Assembly (NCBI GenBank): GCA_024641855.1
Contig: JAHECG010000001.1
Span: forward strand, 1 to 64,000
Length of the DNA stretch: 64,000 bases
Reading direction: 5' to 3'
DNA from: Betaproteobacteria bacterium
GTDB taxonomy: Bacteria; Pseudomonadota; Gammaproteobacteria; Burkholderiales; Thiobacteraceae
The notes under the pieces were generated by a model, which was not told the origin of the DNA, did no database searches, and saw only the letters and a list, made by a program, of their open reading frames with translations. This document shows positions 1 to 64,000 of the stretch, one piece after another; position 1 is the stretch's first letter, and each line of letters opens with the position of its first letter. The position numbers and the translations under genes were made by a program.

Positions 1-5
1 CAATC

Positions 6-425
6 ATGCATCTCGTTTGTCCCAGTTGTTTTGCCGTTAATCGCGTCCCCGAAGAAAAAATCGATAGCCAACCTAAGTGCGGGAAATGCGGGGCCTTAGT
101 GCTGGCTCTGGCTCCGGTGGAACTGACTCAAGCCAACTTCGCTAAGTTTATTCAGCACAACGAGTTGCCGGTGCTGGTGGATTTTTGGGCACCGTGGTGC
201 GGGCCGTGCAAGCAATTCGCGCCGATCTACACGCAGTTAGCGCCGGAATTCGCGACTCGCATTCGCTTTGCCAAGGTAAATACCGAGGCTGAGCAGTTTC
301 TGGCGCAGCAATATCAAATTCGTAGTATTCCGACGTTAGCGCTATTTTCACAAGGTGTGGAGCGTGATCGCGTGGCTGGGGCGATGGGTGCGCAGCAGTT
401 GCGCGCTTGGCTAGCTTCAAAATAA
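6..425 (+). CDS. trxC: Thioredoxin 2-type (TrxC)
   Basis: N-terminal zinc ribbon CPSC...CGKC plus thioredoxin WCGPC active site. Confidence 0.93.
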   Translation: MHLVCPSCFAVNRVPEEKIDSQPKCGKCGALVLALAPVELTQANFAKFIQHNELPVLVDFWAPWCGPCKQFAPIYTQLAPEFATRIRFAKVNTEAEQFLAQQYQIRSIPTLALFSQGVERDRVAGAMGAQQLRAWLASK

Positions 426-521
426 GACGCGTTTAATGTTTGTCATGTTTCGCGTGTAAAATGGCATCTTTTGGCGCCAAGTTAAATGTGCGCCGCAACC
501 GCCGAAATTTGGGGAGTGGTC

Positions 522-992
522 ATGGCAGAAGAGCAAACACAGGAACAAGCGCAGCCGCAGTTTTCGATCGAGAAGCTGTATATCAAGGATATCTCATTAG
601 AGTCGCCAAATACGCCAGAACTTTTTTTGGAGCAAGACGCGCCGCAAATCGAACTCAAGCTGACTAATCAAGGTCGATTAGCCGCTGAAAATTTATATGA
701 AGTGAAATTGACGGTGACGTTAACGGCTACGGTTGGGGATCGAACCGCCTATTTAGTGGAAGTGGCGCAGGCCGGTCTGTTCCGGGTCTTGAATGTGACG
801 GAAGAAATGCTGGGGATGATCATGCAAATTACTTGCCCCAATATTTTATTCCCTTATGCGCGCGAAGCCGTTTCAGATTTGATTGGGCGTGCCGGGTTCC
901 AGCCGGTTTTTCTGGCGCCGGTGAATTTCGAAGTGCTGTATCAGCAGCAACGTGAGCAGCAAGCGACTGCTGCGCAAGCGACGGTGCAATAA
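522..992 (+). CDS. secB: Protein-export chaperone SecB
   Basis: MAEEQ start; FSIEKLYIKDISLESPNTP and CPNILFPYAREAVSDLIGRAGFQP motifs; upstream of gpsA. Confidence 0.95.
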   Translation: MAEEQTQEQAQPQFSIEKLYIKDISLESPNTPELFLEQDAPQIELKLTNQGRLAAENLYEVKLTVTLTATVGDRTAYLVEVAQAGLFRVLNVTEEMLGMIMQITCPNILFPYAREAVSDLIGRAGFQPVFLAPVNFEVLYQQQREQQATAAQATVQ

Positions 993-995
993 CCC

Positions 996-1430
996 GTGCG
1001 GCGCACCTGGCTTGGACTACTGTTGTTGCTGGCAAGCGCTAGTGCCGCAGCGCTGGAGTTCCGCTCGGTCGCGGCAGAGGCGGCAGTGCTCTACGATGCC
1101 CCCTCGTTGCAAGCCAGGAAATTATTTATCCTCTCACCCAGTTATCCGGTGGAAATTATTGTCACGATTGATAAATGGATGAAAGTCCGTGATGCGAGCG
1201 GCGCGTTGGCTTGGATTGAATCGGATAAGCTGAGCGATAAACGCAGTGTGTTGGTGCGCACGCTTGAAGCGGACATCCGCAGCCAACCGAATACGACAGC
1301 GTCACTGGTATTTAAGGCCGAGCGCGATGTGGCGCTGGAATTGATTGCGATTGATGGAGCTTGGCTCAAGGTTAAACATCGAGATGGGCTTAGCGGTTAC
1401 ATCGTAGCTAAAGACGTTTGGGGAATCTGA
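996..1430 (+). CDS. SH3-domain protein (YgiM-like), secreted
   Basis: GTG start, signal-peptide-like N-terminus, two SH3b-like repeats (SVAAEAAVLYDAPS, RSQPNTTASLVF). Confidence 0.7.
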   Translation: MRRTWLGLLLLLASASAAALEFRSVAAEAAVLYDAPSLQARKLFILSPSYPVEIIVTIDKWMKVRDASGALAWIESDKLSDKRSVLVRTLEADIRSQPNTTASLVFKAERDVALELIAIDGAWLKVKHRDGLSGYIVAKDVWGI

Positions 1431-1446
1431 CCTTGCGCGCGCTATC

Positions 1447-2439
1447 ATGAAATTGGCGGTGTTGGGTGCGGGGGCATGGGGTACGGCGTTGGCTTCCGTC
1501 TACGCCAGCCGTCACCAGGTTACCTTATGGGCGCGCGATGCGCAGCAGCTGGCGGCCCTTGCGCAATCCCGCGAGAATGCACGTTACCTCCCCGGTTTTT
1601 CTTTACCCGAAACACTACACTACAGCAGTGATTTAAAGCAGGCGATTTCTGCTGCTGATTTATTGTTGGCCGTTGTCCCTACACGCGGCCTACGTGCGCT
1701 GCTGACGACGCTAACGCAAGCGGGAAATAACGTGCCAGTTATTTGGGCTTGCAAAGGTCTCGAGCCGGGAAGCGCTAAGCTACTGCACCAAGTTGCTGCC
1801 GAAACCTTGCCGACGCAATTGCCGCGTGGCGTACTCTCAGGGCCGAGCTTTGCTCAAGAAGTTGTTCGCGATTTGCCGTGTGCTTTGACATTGGCTGCGC
1901 ATGACGCGGCATTTGCGCAGCAAGCAGCCAATGATTTGCACGATCATCACCTGCGTGTGTACTCCTCAACGGATGTCATTGGTGTGGAGTTGTGCGGCGC
2001 GGTGAAAAATGTGATGGCCATCGCTACGGGGATTTCGGATGGTATGGGTTTCGGGGCGAACGCACGCGCGGCGCTGATTACGCGCGGTTTGGCTGAGATC
2101 ACGCGCCTTGGATTAGTGTTGGGCGGTAAGCTGGAAACGTTTATGGGCTTGGCGGGGATGGGGGACCTGATCCTGACTTGCACAGGCGATTTGTCGCGCA
2201 ATCGCAATGTCGGTTTACGACTGGCGCAGGGACTTTCGGTCACCGATATTCTGCAACAGCTGGGTCATACCGCCGAGGGCGTTCATACGTGTGCCGAAGT
2301 GCTGCAAATGGCCGATACCTTAAACGTGGATATGCCGATTACGCGCGCTGTGCAGCGCGTCATATTCGATGCGTTGCCGCCGCGGCAAGCGATGGAAGAG
2401 CTCTTGGCACGTGAGCCGAAGTCCGAGTGCGGGACTTAG
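1447..2439 (+). CDS. gpsA: NAD(P)H-dependent glycerol-3-phosphate dehydrogenase
   Basis: GAGAWGTALA Rossmann motif, WACKGLE, GLAGMGDLILTC. Confidence 0.96.
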   Translation: MKLAVLGAGAWGTALASVYASRHQVTLWARDAQQLAALAQSRENARYLPGFSLPETLHYSSDLKQAISAADLLLAVVPTRGLRALLTTLTQAGNNVPVIWACKGLEPGSAKLLHQVAAETLPTQLPRGVLSGPSFAQEVVRDLPCALTLAAHDAAFAQQAANDLHDHHLRVYSSTDVIGVELCGAVKNVMAIATGISDGMGFGANARAALITRGLAEITRLGLVLGGKLETFMGLAGMGDLILTCTGDLSRNRNVGLRLAQGLSVTDILQQLGHTAEGVHTCAEVLQMADTLNVDMPITRAVQRVIFDALPPRQAMEELLAREPKSECGT

Positions 2440-2484
2440 GTTCGGTATTGAAATTACTATCCGCTAGCCGAAGGAGGTGTGACG

Positions 2485-2691
2485 ATGAATAAATACGAAT
2501 TCAACATTCGTACGCGTAGTGGTCAACCGGTCGATAAAATTACAATTCAGGCATTGGATCGCGCGACGGCGGAGCAGCGCTTGAACCAGATGTATCATCA
2601 GTGCGAAATCATCGATTGCATTGAAGTACCGGTTGCCCTCCGTCAAGAAAACATGGACGTCGAAGGCATCATTAACCTCATCACGAAGTGA
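2485..2691 (+). CDS. Hypothetical protein, 68 aa
   Basis: ORF with AAGGAG ribosome-binding site 8-10 nt upstream of ATG. Confidence 0.6.
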   Translation: MNKYEFNIRTRSGQPVDKITIQALDRATAEQRLNQMYHQCEIIDCIEVPVALRQENMDVEGIINLITK

Positions 2692-2701
2692 ATGCCGCGG
2701 G

Positions 2702-3544
2702 TTAGCGCGCGGTGTAAACCAAACGCGGGCTTTGTGTGTAGTCGATCCTAGGGGTTTCTGTCTGTTGCGCGCGGCTATTGGCAACGAAGCCGGCGTCGAT
2801 GAGTTCATCCAGCAATAATTCATAATCGTGTGCGCCGCGACTATTGGGCGCATGCGCAAAAATATCTTTATGTAGCGCAGGACTCTCTGCGACGCTGACA
2901 TTTTCGGCAATGGTCGTGTGGCACAGATCATCGCCGAATTGGGCTTGTGCTTGCGCTAAAATTTGACGCGTCATTTTGCGCCGCTTATCAAAACGTGTCA
3001 GTAGAAAGCGTCTCGGCAATCGGCGCTTTAAGACTTGCTCCAAGGCCTTAAGCGTTTTTGCTACTTGTAACGCGCCATTTAACGCCAAAAAATCTGTTGA
3101 GATCGGAATGAGCGCCAAATCGCAGGCAAATAAAGCATTCAAGGACAATACACCTAACATCGGACTGCAATCGATCACCACCGTTTTTTGCGCTTGCTGT
3201 AGCCCTTCCGCACGTAGACCGGTGGCAAGTCGCGTCACAATATTGTAGCTCTTCCCAAACAGGGTATCGGCTTTCGCGAGTTCTAAGTGTGAGGGGATAA
3301 GGCAACCCAAACCCCCAGCGTCTTGGATCAGGGTAGCGAGCGGCTGGTTGTTTTGATAGAAACCAAAAACACTTTCCTTGCTGGAATTAACCGGGATGTT
3401 TGCGATATGCGTGAGATGCGCTTGCGGATCGAGATCAATCAACAATGGTTGTTGTTCATGGCGCTTTAACGCTGCTGCCAAATTAAGGCTGGTGGTGGTT
3501 TTACCAACCCCCCCTTTTTGATTGAAGACGGTAATCACGGTCAT
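2702..3544 (-). CDS. ParA/Soj-family ATPase, orphan
   Basis: MTVITVFNQKGGVGKTTTSLNLAAAL deviant Walker A; LIDLDPQAH; VIDCSPMLG; no ParB adjacent. Confidence 0.88.
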   Translation of the reverse strand: MTVITVFNQKGGVGKTTTSLNLAAALKRHEQQPLLIDLDPQAHLTHIANIPVNSSKESVFGFYQNNQPLATLIQDAGGLGCLIPSHLELAKADTLFGKSYNIVTRLATGLRAEGLQQAQKTVVIDCSPMLGVLSLNALFACDLALIPISTDFLALNGALQVAKTLKALEQVLKRRLPRRFLLTRFDKRRKMTRQILAQAQAQFGDDLCHTTIAENVSVAESPALHKDIFAHAPNSRGAHDYELLLDELIDAGFVANSRAQQTETPRIDYTQSPRLVYTAR

Positions 3545-3694
3545 TTTGATGATATCCGCATTGATATTGTGGGAAGGATAGACCCTGTTTCCATAAAATG
3601 CAATTAATTCCAATGGTTAAGTTTTAAAGTTAAAGTAATGAGTTAGATTGGTGGATTTCGTCTATGATGGTCGTGGTTTACAAACAGCGATCTA

Positions 3695-4240
3695 TTGCCT
3701 AGTTTTAAAAATCTTTTTGCATCATTTTTGAGTGACGCGGGAGTTTGGATGGGTCAGTATGTGCCATGCAGCGGTGAAGTCAGTCTGGCGAATATCATTG
3801 AAGATATTGAACCGTGCATGATCTTGACGCTGGGCCCACTCGTGGAATCGGCGATTACCCAGTATTTAGCCGAGCACCCGACAAGCTGTTTGACGCATAT
3901 TGCGGCAGGACATCGCCCAGAATTAATCATGGTCGATAGCTGTTTTGATTTTGTGTTTCTGTCGCTGGTTCTAGAACAAATGCGTAAGCCTCAGGCATCT
4001 CATCTCATTGCGCAGTTGCGGGAGCGCTTTCCAGGGTTCTATGTGAAAGTACCGCTCGGTAAAGCTTGGCTTAACCATGCCAGTTTTTGGGAGCCCAGTG
4101 ATTTACGCAGCTTCGGCCTGGATTTGGTGAGCTTAATGGCGGAGCGCGGTCGGCCGGTGGGTTTGTTTCGTTACGATGCCAACGCGTACAAAACTAAAAC
4201 AGAATGGTTAAATAGCCGGTATTGGGCGCAACCCGACTAG
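3695..4240 (+). CDS. Hypothetical protein (resembles DUF6231 family)
   Basis: 180-aa ORF; start uncertain (TTG 3695 or ATG 3749); family name from recall only. Confidence 0.6.
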   Translation: MPSFKNLFASFLSDAGVWMGQYVPCSGEVSLANIIEDIEPCMILTLGPLVESAITQYLAEHPTSCLTHIAAGHRPELIMVDSCFDFVFLSLVLEQMRKPQASHLIAQLRERFPGFYVKVPLGKAWLNHASFWEPSDLRSFGLDLVSLMAERGRPVGLFRYDANAYKTKTEWLNSRYWAQPD

Positions 4241-4256
4241 CAAACGCTTTTCATAG

Positions 4257-4460
4257 GTGAAAACGATCAATCGTATGGGCGACGTAGTCAAACTCAAACG
4301 CCCGAAACCTGGCGTGAAGCATCAAGGGAAAAGTCTATGCCAACATGGCCATCATCAATGGGCGGCGGCCGTGCAAACTCCCTTTGATGTCAAGCAAGGA
4401 CGTTTAGTGACACGCTATATCTGTCGTCGCTGTGGCGCCACTAAATTTTCTGCGCATTAA
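4257..4460 (+). CDS. Small Cys/His-rich hypothetical protein
   Basis: CQHGHHQW...RYICRRCGATKF; GTG 4257 or ATG 4275 start. Confidence 0.55.
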   Translation: MKTINRMGDVVKLKRPKPGVKHQGKSLCQHGHHQWAAAVQTPFDVKQGRLVTRYICRRCGATKFSAH

Positions 4461-5419
4461 TTCCGCGGCGTTAATTTGGGTGAGATTTTCGCTGCATCGC
4501 GCATGAACTCTTCCAGTGATTTGTCCGGGGTCATTTGAAATTGTGGTGGTTTCAGTTCCGGCGAATAGGCGAGAGTGTCGTTAAACTCTAACTCTTGTAC
4601 ATAGGCAGTGAAGCCGGACAGGCCGACCAGACTCGCTGCGCTGATGAATGCGATGATACCGATGCGACGTCGAGAAAATAAGGTAGTAAAACGCAAGTGT
4701 CCATAGAGCATGGCGCAGGCCAGCAATCCAAGTAACAGATGGAATAAAATATCTGCCGAGCGCAATGCAGAAAATCCAAAAGCATAATATTCCACTGCGA
4801 CATTGGCACTCAGAAAACCAATTAAGCCTAAGCTTGCAATGACTGCATGGGATACGTAAGCGGTATGTTGCATAAAAAGTCGACTGAGTAATGCCCAGAT
4901 GCCAGCCCATATCGGTACCAGTACGATGAATTCAATATTCTCCAGTAATAGTTGCCCCGCAGTTTTTGTTTGTGCTGAACTTTGATAGCTATTCAGGCCT
5001 AACAAACTGAAAAGCAATAAAGTCAAGATGGCTAGCGTGGCGGGGCTAGAGAAGAGCGTGGCCAAACGGTTGTTAACACGTTTGTCTATGCGGGTAGGGG
5101 CTACGGCATAATCCGGACGGCGCAACCGCACCAGCATTTGGCCGATGCGTAGCAAGGTATCGGTGCCCAGCGTTAAGGAGGACACCGGTCGCATCTGGGG
5201 AAAACAATGGGTACCGTTTTCAGTGCCAAGATCGGTGAGGGTCAATTCTCCATTCTCGTTGAATGCAATGTGCGCATGATGTGGTGAAACATAGGGGTCA
5301 TTGAGAATCAGGTCGTTATCGTAGGCGCGTCCGAGGGTGACGGGGAAGTGTGTGAGTTTGCAGCGTTCATGCACCTTTCCGGACTTCTCTAAAACCTCAG
5401 CGATGATTACGGCTTCCAT
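4457..5419 (-). CDS. FHA-domain membrane protein
   Basis: FHA core LGRAYDNDLILNDPYVSPHHAHIAF...LTDLGTENGTH; several hydrophobic segments in C-terminal half. Confidence 0.82.
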   Translation of the reverse strand: MEAVIIAEVLEKSGKVHERCKLTHFPVTLGRAYDNDLILNDPYVSPHHAHIAFNENGELTLTDLGTENGTHCFPQMRPVSSLTLGTDTLLRIGQMLVRLRRPDYAVAPTRIDKRVNNRLATLFSSPATLAILTLLLFSLLGLNSYQSSAQTKTAGQLLLENIEFIVLVPIWAGIWALLSRLFMQHTAYVSHAVIASLGLIGFLSANVAVEYYAFGFSALRSADILFHLLLGLLACAMLYGHLRFTTLFSRRRIGIIAFISAASLVGLSGFTAYVQELEFNDTLAYSPELKPPQFQMTPDKSLEEFMRDAAKISPKLTPRN

Positions 5420-6654
5420 CGGAAACTCTCTAAATAATGCTGGGAGAAACGCAGCGCATTTTGTTCGGAAACGCCGGAGAGGATCAGTGTAGTGAGCACG
5501 CCACGATCATTTTCATTTAAGGTGGCCGCCTTTAACACGGCGTCGTAGAGTCCGGGCAAGCGTTTGTAGGCGCGCAAGCATAAGGTGGTTTTGAATCGAA
5601 CGCCATGGCTTTTCACGAAATCCGTGTGACATGAAAATTTACTGACATCTTCTTTGTTGGCGGGCATGCCCGGATAATTGGCATTGAATTGTTCTTGATA
5701 GGCACTGTAAAACTGAAAGCGATTCAAGCCGCGAGCCGCTAGCCACTGATGTTGAAAGTGCACCACGCCGGTCGTATGGGTACGCGAAACATACAAATTA
5801 TCTTCGGACGAGCATTGTTGTACGACTTCCTGATAACGCAGTGCAGGGTCGGCGTTGCTGTCCCCCCAACATTTGATGAAAGCGCTTAGTCGTCCTGGAA
5901 CGTTATAATTTCCCAGTTGCATCGTAGTTATCGGCGTACCGATCAATTGTTGCATGTAGGCGTTTTGATTCGCGTTTAATTGATCGCGTAGTTGTGTGGC
6001 GGCTGCCATCGCGCTCAATGCGGGTAGGTCTCGTGCGCGCAACAACAAAGCCTGAGCAAATTTTGCGGGCACCAAAAAGCTGACTTGATTGCCGGCGGTG
6101 GCGACATTAACGCCAATCACATTGCCGTCGTCCAATATCGTAGGACCACCGCTCATGCCGGGATTGATCGAGCCGGTGAAGTGAATTTTTTCGTAGAGCG
6201 AAGCTTCCAGCAGGCCGTTATAGGTGCCCTCAACGATGGTGAACCCTAAATCGAGCGGCGTACCAATGGAAAATAGCCGCATACCGATGGGTAAGCTCTC
6301 TGGGTGTAAGTCGAAAAAATGGCGCGGGGGAAGCGTAGATTGCACGATCGCCAAATCATGCACGGCATCGAAATCGATCAACTGCAATTGCGCGCGCCGA
6401 CCATCGGTTGTGGCGATCTCGCCACGGTAATGCGTGGGTTGCTGAATTAAATCTGAAACAACATGATAATTGGTAACGATTAGACCGTTGGCCGAAGCAA
6501 AAAACCCGGAACCAATACTGGTTTGCGCACCGGTTGAGGCTTCGAGGATACGTACTTGCACTAAACGATCTTGGAAACGACCAAAGACATCTTCGGTTGC
6601 AGCCTGTGACGGCAGTGCGAAAATCAACAAGAAGCCAACGAGAAGCGCGCGCAT
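5407..6654 (-). CDS. Trypsin-like serine protease, exported
   Basis: Signal peptide MRALLVGFLLIFALPSQAA; triad contexts TNYHVV, DAVHDLAIV, NPGMSGGP. Confidence 0.85.
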   Translation of the reverse strand: MRALLVGFLLIFALPSQAATEDVFGRFQDRLVQVRILEASTGAQTSIGSGFFASANGLIVTNYHVVSDLIQQPTHYRGEIATTDGRRAQLQLIDFDAVHDLAIVQSTLPPRHFFDLHPESLPIGMRLFSIGTPLDLGFTIVEGTYNGLLEASLYEKIHFTGSINPGMSGGPTILDDGNVIGVNVATAGNQVSFLVPAKFAQALLLRARDLPALSAMAAATQLRDQLNANQNAYMQQLIGTPITTMQLGNYNVPGRLSAFIKCWGDSNADPALRYQEVVQQCSSEDNLYVSRTHTTGVVHFQHQWLAARGLNRFQFYSAYQEQFNANYPGMPANKEDVSKFSCHTDFVKSHGVRFKTTLCLRAYKRLPGLYDAVLKAATLNENDRGVLTTLILSGVSEQNALRFSQHYLESFRWKP

Positions 6655-6771
6655 AAGGGCGCATTCTACCCGGTTTGTCGGATTTGGCATTGAGCGCACG
6701 CTGGGCTCAAGGGCGGTAAGGATTCGTTTGCGTGACGCGTCCAATGGGTCCAGTACGCCATCAACGATAGT

Positions 6772-8025
6772 CTAACGTTGATTTTTTAGTAGCCAGGCCA
6801 AGGCGGCGTTACCTGCGGCATGTCCGCTGGCGAAACAGGCGCTGAGCAAATAGCCTCCCGTAGGCGCTTCCCAATCCAGCATTTCTCCGGCACAAAATAC
6901 ACCGGGTAAGTCGCGTAGCATCAGATTCGTATCTAGGGATTCGAAGCATACGCCGCCAGCGCTGCTGATAGCCTCATTTAATGGGCGCGCTGCGATTAAG
7001 CGTAGTGGTAATGCTTTAATTGCCGCACCCAGCCGCTCGGGTTGCGCATAATCTTGCGCTGGAATTAATTCGCGCAGTAAGCCGGCCTTGACGCCTTTGA
7101 TGCCGAGTCGGCTTTGCAGGTGGCTGGATTGCGAGCGTGCGCCTCTGGGCCGCGCTATCTCGTCGATGATCTTTTGTTGTGTTTTGCCCGGTAATAAATC
7201 GAGATGAATGAGTGCATGTGCTTGGGCATCGATTGTTTCGCGCAACAACGCGGATAACGCGTAAATCAAGCTACCCTCAACACCGTTGGCGGTCACTAGA
7301 AATTCACCGGTTTTGTGGTGCGTGATACCGGACTGGTCGGTGAAACTGAGAGCCACGGATTTTACCGGATGGCCGGCAAAGCGCGCATTGAAGTGTGGAC
7401 TCCAGCCGACATCGAAGCCGCAATTTGCGGGACGCAGCGGTGCGATTATCACACCGCGTTGCGCTAGTAGTGGTACCCATGCACCATCGGAGCCCAGTCG
7501 GGACCAACTGCCGCCACCCAGCGCTAAGATGAACGCATCCGCTTGCACTGTGATTTCACCTTGGGGGGTAACAAATCGCAATGCACCATGCGTATCCCAG
7601 CCGATCCAGCGATGTCGCACATGAAAGCGTACGCCATGAGCGCGCAAACGATGTAACCAAGCGCGCAACAGCGGCGCGGCTTTCATATCGCGCGGAAAAA
7701 CGCGGCCTGAACTACCGATAAACGTTTCAATACCGAGGCCGTGGATCCAGTCGCACAAAGCGCTAGGAGGGAAGGGTTCCAGGAGCGATTGCAGCTGCGT
7801 GCTGCGTGTACCGTAGCGTGCAAGAAAAGTGGAAAACGCTTCGCTATGCGTGATGTTCATACCGCCTTTTCCCGCCATTAAAAATTTACGTCCGAGCGAG
7901 GGCATGGCGTCGTACACGTCGACCTGAACGCCGCCTAGCGTGAGCACTTCAGCCGCCATGAGGCCAGCGGGGCCGCCACCAATCACTGCGACGTGTCTGT
8001 GCGATGTTTTGTTACTTGGGATCAT
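6772..8025 (-). CDS. NAD(P)/FAD-dependent oxidoreductase (HI0933/TIGR03862-like flavoprotein)
   Basis: GGGPAGLMAAEVL, GRKFLMAGKGGMNITHSE, FCAGEMLDWEAPTGGYLLSACFASG. Confidence 0.88.
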   Translation of the reverse strand: MIPSNKTSHRHVAVIGGGPAGLMAAEVLTLGGVQVDVYDAMPSLGRKFLMAGKGGMNITHSEAFSTFLARYGTRSTQLQSLLEPFPPSALCDWIHGLGIETFIGSSGRVFPRDMKAAPLLRAWLHRLRAHGVRFHVRHRWIGWDTHGALRFVTPQGEITVQADAFILALGGGSWSRLGSDGAWVPLLAQRGVIIAPLRPANCGFDVGWSPHFNARFAGHPVKSVALSFTDQSGITHHKTGEFLVTANGVEGSLIYALSALLRETIDAQAHALIHLDLLPGKTQQKIIDEIARPRGARSQSSHLQSRLGIKGVKAGLLRELIPAQDYAQPERLGAAIKALPLRLIAARPLNEAISSAGGVCFESLDTNLMLRDLPGVFCAGEMLDWEAPTGGYLLSACFASGHAAGNAALAWLLKNQR

Positions 8026-8162
8026 GCGCTTTGAACTGCAGCAAAAAGGATTAAAGAAAATCTATCTATACCATGATTTTTAATCAGGGCGAGCATCGGA
8101 TTGATGCCGGGTATGATCTGAGCATAATATGTGGGTTCTATAAATAATGAGGGGGAGAAGAA

Positions 8163-8657
8163 ATGGCAAATCACTATGCACCACCACAGTCCAATGTCGA
8201 TGATGTCGCGCACTCCGGGCAGGGCATCACTGACGAAATGATGAACGCGTTGCGCGGTACCAAGGGCTGGGTGTTGCTGATCGGCATATTGTTATTGATC
8301 GGTGCTGCTTTTATGGTTCTAGCGGGTGTTGGGATCATGTTTGCTGGAGCGGCTGTTGGTACGGCGTCACGTATTCCGGGTGGCGGCGCGATGATGACGG
8401 GTATGGGTTTTATGTATATTGTGTTCGCGCTTATCTATATCTTTCCAGGTTGGTTCCTCATCAAATATTCCAGCGCCATCGGGCGTTTGCTTAGCAGCGG
8501 TCAAGTGGGTGACATGGAAGATGCCCTTAACATGCAGCGTAAGTTTTGGAAATTCATGGGTATTCTTAGCGTCATCATGATGGCGTTTATGGTTATTGGC
8601 ATCATCGCCGCAATTGCACTGCCAGCTTATATGGCTTATCAAGGCGCGCTGCACTAA
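8163..8657 (+). CDS. Small membrane protein (DUF5362-like)
   Basis: Three to four hydrophobic helices; family name from recall. Confidence 0.6.
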   Translation: MANHYAPPQSNVDDVAHSGQGITDEMMNALRGTKGWVLLIGILLLIGAAFMVLAGVGIMFAGAAVGTASRIPGGGAMMTGMGFMYIVFALIYIFPGWFLIKYSSAIGRLLSSGQVGDMEDALNMQRKFWKFMGILSVIMMAFMVIGIIAAIALPAYMAYQGALH

Positions 8658-8679
8658 CCCTCGCTACTGCACGCAAGTA

Positions 8680-8741
8680 TTAATTGGGGTCTATTAATTG
8701 GGGTCAGAGTCGAATTAATTAATTCGACTCTGACCCCAATT
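8680..8741. repeat. 46-bp perfect palindrome with a preceding 12-bp partial direct repeat (REP/RAYT-associated or MITE-like)
   Basis: AATTGGGGTCAGAGTCGAATTAA|TTAATTCGACTCTGACCCCAATT at 8696-8741 is self-complementary over 46 nt; TTAATTGGGGTC at 8680-8691 and 8694-8705. Confidence 0.9.
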
Positions 8742-8971
8742 GTTTTTATGTATATGATTGTTTTATATATATTTTTAATAAAAACGGTAATTAAATTATA
8801 TTTAAACTAAATAAGTTATTTAATTACATGTAATTACAGTAGATTTCAAATAAATTTATTAGGTGTTTAGTATATCCATTTATTTTATATGGAAATAACT
8901 TACTGCTATCTGCCATTCATTAAGTCGTTGTCAGAATTAGAAAAATTTACCATCTCTCGGCTGTTTTACGC

Positions 8972-9000
8972 TTGACCATGCTATTTAAATCTCCTATAGT
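8972..9000 (+). promoter_or_regulatory. Putative sigma70 promoter of the dcw cluster
   Basis: TTGACC (8972-8977), 17-nt spacer, TATAGT (8995-9000). Confidence 0.7.
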
Positions 9001-9034
9001 GGGTTGTAGTGGTAAAAAGTGGGGGATGGTGGGG
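9000..9034 (+). promoter_or_regulatory. MraZ box: four TGG-type repeats with 10-bp period
   Basis: TGGGT (9000), TGGTA (9010), TGGGG (9020), TGGGG (9030), each TGGGN-like plus 5-nt spacer, 25 nt upstream of mraZ ATG. Confidence 0.75.
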
Positions 9035-9058
9035 AATGGATTGTTTTAAAAGGGTGGT

Positions 9059-9505
9059 ATGTTTCGCGGCGCAACAGCGCTAAATCTGGATGCCAAGGGG
9101 CGGTTGGCCGTCCCGGCGCGGCATCGCGATGCACTGACGGTGCAGGCTGGTGGCCGCCTGGTGTTAACTGCGCATCCTCATCGTTGCCTTCTGCTTTACC
9201 CGCAATCCGCGTGGGAACCCATTCAGGAAAAAGTGATGTCTTTGCCCAGCCTCGATAAGCAAGCGAGTCTGTTGCAACGCTTGTTGGTGGGTTTTGCGGA
9301 GGATATGGAATTGGATGGCGCTGGCCGCGTGCTGGTGTCGCCAGTGTTGCGCGAATTTGCGGCACTGGAAAAACAAGTGATGTTGGTCGGACAGGGAACG
9401 CACTTTGAGTTGTGGAGCCTGGAAGGTTGGCGCGCGCAATTGGATGAAGCGCTGGCGCAAGGTGATGCGGTATTACCGTCGGAGCTGGGGAACTTTTCCT
9501 TGTGA
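9059..9505 (+). CDS. mraZ: Transcriptional regulator MraZ
   Basis: [23 protein letters not shown]; first gene of dcw cluster. Confidence 0.95.
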
Positions 9506-10464
9506 AAAACGCTGTGAGCCCGCGCTCACAAGATGACTCACAACATGTCCCGGTATTGTTGGAAGAAGCGGTCGCCGCCCTGAATATCCAGCCGGATGGC
9601 GTGTATGTGGATGCGACATTCGGACGTGGTGGGCATGCGCGGGCAATTTTAGCGCGCTTAGGAGAAGCGGGCCGTTTGATTGCTTTCGATAAGGATCCTG
9701 CGGCAATTGCTGTGGCACAAGCAGTGCAAGATTCGCGTTTGAAGGTAGTGCACGCAGGGTTTGCGCAAATGCAAGAGCAGTTGTGTGCGATGGGAGTTGA
9801 GCAGGTGAATGGGGTGTTGATGGATTTAGGTGTGTCGTCGCCGCAGATCAACGAGGCGCAGCGCGGTTTTAGTTTTCGGATGGAAGGCCCGCTCGACATG
9901 CGTATGGACACCACACAGGGGCGGACAGCCGCAGAATGGCTGGCCACGGTGGAAGAAAAAGAACTAAGGGAGGCGATAGCACAATATGGCGAAGAACGGT
10001 TTGCTAAGCAGATTGCAAGAGCGATTGTTGCGGCGCGCGCGGGAGGGGCAATCACTACAACCCGAATGCTTTCCAAGATCGTGGCAGAGACCGTGCCCAC
10101 GCGCGAGCCAGGCCAAGATCCGGCGACGCGTACCTTTCAAGCTATACGGATTTACATCAATCAGGAGCTTGAGGAGTTATCGTTAGTGCTACCACAAATT
10201 GTGGAACTGCTCACCCCCGGTGGTCGTTTGGCGGTGATTAGTTTCCACTCTCTCGAAGATCGCATCGTAAAGCGCTTCATGAAATCGGAAGCGCAGCCAG
10301 ACAAACTCCCCTCAAAATTTCCGATCAAAGCGGCAGACTTACCGCAAGCGCATCTGCGTTTGATCGGTAAAGCGCAGCGACCCGGCAGTGTCGAATCAGC
10401 AGTGAATCGGCGCGCGCGTAGTGCTGTACTGCGGGTGGCGGAGCGTACGGAGATTGTGCGATGA
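9502..10464 (+). CDS. rsmH: 16S rRNA (cytosine(1402)-N4)-methyltransferase
   Basis: [39 protein letters not shown] overlap with mraZ. Confidence 0.96.
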
Positions 10465-10751
10465 CTCGGCTGAATTTGCTCTTGGTCGGTATTCTGATGG
10501 CGTGCGCGCTGGGTGTTGTGACGTCGCAGCATCATGCGCGAAAACTGTATGCAGAATTACAGAACGCACAAGAATTCGCTAAGCAAATGCAAACTGAGTA
10601 CAACCAGTTACAGCTAGAACAAAGCACCTGGGCGATGCATGCGCGGATCGAGAAAATCGCCGCCGAGCGTTTGCATATGCATGCCCCCGAACCCGGAAAA
10701 ATTCAAATGGCGCCGGTGCTGTCAATGACCAAACCAGTAGGTGAAAAGTGA
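10461..10751 (+). CDS. ftsL: Cell division protein FtsL
   Basis: Small single-TM protein between rsmH and ftsI. Confidence 0.9.
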
Positions 10752-12496
10752 TGATGGCCGATGCCGTCAGTCGCAAAGGACAATTGACCGTTCGGTTGCC
10801 GGTCTGGCGCACGCGCACGATTTTGATTTTACTGTTGGTTGGATTTGCTGCATTGATTGGGCGCGCCGTGTATTTGCAAGGCGTAAATAAAAACTTCCTG
10901 CGCATGAAAGGGGAAGCGCGTTACTCGCGCGTGATCAATCTGAATTCCAATCGTGGAAAAATTACGGATCGCAACCATGAACCGCTTGCGATTTCCAGTC
11001 CTGTGGAATCGGTCGCGGCAAATCCGCGGGAAGCTGACATCAACCCGCAGCAAATGGAACGACTCGCGAAGTTATTGGGTGTTAAAAATGGCGAGCTGAA
11101 AAAGAAATTCGACGAAGATCGCGATTTTGTTTATCTGAAACGCCAACTGTCGCCGGAAACGGCAGAGAAAGTGTTGCGTTTGGATATTCCGGGTGTGTTC
11201 TTGCAACGCGAGTATCGGCGTTACTACCCATATGGCGAGGAAACCGCTCAAGTCTTGGGTATTACGGATCTAGATGACAAAGGGCAGGAAGGCATAGAGC
11301 TTGCCTACAACGAGCGGTTGGCCGGTGTCGATGGTTCTCGGCGTGTACTAAAAGATCGGCGTGGCAACATTATCGAAGGCGTTGAAAGTATTCGTACGCC
11401 ACAAGAAGGTCAAGACGTCACGTTGGCGATCGATCGCAATATTCAATATTTGGCTTATCGAGAACTTACGGAAGCCATGAATGAGAATCGCGCCAAGGCA
11501 GGTGCTGCCGTCGTGTTGGATGCGAAGACCGGTGAAATTTTGGCGTTGGTCAATCAGCCTTCCTATAACCCCAATAAGCGCGCTAAAAATATGCAATCCG
11601 GCCTCACGCGCAACCGTGTCATGACCGACACTTTTGAGCCGGGCTCTACGATGAAGCCCTTTACCGTCGCGCTTGCATTAGAAACAGGGAATTTCAAACC
11701 GGACACGCTCATCAACACGGACGGCGGAAAAATGAGCATTGGCCCGGCAACCATTCATGATGCGCATGTAACGGGGATGCTGACGGTGACGCAAGTGATT
11801 CAAAAATCATCCAACGTCGGTGCGGCAAAAATGGCGCTGTCACTCACGCCGGAATATATGTACAGCAATTTGTCCAAGCTCGGATTCGGTAAGACAACGC
11901 AATCGGGTTTTCCCGGTGAAGTTTCGGGTCGCTTGCGGCCATTCCAAACTTGGCGCCCAATCGAGCAAGCCACCATGGCTTATGGGCATGGAATTTCCGT
12001 CAGCCTGCTGCAATTAGCGCGGGCTTACACCGTGTTTACCTCGGATGGGGAACTGAAAAAAATCTCGCTGCTGAAATTGGAGCAGCCATCGGAAAGTGTG
12101 CGTGTGATCACGCCAGCAGCGGCGCAACAGTTGCGCGCCATGTTGGAAACGGTTGTTTTGCCTGGGGGGACTGCGCCGCGAGCACAGGTGTTGGGGTATC
12201 GCGTAGGTGGCAAGACCGGTACGGCGCACAAACTGGACTCGCATGGAAATTATGCGGCGGATCGCTATGTAGCCTCATTTGTTGGTTTCGCCCCGGCTTC
12301 TGACCCACGTTTGATTATTGCGGTGATGGTAGATGAACCTTCCGCTGGCCAGTACTACGGCGGCACGGTTGCGGCACCGGTGTTCTCGCGCATCATGGCG
12401 GGTGCACTAAGGATGTTGGCAGTGACGCCGGATATGCCAACACAAAATATGGTGTTACCACCGCCCGATGTGCCAGAAGTGCGGGAGGAAACATGA
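10751..12496 (+). CDS. ftsI: Peptidoglycan D,D-transpeptidase FtsI (PBP3)
   Basis: EPGSTMKPFT (SxxK), KSSNVG (SxN), GGKTGTAHK (KTG). Confidence 0.96.
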   Translation: MMADAVSRKGQLTVRLPVWRTRTILILLLVGFAALIGRAVYLQGVNKNFLRMKGEARYSRVINLNSNRGKITDRNHEPLAISSPVESVAANPREADINPQQMERLAKLLGVKNGELKKKFDEDRDFVYLKRQLSPETAEKVLRLDIPGVFLQREYRRYYPYGEETAQVLGITDLDDKGQEGIELAYNERLAGVDGSRRVLKDRRGNIIEGVESIRTPQEGQDVTLAIDRNIQYLAYRELTEAMNENRAKAGAAVVLDAKTGEILALVNQPSYNPNKRAKNMQSGLTRNRVMTDTFEPGSTMKPFTVALALETGNFKPDTLINTDGGKMSIGPATIHDAHVTGMLTVTQVIQKSSNVGAAKMALSLTPEYMYSNLSKLGFGKTTQSGFPGEVSGRLRPFQTWRPIEQATMAYGHGISVSLLQLARAYTVFTSDGELKKISLLKLEQPSESVRVITPAAAQQLRAMLETVVLPGGTAPRAQVLGYRVGGKTGTAHKLDSHGNYAADRYVASFVGFAPASDPRLIIAVMVDEPSAGQYYGGTVAAPVFSRIMAGALRMLAVTPDMPTQNMVLPPPDVPEVREET

Positions 12497-13983
12497 TTCC
12501 GATTAACCCGCCGCAAAGCCGCTTTGAGTTTAACTTAGTGGATGCGTTGCCGGTGCCGGTGACGAATATGGTGAATGATAGTCGTCAGGTGCATGCGGGC
12601 GATACTTTCCTAGCTTACCCCGGTGTGCATCAAGATGGCCGAGCATACATCCCGCAAGCCATTGCACAAGGCGCAAACGCCATTGTATGGGAAGCGCAAG
12701 ACTATTTATGGGATCCGGCTTGGCAGGTGCCAAATTTACCGGTGCCGCAATTACGAGATAAGGTCGGCCAGTTCGCCTCCGAAGTCTATGGTCGACCCTC
12801 GCGTCATTTATGCGTGATTGGCATCACTGGCACCAATGGCAAAACTTCTTGCTCGCATTGGTTGGCGCAAGCCTTGAGTCAAGCGGGACGTCCTGCGGTC
12901 ATTATCGGAACGTTGGGTAATGGGTTTCCGGAGCGGCTAGAGCCAACATCGAATACCACACCCGACCCCATCGTGCTGCAAAAAAGCTTGCAACGTTATT
13001 TGCAGCAAGGTGCTACTTGCGCAGCGATGGAAGTCTCCTCGCATGCATTGGATCAAGGCCGGGTCAACGGGGTGCATTTTGAGATGGCGATGTTTACCAA
13101 TCTGTCGCGTGATCACTTGGATTATCACGGCGATATGGAGCGCTACGCGAGTGCCAAGGCGGCCTTGTTTACTTGGCCGGAATTGCGCAAAGCGGTGCTA
13201 AATGGTGATGATCCTTATGCGCAGGAATTACGGCAAAAAGCCGAAGCGCAGGGTGTGACGGTGATTTCGTACGGTTTCGAAAGCGGTGAAGTGCGCGGCA
13301 GTAATTTGCGTGTAGGGCCACAAGGTTTAGCGTTCGATGTAGCAACCCCGTGGGGCGAAGCGCGGTTACAAAGTGGCGTGTTAGGTCGATTTAATGCTTC
13401 CAATTTGCTCGCTGTGCTAGCAACGTTATTGGTTGGTGGCGTGTCTTTTGAGCAAGCCATCGTCAGCGTGCAGCATGTGCAACCAGTACCAGGGCGGATG
13501 CAACAAATCCGTATGCCCGGTAAACCGTTGGTGGTAGTGGATTACGCGCATACCCCGGATGCTTTAGAAAAAGTGTTGATGACTTTGCGTGAAGTGGCTG
13601 CCGAATCCAAAGCTTCCGAGGCGAAACTCATTTGTGTATTTGGCTGTGGTGGGCAACGCGATAAAGGTAAACGGCCACTAATGGGCGATGTGGTGGCGAA
13701 CTTAGCCGACGAAGCGGTTGTGACCAGTGATAATCCACGCAATGAAGATCCGCGCCGCATCATCGATGAAATCGTGGCGGGCATGGCTTCCAGTTTTCAT
13801 GTGGAAATTGATCGCGCCGCCGCCATTGACTATGCGATTCGTCAGGCGCGTGTGATGGATGTGGTACTGATCGCCGGCAAAGGGCACGAGAATTATCAAG
13901 AGATTAATGGCGTGAAGTTACCGTTCAGTGACATTGAAGTTGCGCTACGTTCCTTGGACCAAGCCGGAGGGGTTGTCGCATGA
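12493..13983 (+). CDS. murE: UDP-MurNAc-L-Ala-D-Glu:meso-DAP ligase
   Basis: GITGTNGKTS, DNPRNEDP motif of DAP-adding MurE. Confidence 0.96.
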   Translation: MIPINPPQSRFEFNLVDALPVPVTNMVNDSRQVHAGDTFLAYPGVHQDGRAYIPQAIAQGANAIVWEAQDYLWDPAWQVPNLPVPQLRDKVGQFASEVYGRPSRHLCVIGITGTNGKTSCSHWLAQALSQAGRPAVIIGTLGNGFPERLEPTSNTTPDPIVLQKSLQRYLQQGATCAAMEVSSHALDQGRVNGVHFEMAMFTNLSRDHLDYHGDMERYASAKAALFTWPELRKAVLNGDDPYAQELRQKAEAQGVTVISYGFESGEVRGSNLRVGPQGLAFDVATPWGEARLQSGVLGRFNASNLLAVLATLLVGGVSFEQAIVSVQHVQPVPGRMQQIRMPGKPLVVVDYAHTPDALEKVLMTLREVAAESKASEAKLICVFGCGGQRDKGKRPLMGDVVANLADEAVVTSDNPRNEDPRRIIDEIVAGMASSFHVEIDRAAAIDYAIRQARVMDVVLIAGKGHENYQEINGVKLPFSDIEVALRSLDQAGGVVA

Positions 13984-15347
13984 TGCGTCTAACGGAAGCC
14001 GCGCAAGCCATCGATGCCAGCACGCACGGTGCTGATGTGACGTTTAGCTCGGTTAGTACTGATACGCGCACGCTGCAACATGGCGCGCTTTTTGTGGCGT
14101 TGCGTGGAGACCGTTTCGATGGCCATGATTTCGTGCGTCAGGCTTTAGAGAATGGGGCAAGCGCTGCACTGGTCGATAAGGATTTTAAACCTTCCGCAGC
14201 GGGTCTCGCCGCTGATGCTCCGCTACTGGTGGTTGCGGATAGCCGCTTAGGGTTGGGTCATTTGGCCGCAGTTTGGCGCAATCGTTTCGATATACCTTTG
14301 ATTGCGATTACCGGCAGTAATGGCAAAACGACTGTGAAAGAAATGCTCGCTGCAATTTTTGTAGCAGCTACCGGCGATACGGAATCCGTTCTAGCGACGC
14401 AAGGTAATTTAAATAACGATATCGGCATGCCCTTGATGTTGTTGCGGCTACGTGCGCGCCATCGCTATGCAGTGATTGAAATGGGGATGAACCATTTGGG
14501 TGAAATCGACTACCTCACCCGACTCGCGACACCGACGGTAGCGCTGGTGAATAACGCACAAACCGCCCATGTTGGCGAATTAGGAAGCGTAGAAAATATC
14601 GCGCGCGCCAAGGGTGAAATTTTTGTGGGTTTGCGGCCAGGTGGAATTGCCGTGATTAATGCCGATGATGCATTTGCACCGATGTGGCGCACCTTGAACA
14701 GCGAACGTGAAATTATCGACTTTGGTTTGGATAACTCAGCGCAAGTGACGGGGCGTTATGAATTACTGACGGCCAGTGCGCGCTTGGAAATCAAGTTTCC
14801 GCAGGAAACCATACAAACACATTTGCAAGTGCCAGGGTTGCACAACGTGCGAAATGCTCTGGCGGCGAGCGCAGCAGCACTGGCTGTGAACGTCGAGTCG
14901 CAGGCCATTGCGAAAGGGTTGAATCATTTCAAAGGCGTCAAAGGGCGATTGCAAACCAAGGCGGTGCTCCATGGCGCAACCCTGATCGATGATAGTTACA
15001 ACGCGAATCCCGGCTCGGTGTGCGCGGCCATCGAGGTGTTGGCGCAAGCCCCCGGAGAAAAGATTTTAGTGTTGGGTGATATGGGAGAGCTCGGCGTAGA
15101 CGGCGTGCAACTGCATGCAGAAATCGGCCGATACGCTCATGAAAAGGGCATCGATGCTGTGTTTTGCTTGGGAGATTTAAGTCGCCATACCGCGCAAGCG
15201 TTTGGGGTCGGAGCATGGCATTTCGAGCGTATTCAAGAGTTGCTGGCCGATTTGGAAAACCGTTTATCGCCAACCACGACCGTATTGGTAAAAGGCTCTC
15301 GCTTCATGGAAATGGAGCGGGTTGTGAGGAGTTTTGAAATTGTGTAA
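13980..15347 (+). CDS. murF: UDP-MurNAc-tripeptide:D-Ala-D-Ala ligase
   Basis: AITGSNGKTTVKEM, IEMGMNHLGEI, DDSYNANPGS. Confidence 0.96.
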   Translation: MMRLTEAAQAIDASTHGADVTFSSVSTDTRTLQHGALFVALRGDRFDGHDFVRQALENGASAALVDKDFKPSAAGLAADAPLLVVADSRLGLGHLAAVWRNRFDIPLIAITGSNGKTTVKEMLAAIFVAATGDTESVLATQGNLNNDIGMPLMLLRLRARHRYAVIEMGMNHLGEIDYLTRLATPTVALVNNAQTAHVGELGSVENIARAKGEIFVGLRPGGIAVINADDAFAPMWRTLNSEREIIDFGLDNSAQVTGRYELLTASARLEIKFPQETIQTHLQVPGLHNVRNALAASAAALAVNVESQAIAKGLNHFKGVKGRLQTKAVLHGATLIDDSYNANPGSVCAAIEVLAQAPGEKILVLGDMGELGVDGVQLHAEIGRYAHEKGIDAVFCLGDLSRHTAQAFGVGAWHFERIQELLADLENRLSPTTTVLVKGSRFMEMERVVRSFEIV

Positions 15348-15374
15348 CCACGGTTTTTTAATCCGGAGTACGTC

Positions 15375-16466
15375 ATGTTACTAGCCTTATTCCAGTGGTT
15401 GGCGCAAGGAGAGCACATTCGTGTGTTTAATGTATTCAATTACATTACATTGCGCGCTGTATTGGCAGCGTTGACCGCGTTGGCAATTTCATTCGTAGTT
15501 GGGCCAGGCATGATTCGCCGTCTAACGGCTTACAAAATTGGTCAGTCGGTACGTGACGATGGGCCGCAAACACATCTCGTGAAGGCCGGTACACCAACCA
15601 TGGGCGGCGCCTTAATTTTGGTGGCGATCTTAGTGGCGACTTTGTTGTGGGCCGATCTGAAAAACATATATGTCTGGGTCGTCTTGCTGATCACCGCAGG
15701 TTTCGGTGCCGTGGGCTGGGTCGATGATTATCGCAAAGTGGTGCATCGTAATCCAAAAGGATTGTCAGCGCGTGCAAAGTTGTTCTGGCAATCGTTGATT
15801 GCTCTGTGTGGCGTGGCCTTTATTACCTACAGTACCCATCTGCCTGCACAAACGGAATTGATCGTGCCGTTCTTTAAGTCGGTTGCGATCCCTTTGGGTG
15901 CCATTGGTTTCATGGCGCTAGCCTATTGCGTCATCGTTGGTACCAGTAATGCCGTTAATTTGACGGATGGTTTAGACGGCTTGGCGATTATGCCGACTGT
16001 GATGGTGGCCAGTGCCTTGGCAATCTTCGCTTATGTTGCTGGCAACGTAGTGTTCGCCAAATATTTGCAGTTGCCATATATCCCCGGTGCTGGCGAATTG
16101 GCGGTGTTCTGTGCCGCGATCGCGGGTGCAGGCTTGGCATTTCTCTGGTTCAACGCGTATCCAGCGGAAGTGTTCATGGGGGATGTCGGCGCCTTGGCCT
16201 TGGGCGGTGCTTTAGGTGTAGTGGCAGTGATCGTGCGCCAAGAAATCGTGCTGTTCATTATGGGTGGCGTGTTTGTGGTGGAAACCTTGTCGGTGGTATT
16301 GCAAGTGGCCTCATTCAAGCTCACCGGCAAACGCATTTTTCGTATGGCGCCGTTGCACCATCACTATGAATTAAAGGGTTGGAAAGAAAACCAAGTGGTG
16401 GTGCGGTTTTGGATCATCACCATGATTTTGGTGTTGGTTGGTTTGTCGACGTTGAAATTACGATGA
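15375..16466 (+). CDS. mraY: Phospho-MurNAc-pentapeptide transferase
   Basis: [34 protein letters not shown]. Confidence 0.97.
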
Positions 16467-16570
16467 ATTTATTTCACCACAGAGATGGTAGAGATCACAG
16501 AGAACACAGAGGAAATTCTTTCATGGGGTTCTCAGTGAGCTCCGTGATCTCTGTGGTAATAGGGTTTTAA
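16463..16570 (+). CDS. Putative 35-aa minicistron bridging mraY and murD (within repeat element)
   Basis: ATGA overlap with mraY stop; reads [38 protein letters not shown] 3 nt before murD ATG. Confidence 0.35.
16476..16557. repeat. Imperfect inverted repeat of CACAGAG type in mraY-murD spacer
   Basis: accacagagat...cacagagaacacagag versus ctcagtgagctccgtgatctctgtggt; right arm resembles 55698-55725. Confidence 0.8.
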
Positions 16571-16573
16571 GGT

Positions 16574-17941
16574 ATGGGCATGCAGATTGAAGGCCAAAAA
16601 ATATTGGTGCTAGGCCTGGGTGATACGGGCCTTTCCATGGTGCGCTGGTTAGTGCGCCATGGTGCGATCGTGCGCGCCGCCGATAGCCGTTCTGCGCCAC
16701 CGCATGCCGCATTGATTCGTGCGCAATGGCCACAAGTAGAAATCATGACCGGTGCGTTCAACGAAGCGACTTTCCAAAATATCGACTTGATCGCCATCAG
16801 CCCCGGGGTGCCTCTAGCCAGTTTGCCGAAGACGCAAGTGCCGATCGTGGGCGATGTGGAATTGTTTGCGCAAGCACTTGCGCCGCGAAGCAGTAAGGTC
16901 ATTGCGATAACTGGCGCTAACGGCAAAACCACAGTGACGGCCTTGTGCGGCGCAATGTGTCAGCAAAGCGGCGCGCGCACCGTGGTGGCAGGCAATATTG
17001 GGCTGCCGGTATTGGATGCGTTGTGTGAAATTGAAGATAACGCGGCGATGCCGGAAATTTTTGTGCTGGAGTTGTCGAGCTTCCAATTGGAAACGACTTC
17101 AACACTCAATGCTGATGCTGCAACCGTGTTAAATGTGACACAGGATCATCTGGATCGTTATGCCGATATGACGGCTTACGCCGCAGCTAAAGCGCGGATA
17201 TTCGCCGGTCAAGGTGTGCAATTATTGAATCGTGAGGATGCGTATAGCCAGGCGATGGCGTTACCGCAACACACGATTCAGAGCTTCGGCTTGGGTGCGC
17301 CGGCGAATGATGCTGAATGGGGTTTGGTACAAGTCGAAGGCGAAGACTGGCTGGCGCATGGGCAAGAAAAATTGCTGCCGTGCAAAGATATTCCGCTCGC
17401 CGGGCGGCATAACGCGGCGAATGCTCTGGCAGCACTGGGCTTGTGCCGTGCGATTGGTTTGCCGATGGCGCCCTTGCTTGTGGCCTTGCGTAGCTTTAAA
17501 GGCTTGCCACATCGCGTAGAAAAAATCGCAGAAATCGCGGGTGTAATTTTTTACGACGACTCGAAGGGCACCAATGTCGGCGCTACGGTGGCGGCCTTGA
17601 GTGGCATGCGTGAACCGGTGGTGTTGATCGCCGGTGGCGAAGGCAAGGGGCAAGATTTCTCACCACTCAAACCAGCATGCGCAACCCATGCGCGCGCTGT
17701 GGTGTTGATCGGGCGCGATGCGTCGCAGATCGAAGCGGCTATCACAGGATGTGGCGTGCCCTTGCATCACGCAACCGATATGGATGAAGCGGTGCGCATC
17801 GCGTTCCAAGCTAGTCAGCCTGGCGATGCGGTTTTGCTATCTCCTGCTTGTGCCAGTTTTGATATGTTCCGCAACTACGAGCATCGCGCGCAGGTGTTTG
17901 TAGCAGCCGTGGAAAAATTACAACAGGAGCGCGCGGCATGA
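16574..17941 (+). CDS. murD: UDP-MurNAc-L-Ala:D-Glu ligase
   Basis: [26 protein letters not shown]. Confidence 0.96.
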
Positions 17942-19104
17942 TGTTCTACGCAACCGCGATGAAGATGCAGCATGCCAAGCCGGATTACGACCAAGGCCTG
18001 TTGTGGACGGCTTTGTTGTTATTGGCCTTGGGCGCGGTGATGGTGTATTCGGCATCGATCGCGATTGCGGGTGCGAACCGTTATACCGGCTATCAAGAAA
18101 GTTACTACTTATTGCGGCAATTGGTTTATGTGGCGGTGAGTTTGCTGTTCGGTTTTATCGCTTTTCAATTCCCAATGCGCGCTTGGCAAAAAATGGCACC
18201 GTATTTGTTTATTGTCGGCATCGTGCTGTTGGTTTTGGTGTTGATCCCGGGCGTTGGGCGATCGGTGAATGGTTCGAAACGTTGGATATCGCTATTCGTT
18301 GTGAATTTACAACCGTCCGAATTAATGAAGCTATTTGCGGTGCTTTATGCCGCCGATTATTCGATTCGCAAAGCGGGGCACATGCAAAGTTTTACCAAAG
18401 GGTTTATGCCGATGCTCGTGGTGATGCTGTTCATTGGCGCATTGCTGCTGTTTGAACCGGATTTCGGCGCATTCGCAGTGATTATTGCCGTGGCGATGGG
18501 GATCTTGTTTTTGGGTGGCATCAATGGCCGCCAGTTTGGTAGCTTGATTGTGATGCTGGTCGTTGGCTTCGCTATCGTGATTTGGAGTTCGCCGTACCGG
18601 ATGCAGCGCATCATCGGCTTCATGGACCCTTGGGCTGATCCTTTCGGCAAGGGTTATCAACTGTCGCATGCGCTGATTGCATTTGGTCGCGGCGATTGGT
18701 TCGGCGTTGGGTTGGGCGGCAGTGTCGAAAAACTCATGTATTTACCGGAAGCGCATACAGACTTTTTGTTGGCAGTGATCGCAGAGGAGTTAGGTTTCGC
18801 TGGTGTGTTGATTGTGGTGCTGATGTTTGCCTACATTACCTTGCGAGCATTTGCAATCGGGCGCCAAGCCGCATCGTTGGAGCGGCCCTTTGCTGCGCTG
18901 GTCGCGCACGGTATCGGTATCTGGTTGGCGGTGCAGGCCATTATCAATATGGGTGTGAACATGGGCTTGTTGCCCACCAAAGGTTTGACCTTGCCGCTAC
19001 TGTCATTTGGCGGCAGCGGCATCGCCGCGAACTGCGTTGCGCTCGGTATTTTGTTGCGTGTGGATTGGGAAAGTCGGCAGTTGTTGAAGGGGTACGCGTC
19101 ATGA
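17938..19104 (+). CDS. ftsW: Cell division protein / SEDS glycosyltransferase FtsW
   Basis: Multi-TM SEDS protein; [27 protein letters not shown]. Confidence 0.96.
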
Positions 19105-19215
19105 GCAGGGAACAGGGGCCCCGCACAGTGGGGATGAGACCGCCCGCGAATGGCGCGTGGAGCCGACACGACCCTGCTTGCACTGGGTGGTGTTTGAAGA
19201 GGCGAGCGTCATGAG
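19081..19215. repeat. Duplicated translation-initiation junction flanking a roughly 100-bp insert
   Basis: gcgtcatgag at 19096-19105 and 19206-19215; imperfect similarity extends upstream (gaaggggtac / gaagaggcga). Confidence 0.65.
19101..19214 (+). CDS. Putative 37-aa minicistron bridging ftsW and murG
   Basis: ATGA overlap with ftsW stop and ATGA overlap with murG start (19211); GAAGGGG upstream; [37 protein letters not shown]. Confidence 0.4.
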
Positions 19216-20314
19216 TACGCCGCGAACAGTCATGATTATGGCAGGTGGAACCGGTGGGCATGTGTATCCAGGACTGGCCGTGGCGCAGGCTTTGCGCGAA
19301 CAGGGCTGGCATGTGGTTTGGCTTGGAACCAAGAATGGTTTAGAGGCCAAGTTGGTACCGGCACAGGATATTGAAATGGTGTGGCTGAAATTTGGCGGCG
19401 TGCGCGGCAAAGGTTTGATGCGCATGTTGTGGTTGCCGGCACAAATTATTTTGGCGTTTATCCAAAGTGCGCGCGCTATTTTTAAACATCGTCCAGATGT
19501 GGTGTTGGGACTGGGCGGTTACACCGCTTTTCCGGGCGGCATGATGGCCTCCCTGTTTAATCGGCCCTTAGTGATTCATGAGCAAAACTCCATTGCGGGC
19601 CTAACCAATCGTGTCTTAGCGTGTTTGGCGGAACAAGTGTTGGTGGCCTTCCCCAGCGCCTTTCAAGGTCCGAAAGATAAACCGATTCCTTGCGGCAAAG
19701 TAGTTGCCCAGTGTTGCGGCAATCCGGTGCGCGTGGATATCGCCGCGCTGCCTGCCCCGAGTGAGCGTTTGCAAAATCGCAGTGGCAAATTGCGAGTGCT
19801 GGTCGTCGGCGGCAGCCTCGGTGCGCAAGCCTTGAATGAAGCTGTGCCGCAAGCATTGAAATTGATCGATGCAGCGAGTCGGCCGGAAGTCGTGCACCAA
19901 GCGGGTATGAAGCATATCGCGCAATTGCAAGCCAATTACGCCGCAGCAGAAGTGAACGCAGAAGTACTGGCCTTCATCGACGATATGGCCGCGCGTTACG
20001 CCTGGTGTGATGTCGTGATTTGCCGCGCAGGCGCGCTGACCATTGCGGAATTGGCGGCAGCGGGTGTGGCGAGCGTGCTGGTGCCCTATCCCCATGCTGT
20101 GGACGACCATCAAACCACGAATGCCTTTTATTTGAGCTCGGCAGGTGCGGCGATTTTGATGCCGCAAAGTGAATTGACGCCGCAGAAATTGGCGCAACTG
20201 CTGGGTGAGTTCACGCATGAGAAATTGTTGGCGATGGCGCAACAGGCTCGCGTGTTGGCGCAGCCGGATGCGACGCGCATCGTCGCTGAGACGTGTATGA
20301 GGTTGGCGGCATGA
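19211..20314 (+). CDS. murG: UDP-GlcNAc:undecaprenyl-PP-MurNAc-pentapeptide transferase
   Basis: MIMAGGTGGHVYPGLAVA, HEQNSIAGLTNR, RAGALTIAELAAAG. Confidence 0.96.
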   Translation: MSTPRTVMIMAGGTGGHVYPGLAVAQALREQGWHVVWLGTKNGLEAKLVPAQDIEMVWLKFGGVRGKGLMRMLWLPAQIILAFIQSARAIFKHRPDVVLGLGGYTAFPGGMMASLFNRPLVIHEQNSIAGLTNRVLACLAEQVLVAFPSAFQGPKDKPIPCGKVVAQCCGNPVRVDIAALPAPSERLQNRSGKLRVLVVGGSLGAQALNEAVPQALKLIDAASRPEVVHQAGMKHIAQLQANYAAAEVNAEVLAFIDDMAARYAWCDVVICRAGALTIAELAAAGVASVLVPYPHAVDDHQTTNAFYLSSAGAAILMPQSELTPQKLAQLLGEFTHEKLLAMAQQARVLAQPDATRIVAETCMRLAA

Positions 20315-20448
20315 AAAAAAACTTTCAACGCAAAGACGCAAAGATCGCAAAGAACCCCCAAGTCGTATGGGGCCATGATTATCGAAACATGGGTTGTCTC
20401 TTTGCGTCCTTTGCATCTTTGCGTTTAACGCCTTTGGATTTGCAATGA
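20311..20448 (+). CDS. Putative 45-aa minicistron bridging murG and murC (within repeat element)
   Basis: ATGA overlap with murG stop and ATGA overlap with murC start; [45 protein letters not shown]. Confidence 0.4.
20327..20425. repeat. Inverted repeat of CGCAAAG type in murG-murC spacer
   Basis: aacgcaaagacgcaaagatcgcaaaga (20327 on) versus tctctttgcgtcctttgcatctttgcgtt (20397-20425). Confidence 0.85.
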
Positions 20449-21832
20449 AACACAAAGTCAAACACATTCACTTTGTAGGTATTGGCGGCGTCGGCATGAG
20501 CGGCATCGCCGAGGTTTTGCTGAACCTGGGCTTCAAGGTCAGCGGTTCGGATTTATCCGACAACGCGGCGACGAAGCGTTTAGCCAAGCAGGGCGCGAAG
20601 ATTTTTCACAATCATGCCGCCAGCCATGTGGAAAAGGCCGATGTGGTGGTGACCTCTACAGCGGTCAAAGCGGACAACCCGGAAGTGTTGATGGCACGTG
20701 AGAAAGCCATCCCAGTGGTGCCGCGCGCCATGATGTTGGCGGAGTTGATGCGCTTCAAACAAGGCATCGCAGTCGCAGGTACACACGGTAAAACCACCAC
20801 GACGAGTTTGATCGCCAGTGTGTTGGCAGAGGGTGGTTTGGATCCGACTTATGTGATCGGTGGTCGGTTAGAAGCGGCTGGCGCACATGCCAAGTTAGGG
20901 CAAGGCGAATGGCTGGTGGCAGAGGCGGATGAGTCCGATGCTTCCTTTTTGTATTTGATGCCCGTGCTGTCGGTCGTCACCAACATCGATGCCGACCATA
21001 TGGAAACCTATGGCCACGATTTCGAAAAACTGAAACAAGCGTTCGTCGATTTTATCCAGCATTTGCCGTTTTACGGCGTGGCGGTGTTGTGTGTGGATGA
21101 TCCACATGTGCAAGCGATCATGCCACGCTTAACGAAAGCCATTGTGACTTACGGCACAACGAAAAAAGCAGATATCCGCGCCACCAAAATTAAAGCGGCG
21201 GCGGGGCAAATGCAATTTCAAGTGACACGCAAAAGCGGCACTACGCTCGCCGTGACCCTCAATTTACCAGGCCATCACAACGTGCTGAATGCATTGGCAG
21301 CGATTGCGGTAGCGAGTGAATTGAATGTCTCCGATAAAGCGATTTTGAAGGGGTTGTCCGAGTTCAAAGGGGTGGGTCGGCGCTTCCAGCGCTATGGCGA
21401 AATTCCGCTGGCGAGTGGCGGCAGTTTCACCTTGATCGATGACTATGGGCATCACCCGGTGGAAATGGCGGCGACGATTGCTGCGGCGCGTGGCGCCTTC
21501 CCCAAACAGCGTTTAGTGCTGGCATTTCAGCCGCATCGCTATTCGCGCACGCGCGACTTGTTCGAGGATTTCGTGAAAGTGTTATCGAGTGTAGATGCCT
21601 TGGTGTTGAGCGAAGTGTATCCCGCAGGTGAAGCGCCGATTGTGGCCGCCGATGGCCGAGCGATGGCGCGTGCGATCCGCGTAGCTGGAAAGGTTGAGCC
21701 GGTATTCGTGGAAACAATTGGCGAGGTGCCGCAGACGATTATGAATTTGGTGCGTGCCGGTGACGTGGTGTTGACCATGGGCGCGGGTTCGGTCGGGCAA
21801 GTGCCGGGCCTGTTGGTGCAGACCGGTGAAGC

Positions 21833-21836
<4 letters not shown>
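20445..21836 (+). CDS. murC: UDP-MurNAc:L-Ala ligase
   Basis: [30 protein letters not shown]; the ORF-track extension upstream is encoded by the repeat. Confidence 0.96.
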
Positions 21837-24546
<2,710 letters not shown>

Positions 24547-24566
24547 GGGATTCGGAGCGAGCATTA

Positions 24567-25802
24567 ATGGCTAAAAATAAAGAACAGAAAAACCTACTGA
24601 TCGGTCTTGATATCGGTACTTCCAAGATTGTGGCTTTGGTGGCTGAGGTCATGCCAGAAGGGCGTATGGAGGTGATCGGCATTGGTGAGACGCCATCGCG
24701 GGGACTGAAGAAAGGCGTGGTGGCGAATATTGAGTCCACCGTAAACGCCATTCAGCGTGCGCTGGAAGAAGCGGAGTTGATGGCGGATTGCAAAATTCGC
24801 GAGGTGTATACCGGGATCGCCGGTAGCCATATCAAGAGCCTTAACTCCCACGGCATGGTGGCGATCAAGGACAAAGAAGTCGCGCAGGCGGATGTGGAGC
24901 GCGTGGTAGAAACTGCGCGCGCCGTCAACATCCCGACTGATCAGCAGATCCTGCATATCTTGACGCAAGAATTCATTATTGACGGCCAGGAAGATGTGCG
25001 TGAACCGCTAGGGATGAGCGGGGTTCGTCTGGAAGTGAAAGTACACATCGTGACCGGCGCCGTTTCTGCGGCACAGAACATTATCAAGTGCGTGAAGCGC
25101 TGTGGTTTGGAAGTGCGGGATCTGATTTTGCAACCGCTGGCGTCGAGCATGGCGGTGCTGACCGAAGATGAAAAAGATTTGGGTGTGTGCTTGATCGATA
25201 TCGGCGGTGGTACGGCGGATATCGCGGTATTCACCAATGGCGCGATCCGCCATACCGCAGTGATCCCGATCGCCGGAGATCAAATCACCAACGATATCGC
25301 CATGGCTTTGCGCACACCGACCAAAGAAGCGGAAGACATCAAGCGCATTCATGGTTGTGCATTGCGGCAACTGGCGCATCCCTCGGAAATGATTGAAGTG
25401 CCGAGCGTGGGAGATCGTGGCCCGCGTCAGCTTTCGCGTCAAACCTTGGCGGAAGTGATCGAGCCACGGGTTGAAGAATTGTATTCCTTGGCACAAGCCG
25501 AATTGCGCCGCAGCGGTTTCGAGGAATTGATTTCCTCCGGCATCGTGCTCACCGGCGGATCGAGCATGATGCAAGGCATGGTGGATTTGGGTGAGGAAGT
25601 GTTTCACATGCCGGTGCGATTGGGACTGCCGCAGTACGTCGGCGGTCTTTCGGAAGTGGTACGCAATCCGCGCTACGCGACCGGGGTCGGCTTGTTGCTC
25701 GCTGGTTTGGAACAATATCAGCGTCATCAATTAGTGCGTATGCAGAGTTCTTCAGTGCAGCAAGTGTTCGACAAAATGAAGTCATGGTTTCAGGGTTTTT
25801 AG
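24567..25802 (+). CDS. ftsA: Cell division protein FtsA
   Basis: GLDIGTSKIVALV, IDIGGGTADIAVF, C-terminal amphipathic KMKSWFQGF. Confidence 0.97.
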   Translation: MAKNKEQKNLLIGLDIGTSKIVALVAEVMPEGRMEVIGIGETPSRGLKKGVVANIESTVNAIQRALEEAELMADCKIREVYTGIAGSHIKSLNSHGMVAIKDKEVAQADVERVVETARAVNIPTDQQILHILTQEFIIDGQEDVREPLGMSGVRLEVKVHIVTGAVSAAQNIIKCVKRCGLEVRDLILQPLASSMAVLTEDEKDLGVCLIDIGGGTADIAVFTNGAIRHTAVIPIAGDQITNDIAMALRTPTKEAEDIKRIHGCALRQLAHPSEMIEVPSVGDRGPRQLSRQTLAEVIEPRVEELYSLAQAELRRSGFEELISSGIVLTGGSSMMQGMVDLGEEVFHMPVRLGLPQYVGGLSEVVRNPRYATGVGLLLAGLEQYQRHQLVRMQSSSVQQVFDKMKSWFQGF

Positions 25803-25827
25803 AAATAACTCGCGTAGCGAGACAAAG

Positions 25828-25868
25828 TCCCTCTCGCCCGCTTGCGGGAGAGAGTTAGGAGAGAGGGA
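25828..25868. repeat. Imperfect palindromic repeat in ftsA-ftsZ spacer
   Basis: tccctctcgcccgcttgcgggagagagttaggagagaggga; preceded by hairpin ctcgc-gta-gcgag at 25809-25821. Confidence 0.8.
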
Positions 25869-25919
25869 AACATTTTTTAGGCGTTGTTTTTTTGCAGTTC
25901 TTTTTATTAGGAGGTGGCG

Positions 25920-27068
25920 ATGTTTGAAATTCTCGATAATCAGTCTCAGGATGCAGTCATTAAAGTAATTGGTGTCGGTGGTTGCGGTGGTAATGCCGTA
26001 GATCACATGATCGCGTGTGGGCTGCAAGGCGTGGAATTCATTGCAGCGAATACCGATGCACAAGCACTTTCCAAGAGCGAAGCGCACGTTAAGTTGCAAC
26101 TGGGTAACTCCATCACCAAAGGCTTAGGTGCGGGAGCTAATCCGGAAATCGGGCGTGAATCAGCGTTGGAAGACCGAGAGAAAATCGCGGAAGTTATCGA
26201 TGGTGCAGACATGCTGTTCATCACTGCGGGCATGGGTGGTGGTACCGGTACTGGCGCGGCTCCAGTTATCGCTGAAGTTGCAAAAGAGCTGGGTATCCTG
26301 ACCGTGGCGGTGGTGACCAAGCCATTTATGTTCGAAGGTCGTCGTTTAAAGGTGGCGAACTCCGGCATCGAGGCGCTGTCACAGAATGTGGATTCGCTGA
26401 TCATCATCCCGAATGAAAAATTGATGCAAGTGTTGGGTGATGATGTTTCGGTGTTGGATGCATTCAAAGCCGCTAACGAAGTGTTGCACGGCGCTGTTTC
26501 CGGTATTGCTGAAGTGATTAGCTGCCCTGGTTTGGTGAATGTGGACTTCGCTGACGTACGAACCGTGATGTCGGAGATGGGGATGGCGATGATGGGTTCG
26601 TCCAAGGCGCAGGGCGTCGATCGTGCACGACTCGCGGCTGAACAAGCTGTGATGAGTCCGCTGTTGGAAGATGTCAATTTGTCCGGCGCGCGCGGCATGT
26701 TAGTCAACATTACGGCCAGCCATTCGCTGAAGATGAAAGAGATCCATCAAGTCATGCAGACCATTCGCGAATATACGGCGGAAGATGCAACGGTGATCTT
26801 TGGTGCGGTGTTTGATGAAAACATGAACGAAGATTTGCGTGTGACCATGGTTGCGACGGGTTTAGGCATGCCTTCACAAGCGCGCCAACAGAAACCGCTG
26901 ACGATTGTTCAACGGACGGGCACCGACAATGTCGAAATGAGTTATCCCGAAGGCGATGCGCCAGCGGTGATTCGTTCCGGACGTCGTGCCGCAGCGGTTG
27001 AAGCGATGAAGGCTTCGGGTGTGGATTTGTTGGATATTCCTGCGTTTTTGCGTAAGCAGGCGGACTAA
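25920..27068 (+). CDS. ftsZ: Cell division protein FtsZ
   Basis: GGCGGNAVDHMI, GMGGGTGTGAAPVIA, C-terminal DIPAFLRKQAD; SD TAGGAGGT upstream. Confidence 0.98.
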   Translation: MFEILDNQSQDAVIKVIGVGGCGGNAVDHMIACGLQGVEFIAANTDAQALSKSEAHVKLQLGNSITKGLGAGANPEIGRESALEDREKIAEVIDGADMLFITAGMGGGTGTGAAPVIAEVAKELGILTVAVVTKPFMFEGRRLKVANSGIEALSQNVDSLIIIPNEKLMQVLGDDVSVLDAFKAANEVLHGAVSGIAEVISCPGLVNVDFADVRTVMSEMGMAMMGSSKAQGVDRARLAAEQAVMSPLLEDVNLSGARGMLVNITASHSLKMKEIHQVMQTIREYTAEDATVIFGAVFDENMNEDLRVTMVATGLGMPSQARQQKPLTIVQRTGTDNVEMSYPEGDAPAVIRSGRRAAAVEAMKASGVDLLDIPAFLRKQAD

Positions 27069-27228
27069 AAGTTGGTGTCAGGCTGAGAGCTGAATTTAGG
27101 GCGCTCGGTCTTAATATCTCGTGAAAATGGGCGTAAAAGCTCAGGGGCGCGGCTCCCCCAAAAAATTGGGTGGGTCAACGATATGATAGAATGTGCGTTT
27201 TTTACGCTTTAAACCTTAGGATTTACAC

Positions 27229-28143
27229 TTGTTAAAGCAACGTACCTTAAAAAATGTCATTAGTGCGACTGGCGTAGGTTTACATAGCGGCCAGAAAGTC
27301 ACGATGACGCTACGTCCGGCTCCGATTGATACCGGGATCGTATTTTGCCGTGTGGACTTGCCGCAGGCACCGACGATCAAAGCCGACCCGTTTCATGTGA
27401 CCGACACGCGTTTGTGTTCCGCCTTGGAAGCCAATGGCGCTAAAGTCATGACGGTTGAGCACTTGATGTCAGCCTTGGCCGGACTGGGAATCGATAACGT
27501 GTATGTCGATCTCACCGCTTCTGAAGTGCCAATTATGGATGGCTCGGCCAGCCCATTCGTGTTTTTGGTGCAATCGGCAGGCGTTGAAGAACAGTCGGCG
27601 CTGAAGCGCTTTATCCGGGTAAAAGCGCCTATCACCATTGCGGATGGTGATAAATGGGTTAAGTTGGAGCCGTATAACGGTTTTCGCGTCACGCTCAGCA
27701 TCGATTTTGATCACCCGGTTTTTGAACATTCTGGTAAGGCGGTGACGGTTGATTTTGCCGACACTTCTTTCATTAAAGAAATCAGTCGCGCGCGTACTTT
27801 CGGCTTCATGCATGAAGTGGAATATTTGCGTAACAATGGTTTGGCGTTGGGCGGTAGTCTGGACAACGCCATTGTGATGGATGAGTTTCGGGTGCTGAAT
27901 GCAGATGGTTTACGTTACGACGACGAGTTCGTCAAACATAAAGCATTAGACGCCATTGGTGATCTATATATGTTGGGCCACCCTTTGATTGGCGCATTCA
28001 GCGGCAATAAGTCCGGCCACGCGCTTAATAATCAGTTGCTCCGCGCCATGCTGCAAGATCAAACGGCTTGGGAGTTCGTTTCCTTTAAACGCCAGGACGA
28101 AGCGCCGCAAGGATTTCTTCGCCTGCAGGCGCAAACGGTTTAG
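27229..28143 (+). CDS. lpxC: UDP-3-O-acyl-N-acetylglucosamine deacetylase
   Basis: [52 protein letters not shown] start. Confidence 0.96.
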
Positions 28144-28162
28144 CACTTTAGGCAGCTTGGAC

Positions 28163-28345
28163 ATGATCGTCCTGCGCTTTTATCTTCTCTTTGTGTTGCT
28201 GACGATAGGCGGCGCATTGCTAGTTGGGTTGGTACTCAGGGATAAGCGCTGGTTACGATTTGCTTGGCAACTATTTAAATTCTCGGTGGTGTTGTTATTG
28301 GTCATCGGCTTGGCGGTTACGATCGGTCGTTTGATCTTGATTTGA
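28163..28345 (+). CDS. Small hydrophobic membrane protein, 60 aa
   Basis: MIVLRFYLLFVLLTIGGALLVG...; two hydrophobic stretches. Confidence 0.5.
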   Translation: MIVLRFYLLFVLLTIGGALLVGLVLRDKRWLRFAWQLFKFSVVLLLVIGLAVTIGRLILI

Positions 28346-28777
28346 CCCGATTTGGTGCCGAATCAAGTTAGTGAGCGCTTCCTTAAGCGCTGAAACAGGT
28401 AGTTCGCGCTCCAGCTGAGTAAGGCAGGATAATCCGCTGTATGATATTGGGTTTTTCTGCGTCGTCACGGGCTTAGATGACGGCTGATTCACTTGCACAT
28501 CTACCAAAATTCCAGTAATTTCACCTCCCCGCTGCTGAAATTTAGTCAGCAGACTGGGCAATTGCTGATTTAGTTTTGAAGCAATTGCGCCGTTATCGGT
28601 ATAAAGAGTCACTACGCCGTTGTCTATGCGACCGACTCGACTATAACGTGCCAAACCAATAGGCGCGATGGATTCCCAAATCTGTGCAAGTTCACTAAGC
28701 CTTTGGGCCGCAGCGGTTAAACGGCTCAACGGTGAGTTTGGTTCATGCAAGAAAGTCTCTAATTTACGTGCAGACAT
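28295..28777 (-). CDS. DUF721/DciA-family protein
   Basis: LAQIWESIAPIGLARYSRVGRIDNGVVTLYTDNGAIASKLNQQLPSLL; located between lpxC and secA. Confidence 0.75.
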   Translation of the reverse strand: MSARKLETFLHEPNSPLSRLTAAAQRLSELAQIWESIAPIGLARYSRVGRIDNGVVTLYTDNGAIASKLNQQLPSLLTKFQQRGGEITGILVDVQVNQPSSKPVTTQKNPISYSGLSCLTQLERELPVSALKEALTNLIRHQIGSNQDQTTDRNRQADDQ

Positions 28778-28816
28778 AATGTGCGTACTTAATTAATGAA
28801 TGTGTAGAGGATACGC

Positions 28817-29734
28817 TTGAATATCATATTCGTATCAAATCGACTAGCGACAGCGCGCACCGTCTGTGTAGGGCGTTGTCAGACAGGCTTACTGCTCATC
28901 GGCAGCTTAGTCCTGTTTATGATCCTAAGCGCGAGCTTTGGTTATCTCATGCTGTTCAAATTCGGTGGAACACAAGTCCCGATGGTACAGAAGTTCCTGG
29001 TGTCCGCATTGCAAAATGCCAATGAAAATGAACGCTTAGCAACACAACAACGCCTTTCAGCAATGGCGATTAAAGTCGGCGAAATGCAGGCGCAAGTGTT
29101 ACGTCTCGAAGCCTTGGGCGAACGTGTGGCAAAGGTATCCGGCATTAAGAAAGAAGAAATCAATTTCGACCGCAAACCCGGGCGAGGTGGTCCACTTTTG
29201 CCAGGTAGGGGTGTGAGCCTAAGCTTAGATGACTTTCAACAGGAGTTAAGCAAGTTTGGCCTGACATTGGATGACAAAGCAGATCAGATGGCAGTAATGG
29301 AGTCATTGCTGTCACGCGAACAAGTGCGCAAAGCAGCATTACCCTCGGCATTACCAGTCAATATAGGTTTTTTCTCTTCAAATTTTGGTTGGCGTTTAGA
29401 TCCATTTACGGGCCAACGTTCAATGCATGAAGGTGTCGATTTTGTGGCCGATGTTGGGGCGCCAATCAAAGCGGCTGCGGGTGGTATCGTCATCTACTCC
29501 GATATCCATTCCGGCTATGGTAATATGATCGAAGTCGACCACGGCAACGGGTTAGTCAGTCGTTATGCACATGCATCCAAACGATTGGTTAAAGAAGGCG
29601 ATGTAGTGTTGCGTGGCCAAAAGATTGGCGAAGTTGGCAGCACGGGTCGTTCCACAGGTCCGCATTTGCACTTCGAAGTACTCTTTAACGGTACGCCACA
29701 AAACCCCACCCGCTATTTGAACTTGCCGGGCTAA
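28817..29734 (+). CDS. M23-family metallopeptidase
   Basis: [20 protein letters not shown]...[18 protein letters not shown]...[12 protein letters not shown]. Confidence 0.9.
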
Positions 29735-29755
29735 GTCGAGCCTTATATACCAATG

Positions 29756-29811
29756 AGGTGCAAGCGTCGCGTGGTTGCTCTCGCGGCACTTGCACCTTAA
29801 TTTTATTTGCC
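29756..29811 (+). promoter_or_regulatory. Strong stem-loop upstream of secA (attenuator/terminator-like)
   Basis: AGGTGCAAGCGTCGCG (29756-29771) pairs with CGCGGCACTTGCACCT (29782-29797), 10-nt loop, followed by TAATTTTATTT. Confidence 0.6.
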
Positions 29812-29823
29812 AAAAGAAAAGAC

Positions 29824-32541
29824 ATGATTACGACCCTGCTTCAAAAAGTATTTGGTAGCCGTAACGAGCGTTTAGTAAAAAAATATGCGGGTACTGTACG
29901 GACGATCAATGCATTAGAACCGCAAATGCAAGCTTTATCCGACCAAGAATTGGTCGCAAAAACCGAAGAATTCAAACAACGCATCAGCGCCGGGGAGACA
30001 TTGGATCAATTGCTGCCGGAAGCTTTTGCGGTAGTGCGCGAAGCCGGTAAGCGTGTGCTGGAGATGCGTCATTTCGATGTGCAGTTAATTGGCGGAATGG
30101 CGCTGCATGATGGAAAAATAAGCGAAATGCGTACCGGCGAAGGTAAAACGCTGGTTGCGACACTTCCCGCATATCTCAATGCCCTAAGCGGCAATGGAGT
30201 GCACATCATTACCGTGAATGATTACCTAGCCAGCCGCGATGCGGAATGGATGGGGCGTGTGCATCGATTCTTAGGGTTGAGCGTCGGCTGCAATCTGTCG
30301 CAAATGGGACACGATGAAAAGCAAGCGGCTTACGCGTCGGATATTACCTATGGAACCAATAACGAATTCGGCTTCGATTACTTGCGCGATAATATGGAAT
30401 TCACCCCGGCTGAACGGGTTCAGCGCAAGTTGAATTACGCGATTATCGATGAGGTAGATTCGATCTTGATCGATGAAGCGCGAACCCCGTTGATCATTTC
30501 TGGTCAGGCCGAAGATAACGTCGACCTCTATGTCAAAGTAAACACGCTTGCTCCGAAGCTCATCAAGGTGGAAGTTGAAGATGGCCCCGGCGATTACACC
30601 GTCGATGAAAAAGCGCATCAAGTACTGTTGACTGAAGAAGGGCATGAGCATGCGGAAGAATTACTGACGCAAGCAGGTTTGCTCTTACCCGGCAGCAGCT
30701 TATATGATGCCGCCAACATTAGCTTGATGCATCATGTGTATGCTGCCTTGCGTGCCAATGCGTTGTATCACCGCGATCAGCATTATGTAGTGCAAGGTGA
30801 TGAAGTCATTATTGTGGATGAATTCACCGGACGTTTGATGTCCGGCCGACGTTGGTCGGATGGCTTGCATCAAGCGGTTGAAGCCAAAGAAGGCGTCGCA
30901 ATTCAAAAAGAAAACCAGACGCTTGCTTCAATCACATTCCAAAATTATTTCCGTTTGTACAACAAGCTATCCGGTATGACCGGTACAGCGGATACGGAAG
31001 CGTACGAATTTCAACAGATTTACGGCCTGGAAACAGTGATTATCCCAACGCATCGTGGCATGGTGCGGCAAGATCGCATGGATCAGGTCTATCGTACTTT
31101 CCAGGAAAAATATGATGCGGTGATCGCAGATGTCAAAGATTGCCAAATGCGAGGTCAACCGGTATTGGTTGGAACCACGTCCATTGAAATCAATGAATAT
31201 CTGTCGAGCTTGCTGAAGAAAGAAAAACTGCCGCATCAATTGCTCAACGCTAAACAGCACGCCAGCGAAGCAGACATTGTGGCGCAAGCGGGTCGGCCAG
31301 GTATGATCACCATTGCCACCAATATGGCTGGCCGCGGTACCGACATCGTGTTGGGCGGTAACCCGCAAGGCGATATCGATACGGTGTTGGCTGATGAATC
31401 GATGAGCGAAGATCAAAAACAGGCGCGTATCAGTACGTTGCGCGCTGAGTGGCAGCAACGCCACGATCAGGTAATTGCATTGGGCGGTTTGCATATTATC
31501 GGCACTGAACGTCATGAATCACGGCGCGTCGATAATCAACTGCGCGGACGCGCAGGACGCCAAGGCGATCCTGGTTCGAGCCGGTTTTATTTATCGCTGG
31601 AAGACTCCTTATTGCGCATTTTCGCGTCTGATCGTGTTGCTGCGATCATGGATCGATTGAAAATGCCGCCAGGCGAAGCCATCGAACATCCTTGGGTGAC
31701 GCGCGCGATTGAAAATGCGCAGCGCAAAGTGGAAGCGCGTAACTTCGATATGCGTAAGCAGTTGTTGGAGTACGACGATGTTTCCAATGATCAACGCAAA
31801 GCGATTTATTCGAAGCGTAACGAATTGTTGGAATCGGAAGATATCAGCGACACGATTACCGGTATTCGCGAACAAGTGTTGGATGGCGTATTCCGCCAGT
31901 TTGTACCGCCTGAGTCGGTGGCCGAGCAGTGGGATATTTCAGGTTTGACGCAAAACTTAGCGGCAGAGTTGGGCCTGGATTTACCCTTGCAACAATGGCT
32001 GGATGACGATGAGAAGCTAGATGCCGAAGGCTTGTTTAGGAAGGTTATCGATACCGCCCATGCGCACTATCAAGCGAAAGTGGAAGCAGTCGGTGCAGAA
32101 AGTATGCACCACTTCGAGCGCGGAATCATGTTGCAAAGCCTGGACTCGCATTGGCGTGAGCATCTATCGGCCCTCGATCATCTGCGCCAGGGGATTCATC
32201 TGCGCGGCTACGCACAGAAAAATCCGAAACAAGAATACAAGCGTGAGGCTTTTGAATTGTTCTCCACGATGTTGGATACGATTTGGTATGAGGTCACGCG
32301 CATTACCATGACAGTACAAATCCGCAGTCAGGAAGATGTGGAAGTCGTCGATGCGCATACGGAACCGGAGAATATCCAGTATCACCATGCTGACTATGAT
32401 GAGGTACTGGGAGCCGAGACCGAAGTAGCCGCTGAAGATCACACCCCATTCGTGCGCCAAGAGCACAAGGTCGGTCGTAATGATCCTTGCCCCTGCGGTA
32501 GCGGCAAGAAATATAAGCACTGCCACGGCCAATTAGCTTAA
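29824..32541 (+). CDS. secA: Preprotein translocase ATPase SecA
   Basis: [37 protein letters not shown]-terminal [14 protein letters not shown]. Confidence 0.98.
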
Positions 32542-32581
32542 CGCGGTCGCCGTTTAGGGGTACGCTCAGACTGACTTACCT

Positions 32582-33046
32582 CTAGCGCGCGCCTTTGAAT
32601 CCTAACTGACGCCACGCCTCGTAAACGATCACACTTGCCGCATTGGATAGATTCAGGCTGCGCGAGTCTGGTTGCATCGGCAAACGCAGGCGCTGGCTGG
32701 GTGCAAATTCGGCGAGTACGTCTGGCGGCAATCCCCGCGTTTCTGGACCCAGTACAAACACATCCCCTTCCGCATATGTCACATCGCTATGCCAACGACT
32801 GGCTTTGGTGGTGAGGGCGAAAAGCCGCCGTAACTGCAATTGTTCTTTGCAAGCTTCCCAGCTTTTATGCACGCTTAATTGCGCGAATTCGTGATAGTCC
32901 AGACCGGCTCGAATGAGCTTTTTATCGTCCAACGTAAAGCCCATCGGCTCAACTAGATGCAGTTTTGTGCCGCTATTAGCACAGAGCCGGATGATGTTGC
33001 CGGTGTTGGGTGGGATTTCGGGTTGAAATAAGACTAGATCGAGCAT
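32582..33046 (-). CDS. trmL: tRNA (cytidine(34)-2'-O)-methyltransferase
   Basis: [54 protein letters not shown]. Confidence 0.94.
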
Positions 33047-33131
33047 GTTTACTTACCGGGTTATTTTAAAAAGCCATTTATTATCATGAGTTTGACTATT
33101 TTACGGCAGTTTGATTGGATACGGGGGCGGC

Positions 33132-34838
33132 ATGGCTAGGCCTGAAAAAATTCGTCTTGGCGAAATCCTGGTTAGCCAAAAACTGGTTTCGGAAGAGCAG
33201 TTAAAGTTCGCCTTGGAAGAACAAAAACGCTCCGGACGGAAGCTGGGGAGATTTTTTGTCGAGCAAGGGTATGCGACAGAAGAGCAAATTTCAGAAGCGA
33301 TTGCCCGGCAACTGAATATTCCTTTCGTCAATCTCAAATACTACAACTTCAAGCCGGAAATTGTGCGTTTGTTGCCGGAAACACAGGCCCGCCGTTTTCG
33401 CGCCATTGTCATGGAGCAAAAAGGGCAAGGCGTGCTGGTCGGGATGGCCGATCCGACGGATTTGTTTGCCTATGACGAAATCGCGCGCATCGTAAAGCGC
33501 GATCTCAATTTGGCAGTAGTGAACGAAACATTGTTGTTGGCGACGATTGATCGCATGTATCGGCGTACCGATGAGATTTCCGGACTGGCGCAAGCGCTGG
33601 AAGCCGAGATGGACGACGATACTGCGGTAGATTTTGGTAGCCTCGGTCAGAATCTAGCGCTGGAAGATGCGCCAGTCGTCAAGCTGCTGCAATCGGTGTT
33701 TGAAGATGCGGCGCAGATTCGTGCTTCGGATATCCATATCGAGCCGCAAGAAACACGCGTGCAGATTCGTTTTCGAATTGATGGCATGCTGCATCTGCAG
33801 ACAGAAGCCGATCCTAAAATTGCCTCAGCGCTGGCCTTGCGCCTGAAACTGATGTCGGGTTTGGATATTTCCGAGAAGCGCTTGCCGCAGGATGGCCGCT
33901 TCAATGTCAAACTGAAAACGCAGTCGATTGATGTGCGGATATCCACCATGCCGACACAGTATGGCGAATCGGTGGTGATGCGCTTGCTGTCGCAAAGTAG
34001 CGGTATTCCGAGTTTGGACCGACTAGGTTTTCCGCCGGAAATGTTAAAACGCTTCCGCGCGATATTTACCCAGCCGCAAGGCATGGTGCTGGTCACCGGC
34101 CCGACCGGGAGCGGTAAAACCACGACCTTGTACTCGGTGCTGTCGGAATTGAATTCGGTGGAGAGCAAGATCATCACCGTTGAAGACCCCGTGGAATACC
34201 GCTTATCCGGCATTAATCAAGTGCAGGTTAACGAGAAAATCGAGTTAAGTTTTTCGCGTGTGTTGCGCTCTGCTTTGCGTCAGGACCCGGATATTATGCT
34301 GATCGGTGAAATGCGCGATCAAGAGACTGCACAGATTGCAATGCGTGCGGCGATTACCGGTCACATGGTGTTATCGACCTTACACACCAACGATGCCATC
34401 AGTACACCGATTCGTCTGTTGGATATGGGTGTGCCGGCTTATATGGTGGCCATGTCGGTGCGTGCGGTACTGGCGCAGCGGTTGGTGCGAACGGTTTGTG
34501 AGAGTTGCGTAACGCCTTATACGCCGATACCGACAGAGCTGGCTTGGCTCGAACTGGAAATGGGGGAAGCAGCTAAAAGTCGTCAGTATATTTATGGACG
34601 TGGTTGCAGCCACTGCAATGGAACCGGTTTTCAAGGGCGCGTCGGGGTCTATGAAATGATGGAAATGACGGCACCGTTAGCGGAAGCGGTGAACCATCGT
34701 GACCCCAATCATTTCATTAAAATTGCGCGGGCCCAAATGGCTGGCTGGTCTTTGCGCCGTCACGCGGTGGCGTTGGTGGCGAATGGAAAAACGACCATTG
34801 CGGAAGCGATGCGTGTCAGCAACACGGTGGAGGAATAA
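33132..34838 (+). CDS. mshE: MSHA-type pilus extension ATPase (MshE)
   Basis: MshEN-like N-terminus (RLGEILVSQKLVSEEQL), GPTGSGKTTTLYSVL, tetracysteine CESC...CSHC. Confidence 0.88.
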   Translation: MARPEKIRLGEILVSQKLVSEEQLKFALEEQKRSGRKLGRFFVEQGYATEEQISEAIARQLNIPFVNLKYYNFKPEIVRLLPETQARRFRAIVMEQKGQGVLVGMADPTDLFAYDEIARIVKRDLNLAVVNETLLLATIDRMYRRTDEISGLAQALEAEMDDDTAVDFGSLGQNLALEDAPVVKLLQSVFEDAAQIRASDIHIEPQETRVQIRFRIDGMLHLQTEADPKIASALALRLKLMSGLDISEKRLPQDGRFNVKLKTQSIDVRISTMPTQYGESVVMRLLSQSSGIPSLDRLGFPPEMLKRFRAIFTQPQGMVLVTGPTGSGKTTTLYSVLSELNSVESKIITVEDPVEYRLSGINQVQVNEKIELSFSRVLRSALRQDPDIMLIGEMRDQETAQIAMRAAITGHMVLSTLHTNDAISTPIRLLDMGVPAYMVAMSVRAVLAQRLVRTVCESCVTPYTPIPTELAWLELEMGEAAKSRQYIYGRGCSHCNGTGFQGRVGVYEMMEMTAPLAEAVNHRDPNHFIKIARAQMAGWSLRRHAVALVANGKTTIAEAMRVSNTVEE

Positions 34839-34839
34839 T

Positions 34840-36069
34840 ATGCCGGTGTTTGCATATAAAGGTCGCAATGAGCGCGGCGAATTGGTGCAGGGCATGCTAG
34901 AAAACAGTAGCCCCGGGGCGGTCGCGGATCAATTATTTAACAGCAGTATTACCCCGCTAGAAATCAATATTGCGCCGGTCGCGCGCAAACTCATTTCGGG
35001 TGGTTTCATTGAAAAATTGCTAGAGCCTAAAGTCGCGATGTTGGATGTTTTGTTATTCAGCCGACAAATGCATACGTTGTTGCGCGCCGGGGTGCCGATT
35101 ATGCGCGCCTTGGGCGGCTTGCAAGAATCCACTATCAATAAAGCTTTCGCTAAGCTATTGCAAGAATTGCGTGAAGGATTGGATGCTGGCCGCGAGTTGT
35201 CGGCAGCGATGCGTCGGCATAGCCAAGTGTTTAGCGCGTTTTACATCAGCATGGTGCGGGTTGGTGAATTGACGGGGCGTTTGGAAGAAATATTTTTACA
35301 GTTATTTGTGCACTTGGATTTTGAACGGCGCACGCGAGAACAGATCAAGGCAGCCTTGCGCTACCCAACGTTTGTGTTGTTTGCGATCGTCGCCGCAGTG
35401 GTAGTCATCAATCTATTTGTAATCCCTGCATTTGCCAAAGTCTATGCGGGATTCCGCGCTGAATTACCATTTTTGACAAAAATGTTAATTGAGATGTCGA
35501 ATTTCACCTTACGTTTTTGGCCACTTCTCTTAGCGGTAACCGTGGCCATCATTCTTGGAATTCGCTTATATGTCCAAAGCCCAAATGGAAAGTATCGGTG
35601 GGATAAATGGAAGTTGCGCATTCCAGTGGTGGGCGACATTGTTAAAAAAGCCACGTTGGCGCGATTTATGCGTAGCTTGGCGTTGGCGGTAAAAAGTGGT
35701 GTACCCATCGTGCAAGGCTTGTCGATGGTGGCAAAAGTGGTGGATAACGATTACATCGGGCAGCGCATTGAGCAGATGCGCGATGGCGTTGAACGCGGCG
35801 AAACTATTTTGCGTACCGCTTCGGCGGCAGGCGTTTTTACTCCAGTGGTATTGCAAATGATTGCCGTGGGCGAAGAAACGGGCGCGATCGATGAATTGCT
35901 TGAAGAAATTGCCGGTATGTATGACCAAGATGTGGAATACCAAGTGAAGAATTTGTCTGCGCAAATCGAACCGATCTTGATCGTGGCGATTGGTGGCATG
36001 GTGTTGGTACTGGCGTTAGGCGTATTCCTGCCGATTTGGGATTTGGGCCAAGTCGCGCTAAAAAAATAG
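34840..36069 (+). CDS. mshG: Type II secretion F-family platform protein (MshG-like)
   Basis: MPVFAYKGRNERGELVQGMLE; three TM segments, follows mshE. Confidence 0.87.
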   Translation: MPVFAYKGRNERGELVQGMLENSSPGAVADQLFNSSITPLEINIAPVARKLISGGFIEKLLEPKVAMLDVLLFSRQMHTLLRAGVPIMRALGGLQESTINKAFAKLLQELREGLDAGRELSAAMRRHSQVFSAFYISMVRVGELTGRLEEIFLQLFVHLDFERRTREQIKAALRYPTFVLFAIVAAVVVINLFVIPAFAKVYAGFRAELPFLTKMLIEMSNFTLRFWPLLLAVTVAIILGIRLYVQSPNGKYRWDKWKLRIPVVGDIVKKATLARFMRSLALAVKSGVPIVQGLSMVAKVVDNDYIGQRIEQMRDGVERGETILRTASAAGVFTPVVLQMIAVGEETGAIDELLEEIAGMYDQDVEYQVKNLSAQIEPILIVAIGGMVLVLALGVFLPIWDLGQVALKK

Positions 36070-36073
36070 CGTG

Positions 36074-36598
36074 ATGAATCCAAGGATGAAAGCATCTGAA
36101 GGGTTTACGTTGTTCGAATTTTTGGTCGTGGTCACGTTCATCAGTTTGTTGGGGGCGGTTTTACTGGAGCGTCTCTGGCGCTACCAGGAGCACGCGGAAA
36201 AAGCAGCAATGGAGCAAATGGTGGGGGCATTACGTAGTGCCTTGCGTTTGAAAATCGCTGAATATCTACCCAAAGGGCGCGCTAGTTTGCTGCAGTTAGT
36301 CAGTGCAAATCCCATGGACTGGCTGGATGAAAAGCCAGCGAATTATGTCGGTGATCGTTATGGAACCGCACCCGTTAGCGTACCTGCAGGGAGTTGGTAT
36401 TTTGATTTGCGCGATAAAAGCTTGGTTTATAAAGTTGCGGGGCGCCATTTTATGGCTGACCACAACGGGCAAAAAGAAGTGCGATACCAAGTGCGCGCCG
36501 TGTCGGACATCAATGCTAAAGATGGCGACGATATTGCCGATAAACAGAGTATTAACGGGGTAACCCTGGTTTCATTGGGTTCGTATCGATGGTTTTAA
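36074..36598 (+). CDS. Prepilin-like protein (MshB/GspG-like position)
   Basis: Type IV cleavage motif EGFTLFEFLVVVTF. Confidence 0.7.
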   Translation: MNPRMKASEGFTLFEFLVVVTFISLLGAVLLERLWRYQEHAEKAAMEQMVGALRSALRLKIAEYLPKGRASLLQLVSANPMDWLDEKPANYVGDRYGTAPVSVPAGSWYFDLRDKSLVYKVAGRHFMADHNGQKEVRYQVRAVSDINAKDGDDIADKQSINGVTLVSLGSYRWF

Positions 36599-36651
36599 GG
36601 AACCATTAAATGCGGATTTCTGGCACAGCGGATTGATCGAAGGGAATTGAA

Positions 36652-37080
36652 ATGCGTAACCAAAATGGTTTTACTTTAATCGAATTAATTGTGGTTATTG
36701 TGATCTTGGGTATTTTGGCAGCCACGGCGTTGCCGCGTTTTTCCAACCTCACCAATGATGCGCGCCGCGGTAGCGTGCAAGGTATGCTGGGCGGTGTGCG
36801 TTCAGCCGCAGCATTGGCCAAGGCGAGTTGGCTGGTAGGTGGGAGTTCGGGGACATCGGTCACTATGGATGGCGTCAATGTCACGGTCAGCGGTACCACT
36901 GGTTATCCAGCGAATTCTGCGGCAGGTATCGGCAACGCGATGCAGAGTATCGACGGTTTTACGGCGGATTATGCGGCAACGCCAATTACATTTACACCCA
37001 ATGGGTATACGCCGGGCGTTGGTGGATGTCGCGTTGAATACAATGTGGGCGCAGCATCAGCCATTACCGGTGGATGCTAA
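36652..37080 (+). CDS. mshA: Major MSHA-type pilin (MshA-like)
   Basis: NGFTLIELIVVIVILGILAATALPRFSNL; C-terminal Cys pair. Confidence 0.82.
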   Translation: MRNQNGFTLIELIVVIVILGILAATALPRFSNLTNDARRGSVQGMLGGVRSAAALAKASWLVGGSSGTSVTMDGVNVTVSGTTGYPANSAAGIGNAMQSIDGFTADYAATPITFTPNGYTPGVGGCRVEYNVGAASAITGGC

Positions 37081-37112
37081 GCATTGACTTGATCTTGCGT
37101 TAAACAGGTAAG

Positions 37113-37553
37113 ATGGAAGCCATGATTAAATCCGGCTTCACATTGGTTGAACTCATCGTCGTTATTGTTCTTGTTGGAATCGTGGCGCTCATTGCAGCGC
37201 CACGTTTTTTTTCGCAAGCTGGCTTTAGCGCAATCGGTTTTCAGGATGCTGCGATCAGTGCAATGCGTTATGCGCATAAACTTGCGCAAGCCCAGCGCAC
37301 CGATATTTATGTGCTGATCAACGGCAGCAGTGTGGCTTTATGCTATGACCCCGGGTGTGCCCAGCGCGTACAGAATCCGACGGATCATGCCGCATTTCAA
37401 GTGATCGCGCCTAACGGCATCAGTATTTCTACGGCCAACTTTTATTTCAACAGTCTTGGCCAGCCAAGTGCGGCGCATAACTTGTCGATCACGGGCGATA
37501 CGCTGGCACGGTACATCGTGGTAGAGCCTGAAACTGGTTATGTGCATCCTTAA
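37113..37553 (+). CDS. mshC: Prepilin-like protein (MshC-like)
   Basis: SGFTLVELIVVIVLVGIVALIAAPRFF; start may be 37122. Confidence 0.72.
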   Translation: MEAMIKSGFTLVELIVVIVLVGIVALIAAPRFFSQAGFSAIGFQDAAISAMRYAHKLAQAQRTDIYVLINGSSVALCYDPGCAQRVQNPTDHAAFQVIAPNGISISTANFYFNSLGQPSAAHNLSITGDTLARYIVVEPETGYVHP

Positions 37554-38043
37554 AAGCATGCAATGTCGATTGCAACATGGATTTAGCTTAATCGAAACGA
37601 TTTTGTTTATCGTTATCGTCAGTGTTGCGCTCGCTGGGGTGTTATCGGTGATGAATTTGACCACGCAACACAGCGCCGACCCACTCATTCGTAAGCAAGC
37701 CATTGTAGTGGCAGAGTCGTTATTGGAAGAAATCGCGCAGCAAAACTTTTCAAATCCGAGTGGAGGCTTTAGTGGCGTGGCCAGCCAGCTTAATCGAGCT
37801 TCATTTGACGATATCAGTGATTACAATGGTTTTGCGACCAGCGGCATTTACGCCATCGATGGCAGCGCACCAATACCTGAACTGGCAAAATACAATGCCA
37901 GCGTGCGCGTTGCGGACACTACGCTCGGCCCGGCAGGTGCGCAAATCGCCGGCGGTAACGCCAAGCTGATTACGGTGACCATTACCGGCCCGGATAATGT
38001 GCCGGTCGTTTTGAGTGGCTATCGGAGTGCGTACGGATCATGA
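37540..38043 (+). CDS. mshD: Prepilin-like protein (MshD-like)
   Basis: HGFSLIETILFIVIVSVALAGVL; start may be 37558. Confidence 0.72.
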   Translation: MCILKSMQCRLQHGFSLIETILFIVIVSVALAGVLSVMNLTTQHSADPLIRKQAIVVAESLLEEIAQQNFSNPSGGFSGVASQLNRASFDDISDYNGFATSGIYAIDGSAPIPELAKYNASVRVADTTLGPAGAQIAGGNAKLITVTITGPDNVPVVLSGYRSAYGS

Positions 38044-38852
38044 ATGCGCGTAGGTGCTCAGCCGGTTTTACCTTGGTCGAAATTGTCGTGGTCATCGTGA
38101 TTACCGGTGTGATCTCTGCTTCGGTAGCCGTATTCTTGCGGCATCCTGTACAAGGTTATGTCGATGCGGCCCGGCGTGCGGAGATGTCGGATAGTGCCGA
38201 TACGGCGCTGCGCCGCATGGCGCGCGATATCAAATTGGCCTTGCCGAACAGTATTCGTCTAACCGATGGCGGCAAAACGTTGGAATTGTTGCTCACACGT
38301 ACCGGGGGTCGTTATCGTACCGAGGGCCCGGGATTTCTTGATTTTACGCAAGTGGCCACCAGCGTGACGCAACTGGGGCCATTGGCGAGCGGCGTTGGTC
38401 AAAGTATCGTTGTGGGCGATCAACTCGTGATCTATAACCTGGGGATTGCTGGCGCGGATGCTTATACCGCCGACAATAGCGCTACGATCACCGGTATTGA
38501 CAATACATTGCCCAACGAGCCCGTACTCCATTTTACGGCTAGGCAATTTCCTTTTGAATCGCCGGACGCACGTTTCCAAGTGGTTTCAGGCGCGGTAACT
38601 TATGCATGTGAAGGTAGCAATTTAACGCGTTACTCAGGCTATGCCATTAACTCGGTACAGCCAACTGCGGCCAGTTTGGCTGGATCCACCGCAGCGCGCG
38701 CTTTAGCGGCCAGTAATGTGTCGGCATGTGTGTTTTCTTATACGCCGGGAGTCACGGCGCGCGCGGGCGTGGTCGCCTTGACCCTAAAAATCACCATATC
38801 AGGTGAATCGGTGCAACTGTATCAGGAGGCGCATGTCAGTAATGTCCCCTAA
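38040..38852 (+). CDS. mshO: Prepilin-like protein (MshO-like)
   Basis: AGFTLVEIVVVIVITGVIS; pseudopilin J/PilW-like length. Confidence 0.72.
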   Translation: MNARRCSAGFTLVEIVVVIVITGVISASVAVFLRHPVQGYVDAARRAEMSDSADTALRRMARDIKLALPNSIRLTDGGKTLELLLTRTGGRYRTEGPGFLDFTQVATSVTQLGPLASGVGQSIVVGDQLVIYNLGIAGADAYTADNSATITGIDNTLPNEPVLHFTARQFPFESPDARFQVVSGAVTYACEGSNLTRYSGYAINSVQPTAASLAGSTAARALAASNVSACVFSYTPGVTARAGVVALTLKITISGESVQLYQEAHVSNVP

Positions 38853-39300
38853 AATCTTAGTCGCCACAGGAGCACGGCAAGGTGGGTTTGGCCTAGTTAC
38901 GGCGATTTTTATTTTAGTGATTTTGGCCGGATTAGGTGCGGCTATGGTGACGTTTTCCGGTGCGCAGCATACCGCCGTGGCGATGGATATCCAAAGTGCG
39001 CGTGCAAACCAAGCCGCGCACGCAGGAATTGAATGGGGCGCCTATCGGGCTTTACAGGTACCGGGCTTTACCTGTGCCGGCACCCCGTATACTTTAACTT
39101 TCCTGGGGACTAATTTAGCGGGTTTTACCACCCAGGTCAGTTGCGCATCTAGCGCGCATAGCGAAGCGGGGAATACGTTGACTTTATTTGAGTTCACCGC
39201 GAATGCCCATTATGGGGCGGTCAATACCCCGGATTTCGTTGCGCGGGAGCTTTCAGCGCGTATCGTCCGGTGCATTGATGCGGGCGGAGCGCCTTGTTAA
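38833..39300 (+). CDS. mshP: MshP-like protein
   Basis: GGFGLVTAIFILVILAGLGAAMVTFSGAQHT; PilX-like N-terminus, last gene of cluster. Confidence 0.7.
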   Translation: MSVMSPKILVATGARQGGFGLVTAIFILVILAGLGAAMVTFSGAQHTAVAMDIQSARANQAAHAGIEWGAYRALQVPGFTCAGTPYTLTFLGTNLAGFTTQVSCASSAHSEAGNTLTLFEFTANAHYGAVNTPDFVARELSARIVRCIDAGGAPC

Positions 39301-39337
39301 ATCGCTCGGTCAGGGAGATGGATTCGCCACGCAGATA

Positions 39338-39367
39338 TTGACAGCACCGGGGTAAACCCGATATAGT
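39338..39367 (+). promoter_or_regulatory. Putative sigma70 promoter of rplM-rpsI
   Basis: TTGACA (39338-39343), 18-nt spacer, TATAGT (39362-39367). Confidence 0.7.
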
Positions 39368-39402
39368 TCGCGGCTTTCGCAATTTTAGCAATTGGATCCA
39401 GC

Positions 39403-39831
39403 ATGGGAACCTTCTCAGCAAAACCGCAAGATATTCGACAAGATTGGTTTGTCGTGGACGCTACCGATAAGGTATTGGGCCGCATGGCGACCCAAATTGC
39501 ACTGCGCTTGCGTGGCAAGCATAAGACCATTTACACGCCGCACATGGATACGGGCGACTTTATCGTAGTCGTCAATGTTGAAAAGCTGCGTGTAACCGGC
39601 AACAAAGCCGAAGATAAGCTGTATCACCGCCATACGGGATATCCCGGCGGTCTTTACACCACCAATTTCACCAAAATGCAGGCTAAGCATCCCGAGCGTA
39701 TTCTCGAGAAGGCGGTCAAGGGCATGTTGCCCAAAGGCCCGCTTGGCTACGCGATGATTAAAAAGCTTAAGGTGTATGCCGGCGCGAATCATCCGCACTC
39801 TGCGCAACAACCGCAAGCTTTGGAAATTTAA
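39403..39831 (+). CDS. rplM: 50S ribosomal protein L13
   Basis: [25 protein letters not shown]. Confidence 0.98.
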
Positions 39832-39841
39832 GGAAAGACTA

Positions 39842-40234
39842 ATGATTGGATCCTGGTATTACGGCACGGGTCGTCGCAAAAGTTCGATTGCGCGCGTTTT
39901 TCTGAAGCCTGGTAAAGGCGATATCATCGTCAATGACAAGCCTGTCGATGAATATTTTTCGCGTGAAACCGGCCGTATGGTCGTGCGTCAACCGCTAGTG
40001 CTGACCGAAAATGAAGCTAAATTTGACATTAAAGTAAACGTGCTGGGTGGCGGAGAAACAGGTCAAGCCGGTGCAGTGCGTCACGGTATTACACGTGCGT
40101 TGATCGACTACAGTGCTGATTTGAAATCGGCCCTGAAAAAAGCCGGTTTTGTAACGCGTGATGCGCGCGAAGTGGAACGTAAGAAAGTCGGCTTCCACAA
40201 AGCCCGTCGGCGTAAACAGTTCTCCAAGCGCTAA
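39842..40234 (+). CDS. rpsI: 30S ribosomal protein S9
   Basis: [33 protein letters not shown]. Confidence 0.98.
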
Positions 40235-40254
40235 TCGCGTTACGATCTGTACAG

Positions 40255-40278
40255 AAAGCCGCCTTCGGGCGGCTTTTT
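40255..40278 (+). terminator. Rho-independent terminator after rpsI
   Basis: AAAGCCGCC-TTCG-GGCGGCTTTTT. Confidence 0.92.
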
Positions 40279-40340
40279 CATTGGCGCGGCTATCCGCGCT
40301 GATTTAATATCGTCTTTAGGATTGAGAGAGGAAGTATTCC

Positions 40341-41369
40341 ATGATCAAGGTTGGCATTGTTGGCGGTACCGGTTACACCGGCGTCGAATTATTACGCTTA
40401 CTGGCACAGCACCCGCAAGCGCAGTTGACGACTATTACCTCGCGCAAAGAGGCTGGCATGCCGGTCGCGGACATGTTTCCGAATTTGCGTGGACGTGTCG
40501 ACCTGAAATTTGAAGACCCGGCAACCGCCCCCCTGAAGCAATGCGACGTGGTTTTTTTTGCTACGCCCAATGGCATTGCCATGACGCAAACGCGCGAACT
40601 GTTGGCCGCTGGTGTCAAAGTGATCGATTTGGCGGCTGATTTTCGCATTACCGACGTATCCACTTGGGAGAAGTGGTACGGCATGACCCACGCCTGCCCA
40701 GAGTTGGTTGCAGAGGCGGTCTATGGTTTGCCTGAACTCAACCGCGAAAAGATCAAGAGCGCGCGCTTGATTGCGAATCCTGGTTGTTATCCCACGGCAG
40801 TTCAGTTGGGTTTTATGCCGTTGATTGAGGCCGGTGTCGTCGATCTCAACCACCTGATTGCGGACGCCAAGTCCGGCGTGTCTGGCGCGGGTCGTAAGGC
40901 TGAAGTGCATGCTTTGTTGGCCGAGGCCGGGGATAACTTTAAAGCCTACGGGGTGGCGGGTCACCGTCACCTACCCGAAATCAGCCAGGGCTTGAGTCGG
41001 GCGGCAGGGCAGTCGGTTGGTTTAACTTTCGTACCGCATTTAACGCCGATGATTCGCGGTATTCATGCCACGCTGTATGCACGTTTAAACAAGGAGGTCG
41101 ATTTGCAGGCATTGTTCGAGAAGCGCTATCGCGGCGAAGCTTTCGTCGATGTCTTGGCGCCGGGCACGCATCCCGAGACACGTTCGGTGCGCGCAGCGAA
41201 TATTTGCCGCATTGCGGTGCATCGCCCACAGGGTGGGGATACTGTAGTGGTGCTCTCGGTGATTGATAACTTGGTCAAAGGCGCATCCGGGCAAGCCGTG
41301 CAAAACATGAATATCTTATTTGGCTTATCGGAGACGCTTGGTTTAGATCAAGTGCCGATATTGCCTTAG
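40341..41369 (+). CDS. argC: N-acetyl-gamma-glutamyl-phosphate reductase
   Basis: [33 protein letters not shown]. Confidence 0.96.
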
Positions 41370-41384
41370 ATAGGGCATCTTCGC

Positions 41385-42152
41385 GTGTCTTATAAGTTTT
41401 TCCGCAATATTAAATCCAAGTTCGGGATTAATGCCCCGCGCCTGTTGGTTCGTACTCACATCCCTTGGCCGCTACGTATGGTAACGGTAGGTGTGTTGGT
41501 TGCGGCGGGTTTGTTGCTGGGGCAGTGGGTATTTGAAACTGGCCTGCGCTTAGCTGGCTTTGAGAAGGGACGTGCGCAAGAGCAGTTAACGCAATTAAGC
41601 GGTAAAGTTACACAACTCGAACAAGAAAACGTCGAACTCAAATCCGAAAAACTTCGGACGACGCAGGAAATTCAAATCGAGCAGACGACAAACAAGGATT
41701 TGGCGAAGGCGCTACAAAGCCTGCAAGAAGAAAATGTCACGTTGCGCGAGGATAATGCTTTTTTCCGCAACTTATTATCGCCGGATCATGGCCCGGGACC
41801 TATCTCGATTTACCACTTTAAACTGGAACGTAACCCGCTCTTGGCTGGCGAATATCGCTACCGACTGCTACTATTGAAATCCGGAAAAAGAGAGCAAGAG
41901 TTTACTGGTAGCGTACAGTTTTTGGTGACGGGCGAGCAAGATGGAAAGAAAGTGATTTCAACCCAACCTGATACTGCTGCAGCGACTCCTGCTAAGGGTC
42001 TGCCACAGACGATTGCCGTTAAATTTAAGTATTATCAACGGTTGGAAGGCGTATTTGAATTACCAGCTGGGTTAATTCCGAAAAGTGTCCAAGTTCGCGT
42101 TTTTGAGGCGGGTAGCGCGCAGCCTAAATGGACAAAGAACGTAACGCTTTAA
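41385..42152 (+). CDS. Membrane-anchored coiled-coil protein (DUF6776-like)
   Basis: N-terminal TM, long coiled coil, argC-bactofilin-erpA neighbourhood; family name from recall. Confidence 0.65.
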   Translation: MSYKFFRNIKSKFGINAPRLLVRTHIPWPLRMVTVGVLVAAGLLLGQWVFETGLRLAGFEKGRAQEQLTQLSGKVTQLEQENVELKSEKLRTTQEIQIEQTTNKDLAKALQSLQEENVTLREDNAFFRNLLSPDHGPGPISIYHFKLERNPLLAGEYRYRLLLLKSGKREQEFTGSVQFLVTGEQDGKKVISTQPDTAAATPAKGLPQTIAVKFKYYQRLEGVFELPAGLIPKSVQVRVFEAGSAQPKWTKNVTL

Positions 42153-42174
42153 CTATTATCGTAAAGGCAAAATC

Positions 42175-42591
42175 ATGTTTTTTTCCAATAAACCGAGTAA
42201 GCCGCAAAATCGTATTGACACCCTGATCGGTGCCGACACCAAATTGGTGGGCGATGTGACTTTTAGCGGCGGGTTGCGCGTGGATGGCATTATCAAGGGC
42301 AATGTCACTATGAGCGGTGAAGGCCCTTGCACGCTGGTCTTGTCTGAAAATGCCAAAATTGAAGGCAAAATCCAAGTTTCGCATGTCGTTATCAATGGGG
42401 TTGTCACTGGACCGGTGCATGCCACCGAATACGTAGAGCTCCAATCAAAGTGCCAAGTGCGAGGCGATGTTTTTTATAAAACCCTAGAGATGCATATGGG
42501 GGCTATCGTAGAGGGCAAGATGGTGCATGTTGAAGGAACCACAACGCACGAAGGGTATAGCCACGCAACGATCATTGACCAATCTACATAA
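42175..42591 (+). CDS. Bactofilin (polymer-forming cytoskeletal protein)
   Basis: IDTLIGADTKLVGDVTFSGGLRVDGIIKGNV beta-helix repeat pattern. Confidence 0.92.
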   Translation: MFFSNKPSKPQNRIDTLIGADTKLVGDVTFSGGLRVDGIIKGNVTMSGEGPCTLVLSENAKIEGKIQVSHVVINGVVTGPVHATEYVELQSKCQVRGDVFYKTLEMHMGAIVEGKMVHVEGTTTHEGYSHATIIDQST

Positions 42592-42631
42592 GCATTGGAT
42601 AATGAACGACTATTGATTGAAGGAGTTTGCC

Positions 42632-42982
42632 ATGAATGCACCTGTTGAAATGTCCGCCCCGCTGGTTTTTACCGATAACGCTGCGGCCAAGGTAAAGCAG
42701 TTGATCGAAGAAGAAGGTAGCGCAGGTCTGAAGTTGCGTGTGTTCGTTTCTGGTGGCGGTTGCTCCGGCTTCCAATACGGGTTTACGTTTGACGAGAATC
42801 AAGCGGAAGATGATACCGCAATCGAAAAAGGCGGCGTCACGCTGCTAATCGACCCCATGAGCTTTCAATATTTAGTCGGTGCAGAAATCGATTATCAAGA
42901 AGGACTCGAAGGCTCCCAATTTGTGATCAAGAACCCGAATGCCACATCGACTTGTGGTTGTGGATCTTCTTTCTCGGCTTAA
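42632..42982 (+). CDS. erpA: Iron-sulfur cluster insertion protein ErpA
   Basis: [19 protein letters not shown]-terminal CGCGSSFSA. Confidence 0.95.
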
Positions 42983-43012
42983 AACCCGACTTAAAATATC
43001 AGCATGACCCAG

Positions 43013-43038
43013 AGGGGGCGCACGACGCCCCCTTTTTT
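43013..43038 (+). terminator. Rho-independent terminator after erpA
   Basis: AGGGGGCG-CACGA-CGCCCCCTTTTTT. Confidence 0.93.
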
Positions 43039-43053
43039 ATTTAGGGAGCAAAC

Positions 43054-44214
43054 ATGAACGAATATGTGCCCGGCTTGGAAGGCGTGCCGGCTACGAAATC
43101 GAATATTTCCTTTATCGATGGCGAGAAAGGCATTTTGTCCTATCGGGGCTATCCGATTGAAGTGTTGGCGGAACGCAGTACCTTTGAAGAAACAGCCTTG
43201 CTGCTGTTGGATGGTAATTTACCTGCACGGCCTATGCTCAAAGCATTTGACCAAGATATGCGCGAGAATCGTCGCGTGAAGTTTCGTATCCGTGAATTGA
43301 TGCGCCAAATGTCACCCAATGGCCATCCTATGGATATGTTGCAATCGATGATGGCGTGTCTGGCGATGTATTATCCGGACGCAGATGGTTTCGTTGGCGG
43401 CGATCATGGTGCTGATCTGGATTACGTACACAACACCTCTGTCCGGATCATCGCGCATATGACGACGATGGTGGCGATGTGGGAGCATATTCGTAATGGT
43501 TACGACCCGATCGAGCCGCGTACCGATCTAACCCATGCGGAAAATTTCTTGTGGATGCTCACCGGCAAAGAACCCGATCGCTACATCGCGCGCATTATGG
43601 ACATCTGTTTGATTCTGCATGCCGAGCACACGATCAATGCTTCAACCTTCGCGGTGTTGGTGGCCGGTTCAACCTTGGCCAGTCCTTATAGTGTCATTGC
43701 TTCAGGGATTGCAACGCTCTCCGGTCCACTGCATGGTGGCGCCAACCAAGCCGTGGTGAAAATGTTGCATGAGATTGGTACGCCCGAAAAAGCCGATGCT
43801 TATATTGAAGCGCAATTGAAAGCAAAGAAAAAGATATGGGGCTTTGGTCACCGCGAATACAGTGTGAAAGATCCGCGTGCCGTGATCTTGGAGCACTTGA
43901 TGCATAAGTTTGCTGCCTACAAAGAGCATAAAGTCGGCCCGTTGTTTGCAATCGCGCAAGCCGTGGAAAAAGCCGCTACAGATCGCTTGGGTGCCAAAGG
44001 TATTTACCCCAATGTTGATTTTTATTCGGGCGTCTTGTATGCCGAAATGGGTATCGTCCCGGATCAGTTCCCTTCACTGTTCGCCATGTCGCGTGTTGCC
44101 GGCTGGTTAGCGCATTGGAAAGAACAGCTTGGGCAGAATCGTATTTTTCGGCCCACCCAGGTCTATACCGGCGAAATGCAGCGCGACTATATTCCTTTGG
44201 AGCGCCGGGTTTAA
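43054..44214 (+). CDS. gltA: Citrate synthase (short type)
   Basis: GYPIEVLAERSTFEE, LHAEHTINAST, GPLHGGANQAV, GFGHREYSVKDPRA. Confidence 0.92.
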   Translation: MNEYVPGLEGVPATKSNISFIDGEKGILSYRGYPIEVLAERSTFEETALLLLDGNLPARPMLKAFDQDMRENRRVKFRIRELMRQMSPNGHPMDMLQSMMACLAMYYPDADGFVGGDHGADLDYVHNTSVRIIAHMTTMVAMWEHIRNGYDPIEPRTDLTHAENFLWMLTGKEPDRYIARIMDICLILHAEHTINASTFAVLVAGSTLASPYSVIASGIATLSGPLHGGANQAVVKMLHEIGTPEKADAYIEAQLKAKKKIWGFGHREYSVKDPRAVILEHLMHKFAAYKEHKVGPLFAIAQAVEKAATDRLGAKGIYPNVDFYSGVLYAEMGIVPDQFPSLFAMSRVAGWLAHWKEQLGQNRIFRPTQVYTGEMQRDYIPLERRV

Positions 44215-44221
44215 GTCCGCG

Positions 44222-44461
44222 TTAAACCCAACCAGAAATAAAGGCAACTTCATCGTCGGCTTGCAGCGGCGTGTTCAGATCCGAGAATTGTTTATTGACG
44301 GTAATGCGCACGCTGCCTTCGCCGAACACTTGTGCCCACGCACCACCGCGTTGTTTCAACAAAGAAACTAACGCACGAATATCGTGCACTGGGGCATCGA
44401 GTTCTTCGCTAGTCATGCCGAGTCTATCCACTAAGGCAGCAAAATATAGTAATTTAATCAT
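44222..44461 (-). CDS. MoaD/ThiS-like beta-grasp protein lacking C-terminal Gly-Gly
   Basis: MIKLLYFAALVDRLG...ITVNKQFSDLNTPLQADDEVAFISGWV*. Confidence 0.75.
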   Translation of the reverse strand: MIKLLYFAALVDRLGMTSEELDAPVHDIRALVSLLKQRGGAWAQVFGEGSVRITVNKQFSDLNTPLQADDEVAFISGWV

Positions 44462-44499
44462 GGCTGAAAACATTTCGTTCGTGTACTGCGCCAGAGTTA

Positions 44500-46290
44500 T
44501 TAAACCGGCGCTGGGGTGACTTTTAAAACTTCTTCCGGGGTGGTTACGCCGGCTGCAACTTTTGAAGCGCCGGAAACGCGCAGAGACTTCATGCCTTCGC
44601 GGTAAGCTTGATCGCGGACTTTTGCCAGGTCACAATTAGGCGTGATGAGTCGCGATAACGTGGGCGTCATCGTAAGTATCTCGTACAGGCCACTACGCCC
44701 TTTGTAGCCGGTCATACGGCATTCCAAGCAGCCGCCAGGAGCATATACGGTTGTTGGTTTGGGGGCCTTCCAGGGGTGCACCAGGTCGTTCCAGGTTTCG
44801 TCTTCGAGGGTGGACGGTTTCTTGCAGTGCGGACACAGCGTCCGTACTAAACGCTGCGCCAGCACGCCCAGCACAGTGGATTGAATTAAGTAAGATGGCA
44901 CGCCTAAATCCAGCAAGCGGGTAATGGCAGCAGGCGCGTCATTGGTGTGTAGGGTGGAGAGCACTAAGTGTCCAGTGAGTGCGGCTTGAATGGCCATCTC
45001 GGCGGTTTCTAAATCACGAATTTCACCCACCATGATAATGTCCGGATCTTGGCGCATTAGCGTGCGGATACCACTTGCGAAATCCAGGCCAATACCGACT
45101 TGTACCTGCATTTGATTGAAGTTTGGCACCACCATTTCAATCGGATCTTCGACGGTGCACACATTGACTTCGGGTTCAGCCAATTGCTTGAGGGAAGTGT
45201 AGAGCGTGGTGGTTTTTCCGGAACCGGTCGGGCCCGTCACGAGCACGATCCCATTGGGTCGAGACACCATGCTTTCCCAGCGTTGGGTTTCCTCTTCACT
45301 AAAGCCCAACTCGCTGAAATTACGTACCAACACTTCGGGGTCGAAAATCCGCATTACCAATTTTTCGCCAAACGCCGTGGGCATGGTGGAAAGACGTAAT
45401 TCGATTTCATCGCCGCTTGGGGCTAAGGTTTTAATCCGGCCATCTTGCGGCCGCCGTTTCTCGACCATATCCATCCGGCCCAATAATTTAATCCGACTGG
45501 TAATGGCGTTGTAGACCGCACTCGGAATCTGATAAACCAAATGCAAAATGCCATCGATACGGAAGCGCACATTAGCCGATTCGCGCCGTGGTTCGATATG
45601 AATATCGCTGGCGCGTTGTTCGAAGGCATATTGCAACAACCAATCGACGATGCGTACGACGCTCTGATCGTTAGCATCAAGCTGTCCTGTGCGGCCGAGT
45701 GCGACCAATTGTTCGAAATTCGTAATCCCGCTCTGAGTGACCCCCTCTTGCGCCCGCACAGCCTGTTTTACCGATAAGGCAAGACTGTAAAATTCAGCAA
45801 TATAGCGATTGAGATCGAGCGGGCTCGTGATGACGCGGCGGATCGGACGCCGCGCGACTTGTTGCACGCTTTCTTCCCAATCGCGCACAAAAGGCTCGGC
45901 AGTCGCAACGACGACTTCGTTGGAACTGACTTCTACCGGCAAGATGCGATAGCGCGCCGCGTACGCTTGCGACATCACGCCGGTGACGGCGGCGACATCG
46001 ATTTTGAGCGGGTCGATATGATAAGCCGTCAACCCAGTCAGTTGCGCTAGCCATTGGGCGAGAAACTCCATGTTGAGGATCGCGTGCGGGGCTTGCAAGT
46101 CACGCCATTTCTGTGTGGCAATGAGTACCAGTGGGTGTTGATCGGCGCGTTCACTACGTTGCGACGTGAGTAAATTATTACCCACATCCTTGGGAATGTG
46201 ACCATCAGCGAGTAAGCAGGCCAAGACCTCCTTGAGGCGCAGGGGCCCTGGAGAGAGGGGGAGTTGGTCGTGAGGTTGCGCTAAGTTCAT
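44500..46290 (-). CDS. GspE/PilB-family assembly ATPase (second copy)
   Basis: VTGPTGSGKTTTLYTSL, RQDPDIIMVGEIRDLETAE, CPHC...CLEC. Confidence 0.9.
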   Translation of the reverse strand: MNLAQPHDQLPLSPGPLRLKEVLACLLADGHIPKDVGNNLLTSQRSERADQHPLVLIATQKWRDLQAPHAILNMEFLAQWLAQLTGLTAYHIDPLKIDVAAVTGVMSQAYAARYRILPVEVSSNEVVVATAEPFVRDWEESVQQVARRPIRRVITSPLDLNRYIAEFYSLALSVKQAVRAQEGVTQSGITNFEQLVALGRTGQLDANDQSVVRIVDWLLQYAFEQRASDIHIEPRRESANVRFRIDGILHLVYQIPSAVYNAITSRIKLLGRMDMVEKRRPQDGRIKTLAPSGDEIELRLSTMPTAFGEKLVMRIFDPEVLVRNFSELGFSEEETQRWESMVSRPNGIVLVTGPTGSGKTTTLYTSLKQLAEPEVNVCTVEDPIEMVVPNFNQMQVQVGIGLDFASGIRTLMRQDPDIIMVGEIRDLETAEMAIQAALTGHLVLSTLHTNDAPAAITRLLDLGVPSYLIQSTVLGVLAQRLVRTLCPHCKKPSTLEDETWNDLVHPWKAPKPTTVYAPGGCLECRMTGYKGRSGLYEILTMTPTLSRLITPNCDLAKVRDQAYREGMKSLRVSGASKVAAGVTTPEEVLKVTPAPV

Positions 46291-46581
46291 CGGTCGGTCA
46301 TTTGTTGACGATTAACGTACGCTACTCAGCAGTGTGGTTTGTGTCAATGGTTGGTACGCGCTAAGTCCTTGGTGATTGCGCTGTGGATTCGAAGAGCGCC
46401 GAATCGGTTGTGATGCATGGGGCGGCCAAGGTTGCTTGTCATGAACACTATTCCATATAAAATATGGATCTGGTATATACGGTGCAAATAGCATAAGCTA
46501 ATGAATTCTACGAACATTTGCATGACAGTAATTCGATGGTGCATGTAGCGCTGCTCGCGCCCAGTTAATTCCGAGGGCCCT

Positions 46582-47229
46582 ATGAAAATTTTACTTGCTG
46601 ACGATCACGATTTGTTCCGTGCCGGATTGGGTATGGTGCTGAATGAGTTGGGCGCAGACATGCAACTGGTGCAAGCCGCGAGCTTAACTGAGGCAATGCA
46701 ACGTGCGCGCAATGAATCCGATCTGGATTTAGCGCTACTCGATCTAAATATGCCGGCAATGAACGGTACCGATGGATTGCAACGATTTCGGACACAGTTT
46801 CCTGAAATACCGGTCGTGGTCGTGTCCGGTTCGGACGAACTCATCGATGTACAGCAAGCGCTGGGGATGGGTGCGGCGGGTTTTATTCATAAATCCACTG
46901 CGCCTTCAGTTATGCTTTCTGCTTTGCGTTTGGTGTTGGCAGGCGGTATTTATGTGCCGCCGCATGCCATGCGGCAAGAGACGGCAAGATTGGTGCCGAT
47001 GACCAGTCAAGCCAAAGGAATGGGAGAGAACCGATTAACGGCGCGCCAGATGGAAGTACTGCGCCTGTTGGCGCTAGGTAAACCCAATAAACTGATTGCA
47101 CGCGAATTAGACCTCAGTGAGGGGACTGTGAAAATTCACTTAAGCGCAATCTTTCGAGTGCTGGATGTCAATAACCGCACTGAGGCTGTACTGGCTGCGC
47201 AGCAAATGAGCCTGAATTTGGACGTCTAA
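46582..47229 (+). CDS. LuxR-family response regulator
   Basis: REC domain (LADDHDLFRAGL, LALLDLNMP) and LuxR HTH (LTARQMEVLRLLALGKPNKLIARELDLSEGTVKIHLSAIF). Confidence 0.95.
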   Translation: MKILLADDHDLFRAGLGMVLNELGADMQLVQAASLTEAMQRARNESDLDLALLDLNMPAMNGTDGLQRFRTQFPEIPVVVVSGSDELIDVQQALGMGAAGFIHKSTAPSVMLSALRLVLAGGIYVPPHAMRQETARLVPMTSQAKGMGENRLTARQMEVLRLLALGKPNKLIARELDLSEGTVKIHLSAIFRVLDVNNRTEAVLAAQQMSLNLDV

Positions 47230-47268
47230 GTGCCGGATTCATGGTGCACATGCAACGGCAAAGCATAA

Positions 47269-47493
47269 TTAATGGTTGCTATTTTGTGGTATTGGTTGTG
47301 AGCGCGTTATTGAAAATTGCGCGCTAAAACAGTCAATCTCCTGGAGCATGACCGAGAATTCCGCATCGCTGAGATCATTAACCTCAACAGCTGAGTTTTC
47401 GGATTTTACGGCAGGAGGATAATAATATCCCCGAGATTTTTCCAGGGCGTTTTGCCCTATTCGTGAAAACAGCTGCAATATTCCATTGTGCAT
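47269..47493 (-). CDS. Hypothetical small protein
   Basis: MHNGILQLFSRIGQNALEKSRGYYYPPAV...; GGAG upstream; no recognised domain. Confidence 0.45.
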   Translation of the reverse strand: MHNGILQLFSRIGQNALEKSRGYYYPPAVKSENSAVEVNDLSDAEFSVMLQEIDCFSAQFSITRSQPIPQNSNH

Positions 47494-47532
47494 GGCGATC
47501 TCCATTACGCGACACAGTTTGCGCTGTGTGCT

Positions 47533-47748
47533 TTATTCGCGTTGTGCGCTCTGTACCACTGTGTCTTGCTCACTGGATATTGCTTGCGACAAGGGGCTGA
47601 GAGCCGGTGCACCGAGTGCAACCGCAATGGCGTGCGTCGCAAGATTTCCTTTACTTTTATTCATTTGAGATTCGTTTTCTTGGTAAGTGAAAAACAAAAT
47701 CCCCATAAATAGGCTGCTGGCGATGAAGGTCAGTGTAATGGTTTTCAT
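47533..47748 (-). CDS. Hypothetical small protein with N-terminal hydrophobic segment
   Basis: MKTITLTFIASSLFMGILFFTYQENE...; AAAGGA ribosome-binding site. Confidence 0.5.
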   Translation of the reverse strand: MKTITLTFIASSLFMGILFFTYQENESQMNKSKGNLATHAIAVALGAPALSPLSQAISSEQDTVVQSAQRE

Positions 47749-47799
47749 GAATATTCCTTTAGCCGTCATGCCGAGTCATGTCAATTTCGATTAGGGCAG

Positions 47800-48069
47800 T
47801 TAAATACCTTTTAAAGCGATTTTTTTAAGACTGTCTCTGACTTCCGCCTGGTGTACATGTTGAATTAAGTTGCGCGCTAATTTTCTAGCTTCGTGCAAAC
47901 TTAGGTGCAGTTTGGATTGTTGCTGTGCACCTAAGCTGAGTGTGAGATAAGACATATCCGCTTCAACGTTTTGCAGCGTAATATCGATAATGCCTTCTAA
48001 ATTCCCTGGTTTCATTTCAAATCCCCAGTCCGTTAATCGTTCAAAAGCTTGTGTTCTCTGCGCCGTCAT
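47800..48069 (-). CDS. Hypothetical small protein, 89 aa
   Basis: MTAQRTQAFERLTDWGFEMKPGNLEGIIDITLQNVEADMSYLTLSLG...; no recognised domain. Confidence 0.5.
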   Translation of the reverse strand: MTAQRTQAFERLTDWGFEMKPGNLEGIIDITLQNVEADMSYLTLSLGAQQQSKLHLSLHEARKLARNLIQHVHQAEVRDSLKKIALKGI

Positions 48070-48265
48070 GCGCTATTTCAGGCCTATATGGGTTGCCGTG
48101 ATTGTATTTTGGTCGATTTGACGTTTAAAAAAATCTGGCAAACGGCTAAGACGAACGGCGGCACCTATTACTTTCGATATAGGCATTTCGGCCGATACTG
48201 TCGGTAGCTATTGGCAGGCATGCTAGACCCATTCAAAAAATAGCGTGGGTGGGAGGGATGGCGTC

Positions 48266-50188
48266 ATGAAGCGCTGGGGGATACAAACGCGAATGAACCT
48301 ACTTGCCGTGGGGCCGGCGACGGTGATGGCCGGTTTGCTTCTGACTTACTTTATCGTTGGACCGATGGAGGATGCGAGTCCGCGATTAACTCCAACAGGT
48401 ACGGCAACTGCACAGCAGTTTGCGACCGCTGCTGAATATGGCGTGGTGACTGACAACTATCCCTTGTTGCAACAGTTAGTTGAAGGTTTAGTGACGGAAC
48501 GGCATGCCCAATATGCACTCGTGATCGATGGTCGGATGCGTCATCTCGCGCAAGCTGGTATGACACCTATCAGTTGGGATAAAAGCTTGCGCACAGTATC
48601 GCAAGAAGTCGGACAACAAGAGGATATTTACGTCCTACCGATTCAATCGAGCGTGGCGACACCGCTCGCCTTTCAAACCGTCAGTAACGACGTAACTCAA
48701 TTCGATAACAGCAAACCTAATTTAGGCTGGGCGATAATCGCTATGCCACGCACCTCGTTCGCCGAAAGCAAGAAACAAATCCTGTTGACAGCGATGAGTA
48801 TGGTACTCAGCGTGCTGGCAATTGCGCTGTTGCTTGGGGTTCGGTTAGGCCGTGGCGTTTGCCAACCAATACGCAAATTGTCGCAGGTGATTGACAACTT
48901 GGCGCAAGGTAATCTCGCTGCGCGTGTTGCGCAAAATTCAGGCGGTGAATTATTGCTATTACAACAGGGCTTAAACGGCATGGCGCGTGCCTTCCAGGCT
49001 CGTCAAAATGAATTAGAGCAGCGAATTCTCGCGACGACACGGGATTTGCAAGCAAAACATGAAACGCTGGAACAGAGTAAGCGCATCGAATCCGATTTTA
49101 TCGCGAGTGTGAGCCATGATTTGCGCCAACCCATGCACGCTATCGGAATATTTGCAGACACTTTGAGGCATCGTGTAAATACGCACGCGCAACGCGAGTT
49201 AGTGCAGCGTATCGAAGATTCGGTGACGACATTGCAAAGCATGTTCGATGGTTTAGTGAATCTATTTCGTATGGATGCCGGTTTGCTCGAACCTAATACC
49301 GAGGCTTGTGATTTGTCTTCTATATTAAAACGCATTGGTCAAGAGTTTCAGCCTATGGCCGAACAGAAAGGGTTAAATCTACGGATCCATGTTTGCCCAG
49401 AAGCCTGGGTGAAAAGCGATAGTGTCTTACTCGGTCACCTGTTTCAAAACATTGTGGTTAATGCCTTGCGCTATACGGAGCATGGCGGGGTGTTGCTGGC
49501 TTGCCATCGTCGCCAAGCGCATTGGGTGGTGCAGATATGGGACACCGGGATTGGCATCGCCGAAGAGCACCAAACAAAAATATTTGATGCGTATTACCAA
49601 GTGGAAAACGCAGAACGCAATAGCGCTCAAGGCGTCGGCCTGGGGTTGGCGATTGCGGCTGGAATTGCGCGCTTACTGAAGTGCAAATTGGAAGTTTATT
49701 CGCGGCTTGGACGGGGTAGCGTCTTCAATATTATTCTGCCGATATCTGAGACGTCCGAGATTAATCATGACAGCAATATCCAGCAATCGTTAGGACAATT
49801 TAATGCAGAACGCGTGCTGGTTATTGAGGATGATCAAGCCGCGCGAGAATCTCTGCAGGGCTTACTGAGTAGCTGGGGGCTGTCTGTATTAAGCGTGGCC
49901 GATTATGATCAGGCCAGCCAATGTGTAGCGCAGAACCCCGGTAAGCTTGCACTCATCATTAGTGATTATCGCTTGCCGCAAAAGAATGGCGTAGATAGCG
50001 TTGCCACGCTACGTGCCCGATTGGGCGCTGATGTGCAGGCAATTTTGATGTGTGGCGATACGACACCCGAATCCATGGCGGCGATGCAAGCCAGCGGCTT
50101 GCCGGTTTTGTACAAACCAGTGCGGCCCGCCAAATTACGGGCGTTGGTGACGAGTTTGTTGACGCGTGGAAACGGCGCGGCACAATGA
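48266..50188 (+). CDS. Membrane hybrid sensor histidine kinase/response regulator
   Basis: TM segments, HAMP, SHDLRQPMHAIGIF H-box, GVGLGLAIAAGIARLL, C-terminal REC (VIEDDQAARESL, ISDYRLPQKNG). Confidence 0.93.
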   Translation: MKRWGIQTRMNLLAVGPATVMAGLLLTYFIVGPMEDASPRLTPTGTATAQQFATAAEYGVVTDNYPLLQQLVEGLVTERHAQYALVIDGRMRHLAQAGMTPISWDKSLRTVSQEVGQQEDIYVLPIQSSVATPLAFQTVSNDVTQFDNSKPNLGWAIIAMPRTSFAESKKQILLTAMSMVLSVLAIALLLGVRLGRGVCQPIRKLSQVIDNLAQGNLAARVAQNSGGELLLLQQGLNGMARAFQARQNELEQRILATTRDLQAKHETLEQSKRIESDFIASVSHDLRQPMHAIGIFADTLRHRVNTHAQRELVQRIEDSVTTLQSMFDGLVNLFRMDAGLLEPNTEACDLSSILKRIGQEFQPMAEQKGLNLRIHVCPEAWVKSDSVLLGHLFQNIVVNALRYTEHGGVLLACHRRQAHWVVQIWDTGIGIAEEHQTKIFDAYYQVENAERNSAQGVGLGLAIAAGIARLLKCKLEVYSRLGRGSVFNIILPISETSEINHDSNIQQSLGQFNAERVLVIEDDQAARESLQGLLSSWGLSVLSVADYDQASQCVAQNPGKLALIISDYRLPQKNGVDSVATLRARLGADVQAILMCGDTTPESMAAMQASGLPVLYKPVRPAKLRALVTSLLTRGNGAAQ

Positions 50189-50378
50189 ACTAGACACAGC
50201 AAATTTTTGCGTTGATATTTCGTGCGCTTGCTTCAGCAAAGACCGTGAGGCTTTGAGAGATCGCTGAGAGTGGACAGTGAAGCGCAAAGGGTTATGGATG
50301 GAAGCGGTTACACCGAAATGATTTTGGATGTCCGCTCCCGTTGCGGAACAGAGGTACGTTTGTTAATTCGATGAGCCG

Positions 50379-53198
50379 CTAACCCTGTAAAACCGATTTC
50401 AAGAATTTTCCGGTATAGCTCTGTTCGCATTGCGCCACGGTTTCTGGCGTGCCTTCCGCAATGATTTGTCCGCCGCCATCACCGCCCTCGGGGCCGAGGT
50501 CGATGATCCAGTCGGCGGTTTTGATCACATCCAGATTGTGTTCGATGACGACCACGGTGTTGCCGTGATCGCGTAGGCGATGCACGACGGTGAGCAGCAT
50601 TTCGATGTCTTGGAAGTGTAGGCCGGTGGTGGGTTCGTCCAAGATATAGAGGGTGCGGCCGGTGTCGCGCTTGGAGAGTTCCAGTGCAAGTTTTACGCGC
50701 TGCGCTTCGCCGCCGGAGAGTGTGGTAGCGGATTGGCCGAGCGTGATGTAGCCCAAGCCGACATCAAGCAGGGTTTGTAATTTGCGCGCCACGGTGGGCA
50801 CCGCTTGGAAAAATTCGTACGCTTGTTCGACCGTCATTTTCAGTACTTCGTGGATCGATAAACCTTTGTAGCGTATTTCCAGCGTTTCACGGTTGTAGCG
50901 CTTGCCGTGGCACACGTCGCATGGCACGTAAATGTCCGGCAAGAAATGCATTTCGACGCGCAGCATGCCGTCGCCTTGGCAAGATTCACAGCGCCCGCCT
51001 TTAACGTTGAATGAGAAACGTCCGGGTTCGTAACCACGCTCGCGGGATTCCGGTACGCCGGAAAATAATTCGCGAATCGGTGTGAACATGCCGGTATAAG
51101 TCGCGGGGTTGGAGCGCGGTGTGCGCCCGATCGGGCTTTGATCCACGTCGATGACTTTATCGAAAAATTCCAAGCCTTCGATTTCATCGTGCGGCGCCGG
51201 TTCGGTAGATGAGCCATAAAGATGTTGCGCGATGGCTGGGTACAGCGTGTCGTTAATCAGCGTGGATTTTCCCGAACCGGAAACACCCGTTACGCAGACC
51301 AGCAAACCGACAGGCAGCTTGAGCGTGACGTTTTTGAGGTTGTTGCCGGTCGCATCCGTGAGCGTGAGCCAGCGTTCGGGATCGGGTTGCACGCGTTTTG
51401 TCGGGATCGCAATTTTGCGTTTGCCCGAAAGGTAGAGGCCGGTGGGTGAGTTGGGGTTTGCGATCACTTCTGCTGCGGTGCCTTCGGCGACGATTTGTCC
51501 GCCATGCACACCGGCGCCGGGGCCGATGTCGATCACGTAATCGGCAATGCGGATGGCTTCTTCATCGTGCTCGACCACGATCACGCTGTTACCCAAATCG
51601 CGCAAATGTTTCAGCGTGACGAGTAGGCGCTCGTTGTCGCGTTGATGCAGGCCAATCGATGGTTCATCCAACACATACATCACACCGGTTAAACCAGAGC
51701 CGATTTGCGAGGCCAAGCGGATGCGCTGCGCTTCGCCGCCGGACAAGGTTTCCGCCGAACGGTCGAGCGATAAATAATCCAGGCCGACATTCGTGAGGAA
51801 GGATAAACGCGCCGTGATTTCCTTGATGATGCGCTCGGCAATGGCTTGCTTCGCGCCAACCAAACGCAGCTGCTGGAAGAACGGCAGCGTTTGTTTCAAC
51901 GGCATGTGGCTGAGTTGATAAATCGATTTTTCGCCGACGCGCACATGGCGCGCTTCGATGCGCAGTCGTGTGCCTTCGCAACTCGGACAGGGCTTGTGGT
52001 TGAGGTACTTGGCCAACTCTTCACGCACGGCCATGGAATCGGTTTCGCGGTGACGGCGCTCGAAATTATTGACGATACCTTCAAACGGATGTTTGCGACT
52101 TTGCATGCCGCCACGCTCGCCGAGATATTTAAACGCGATGACTTCTGTGCCGCTGCCGAACAGCAATATCTCTTGGATGTTTTCGGGTAGCTCTTCGAAG
52201 GCTTGGTCGAGGTCAAAGCCGTAATGCATCGCCAGGCTTTGCAACATCATGAAATAAAATTGGTTGCGGCGATCCCAGCCCTTGATCGCACCAGCGCCGA
52301 GCGCCAAGTGCGGGAAGGCGACGATGCGTTTCGGATCGAAGAAACTGACCGTGCCGAGGCCGTCACATTTCGGGCAAGCGCCCATTGGGTTGTTGAAAGA
52401 GAATAAACGCGGCTCCAATTCAGCCAAGGCGTAATCGCACACCGGACAAGCAAAGCGCGCGGAGAAAAGATGTTCTTTGTCGGTATCCATTTCCACCGCT
52501 AAGGCACGGCCATCGGCATGGCGCAGCGCGGTCTCGAACGATTCGGCGAGACGCTGCTTGATGTCGGGGCGGACTTTCAAGCGATCAACCACCACTTCAA
52601 TCGTATGTTTTTTGTTTTTATCCAGCTTCGGCAGCTTGTCGATTTCGTAGGCTTTGCCGTCGATGCGCACGCGCACGAAACCCTGTGCCCGCAGTTCATC
52701 GAATAACTCATGTTGCTCGCCTTTGCGCCCGGCGACGATGGGCGCGAGGATCATTAGCTTGGTGTCTTCCGGCAGCGCCATGACCTGATCGACCATCTGC
52801 GCCACGGTTTGCGCCGAAAGTTCGATGTTATGTTCCGGGCAAAAGGGATCACCGGCGCGGGCGTAGAGCAAGCGCAAGTAGTCGTGGATTTCGGTAACCG
52901 TACCCACTGTCGAGCGTGGGTTATGCGAAGTGGCTTTTTGCTCGATGGAAATGGCCGGGGACAAACCCTCGATCAAATCCACGTCGGGTTTTTCCATCAG
53001 TTGCAGAAATTGCCGGGCATAAGCCGAGAGCGATTCCACATATCGGCGTTGGCCTTCGGCATACAGGGTGTCGAAAGCCAGTGAGGATTTACCCGATCCC
53101 GATAGTCCGGTAACCACAACCAGTTGATTACGTGGAATATCGAGGTTGATATTTTTTAAGTTGTGCGTGCGTGCGCCGCGGACGCGTATAAATTCCAT
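50379..53198 (-). CDS. uvrA: Excinuclease ABC subunit A
   Basis: [38 protein letters not shown]; two ABC cassettes and zinc motifs. Confidence 0.98.
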
Positions 53199-53230
53199 GG
53201 AGAGTCAGTTTCTTCTAAGCTTTGGCGAAC

Positions 53231-53246
53231 CTGCTAATATACGCAA
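53231..53246. promoter_or_regulatory. Degenerate LexA-box candidate upstream of uvrA
   Basis: CTG-N10-CAA (CTGctaatatacgCAA) in the uvrA-yajR intergenic region. Confidence 0.25.
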
Positions 53247-53272
53247 TTTTTCCAGCTTCCCCAAATGCCGAT

Positions 53273-54667
53273 ATGAAAAACATTGAACGTATGTCGTCTT
53301 TTGAGTTTAAGGCGGCGGCCAGTTTAGCCAGCATTTATGGCTTGCGTATGCTTGGTATGTTCTTGATTTTGCCGGTGTTCGCGATTTATGCCGAGCAAAC
53401 ATTAGGCGCTAGCCATACCCAAGCTGGCTTGGCGCTCGGAATTTATGGCGGCACACAGGCTTTATTCCAGTTGCCGTTCGGTATGGCCTCAGACCGCTTT
53501 GGCCGTAAACGCATGATTTATCTTGGTTTGCTGATGTTGATTGTGGGCAGCTTTATCGCCGCGAGTGCGCACGATATTACGATGGTCATTGTTGGCCGTG
53601 CCTTGCAGGGTGCCGGAGCGATTTCCGCAGTGGTTATGGCCTTATTAGCCGACCTGACCCGCGAAGAGCACCGCACCAAGGCGATGGCGATGATTGGCAC
53701 TACCATCGGCGTAACCTTTGCGCTGTCCTTGGTGATTTCTTCGCCGCTCAATCATTGGATCGGCGTGCCGGGCATGTTTGCTTTGACTGGTGTGCTGGCT
53801 ATGGTAGCCATGGTGTGGGTGCGCTTCGTCATTCCCAATCCACGGATTAGCCGTTTTCACAGCGATGCCGAAGCGACGCCAGCCAAACTCAAAGACGTCC
53901 TGGCGAATACCGAATTGCTACGTTTGAACTTCGGTATCTTTGCCCTGCATGCGGCACAAATGGCCTTATTTGTCGTGATCCCTTTTGCCTTGCTGAAAAC
54001 GGCTGGCATTGAGCAAAATCACCATTGGATGATTTATTTGCCGATTATGACCGGCGCGTTTGTGCTGATGGTGCCGGCGATTATCTACGGCGAAAAGAAG
54101 AGCAAGCTTAAGCAGGTGTTTGTGGCTTCCATCTCGTTGATGTTGATTGCGCAGTTATTGCTGTCGCAATTGATCGGTCAGTTTTGGGGCATCGTGGTCT
54201 CGTTGGTTTGTTACTTCGTCGCGTTCAATGTGCTCGAAGCCAGTCTGCCATCGCTCATTTCCAAGATCGCACCCGCCTCAGCTAAGGGCACGGCGATGGG
54301 GGTGTATAATACCAGCCAGTCTTTTGGCATGTTTTTGGGCGGGGTGCTGGGCGGTTTTCTGTTGCAGCACTATGGTGCGGCGGCGGTATTCATCTTCTGC
54401 AGCGTTTTAATCGGTCTGTGGCTGATTTTGGCCTTCAGCATGGAGCGCCCCCCGGCCGTTCGTACCCGCTTATTTCATGTGCGTGAAATGACGGCGGACC
54501 GTGCCACCGAACTGTCGATACAACTCGCCAAGCTCAACGGTGTTTCCGAAGCGTTGGTGGTAGGAAATGAAGGTATTGCAATTCTTAAAGTAGACATGCG
54601 CGGTTGGGACGAAGCCGCTGTAGAAAAACTCATCGAGGGGGAGCAGGAAAATGGCGTCAGTAAATAA
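53273..54667 (+). CDS. yajR: MFS transporter, YajR-like with C-terminal domain
   Basis: SLRMLGMF-like N-terminus ([18 protein letters not shown]), [32 protein letters not shown]; soluble C-terminal extension. Confidence 0.85.
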
Positions 54668-55136
54668 AGTGATTTTGGTTGGCAATCTTGGTAAAGACCC
54701 GGAAGTGCGTTACATGCCGAGCGGCGATGCCATTACCAATATCACCATGGCTACTACCGACAGCTGGAAAGATAAAAACGGCGAGAAGCAGGAAAAAACC
54801 GAATGGCACCGCGTGGCCTTTTTCGGCAAACTGGCCGAAATTGCCGGCGAGTATTTGAAAAAAGGTAGCCAAGTATATGTCGAAGGCCGCTTGCAAACGC
54901 GCAAATGGCAAGACAAAGAAGGTCAAGATCGTTACACCACCGAAATCATTGCGGACCGCATGCAAATGCTCGGCAGCCGTAGCGGCGGCGGTAATTACGA
55001 AGTGCAAGATGAAGCGCCGATGGGTTCTGGCGGGCGTGATAGCCGGAGTAAGCCTACTGGTGCGCCCGCAAGCAAACCACCCGCAAGCAAAAAAGGCGGC
55101 GACTTCGAAGATTTCGAGGACGACATTCCTTTTTAG
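54651..55136 (+). CDS. ssb: Single-stranded DNA-binding protein
   Basis: [30 protein letters not shown]; acidic tail DFEDDIPF. Confidence 0.97.
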
Positions 55137-55203
55137 AAATCCGCTCGGCAGCCGATATCATCAGTAGAGCAGCTAAGCAATCGTCTTTATAGGAGGATTT
55201 AGC

Positions 55204-55647
55204 ATGAGTGTGCGCGAGCTTTTGGCCTCGAAGGGTACGGAAGGCATCCAATCCATTTCACCGGATAGCCCAGTCGTGGAAGCGATTGGCATCATGACTA
55301 AACTGAACATCGGCTCGCTGGTGGTGATGCAGGATGGACAAATGGTCGGCCTGCTAACGGATCGTCACTTGGTGCGGGCGCTCAACAGATCGGGCGGCAA
55401 CCTGTCGCAGACGTTAGTGCGGGAAGCGATGGAAACCAAACCGGTGGTTGGACGGTTGGAAGATGATGTGCACGAAGTGCGCCGCTTGCTGACTGAAAAT
55501 CACATCAGCCATTTGCCGGTAGCGGACGAAAACGGCGTGGTTGGCATCATCTCATTTTTCGATGTGGCGCGTGCGGTGCTCAGTAATGTTGAGTTCGAGA
55601 ACAAACTCCTCAAGCGCTATATCAAGGATTGGCCGGAAGAAAAATAG
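55204..55647 (+). CDS. CBS-domain protein
   Basis: Two CBS motifs (MQDGQMVGLLTDRHLVRAL, VADENGVVGIISFFDVARAVL). Confidence 0.9.
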   Translation: MSVRELLASKGTEGIQSISPDSPVVEAIGIMTKLNIGSLVVMQDGQMVGLLTDRHLVRALNRSGGNLSQTLVREAMETKPVVGRLEDDVHEVRRLLTENHISHLPVADENGVVGIISFFDVARAVLSNVEFENKLLKRYIKDWPEEK

Positions 55648-55697
55648 CGCGCCTCTTCAAAACCAAAAGCATTGACTATAAAGATCATAGCGGTCAT

Positions 55698-55725
55698 GTG
55701 ATCTCTGTGGTGAATAAGGTTTTTT
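55698..55725. repeat. Solo half-copy of the 16476-16557 repeat family
   Basis: gtgatctctgtggtgaataaggtttttt versus gtgatctctgtggtaatagggtttt at 16544 on. Confidence 0.65.
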
Positions 55726-55731
55726 GAATTC

Positions 55732-57135
55732 ATGAAAATTTCTTTTTTCGGTGCGGCGCACGAAGTGACAGGTTCTTGCTATTTAGTCGAGACCGATCAA
55801 GTACGCTTTCTGGTGGACTGCGGTATGTTCCAAGGCGGCCGTGAAGCCGAAGTTAAAAATCGAAATTTCCCTCACTTCGATCCCGAACAAATCGACTTTG
55901 TGCTGCTGACGCATGCGCATATCGATCATTCCGGATTGCTACCACGTTTGACGAATTTAGGTTTTCGCGGCCCGGTGTATTGCACTGCTGCGACTGCCGA
56001 TTTATTAGGTGTGATGTTGCCTGATTCAGGGCATATCCAAGAAAAAGAAGTGGAGTGGCAGAATTACGCTAAGCGTAAGAAACGTGGCAAATACACCAGT
56101 GAAATTGCCCCGTTGTACACCGTGATTCAGGCGCAAAATTGTTTAAAGCATTTGCGCACGGTTGAATACGATAGCGAATGTAATCCGCATGCCCAAGTGC
56201 GCGTGCATTTTCGCGATGCCGGTCATATTCTCGGCTCGGCCATTTTGGAAGTTTGGCTGGAAGAGGATGGCCAGACCCAAAAGCTAGTCTTCTCAGGTGA
56301 TTTGGGTATGCCGATGCGTCCGCTGATGAACGACCCCACACCAATCGAATCTGCGGATTATCTCTTGGTTGAATCGACGTACGGCAATCGCCAGCATAAA
56401 AATTTGCAAGACACGATCGATGAATTAGCTGAGGCGGTCAATGCGACATTGCATAAAAAAGGCAACGTCATCATCCCGGCTTTTGCGGTGGGGCGCACCC
56501 AGGAGATTTTATTTCTGCTGACCAAGTTGATGCACGAAGGTCGGATTCCAAGCAATGCTCAGATTGTCGTCGATTCACCGATGGCGACCGCTGCGACCGC
56601 CATCACGATGAAGCATCACGATTTATTGGATGCCGAGTCGCAAGCTATCTTGAATTGGGGGCGTAGTCAGGATGGCCCGGCGCACATTCGTTTTACCGAG
56701 ACGGTGGAGGATTCAATTGCGCTGAATCATATTCATCATGGTGCAATTATTATTTCCGCTTCCGGTATGTGTAATGCGGGGCGCATCAAGCAGCACTTGA
56801 AATTTAATTTGCCGCGTCCCGAATGTGCTGTGCTGATCGCGGGTTTTCAAGCCTATGGTACGTTGGGACGCAAGCTGGTTGATCAGGTCAAGTCGGTTCG
56901 CATTTACCAAGAGCAAGTTCCGGTGCGTGCAAAAATTTATACGCTCGGTGGACTTTCCGCGCATGCCGATCAGGGTGCCTTATTGGCTTGGCTCAAGCAT
57001 TTTAAAAAACCGCCACGCCAAACTTTTGTGGTGCATGGCGAGGAAGAAACAGCCCTGGGCTTTGGTGCCTTGATACAACAAGAGCTGGATTGGCGCGTGG
57101 ATGTGCCTAAGCTTGGGACAGTCGTGGATGGCTAG
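55732..57135 (+). CDS. MBL-fold/beta-CASP metallohydrolase (putative RNase)
   Basis: LTHAHIDHSGLLPRL, GDLGMP, VESTYGNR, SGMCNAGRIKQHL, LSAHADQ. Confidence 0.92.
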   Translation: MKISFFGAAHEVTGSCYLVETDQVRFLVDCGMFQGGREAEVKNRNFPHFDPEQIDFVLLTHAHIDHSGLLPRLTNLGFRGPVYCTAATADLLGVMLPDSGHIQEKEVEWQNYAKRKKRGKYTSEIAPLYTVIQAQNCLKHLRTVEYDSECNPHAQVRVHFRDAGHILGSAILEVWLEEDGQTQKLVFSGDLGMPMRPLMNDPTPIESADYLLVESTYGNRQHKNLQDTIDELAEAVNATLHKKGNVIIPAFAVGRTQEILFLLTKLMHEGRIPSNAQIVVDSPMATAATAITMKHHDLLDAESQAILNWGRSQDGPAHIRFTETVEDSIALNHIHHGAIIISASGMCNAGRIKQHLKFNLPRPECAVLIAGFQAYGTLGRKLVDQVKSVRIYQEQVPVRAKIYTLGGLSAHADQGALLAWLKHFKKPPRQTFVVHGEEETALGFGALIQQELDWRVDVPKLGTVVDG

Positions 57136-57150
57136 GAGGCTGGTGTAGCC

Positions 57151-57816
57151 CTAAGGTAAGTACAAGATGAACGCAGCGCCACCGCTGGTTGTATTCTCTA
57201 GTTGTACTTTTCCGCTGCGATCCTTATTTTGATGTGCTCTTGCGACGCTATGAGCAAAAAAGAGACCTAACCCGCCGCCCTGGTTTGATACACGCGGCGC
57301 ATTGAGCGGCGCTTGTAGCAAATCCGCAGGATAACCCGCGCCATCGTCGATGACCCGAAATATCAGGTATTCCCCGCTTTGCTCGGTGGTGAGCAGGATG
57401 CGCGAACGTGCATGTGATAGCGCATTGTGTACTGCGTTCATCAGCGCGCTCTCAATTAAATCCCGATCAAAAAACCAGAAGTCGGGCGCTGTCGTTTCTA
57501 GTTGGATGCAAATTTCAATGCGCCCAGCAGTGAGATTATTGGCGGACAGCATTAAATCTTCTAAAAAATCCGCAGGTGAGTGTGCGGCGATACTGGGGTG
57601 AAGATGGCCACCGTCCAGCTTGTACAGGACTAGCATTTCCGTCAGTCGATCGACAATGCGACTGCAAGCAAAGCGTGCACCCGCGATCTGTTGTTCCGTG
57701 CCAGGGCATTGGATTTGCGCGATTTCCTCTAAAGATAGGGTGAGTTGGCCGAGCAGATTTTTGACCTCATGAATGCTGGATGCCGCTAATGCATTGAGAT
57801 CCAGTGGCGTAGTCAT
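57151..57816 (-). CDS. Soluble sensor histidine kinase
   Basis: H-box SSIHEVKNLLGQL; NAVHNALSHA, VIDDGAGYP, GGGLGLFFAHSVA. Confidence 0.85.
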   Translation of the reverse strand: MTTPLDLNALAASSIHEVKNLLGQLTLSLEEIAQIQCPGTEQQIAGARFACSRIVDRLTEMLVLYKLDGGHLHPSIAAHSPADFLEDLMLSANNLTAGRIEICIQLETTAPDFWFFDRDLIESALMNAVHNALSHARSRILLTTEQSGEYLIFRVIDDGAGYPADLLQAPLNAPRVSNQGGGLGLFFAHSVARAHQNKDRSGKVQLENTTSGGAAFILYLP

Positions 57817-59450
57817 TATGCGGCTACCCCGTATTTTTTGGTCATGTCTTGGGCGAGTTTGTTCACCGAAAGTAATTTCGGGTGCGCTGCGCTTTTACTG
57901 CGCGCTACCTGGATATAGTGCAGCGCAGATTTCATGTAATCTTCATTCCAGCCACGCTTATCGATATGTACCAGTAAGGCTTGTGCGGCATTGAGGATGA
58001 TTTGGAGGTTCCCGGGCATTTTCTCTGCAGCCTCCGTCAAGAGTTGCACTGAGCCATCCAAGTCACCTTGTTTGGCTTTTAACACGCCTTGGTTGTTGAG
58101 TTGAATCACTGCTTTGACGCTGCCATCGACGATGGCTGCGCCTTCTTCGCCCATACCGGCTTCGTGGAATAATTGCTTGGCTTTTTGAATGAGGGTCACA
58201 CTATCGTGGTTATTAAGGACTAGATTTTCGATCAAGCTTTTGGCTTCATCGTCTTTGCCGTGTGCAAAACAAGCTTTGGCCAAATCCAGCGAAAGATCCT
58301 CTTGGGACTTGATGCTATGTGTTTTTTGAATTTCTAATGCGGATGTCAGTGCTTTCACTGAAGCTTCCACATTACCCGTTTTTTGATGTACCAAACTTTC
58401 CATGACCGAGGCGGTAAACGTTGCTTCCGCTGACCCATTGAATGAGGTACGTGCATCTCGTAAGGTATTTAAGGCTTCGTTGTGTTTTCCGAGTTCCATT
58501 TGCACACGCGATAAATTCGCATAATCCTCGGCCATGCGAAAGAAGGAGGTTTTGCCGCGCGCCACGACATTTTCAAATGCTTTTTCTGCCGCTTCCATGT
58601 CACCATTGCGCATGGCAAGTTGCCCCATGTCTTTTTGGCGGTGCATGGTTAACGGAGAGGCGGCGACTGCGCGCTCCAATACTTGTTGCGCACGTTCATT
58701 TTTGTCTTGTGATTCGCATACTTTGGAAAGTAGATCGTAAGCGGCCATGTATTCGGGCGCTTCGTCGATAATTTCTTCTAAGAGCTCTTCGGCTTCTTGA
58801 TGGCGATTCTGAAAATGCAACATCGTGGCCAGCCCCATTCGCGCCCAAGGTACGGCGCGCAGATTGACCACTTGTTGGTAAATTTCTTGTGCCTCATCGA
58901 ATTTACCTTGAGCTACATACAGTTCGGCTAATAAGCGCAAGATATCGATGGTGTATTTACTGCTGTGTTTTGTGAGTTCCGTACAAAGCTGTGTGGCCTC
59001 GGCGAGCTTGCCGTTCTCAAGCAGTTGGTAGATGGGGGCGAAAGCGAGTTTTTTCTGCATGACGCGCTCTAACCGGCTGCGCATCACTTCTCCTGAAAAG
59101 GGTTTAATCAAATAATCGTCTGGTGCTAACTCAACCGCAGAAACTACTTTTTCATAAACCCGTTCGGCGGTGACCATCACAAAAATGGTGGATAGCGAAA
59201 TCAAATTGTTGCGGCGTATTTGCTCCAAAAACTGTTGGCCATCCGAGCCATCGCCCAGAAAATAATCACATACAATTACATCGAAAGGTTTGGCTTGTAA
59301 GCGGCGGATGGCCTCATTGGCGGTGCTGGCCATTTCCACGAGTACCACGCCAAATCCGTTAAGAATGGCACGCATGGACGAGCGCATGCCAGGATGATCG
59401 TCGATGATCAAAACCCGTTTTTCTGGGAAATTAATTTCCATGAGCGCCAT
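57816..59450 (-). CDS. Response regulator with C-terminal TPR repeats
   Basis: LIIDDHPGMRSSMRAIL, VIVCDYFLGDG, DDYLIKPFSGEVM; multiple TPRs. Confidence 0.9.
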   Translation of the reverse strand: MALMEINFPEKRVLIIDDHPGMRSSMRAILNGFGVVLVEMASTANEAIRRLQAKPFDVIVCDYFLGDGSDGQQFLEQIRRNNLISLSTIFVMVTAERVYEKVVSAVELAPDDYLIKPFSGEVMRSRLERVMQKKLAFAPIYQLLENGKLAEATQLCTELTKHSSKYTIDILRLLAELYVAQGKFDEAQEIYQQVVNLRAVPWARMGLATMLHFQNRHQEAEELLEEIIDEAPEYMAAYDLLSKVCESQDKNERAQQVLERAVAASPLTMHRQKDMGQLAMRNGDMEAAEKAFENVVARGKTSFFRMAEDYANLSRVQMELGKHNEALNTLRDARTSFNGSAEATFTASVMESLVHQKTGNVEASVKALTSALEIQKTHSIKSQEDLSLDLAKACFAHGKDDEAKSLIENLVLNNHDSVTLIQKAKQLFHEAGMGEEGAAIVDGSVKAVIQLNNQGVLKAKQGDLDGSVQLLTEAAEKMPGNLQIILNAAQALLVHIDKRGWNEDYMKSALHYIQVARSKSAAHPKLLSVNKLAQDMTKKYGVAA

Positions 59451-59556
59451 GCAAAGAATCCGGCTAAAGGCGGGTGAAGCTCACCCTGAGCATTGATTCT
59501 TTAACGGCAGGAACCCTGTTAGTTTTAGGGGTGTATCAAGGTACAGCTAAAGATAA

Positions 59557-60357
59557 TTACGTTGTGCCAGGGGCGTTTCTGGTCCAAGCCGAGGCGTCGA
59601 TGGTTTCACGGTAGGCGTGCCAAGTTGCGTGCCCGATTAAAGGCAACATAACGATAAAGCTTAAGAATGCAGTGGCGAATCCAATCAAAACCGTTAACCC
59701 GATTAAACTGATCCAAACTAACATCGCAGCCTTGTTGTTTAGAACTGCATTCACGCTGCTTACGACCGCTGTAATCGAGTCAACTTTACGATCCATGATC
59801 ATCGGTAAAGAGAAGGCGCTGACGGCAAATACGATCGCGGCAAAAATTGATCCAACTGCGCTGCCGATGCCGAGGAAGGGCACGAGTTCTTGCCAGCTCG
59901 GATTCGCTTCGACAGGAACAAAAATATGCACCATGGCGGCGGCGCGAGCCCAGATTAATAACACGATTAGCAAGACTAAGCCCAACACCATTAGGCCACG
60001 TACATGGTGCCAACCTTCCTGGATACAGTAGCCCATGAACGGCTTTAAACCGGCCTCTAATTGGCGGCTGATGGAATAAAGGCCGACCGCTAAGATCGGG
60101 CCAACGAATACAAAGCCAGTCGCTAACCCTAAGTACAAGGCAAGCGTGCCATAGCGCCAAGTGAGCGAGCCAATAGCTAAACTGATGAATGTCAAAACCA
60201 AACCATAGGTCAGACTTAAGCGCGGTGCGCGGGTTATATCGGCCCACCCGAGACGTAACCAGCGCAACGGGGCAGTCGCTTGTAACGTTCGGCAGGGGGC
60301 GGGAAACGGTCGCTCTGTCGGGGCTTCGGCGGATTCCGTAACGGGTTGCGTCGACAT
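59557..60357 (-). CDS. DUF2189-like membrane protein
   Basis: Multi-TM; PLRWLRLGWADITRAPRLSLTYG and PLIGHATWHAYRE. Confidence 0.8.
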   Translation of the reverse strand: MSTQPVTESAEAPTERPFPAPCRTLQATAPLRWLRLGWADITRAPRLSLTYGLVLTFISLAIGSLTWRYGTLALYLGLATGFVFVGPILAVGLYSISRQLEAGLKPFMGYCIQEGWHHVRGLMVLGLVLLIVLLIWARAAAMVHIFVPVEANPSWQELVPFLGIGSAVGSIFAAIVFAVSAFSLPMIMDRKVDSITAVVSSVNAVLNNKAAMLVWISLIGLTVLIGFATAFLSFIVMLPLIGHATWHAYRETIDASAWTRNAPGTT

Positions 60358-60368
60358 GTTTTTCTCCT

Positions 60369-60510
60369 TGGGTATTTATTACCCATAAGCACCCGCCTGA
60401 GCGTAGCGACGCTTATGACTGTTATTTTTGTTTTAGCGGAATCATTTTATACCCATGATAAGGTTTTTGGGTATTAGCGCTAAGCTTGGAGGTGAGTTTT
60501 TGATGGGTAT
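60369..60510. promoter_or_regulatory. Cluster of five TGGGTA/TACCCA motifs, some in inverted pairs
   Basis: TGGGTA at 60369, TACCCA at 60380, ATACCCA at 60449, TGGGTAT at 60468 and 60504. Confidence 0.5.
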
Positions 60511-60589
60511 TACTGGATTGCGTCTTGACGTCAGTCGCGGCTTTGCGCAAGCTAGCGCTTTCTTATGAATTGCCGCCCGGGAGTTTTCG

Positions 60590-61408
60590 TTGTCAGCAGC
60601 AGAAAATTTAGTTGAGATCAAAGATCTGCATTTTTCCTATAACCATAATCCGGTGCTAAAGGGGATCAATCTTGCTATTCCACGCGGCAAGGTGGTGGCG
60701 ATTTTGGGGGCAAGCGGTTGCGGTAAAACTACGTTGCTCCGGCAAATTGGCGGCCAACTTACGCCTGCTTCCGGTCAGGTCAAAGTGGCGGGACAGGTGG
60801 TGCATGAATTAGACGATGCTGCTTTGTACGCGCTGCGGCGGCAGATGGGTATGATGTTTCAAGCAGGCGGGCTGTTTAGTGACTTGTCGGTATTTGAAAA
60901 TTTGGCGTTTCCGATGCGTGAACATACGAATTTAGTGCCAAGCATGATCCGTGATCTGGTGTTGATGAAGTTGCATGCCGTGGGCTTGCGCGGCGTGCAT
61001 GATTTTCGCACGGATGATCTTTCGGGTGGCATGGCGCGTCGTGTGGCGCTCGCCCGCGCCATCGCGCTGGATCCGATGTTGGTGATGTACGACGAACCGT
61101 TCGCCGGTTTGGATCCGATTTCCCTGAGTGTGATCGCGAATTTGATTCGACGCCTGAACGACGCGCTTGGCATTACGTCGATTGTCGTCACCTACGATAT
61201 GGCCGAGTCGTTCAAAGTGGTGGACTTGGTGTATTTTATTTCGGAAGGTGTAGTCGTGGCCTCCGGCACGCCGACGGAGATGCTGGCGTCGCAACATCCT
61301 TTCGTCAAACAGTTCGTCAACGGTGATTTTGACGGCCCGGTGAGCTTTCACTACCCAGCGAAAACGCTGTCGCAAGACCTCGCGCTCAATTCAACCCGCG
61401 CCGCCTAG
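60590..61408 (+). CDS. mlaF: ABC transporter ATPase, MlaF-like, with His-to-Tyr H-loop
   Basis: GASGCGKTTLLRQIGGQ, LSGGMARRVALARAIALDP, YDEPFAGLDPIS; C-terminal VKQFVNGDFDGPVSFHYPA resembles MlaF; VVTYD instead of VVTHD. Confidence 0.85.
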   Translation: MSAAENLVEIKDLHFSYNHNPVLKGINLAIPRGKVVAILGASGCGKTTLLRQIGGQLTPASGQVKVAGQVVHELDDAALYALRRQMGMMFQAGGLFSDLSVFENLAFPMREHTNLVPSMIRDLVLMKLHAVGLRGVHDFRTDDLSGGMARRVALARAIALDPMLVMYDEPFAGLDPISLSVIANLIRRLNDALGITSIVVTYDMAESFKVVDLVYFISEGVVVASGTPTEMLASQHPFVKQFVNGDFDGPVSFHYPAKTLSQDLALNSTRAA

Positions 61409-61410
61409 TA

Positions 61411-61779
61411 TTACATGACGCTGCCAAAGCTCTGATCGACCGCGCTAGCCGGTGCTTTTAGGCCGGCGATACGGCAGCCCTGTGCGATCGGGCCACCTGG
61501 AAAGATCCGATATAAGAATTTAATCCCGCCCTGGGCGTGAAAATGTTCATCCAATGCATCGTGCAAGGCGCGGCCATGGATCCCTTTCCCCTCCACGTTA
61601 CGTGCGAAATACTCCTGTAAAGCACGGATGACTTCCCAGTGTTCGGCGCGCAGATTTAAGCCTTCTTGTTGCGCGCAGAGATGAGCTTGCTCCGAAGTCC
61701 AGTCGATGGGTGCATGGGGAAAATCCACCGGTGGCCTAGGGGTATGGCCACGCAATATTTGTAAATGCGCGTCGAGCAT
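61411..61779 (-). CDS. TusE/DsrC-family sulfur relay protein, variant
   Basis: RAEHWEVIRALQEYF, KFLYRIFPGGPIAQGCRIAGLKAPASAVDQSFGSVM. Confidence 0.85.
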   Translation of the reverse strand: MLDAHLQILRGHTPRPPVDFPHAPIDWTSEQAHLCAQQEGLNLRAEHWEVIRALQEYFARNVEGKGIHGRALHDALDEHFHAQGGIKFLYRIFPGGPIAQGCRIAGLKAPASAVDQSFGSVM

Positions 61780-61906
61780 GATGGTCTCCTTGTCAGTGTC
61801 TGGATAGTTTCAAGCTAGAACCTATCAACGCAATTTTCAAGACATAAAGGGTATGAATGCCAAAATGAGCGGGGTGCTAAAACAACCGCTACCCGAGGGT
61901 GTATTT

Positions 61907-63019
61907 TTAGTGGACTTGCCGCAACTGTTGCAAACGTTGTTCGATAAAAGCTAATAGATCCGGCGATAGGCTATTGCTGGCACGCGCACGGAGATAGGCT
62001 TGTTCCGCGTCGGCATAATGCTTTTCAGCTTGCAGCGAGATACCTAATCCCATCAACCAATTGCCGCGATTGGGCTGCGCTTTGAGGGCGGCTTGGAATT
62101 GGCCGATGGCTTCGGCATGGCGTCCGATGCGCTGCAGTAAAGCCGCGTAAAAACCATGATAATCAGCATGGCCACTGGCTTGTGCCGCATATTTTTCCAG
62201 GGTTGTTAAGGCGGCGGTAGCGTCCCCTTGCTCCAGTTGAACGCTGGCTAGTGTGGAGGCCAGCGAGGCGACGGCTAAATTAAGTTTTAGGCCATCTTGC
62301 AATGTTTGTTCCGCCGACGGATAGCGCTTGGCTTTTAAGAATAGGCTCAATAAAGCTTGTCGTGCTGCCAGGTGCCGAGGGTCCAGCCGTAGCGCCTCTT
62401 CGAGAGCGGTTTGCGCGTCTTGGGATCTATTTTGTGAAACGAAGGCTAACGCTTCGCGATAGCGAAAATCGGCCTGCTGTTCTTTGGAGACGTGTTTCAT
62501 ACTCAATGTCGTGTTTTCCGTGCTGGGGCTCGTTTTAATCCCGGGTTCTACTTTGTCACCATTCTCGGTAGCGTCTGCGCGTGCGGGTAATAAAAACGTT
62601 GAGATCGTCTTGGTCGGTTTGCTGTTGTTCGGTGAAATTGAGGTCGGAGCAGGACCCGGAATCGGGGTGGGTATAACAGCGCGAGGTTGGATATCATCCG
62701 CTGCTGTGAGTATCCGTGCCTGATCCAATGAAGTAGCGGATTGTAATTGCAATGGCTGCGGGGTTGTCGTTAAGGGCACTGAGGCGGGCTGCGCGGTTAC
62801 CGTCGGTGGGATGGGTAATATCGCAGGCGGTATCGCACGCCAAATAAAAAACGTGAGTAACAAGATAACAGCGATTATCAACGCAATCCACAACCAAGGC
62901 CGAACAGGAGCTGTTGAAAAACGCGCTGGCACAGCGCGCACCATGCCGGGCAGGCGTTGCTGCGCCGTACTGTCGTGGCGCTCGTCGAGCTCCAGCAACA
63001 TACGGTTGATAACGCTCAT
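61907..63019 (-). CDS. mshN: TPR protein, MshN-like
   Basis: MSVINRMLLELDER N-terminus, one TM, TPR repeats, ATGA overlap with mshM. Confidence 0.75.
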   Translation of the reverse strand: MSVINRMLLELDERHDSTAQQRLPGMVRAVPARFSTAPVRPWLWIALIIAVILLLTFFIWRAIPPAILPIPPTVTAQPASVPLTTTPQPLQLQSATSLDQARILTAADDIQPRAVIPTPIPGPAPTSISPNNSKPTKTISTFLLPARADATENGDKVEPGIKTSPSTENTTLSMKHVSKEQQADFRYREALAFVSQNRSQDAQTALEEALRLDPRHLAARQALLSLFLKAKRYPSAEQTLQDGLKLNLAVASLASTLASVQLEQGDATAALTTLEKYAAQASGHADYHGFYAALLQRIGRHAEAIGQFQAALKAQPNRGNWLMGLGISLQAEKHYADAEQAYLRARASNSLSPDLLAFIEQRLQQLRQVH

Positions 63020-63912
63020 CGCATGACCATCCAACCGCTTAAGCCCAACCCGATACTCAGCAGGCCCAGCGCGATCCACCACCATTGTTTTTTATTTTTT
63101 ATGATTGCCGCAGGGGTATCGGAAGCGGCTACGCGGATATGCTTTTCTTCGACTTGTTGCTTACCTTCGCCAAAGACTAGCAGCAAGGCTTTATGACACA
63201 GAATATTAATAATGCGCGGCGTGCCACCGCTAGCTTGATAAAGCGCATTGAGTGCGCCTTGGGTGAACAAGGCGCCACCTGGATAGCCGGCTACGGTCAA
63301 ACGATGCGAGACATAGTAATCCAGCTCAGTGCGGGTTAATGGCGCCAGCGCATAGTGAAATGCGATGCGTTGCTTAAGTTGGCGCAGAGACGGTAGATTG
63401 AGCTTATCATCCAACTCCGGTTGCCCGAATAAGATCACTTGTAGCAGTTTACGTTTTTCTGTTTCAAGGTTGGACAGCAAACGCAGGGCTTCCAGTGTCT
63501 CGATCGGCATGGCTTGTGCTTCGTCCAGGGTGACCACAACTTGTTTACCTGCGCGCGCATATTCGAGTAGGGCCAGCGTTAGTGCCTTTAACATCAAGTG
63601 CTGATCGAGGTCATGCCGAACTTTGAGTTTCAATTCGTCGGCGAGCGCAGCCAATAGCGTGTTGGGTTCTAAATAAGGGTTTGGGATATAAGCGGAGACA
63701 TAGCGATCACCGAGGCTGGCGAGAAACTTGCGGCACAGCAAGGTTTTTCCGGTGCCCACTTCACCGGTGATTTTGATAAAGCCCTCGCCATTTTTAACGG
63801 CGATCAACAGGGTATTGAGCGCTTCCTGAAAGACGCCAGAGGCGAAAGAGAAAGCGGTGTCCGGTGTAATGGAGAACGGCGCTTCGCGCAATCCAAAATG
63901 TTTTCTGTACAT
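63016..63912 (-). CDS. mshM: AAA ATPase, MshM/ExeA-like
   Basis: MYRKHFGLREAPFSITPD, TGEVGTGKTLLCRKFL, VTLDEAQAMPIETLEALRLLSNLET. Confidence 0.85.
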   Translation of the reverse strand: MYRKHFGLREAPFSITPDTAFSFASGVFQEALNTLLIAVKNGEGFIKITGEVGTGKTLLCRKFLASLGDRYVSAYIPNPYLEPNTLLAALADELKLKVRHDLDQHLMLKALTLALLEYARAGKQVVVTLDEAQAMPIETLEALRLLSNLETEKRKLLQVILFGQPELDDKLNLPSLRQLKQRIAFHYALAPLTRTELDYYVSHRLTVAGYPGGALFTQGALNALYQASGGTPRIINILCHKALLLVFGEGKQQVEEKHIRVAASDTPAAIIKNKKQWWWIALGLLSIGLGLSGWMVMR

Positions 63913-64000
63913 AATAGTTACCGCAATGCGATTGCGTCGAATTATACCGCGTTATGTCGTTGGAAAATCTGTGTCTAAGGCTTTGGCGAGTTACGTTGTT

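Follow-up and report, generated by a model that had tools for sequence, protein, structure and literature searches.

Open reading frames bridge inserts at ATGA gene junctions in the dcw clusters of Betaproteobacteria

Three interrupted junctions in one dcw cluster

The dcw cluster of a betaproteobacterial MAG lies in the 64,000-nt stretch of DNA analysed here (the window). Inserts of 107 nt (mraY/murD), 106 nt (ftsW/murG) and 130 nt (murG/murC) separate neighbouring genes at three of its junctions, and each insert is spanned by one ORF (minicistron) that opens at an ATGA shared with the upstream stop. The -4 overlap is found exactly at seven further dcw junctions of the window, while murF/mraY (27 nt), murB/ddl, ddl/ftsQ, ftsQ/ftsA and ftsA/ftsZ are without it. 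The features of the region are as follows.

15375-16466, plus strand: mraY (PF00953 match)
16463-16570, plus strand: minicistron 1, mraY/murD; 35 codons and TAA; ATGA with the mraY stop (mraY ends at 16466); ends 3 nt before the murD ATG at 16574
16476-16557, plus strand: CACAGAG-type dispersed hairpin repeat, the bulk of minicistron 1; arms 16476-16505 and 16528-16557
16574-17941, plus strand: murD (named by sequence and dcw order)
17938-19104, plus strand: ftsW (named by sequence and dcw order)
19084-19105, plus strand: junction duplication, upstream copy; ftsW tail and ATGAG; 18/22 identical to the downstream copy
19101-19214, plus strand: minicistron 2, ftsW/murG; 37 codons and TGA; ATGA at both ends (ftsW stop 19104, murG ATG 19211)
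19194-19215, plus strand: junction duplication, downstream copy; second Shine-Dalgarno (SD) sequence (GAAGAGG) and murG start
19211-20314, plus strand: murG (coordinates confirmed)
20311-20448, plus strand: minicistron 3, murG/murC; 45 codons and TGA; ATGA at both ends (murG stop 20314, murC ATG 20445)
20317-20435, plus strand: GCAAAG-type dispersed hairpin repeat inside minicistron 3; arms 20317-20353 and 20399-20435
20445-21836, plus strand: murC (named by sequence and dcw order)

The three bridging ORFs had been described in a first-pass annotation, and their coordinates, codon counts (35, 37 and 45) and ATGA starts were all confirmed, as were the ends claimed for them (exact ATGA closure with murG and murC, and a stop 3 nt before the murD ATG). 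Stop/start geometry is accordingly -4 at both ends of minicistrons 2 and 3, and -4 and +3 for minicistron 1. Minicistron 2 has the SD sequence GAAGGGG (-8.0 kcal/mol) from the ftsW tail, and that of minicistron 3 (-6.4) comes from the murG tail; the SD of murC itself is weak (-3.1), and minicistron 1 has none (0.0 kcal/mol). Rfam covariance models gave no matches at the gathering threshold between window positions 8000 and 33000, a Pfam search with the three minicistron peptides returned none, and no plus-strand promoter-like site was detected between 16000 and 20700, inserts included. The GC-rich 106-nt insert contains just two stops, both in the same forward frame, and its reverse frames are stop-free, such that most of its frames are open. 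Within the window alone, the bridging frames exceed chance only weakly; the comparative set described below makes the excess highly significant.

Composition of the inserts and the same junctions in sister genomes

The first-pass annotation placed two of the three minicistrons in repeat elements and described the three as different in sequence, and both points hold: the mraY/murD and murG/murC inserts are dispersed hairpin repeats, and the three inserts are mutually unrelated. The two repeats form long stable hairpins (z -4.2 and -5.0, respectively) and belong to families dispersed in many copies across the host genome, in which 35 (CACAGAG-type) and 24 (GCAAAG-type) matching pieces were found, with several pieces per element. 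The ftsW/murG insert is not of the dispersed-repeat type, and is flanked by imperfect direct repeats of 22 nt, which are copies of the ftsW tail (including its SD) and ATGAG. Junction duplication was also considered as the origin of all relays (bridging minicistrons), but a clear duplicated tail or start was present in only ~12 of 89. In sister genome G006, the same repeat types also lie between convergent genes, between divergent genes and downstream of TAA stops, where several of their frames contain stops; they are therefore not elements dedicated to ATGA sites. A search of open-licence papers for the repeat motifs yielded nothing relevant.

We compared the same junctions in genomes related to the host (the sister genomes are WY5.bin77, GL140_5_metabat_36, MAG_47 and RBG_16_58_11), which carry either the intact -4 overlap or other inserts. 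At murG/murC, inserts of 106 nt (G006), 94 nt (G004), 103 nt (G002) and 55 nt (G008, from another genus) are all open with exact ATGA closure, the frame of an 87-nt insert in G007 closes 10 nt inside murC, and the -4 overlap is retained in G003 and G009. At ftsW/murG, G003 (L061) carries a homologue of the window insert that is likewise 106 nt long and open, and the 62-nt inserts of G002 and G004 are joined in frame to MurG. The latter inserts (L063 and L062, respectively) are repeat-like, and possibly provide MurG with an N-terminal extension of ~22 residues, which differs between the two species. At mraY/murD, G003 has a 46-nt gap behind TAG with no relay, and the short minicistrons of G006 and G002 end 11-13 nt before the start. 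This junction is frequently not coupled in relatives, and given also that minicistron 1 has no SD, mraY/murD is the weakest of the three cases. No relative surveyed has an overlap at ftsA/ftsZ, where L063 contains a large insert (329 nt, with a run of N).

Bridging frames across relatives

To extend the comparison, dcw genes were called in ~160 loci (L060-L219) from Betaproteobacteria and some Gammaproteobacteria, with Methylotenera, Nitrosovibrio, Pseudogulbenkiania, Cupriavidus and Gallionella among the sources, and 300 gaps of 25-299 nt were reduced to 234 non-redundant inserts. Where the upstream stop lies in an ATGA (129 inserts), the relay frame contained 0.0086 stops per codon, and the remaining frames 0.029 and 0.026; no relay-frame stop depletion was found for CTGA, TAA or TAG contexts in the same set of 234. 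The first-pass annotation had proposed scanning the dcw operons of relatives for an excess of open bridging frames over shuffled inserts, and such an excess is evident. Inserts whose relay frame matches that of the downstream gene (gap mod 3 = 2) were excluded here, because a miscalled downstream start would give the same picture. Among the ATGA inserts of at least 40 nt that were left, 61 of 71 had an open bridging frame, compared with 33 and 35 for the other frames and a shuffle expectation of 37.4.

The position at which bridging frames close is also skewed. Of the class-1 inserts (gap mod 3 = 1, the frame ending on the next ATGA) that reach 40 nt or more, 49 of 54 were open versus 28.7 expected (z 6.4), with z near 0 in CTGA and TAA/TAG contexts. 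The exact-closure class outnumbered the alternative out-of-frame class 54:17 (p 1.3e-5), and when only open frames were considered, those closing on the next start outnumbered the other out-of-frame class 49:12 (p 2e-6). The joint p for openness and exact closure was ~1e-15 before strict removal of related hosts. Retaining one insert per junction per host cluster gave a p of 6e-16 (75% MurG clusters, 66 inserts), and stricter removal of kinship gave 1.7e-5 (65% clusters, 24 inserts).

Homologous inserts of unequal length differ mostly by multiples of three (94/103, 151/160, 109/118, 103/127, 130/145 and 73/142 nt), and by lengths not divisible by three in a few cases (L093, L147, L163, L184 and L216). 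Differences between homologous minicistrons are spread evenly over codon positions (124:123:145, p 0.31), compared with 201:125:514 in the neighbouring genes of most of the same species pairs, and by this codon-position test no purifying selection on the minicistron amino acid sequence was seen. The frame is thus guarded and the peptide is not, which favours translation itself over a small-protein function as the thing maintained. At murG/murC, the SD that serves murC at intact junctions (-6.6) has passed to the minicistron (-6.2), and the displaced murC has a weaker one (-3.9). Across all junctions, the SD of relayed genes is not weaker than that of non-relayed genes (-5.6 versus -4.5), so independent initiation may contribute. 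Compensation by a stronger SD in non-relayed genes was not seen; if anything, the reverse applies.

The 197 non-redundant inserts of at least 40 nt comprise 43 exact relays, 44 closing near the start, 44 fused in frame (an ambiguous class), 21 whose frames close early, and 45 without a start at the upstream stop, the last concentrated at mraY/murD, murC/murB and murF/mraY. At murG/murC, 25 of 34 are relayed or fused. The first-pass proposal that inserts at coupled junctions are tolerated only when they form a bridge is therefore upheld in part. Selection for an open bridging frame is supported well beyond the window by stop depletion in the ATGA frame only, the excess of exact closure, the mostly frame-preserving indels and the unconstrained peptide, but "only when" overstates the case, given the 21 inserts of the 197 that close early and the 45 that lack a start.

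Some relay ORFs of the survey share sequence features. A peptide motif, (S)REQGPR/CLP..., is common to relay ORFs of different dcw junctions and lineages (L180, L184 and L204 at murG/murC; L067 at murE/murF and mraW/ftsL; L061 and window positions 19101-19214 at ftsW/murG), and its recurrence suggests a dispersed element family. Other relay ORFs start with a truncated N-terminus of the downstream gene product, either at murG/murC (MKHKVKxIHFVG... in L081, L094, L132, L147, L148 and L149) or at ftsW/murG (MurG, MSRTILxMAGGTGG... in L090, L115 and L135). These look as if an insertion into the gene start had been followed by a duplication restoring it.

Relays were also sought outside dcw in 1.19 Mb of the G006 genome, using rough gene calls and gene names based on a reading of the proteins without database search. 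An ATGA stop was followed by a gap of 25-299 nt in 14 cases, of which only nine were open. Clear relays include a repeat-made one between an ABC-transporter ATPase and its permease (L267), which is exact if translation is taken to start at an ATG 18 nt upstream of the called one, and one ending in TGATG (L246); the relay frame of L237 ends 14 nt before a pepP-like gene. Repeats contribute coding sequence at two more sites (both in gene orientation). At L230 8438-8605, a CACGGAG-type repeat constitutes an exact relay of 57 codons that links an SDR gene to a lytic-transglycosylase-like gene, likewise a clear case. At L275 junction 13665, a GCAAAG-type repeat supplies the C-terminus of a RibF-like protein (...NRQDAKSAKIG), and the same repeat gives a 19-codon ORF running 7 nt into an ileS-like gene.

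Reinitiation across the bridge and competing explanations

Purifying selection probably keeps a translated bridge for termination-reinitiation after insertion. Under this model, the second gene would originally be translated by termination-reinitiation across a 4-nt ATGA overlap, at which stray DNA (dispersed hairpin repeats or partial junction duplications) then lands. The old start codon, overlapping the upstream stop and often keeping its SD, would now open a minicistron, and ribosomes would read through the insert, including any hairpin, terminate at or next to the displaced gene's start codon, and begin translation anew from it. Bridges that close early or end far from the next start would be purged by selection, so that the frame is kept while the peptide drifts. 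In the window, we infer that the minicistrons are translated and that MurD, MurG and MurC output depends on the bridge. Coupling is nearly abolished at distances of 20-38 nt in Escherichia coli and Haloferax (PMC10666635), and an unbridged 100-nt insert would therefore be expected to be uncoupled.

The main rival is Rho polarity, whereby an open frame keeps ribosomes on the mRNA and blocks Rho termination between essential genes, with reinitiation being incidental. It likewise predicts a frame open from the upstream stop, and because the inserts contain no plus-strand promoter-like site, the downstream genes need read-through transcription. However, anti-polarity predicts no preference for a closure site, contrary to the 49:12 bias towards closing on the next start (p 2e-6), and on its own it seems an unlikely explanation. 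The benefits of anti-polarity and reinitiation may nevertheless operate together.

A further alternative stems from MIRUs, short repeats located at start codons of mycobacteria (Supply et al. 1997, as described in PMC12548453). The internal ORF of a MIRU couples via a -4 overlap to the displaced gene, and is thought to preserve its expression (PMC12548453). The ftsW/murG and murG/murC inserts are alike in that their ORFs overlap both neighbours at DTGA, which at mraY/murD applies to the upstream end only. If the window inserts were comparable mobile elements, targeting DTGA and built to contain an open frame, selection at the site would not be required. MIRUs are described as behaving so (PMC12548453), and the two window repeat families have a low stop content in some frames. 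We consider this very unlikely, however, as the inserts are mutually unrelated, the G006 copies outside coupled junctions contain stops in several frames, and the other two frames of the same pooled inserts are open only about half the time. No single homologous repeat family confined to coupling sites was found among the three window inserts. MIRUs are one mycobacterial family, whereas here there are many unrelated inserts in Betaproteobacteria, including intergenic repeats and junction duplications, and the frame is a property of the site rather than the element. Mycobacterial MIRUs are a direct precedent, and relative to the open-licence literature searched, the novelty lies in the breadth of the pattern, which extends over unrelated inserts at several junctions in many lineages.

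Chance deserves still less credence. Short GC-rich inserts are often open, as about half of random frames are, and the three could simply have been picked out (the 106-nt window insert being open in most frames), but the pooled statistics, with internal frame and context controls, refute this on the survey set. Least credible of all is that the minicistrons encode genuine small proteins that have their own functions, for although open frames are conserved between related species, codon positions are even (unlike in neighbouring genes), Pfam gave no match, and the sequences are unrelated between lineages.

Selection for a translated bridge also bears comparison with other systems. Rickettsia palindromic elements are repeats kept in frame inside proteins, to which the ftsW/murG inserts of G002 and G004 fused to MurG are similar; those elements sit within proteins, whereas relays end before or at the next gene. 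ATGA/TGATG termination-reinitiation pairs (PMC6728339, PMC10666635) have the same overlap geometry and the same strict distance dependence, but overlap directly, whereas here an insert separates the genes and the relay ORF restores the overlap. Coupled uORFs (the iraD uORF, PMC5574718) and synthetic coupling cassettes (PMC11602170) likewise use a short ORF to deliver ribosomes to the next gene. However, the former is regulatory and the latter are designed, while relays have originated many times through insertion, with no indication of a conserved peptide.

In operons of essential genes, it is difficult to test whether ATGA overlaps matter in vivo or simply reflect compact genome design. Insertions that occurred in nature provide an evolutionary assay, in which a guarded frame and a free peptide point to selection on translation across the junction. 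We see an even chance that this reflects a general rule, whereby unrelated DNA in a translationally coupled junction leads to a relay ORF with a meaningless peptide being kept or evolved to hand ribosomes across. If true, insertions would represent natural mutational scans that reveal the operon junctions where coupling is needed in vivo, and essential coupled operons would continually give rise to new translated small ORFs. Relays also account for a class of short ORFs that annotation would overlook or mistake for small-protein genes, and suggest a simple design rule for placing sequence between coupled genes.
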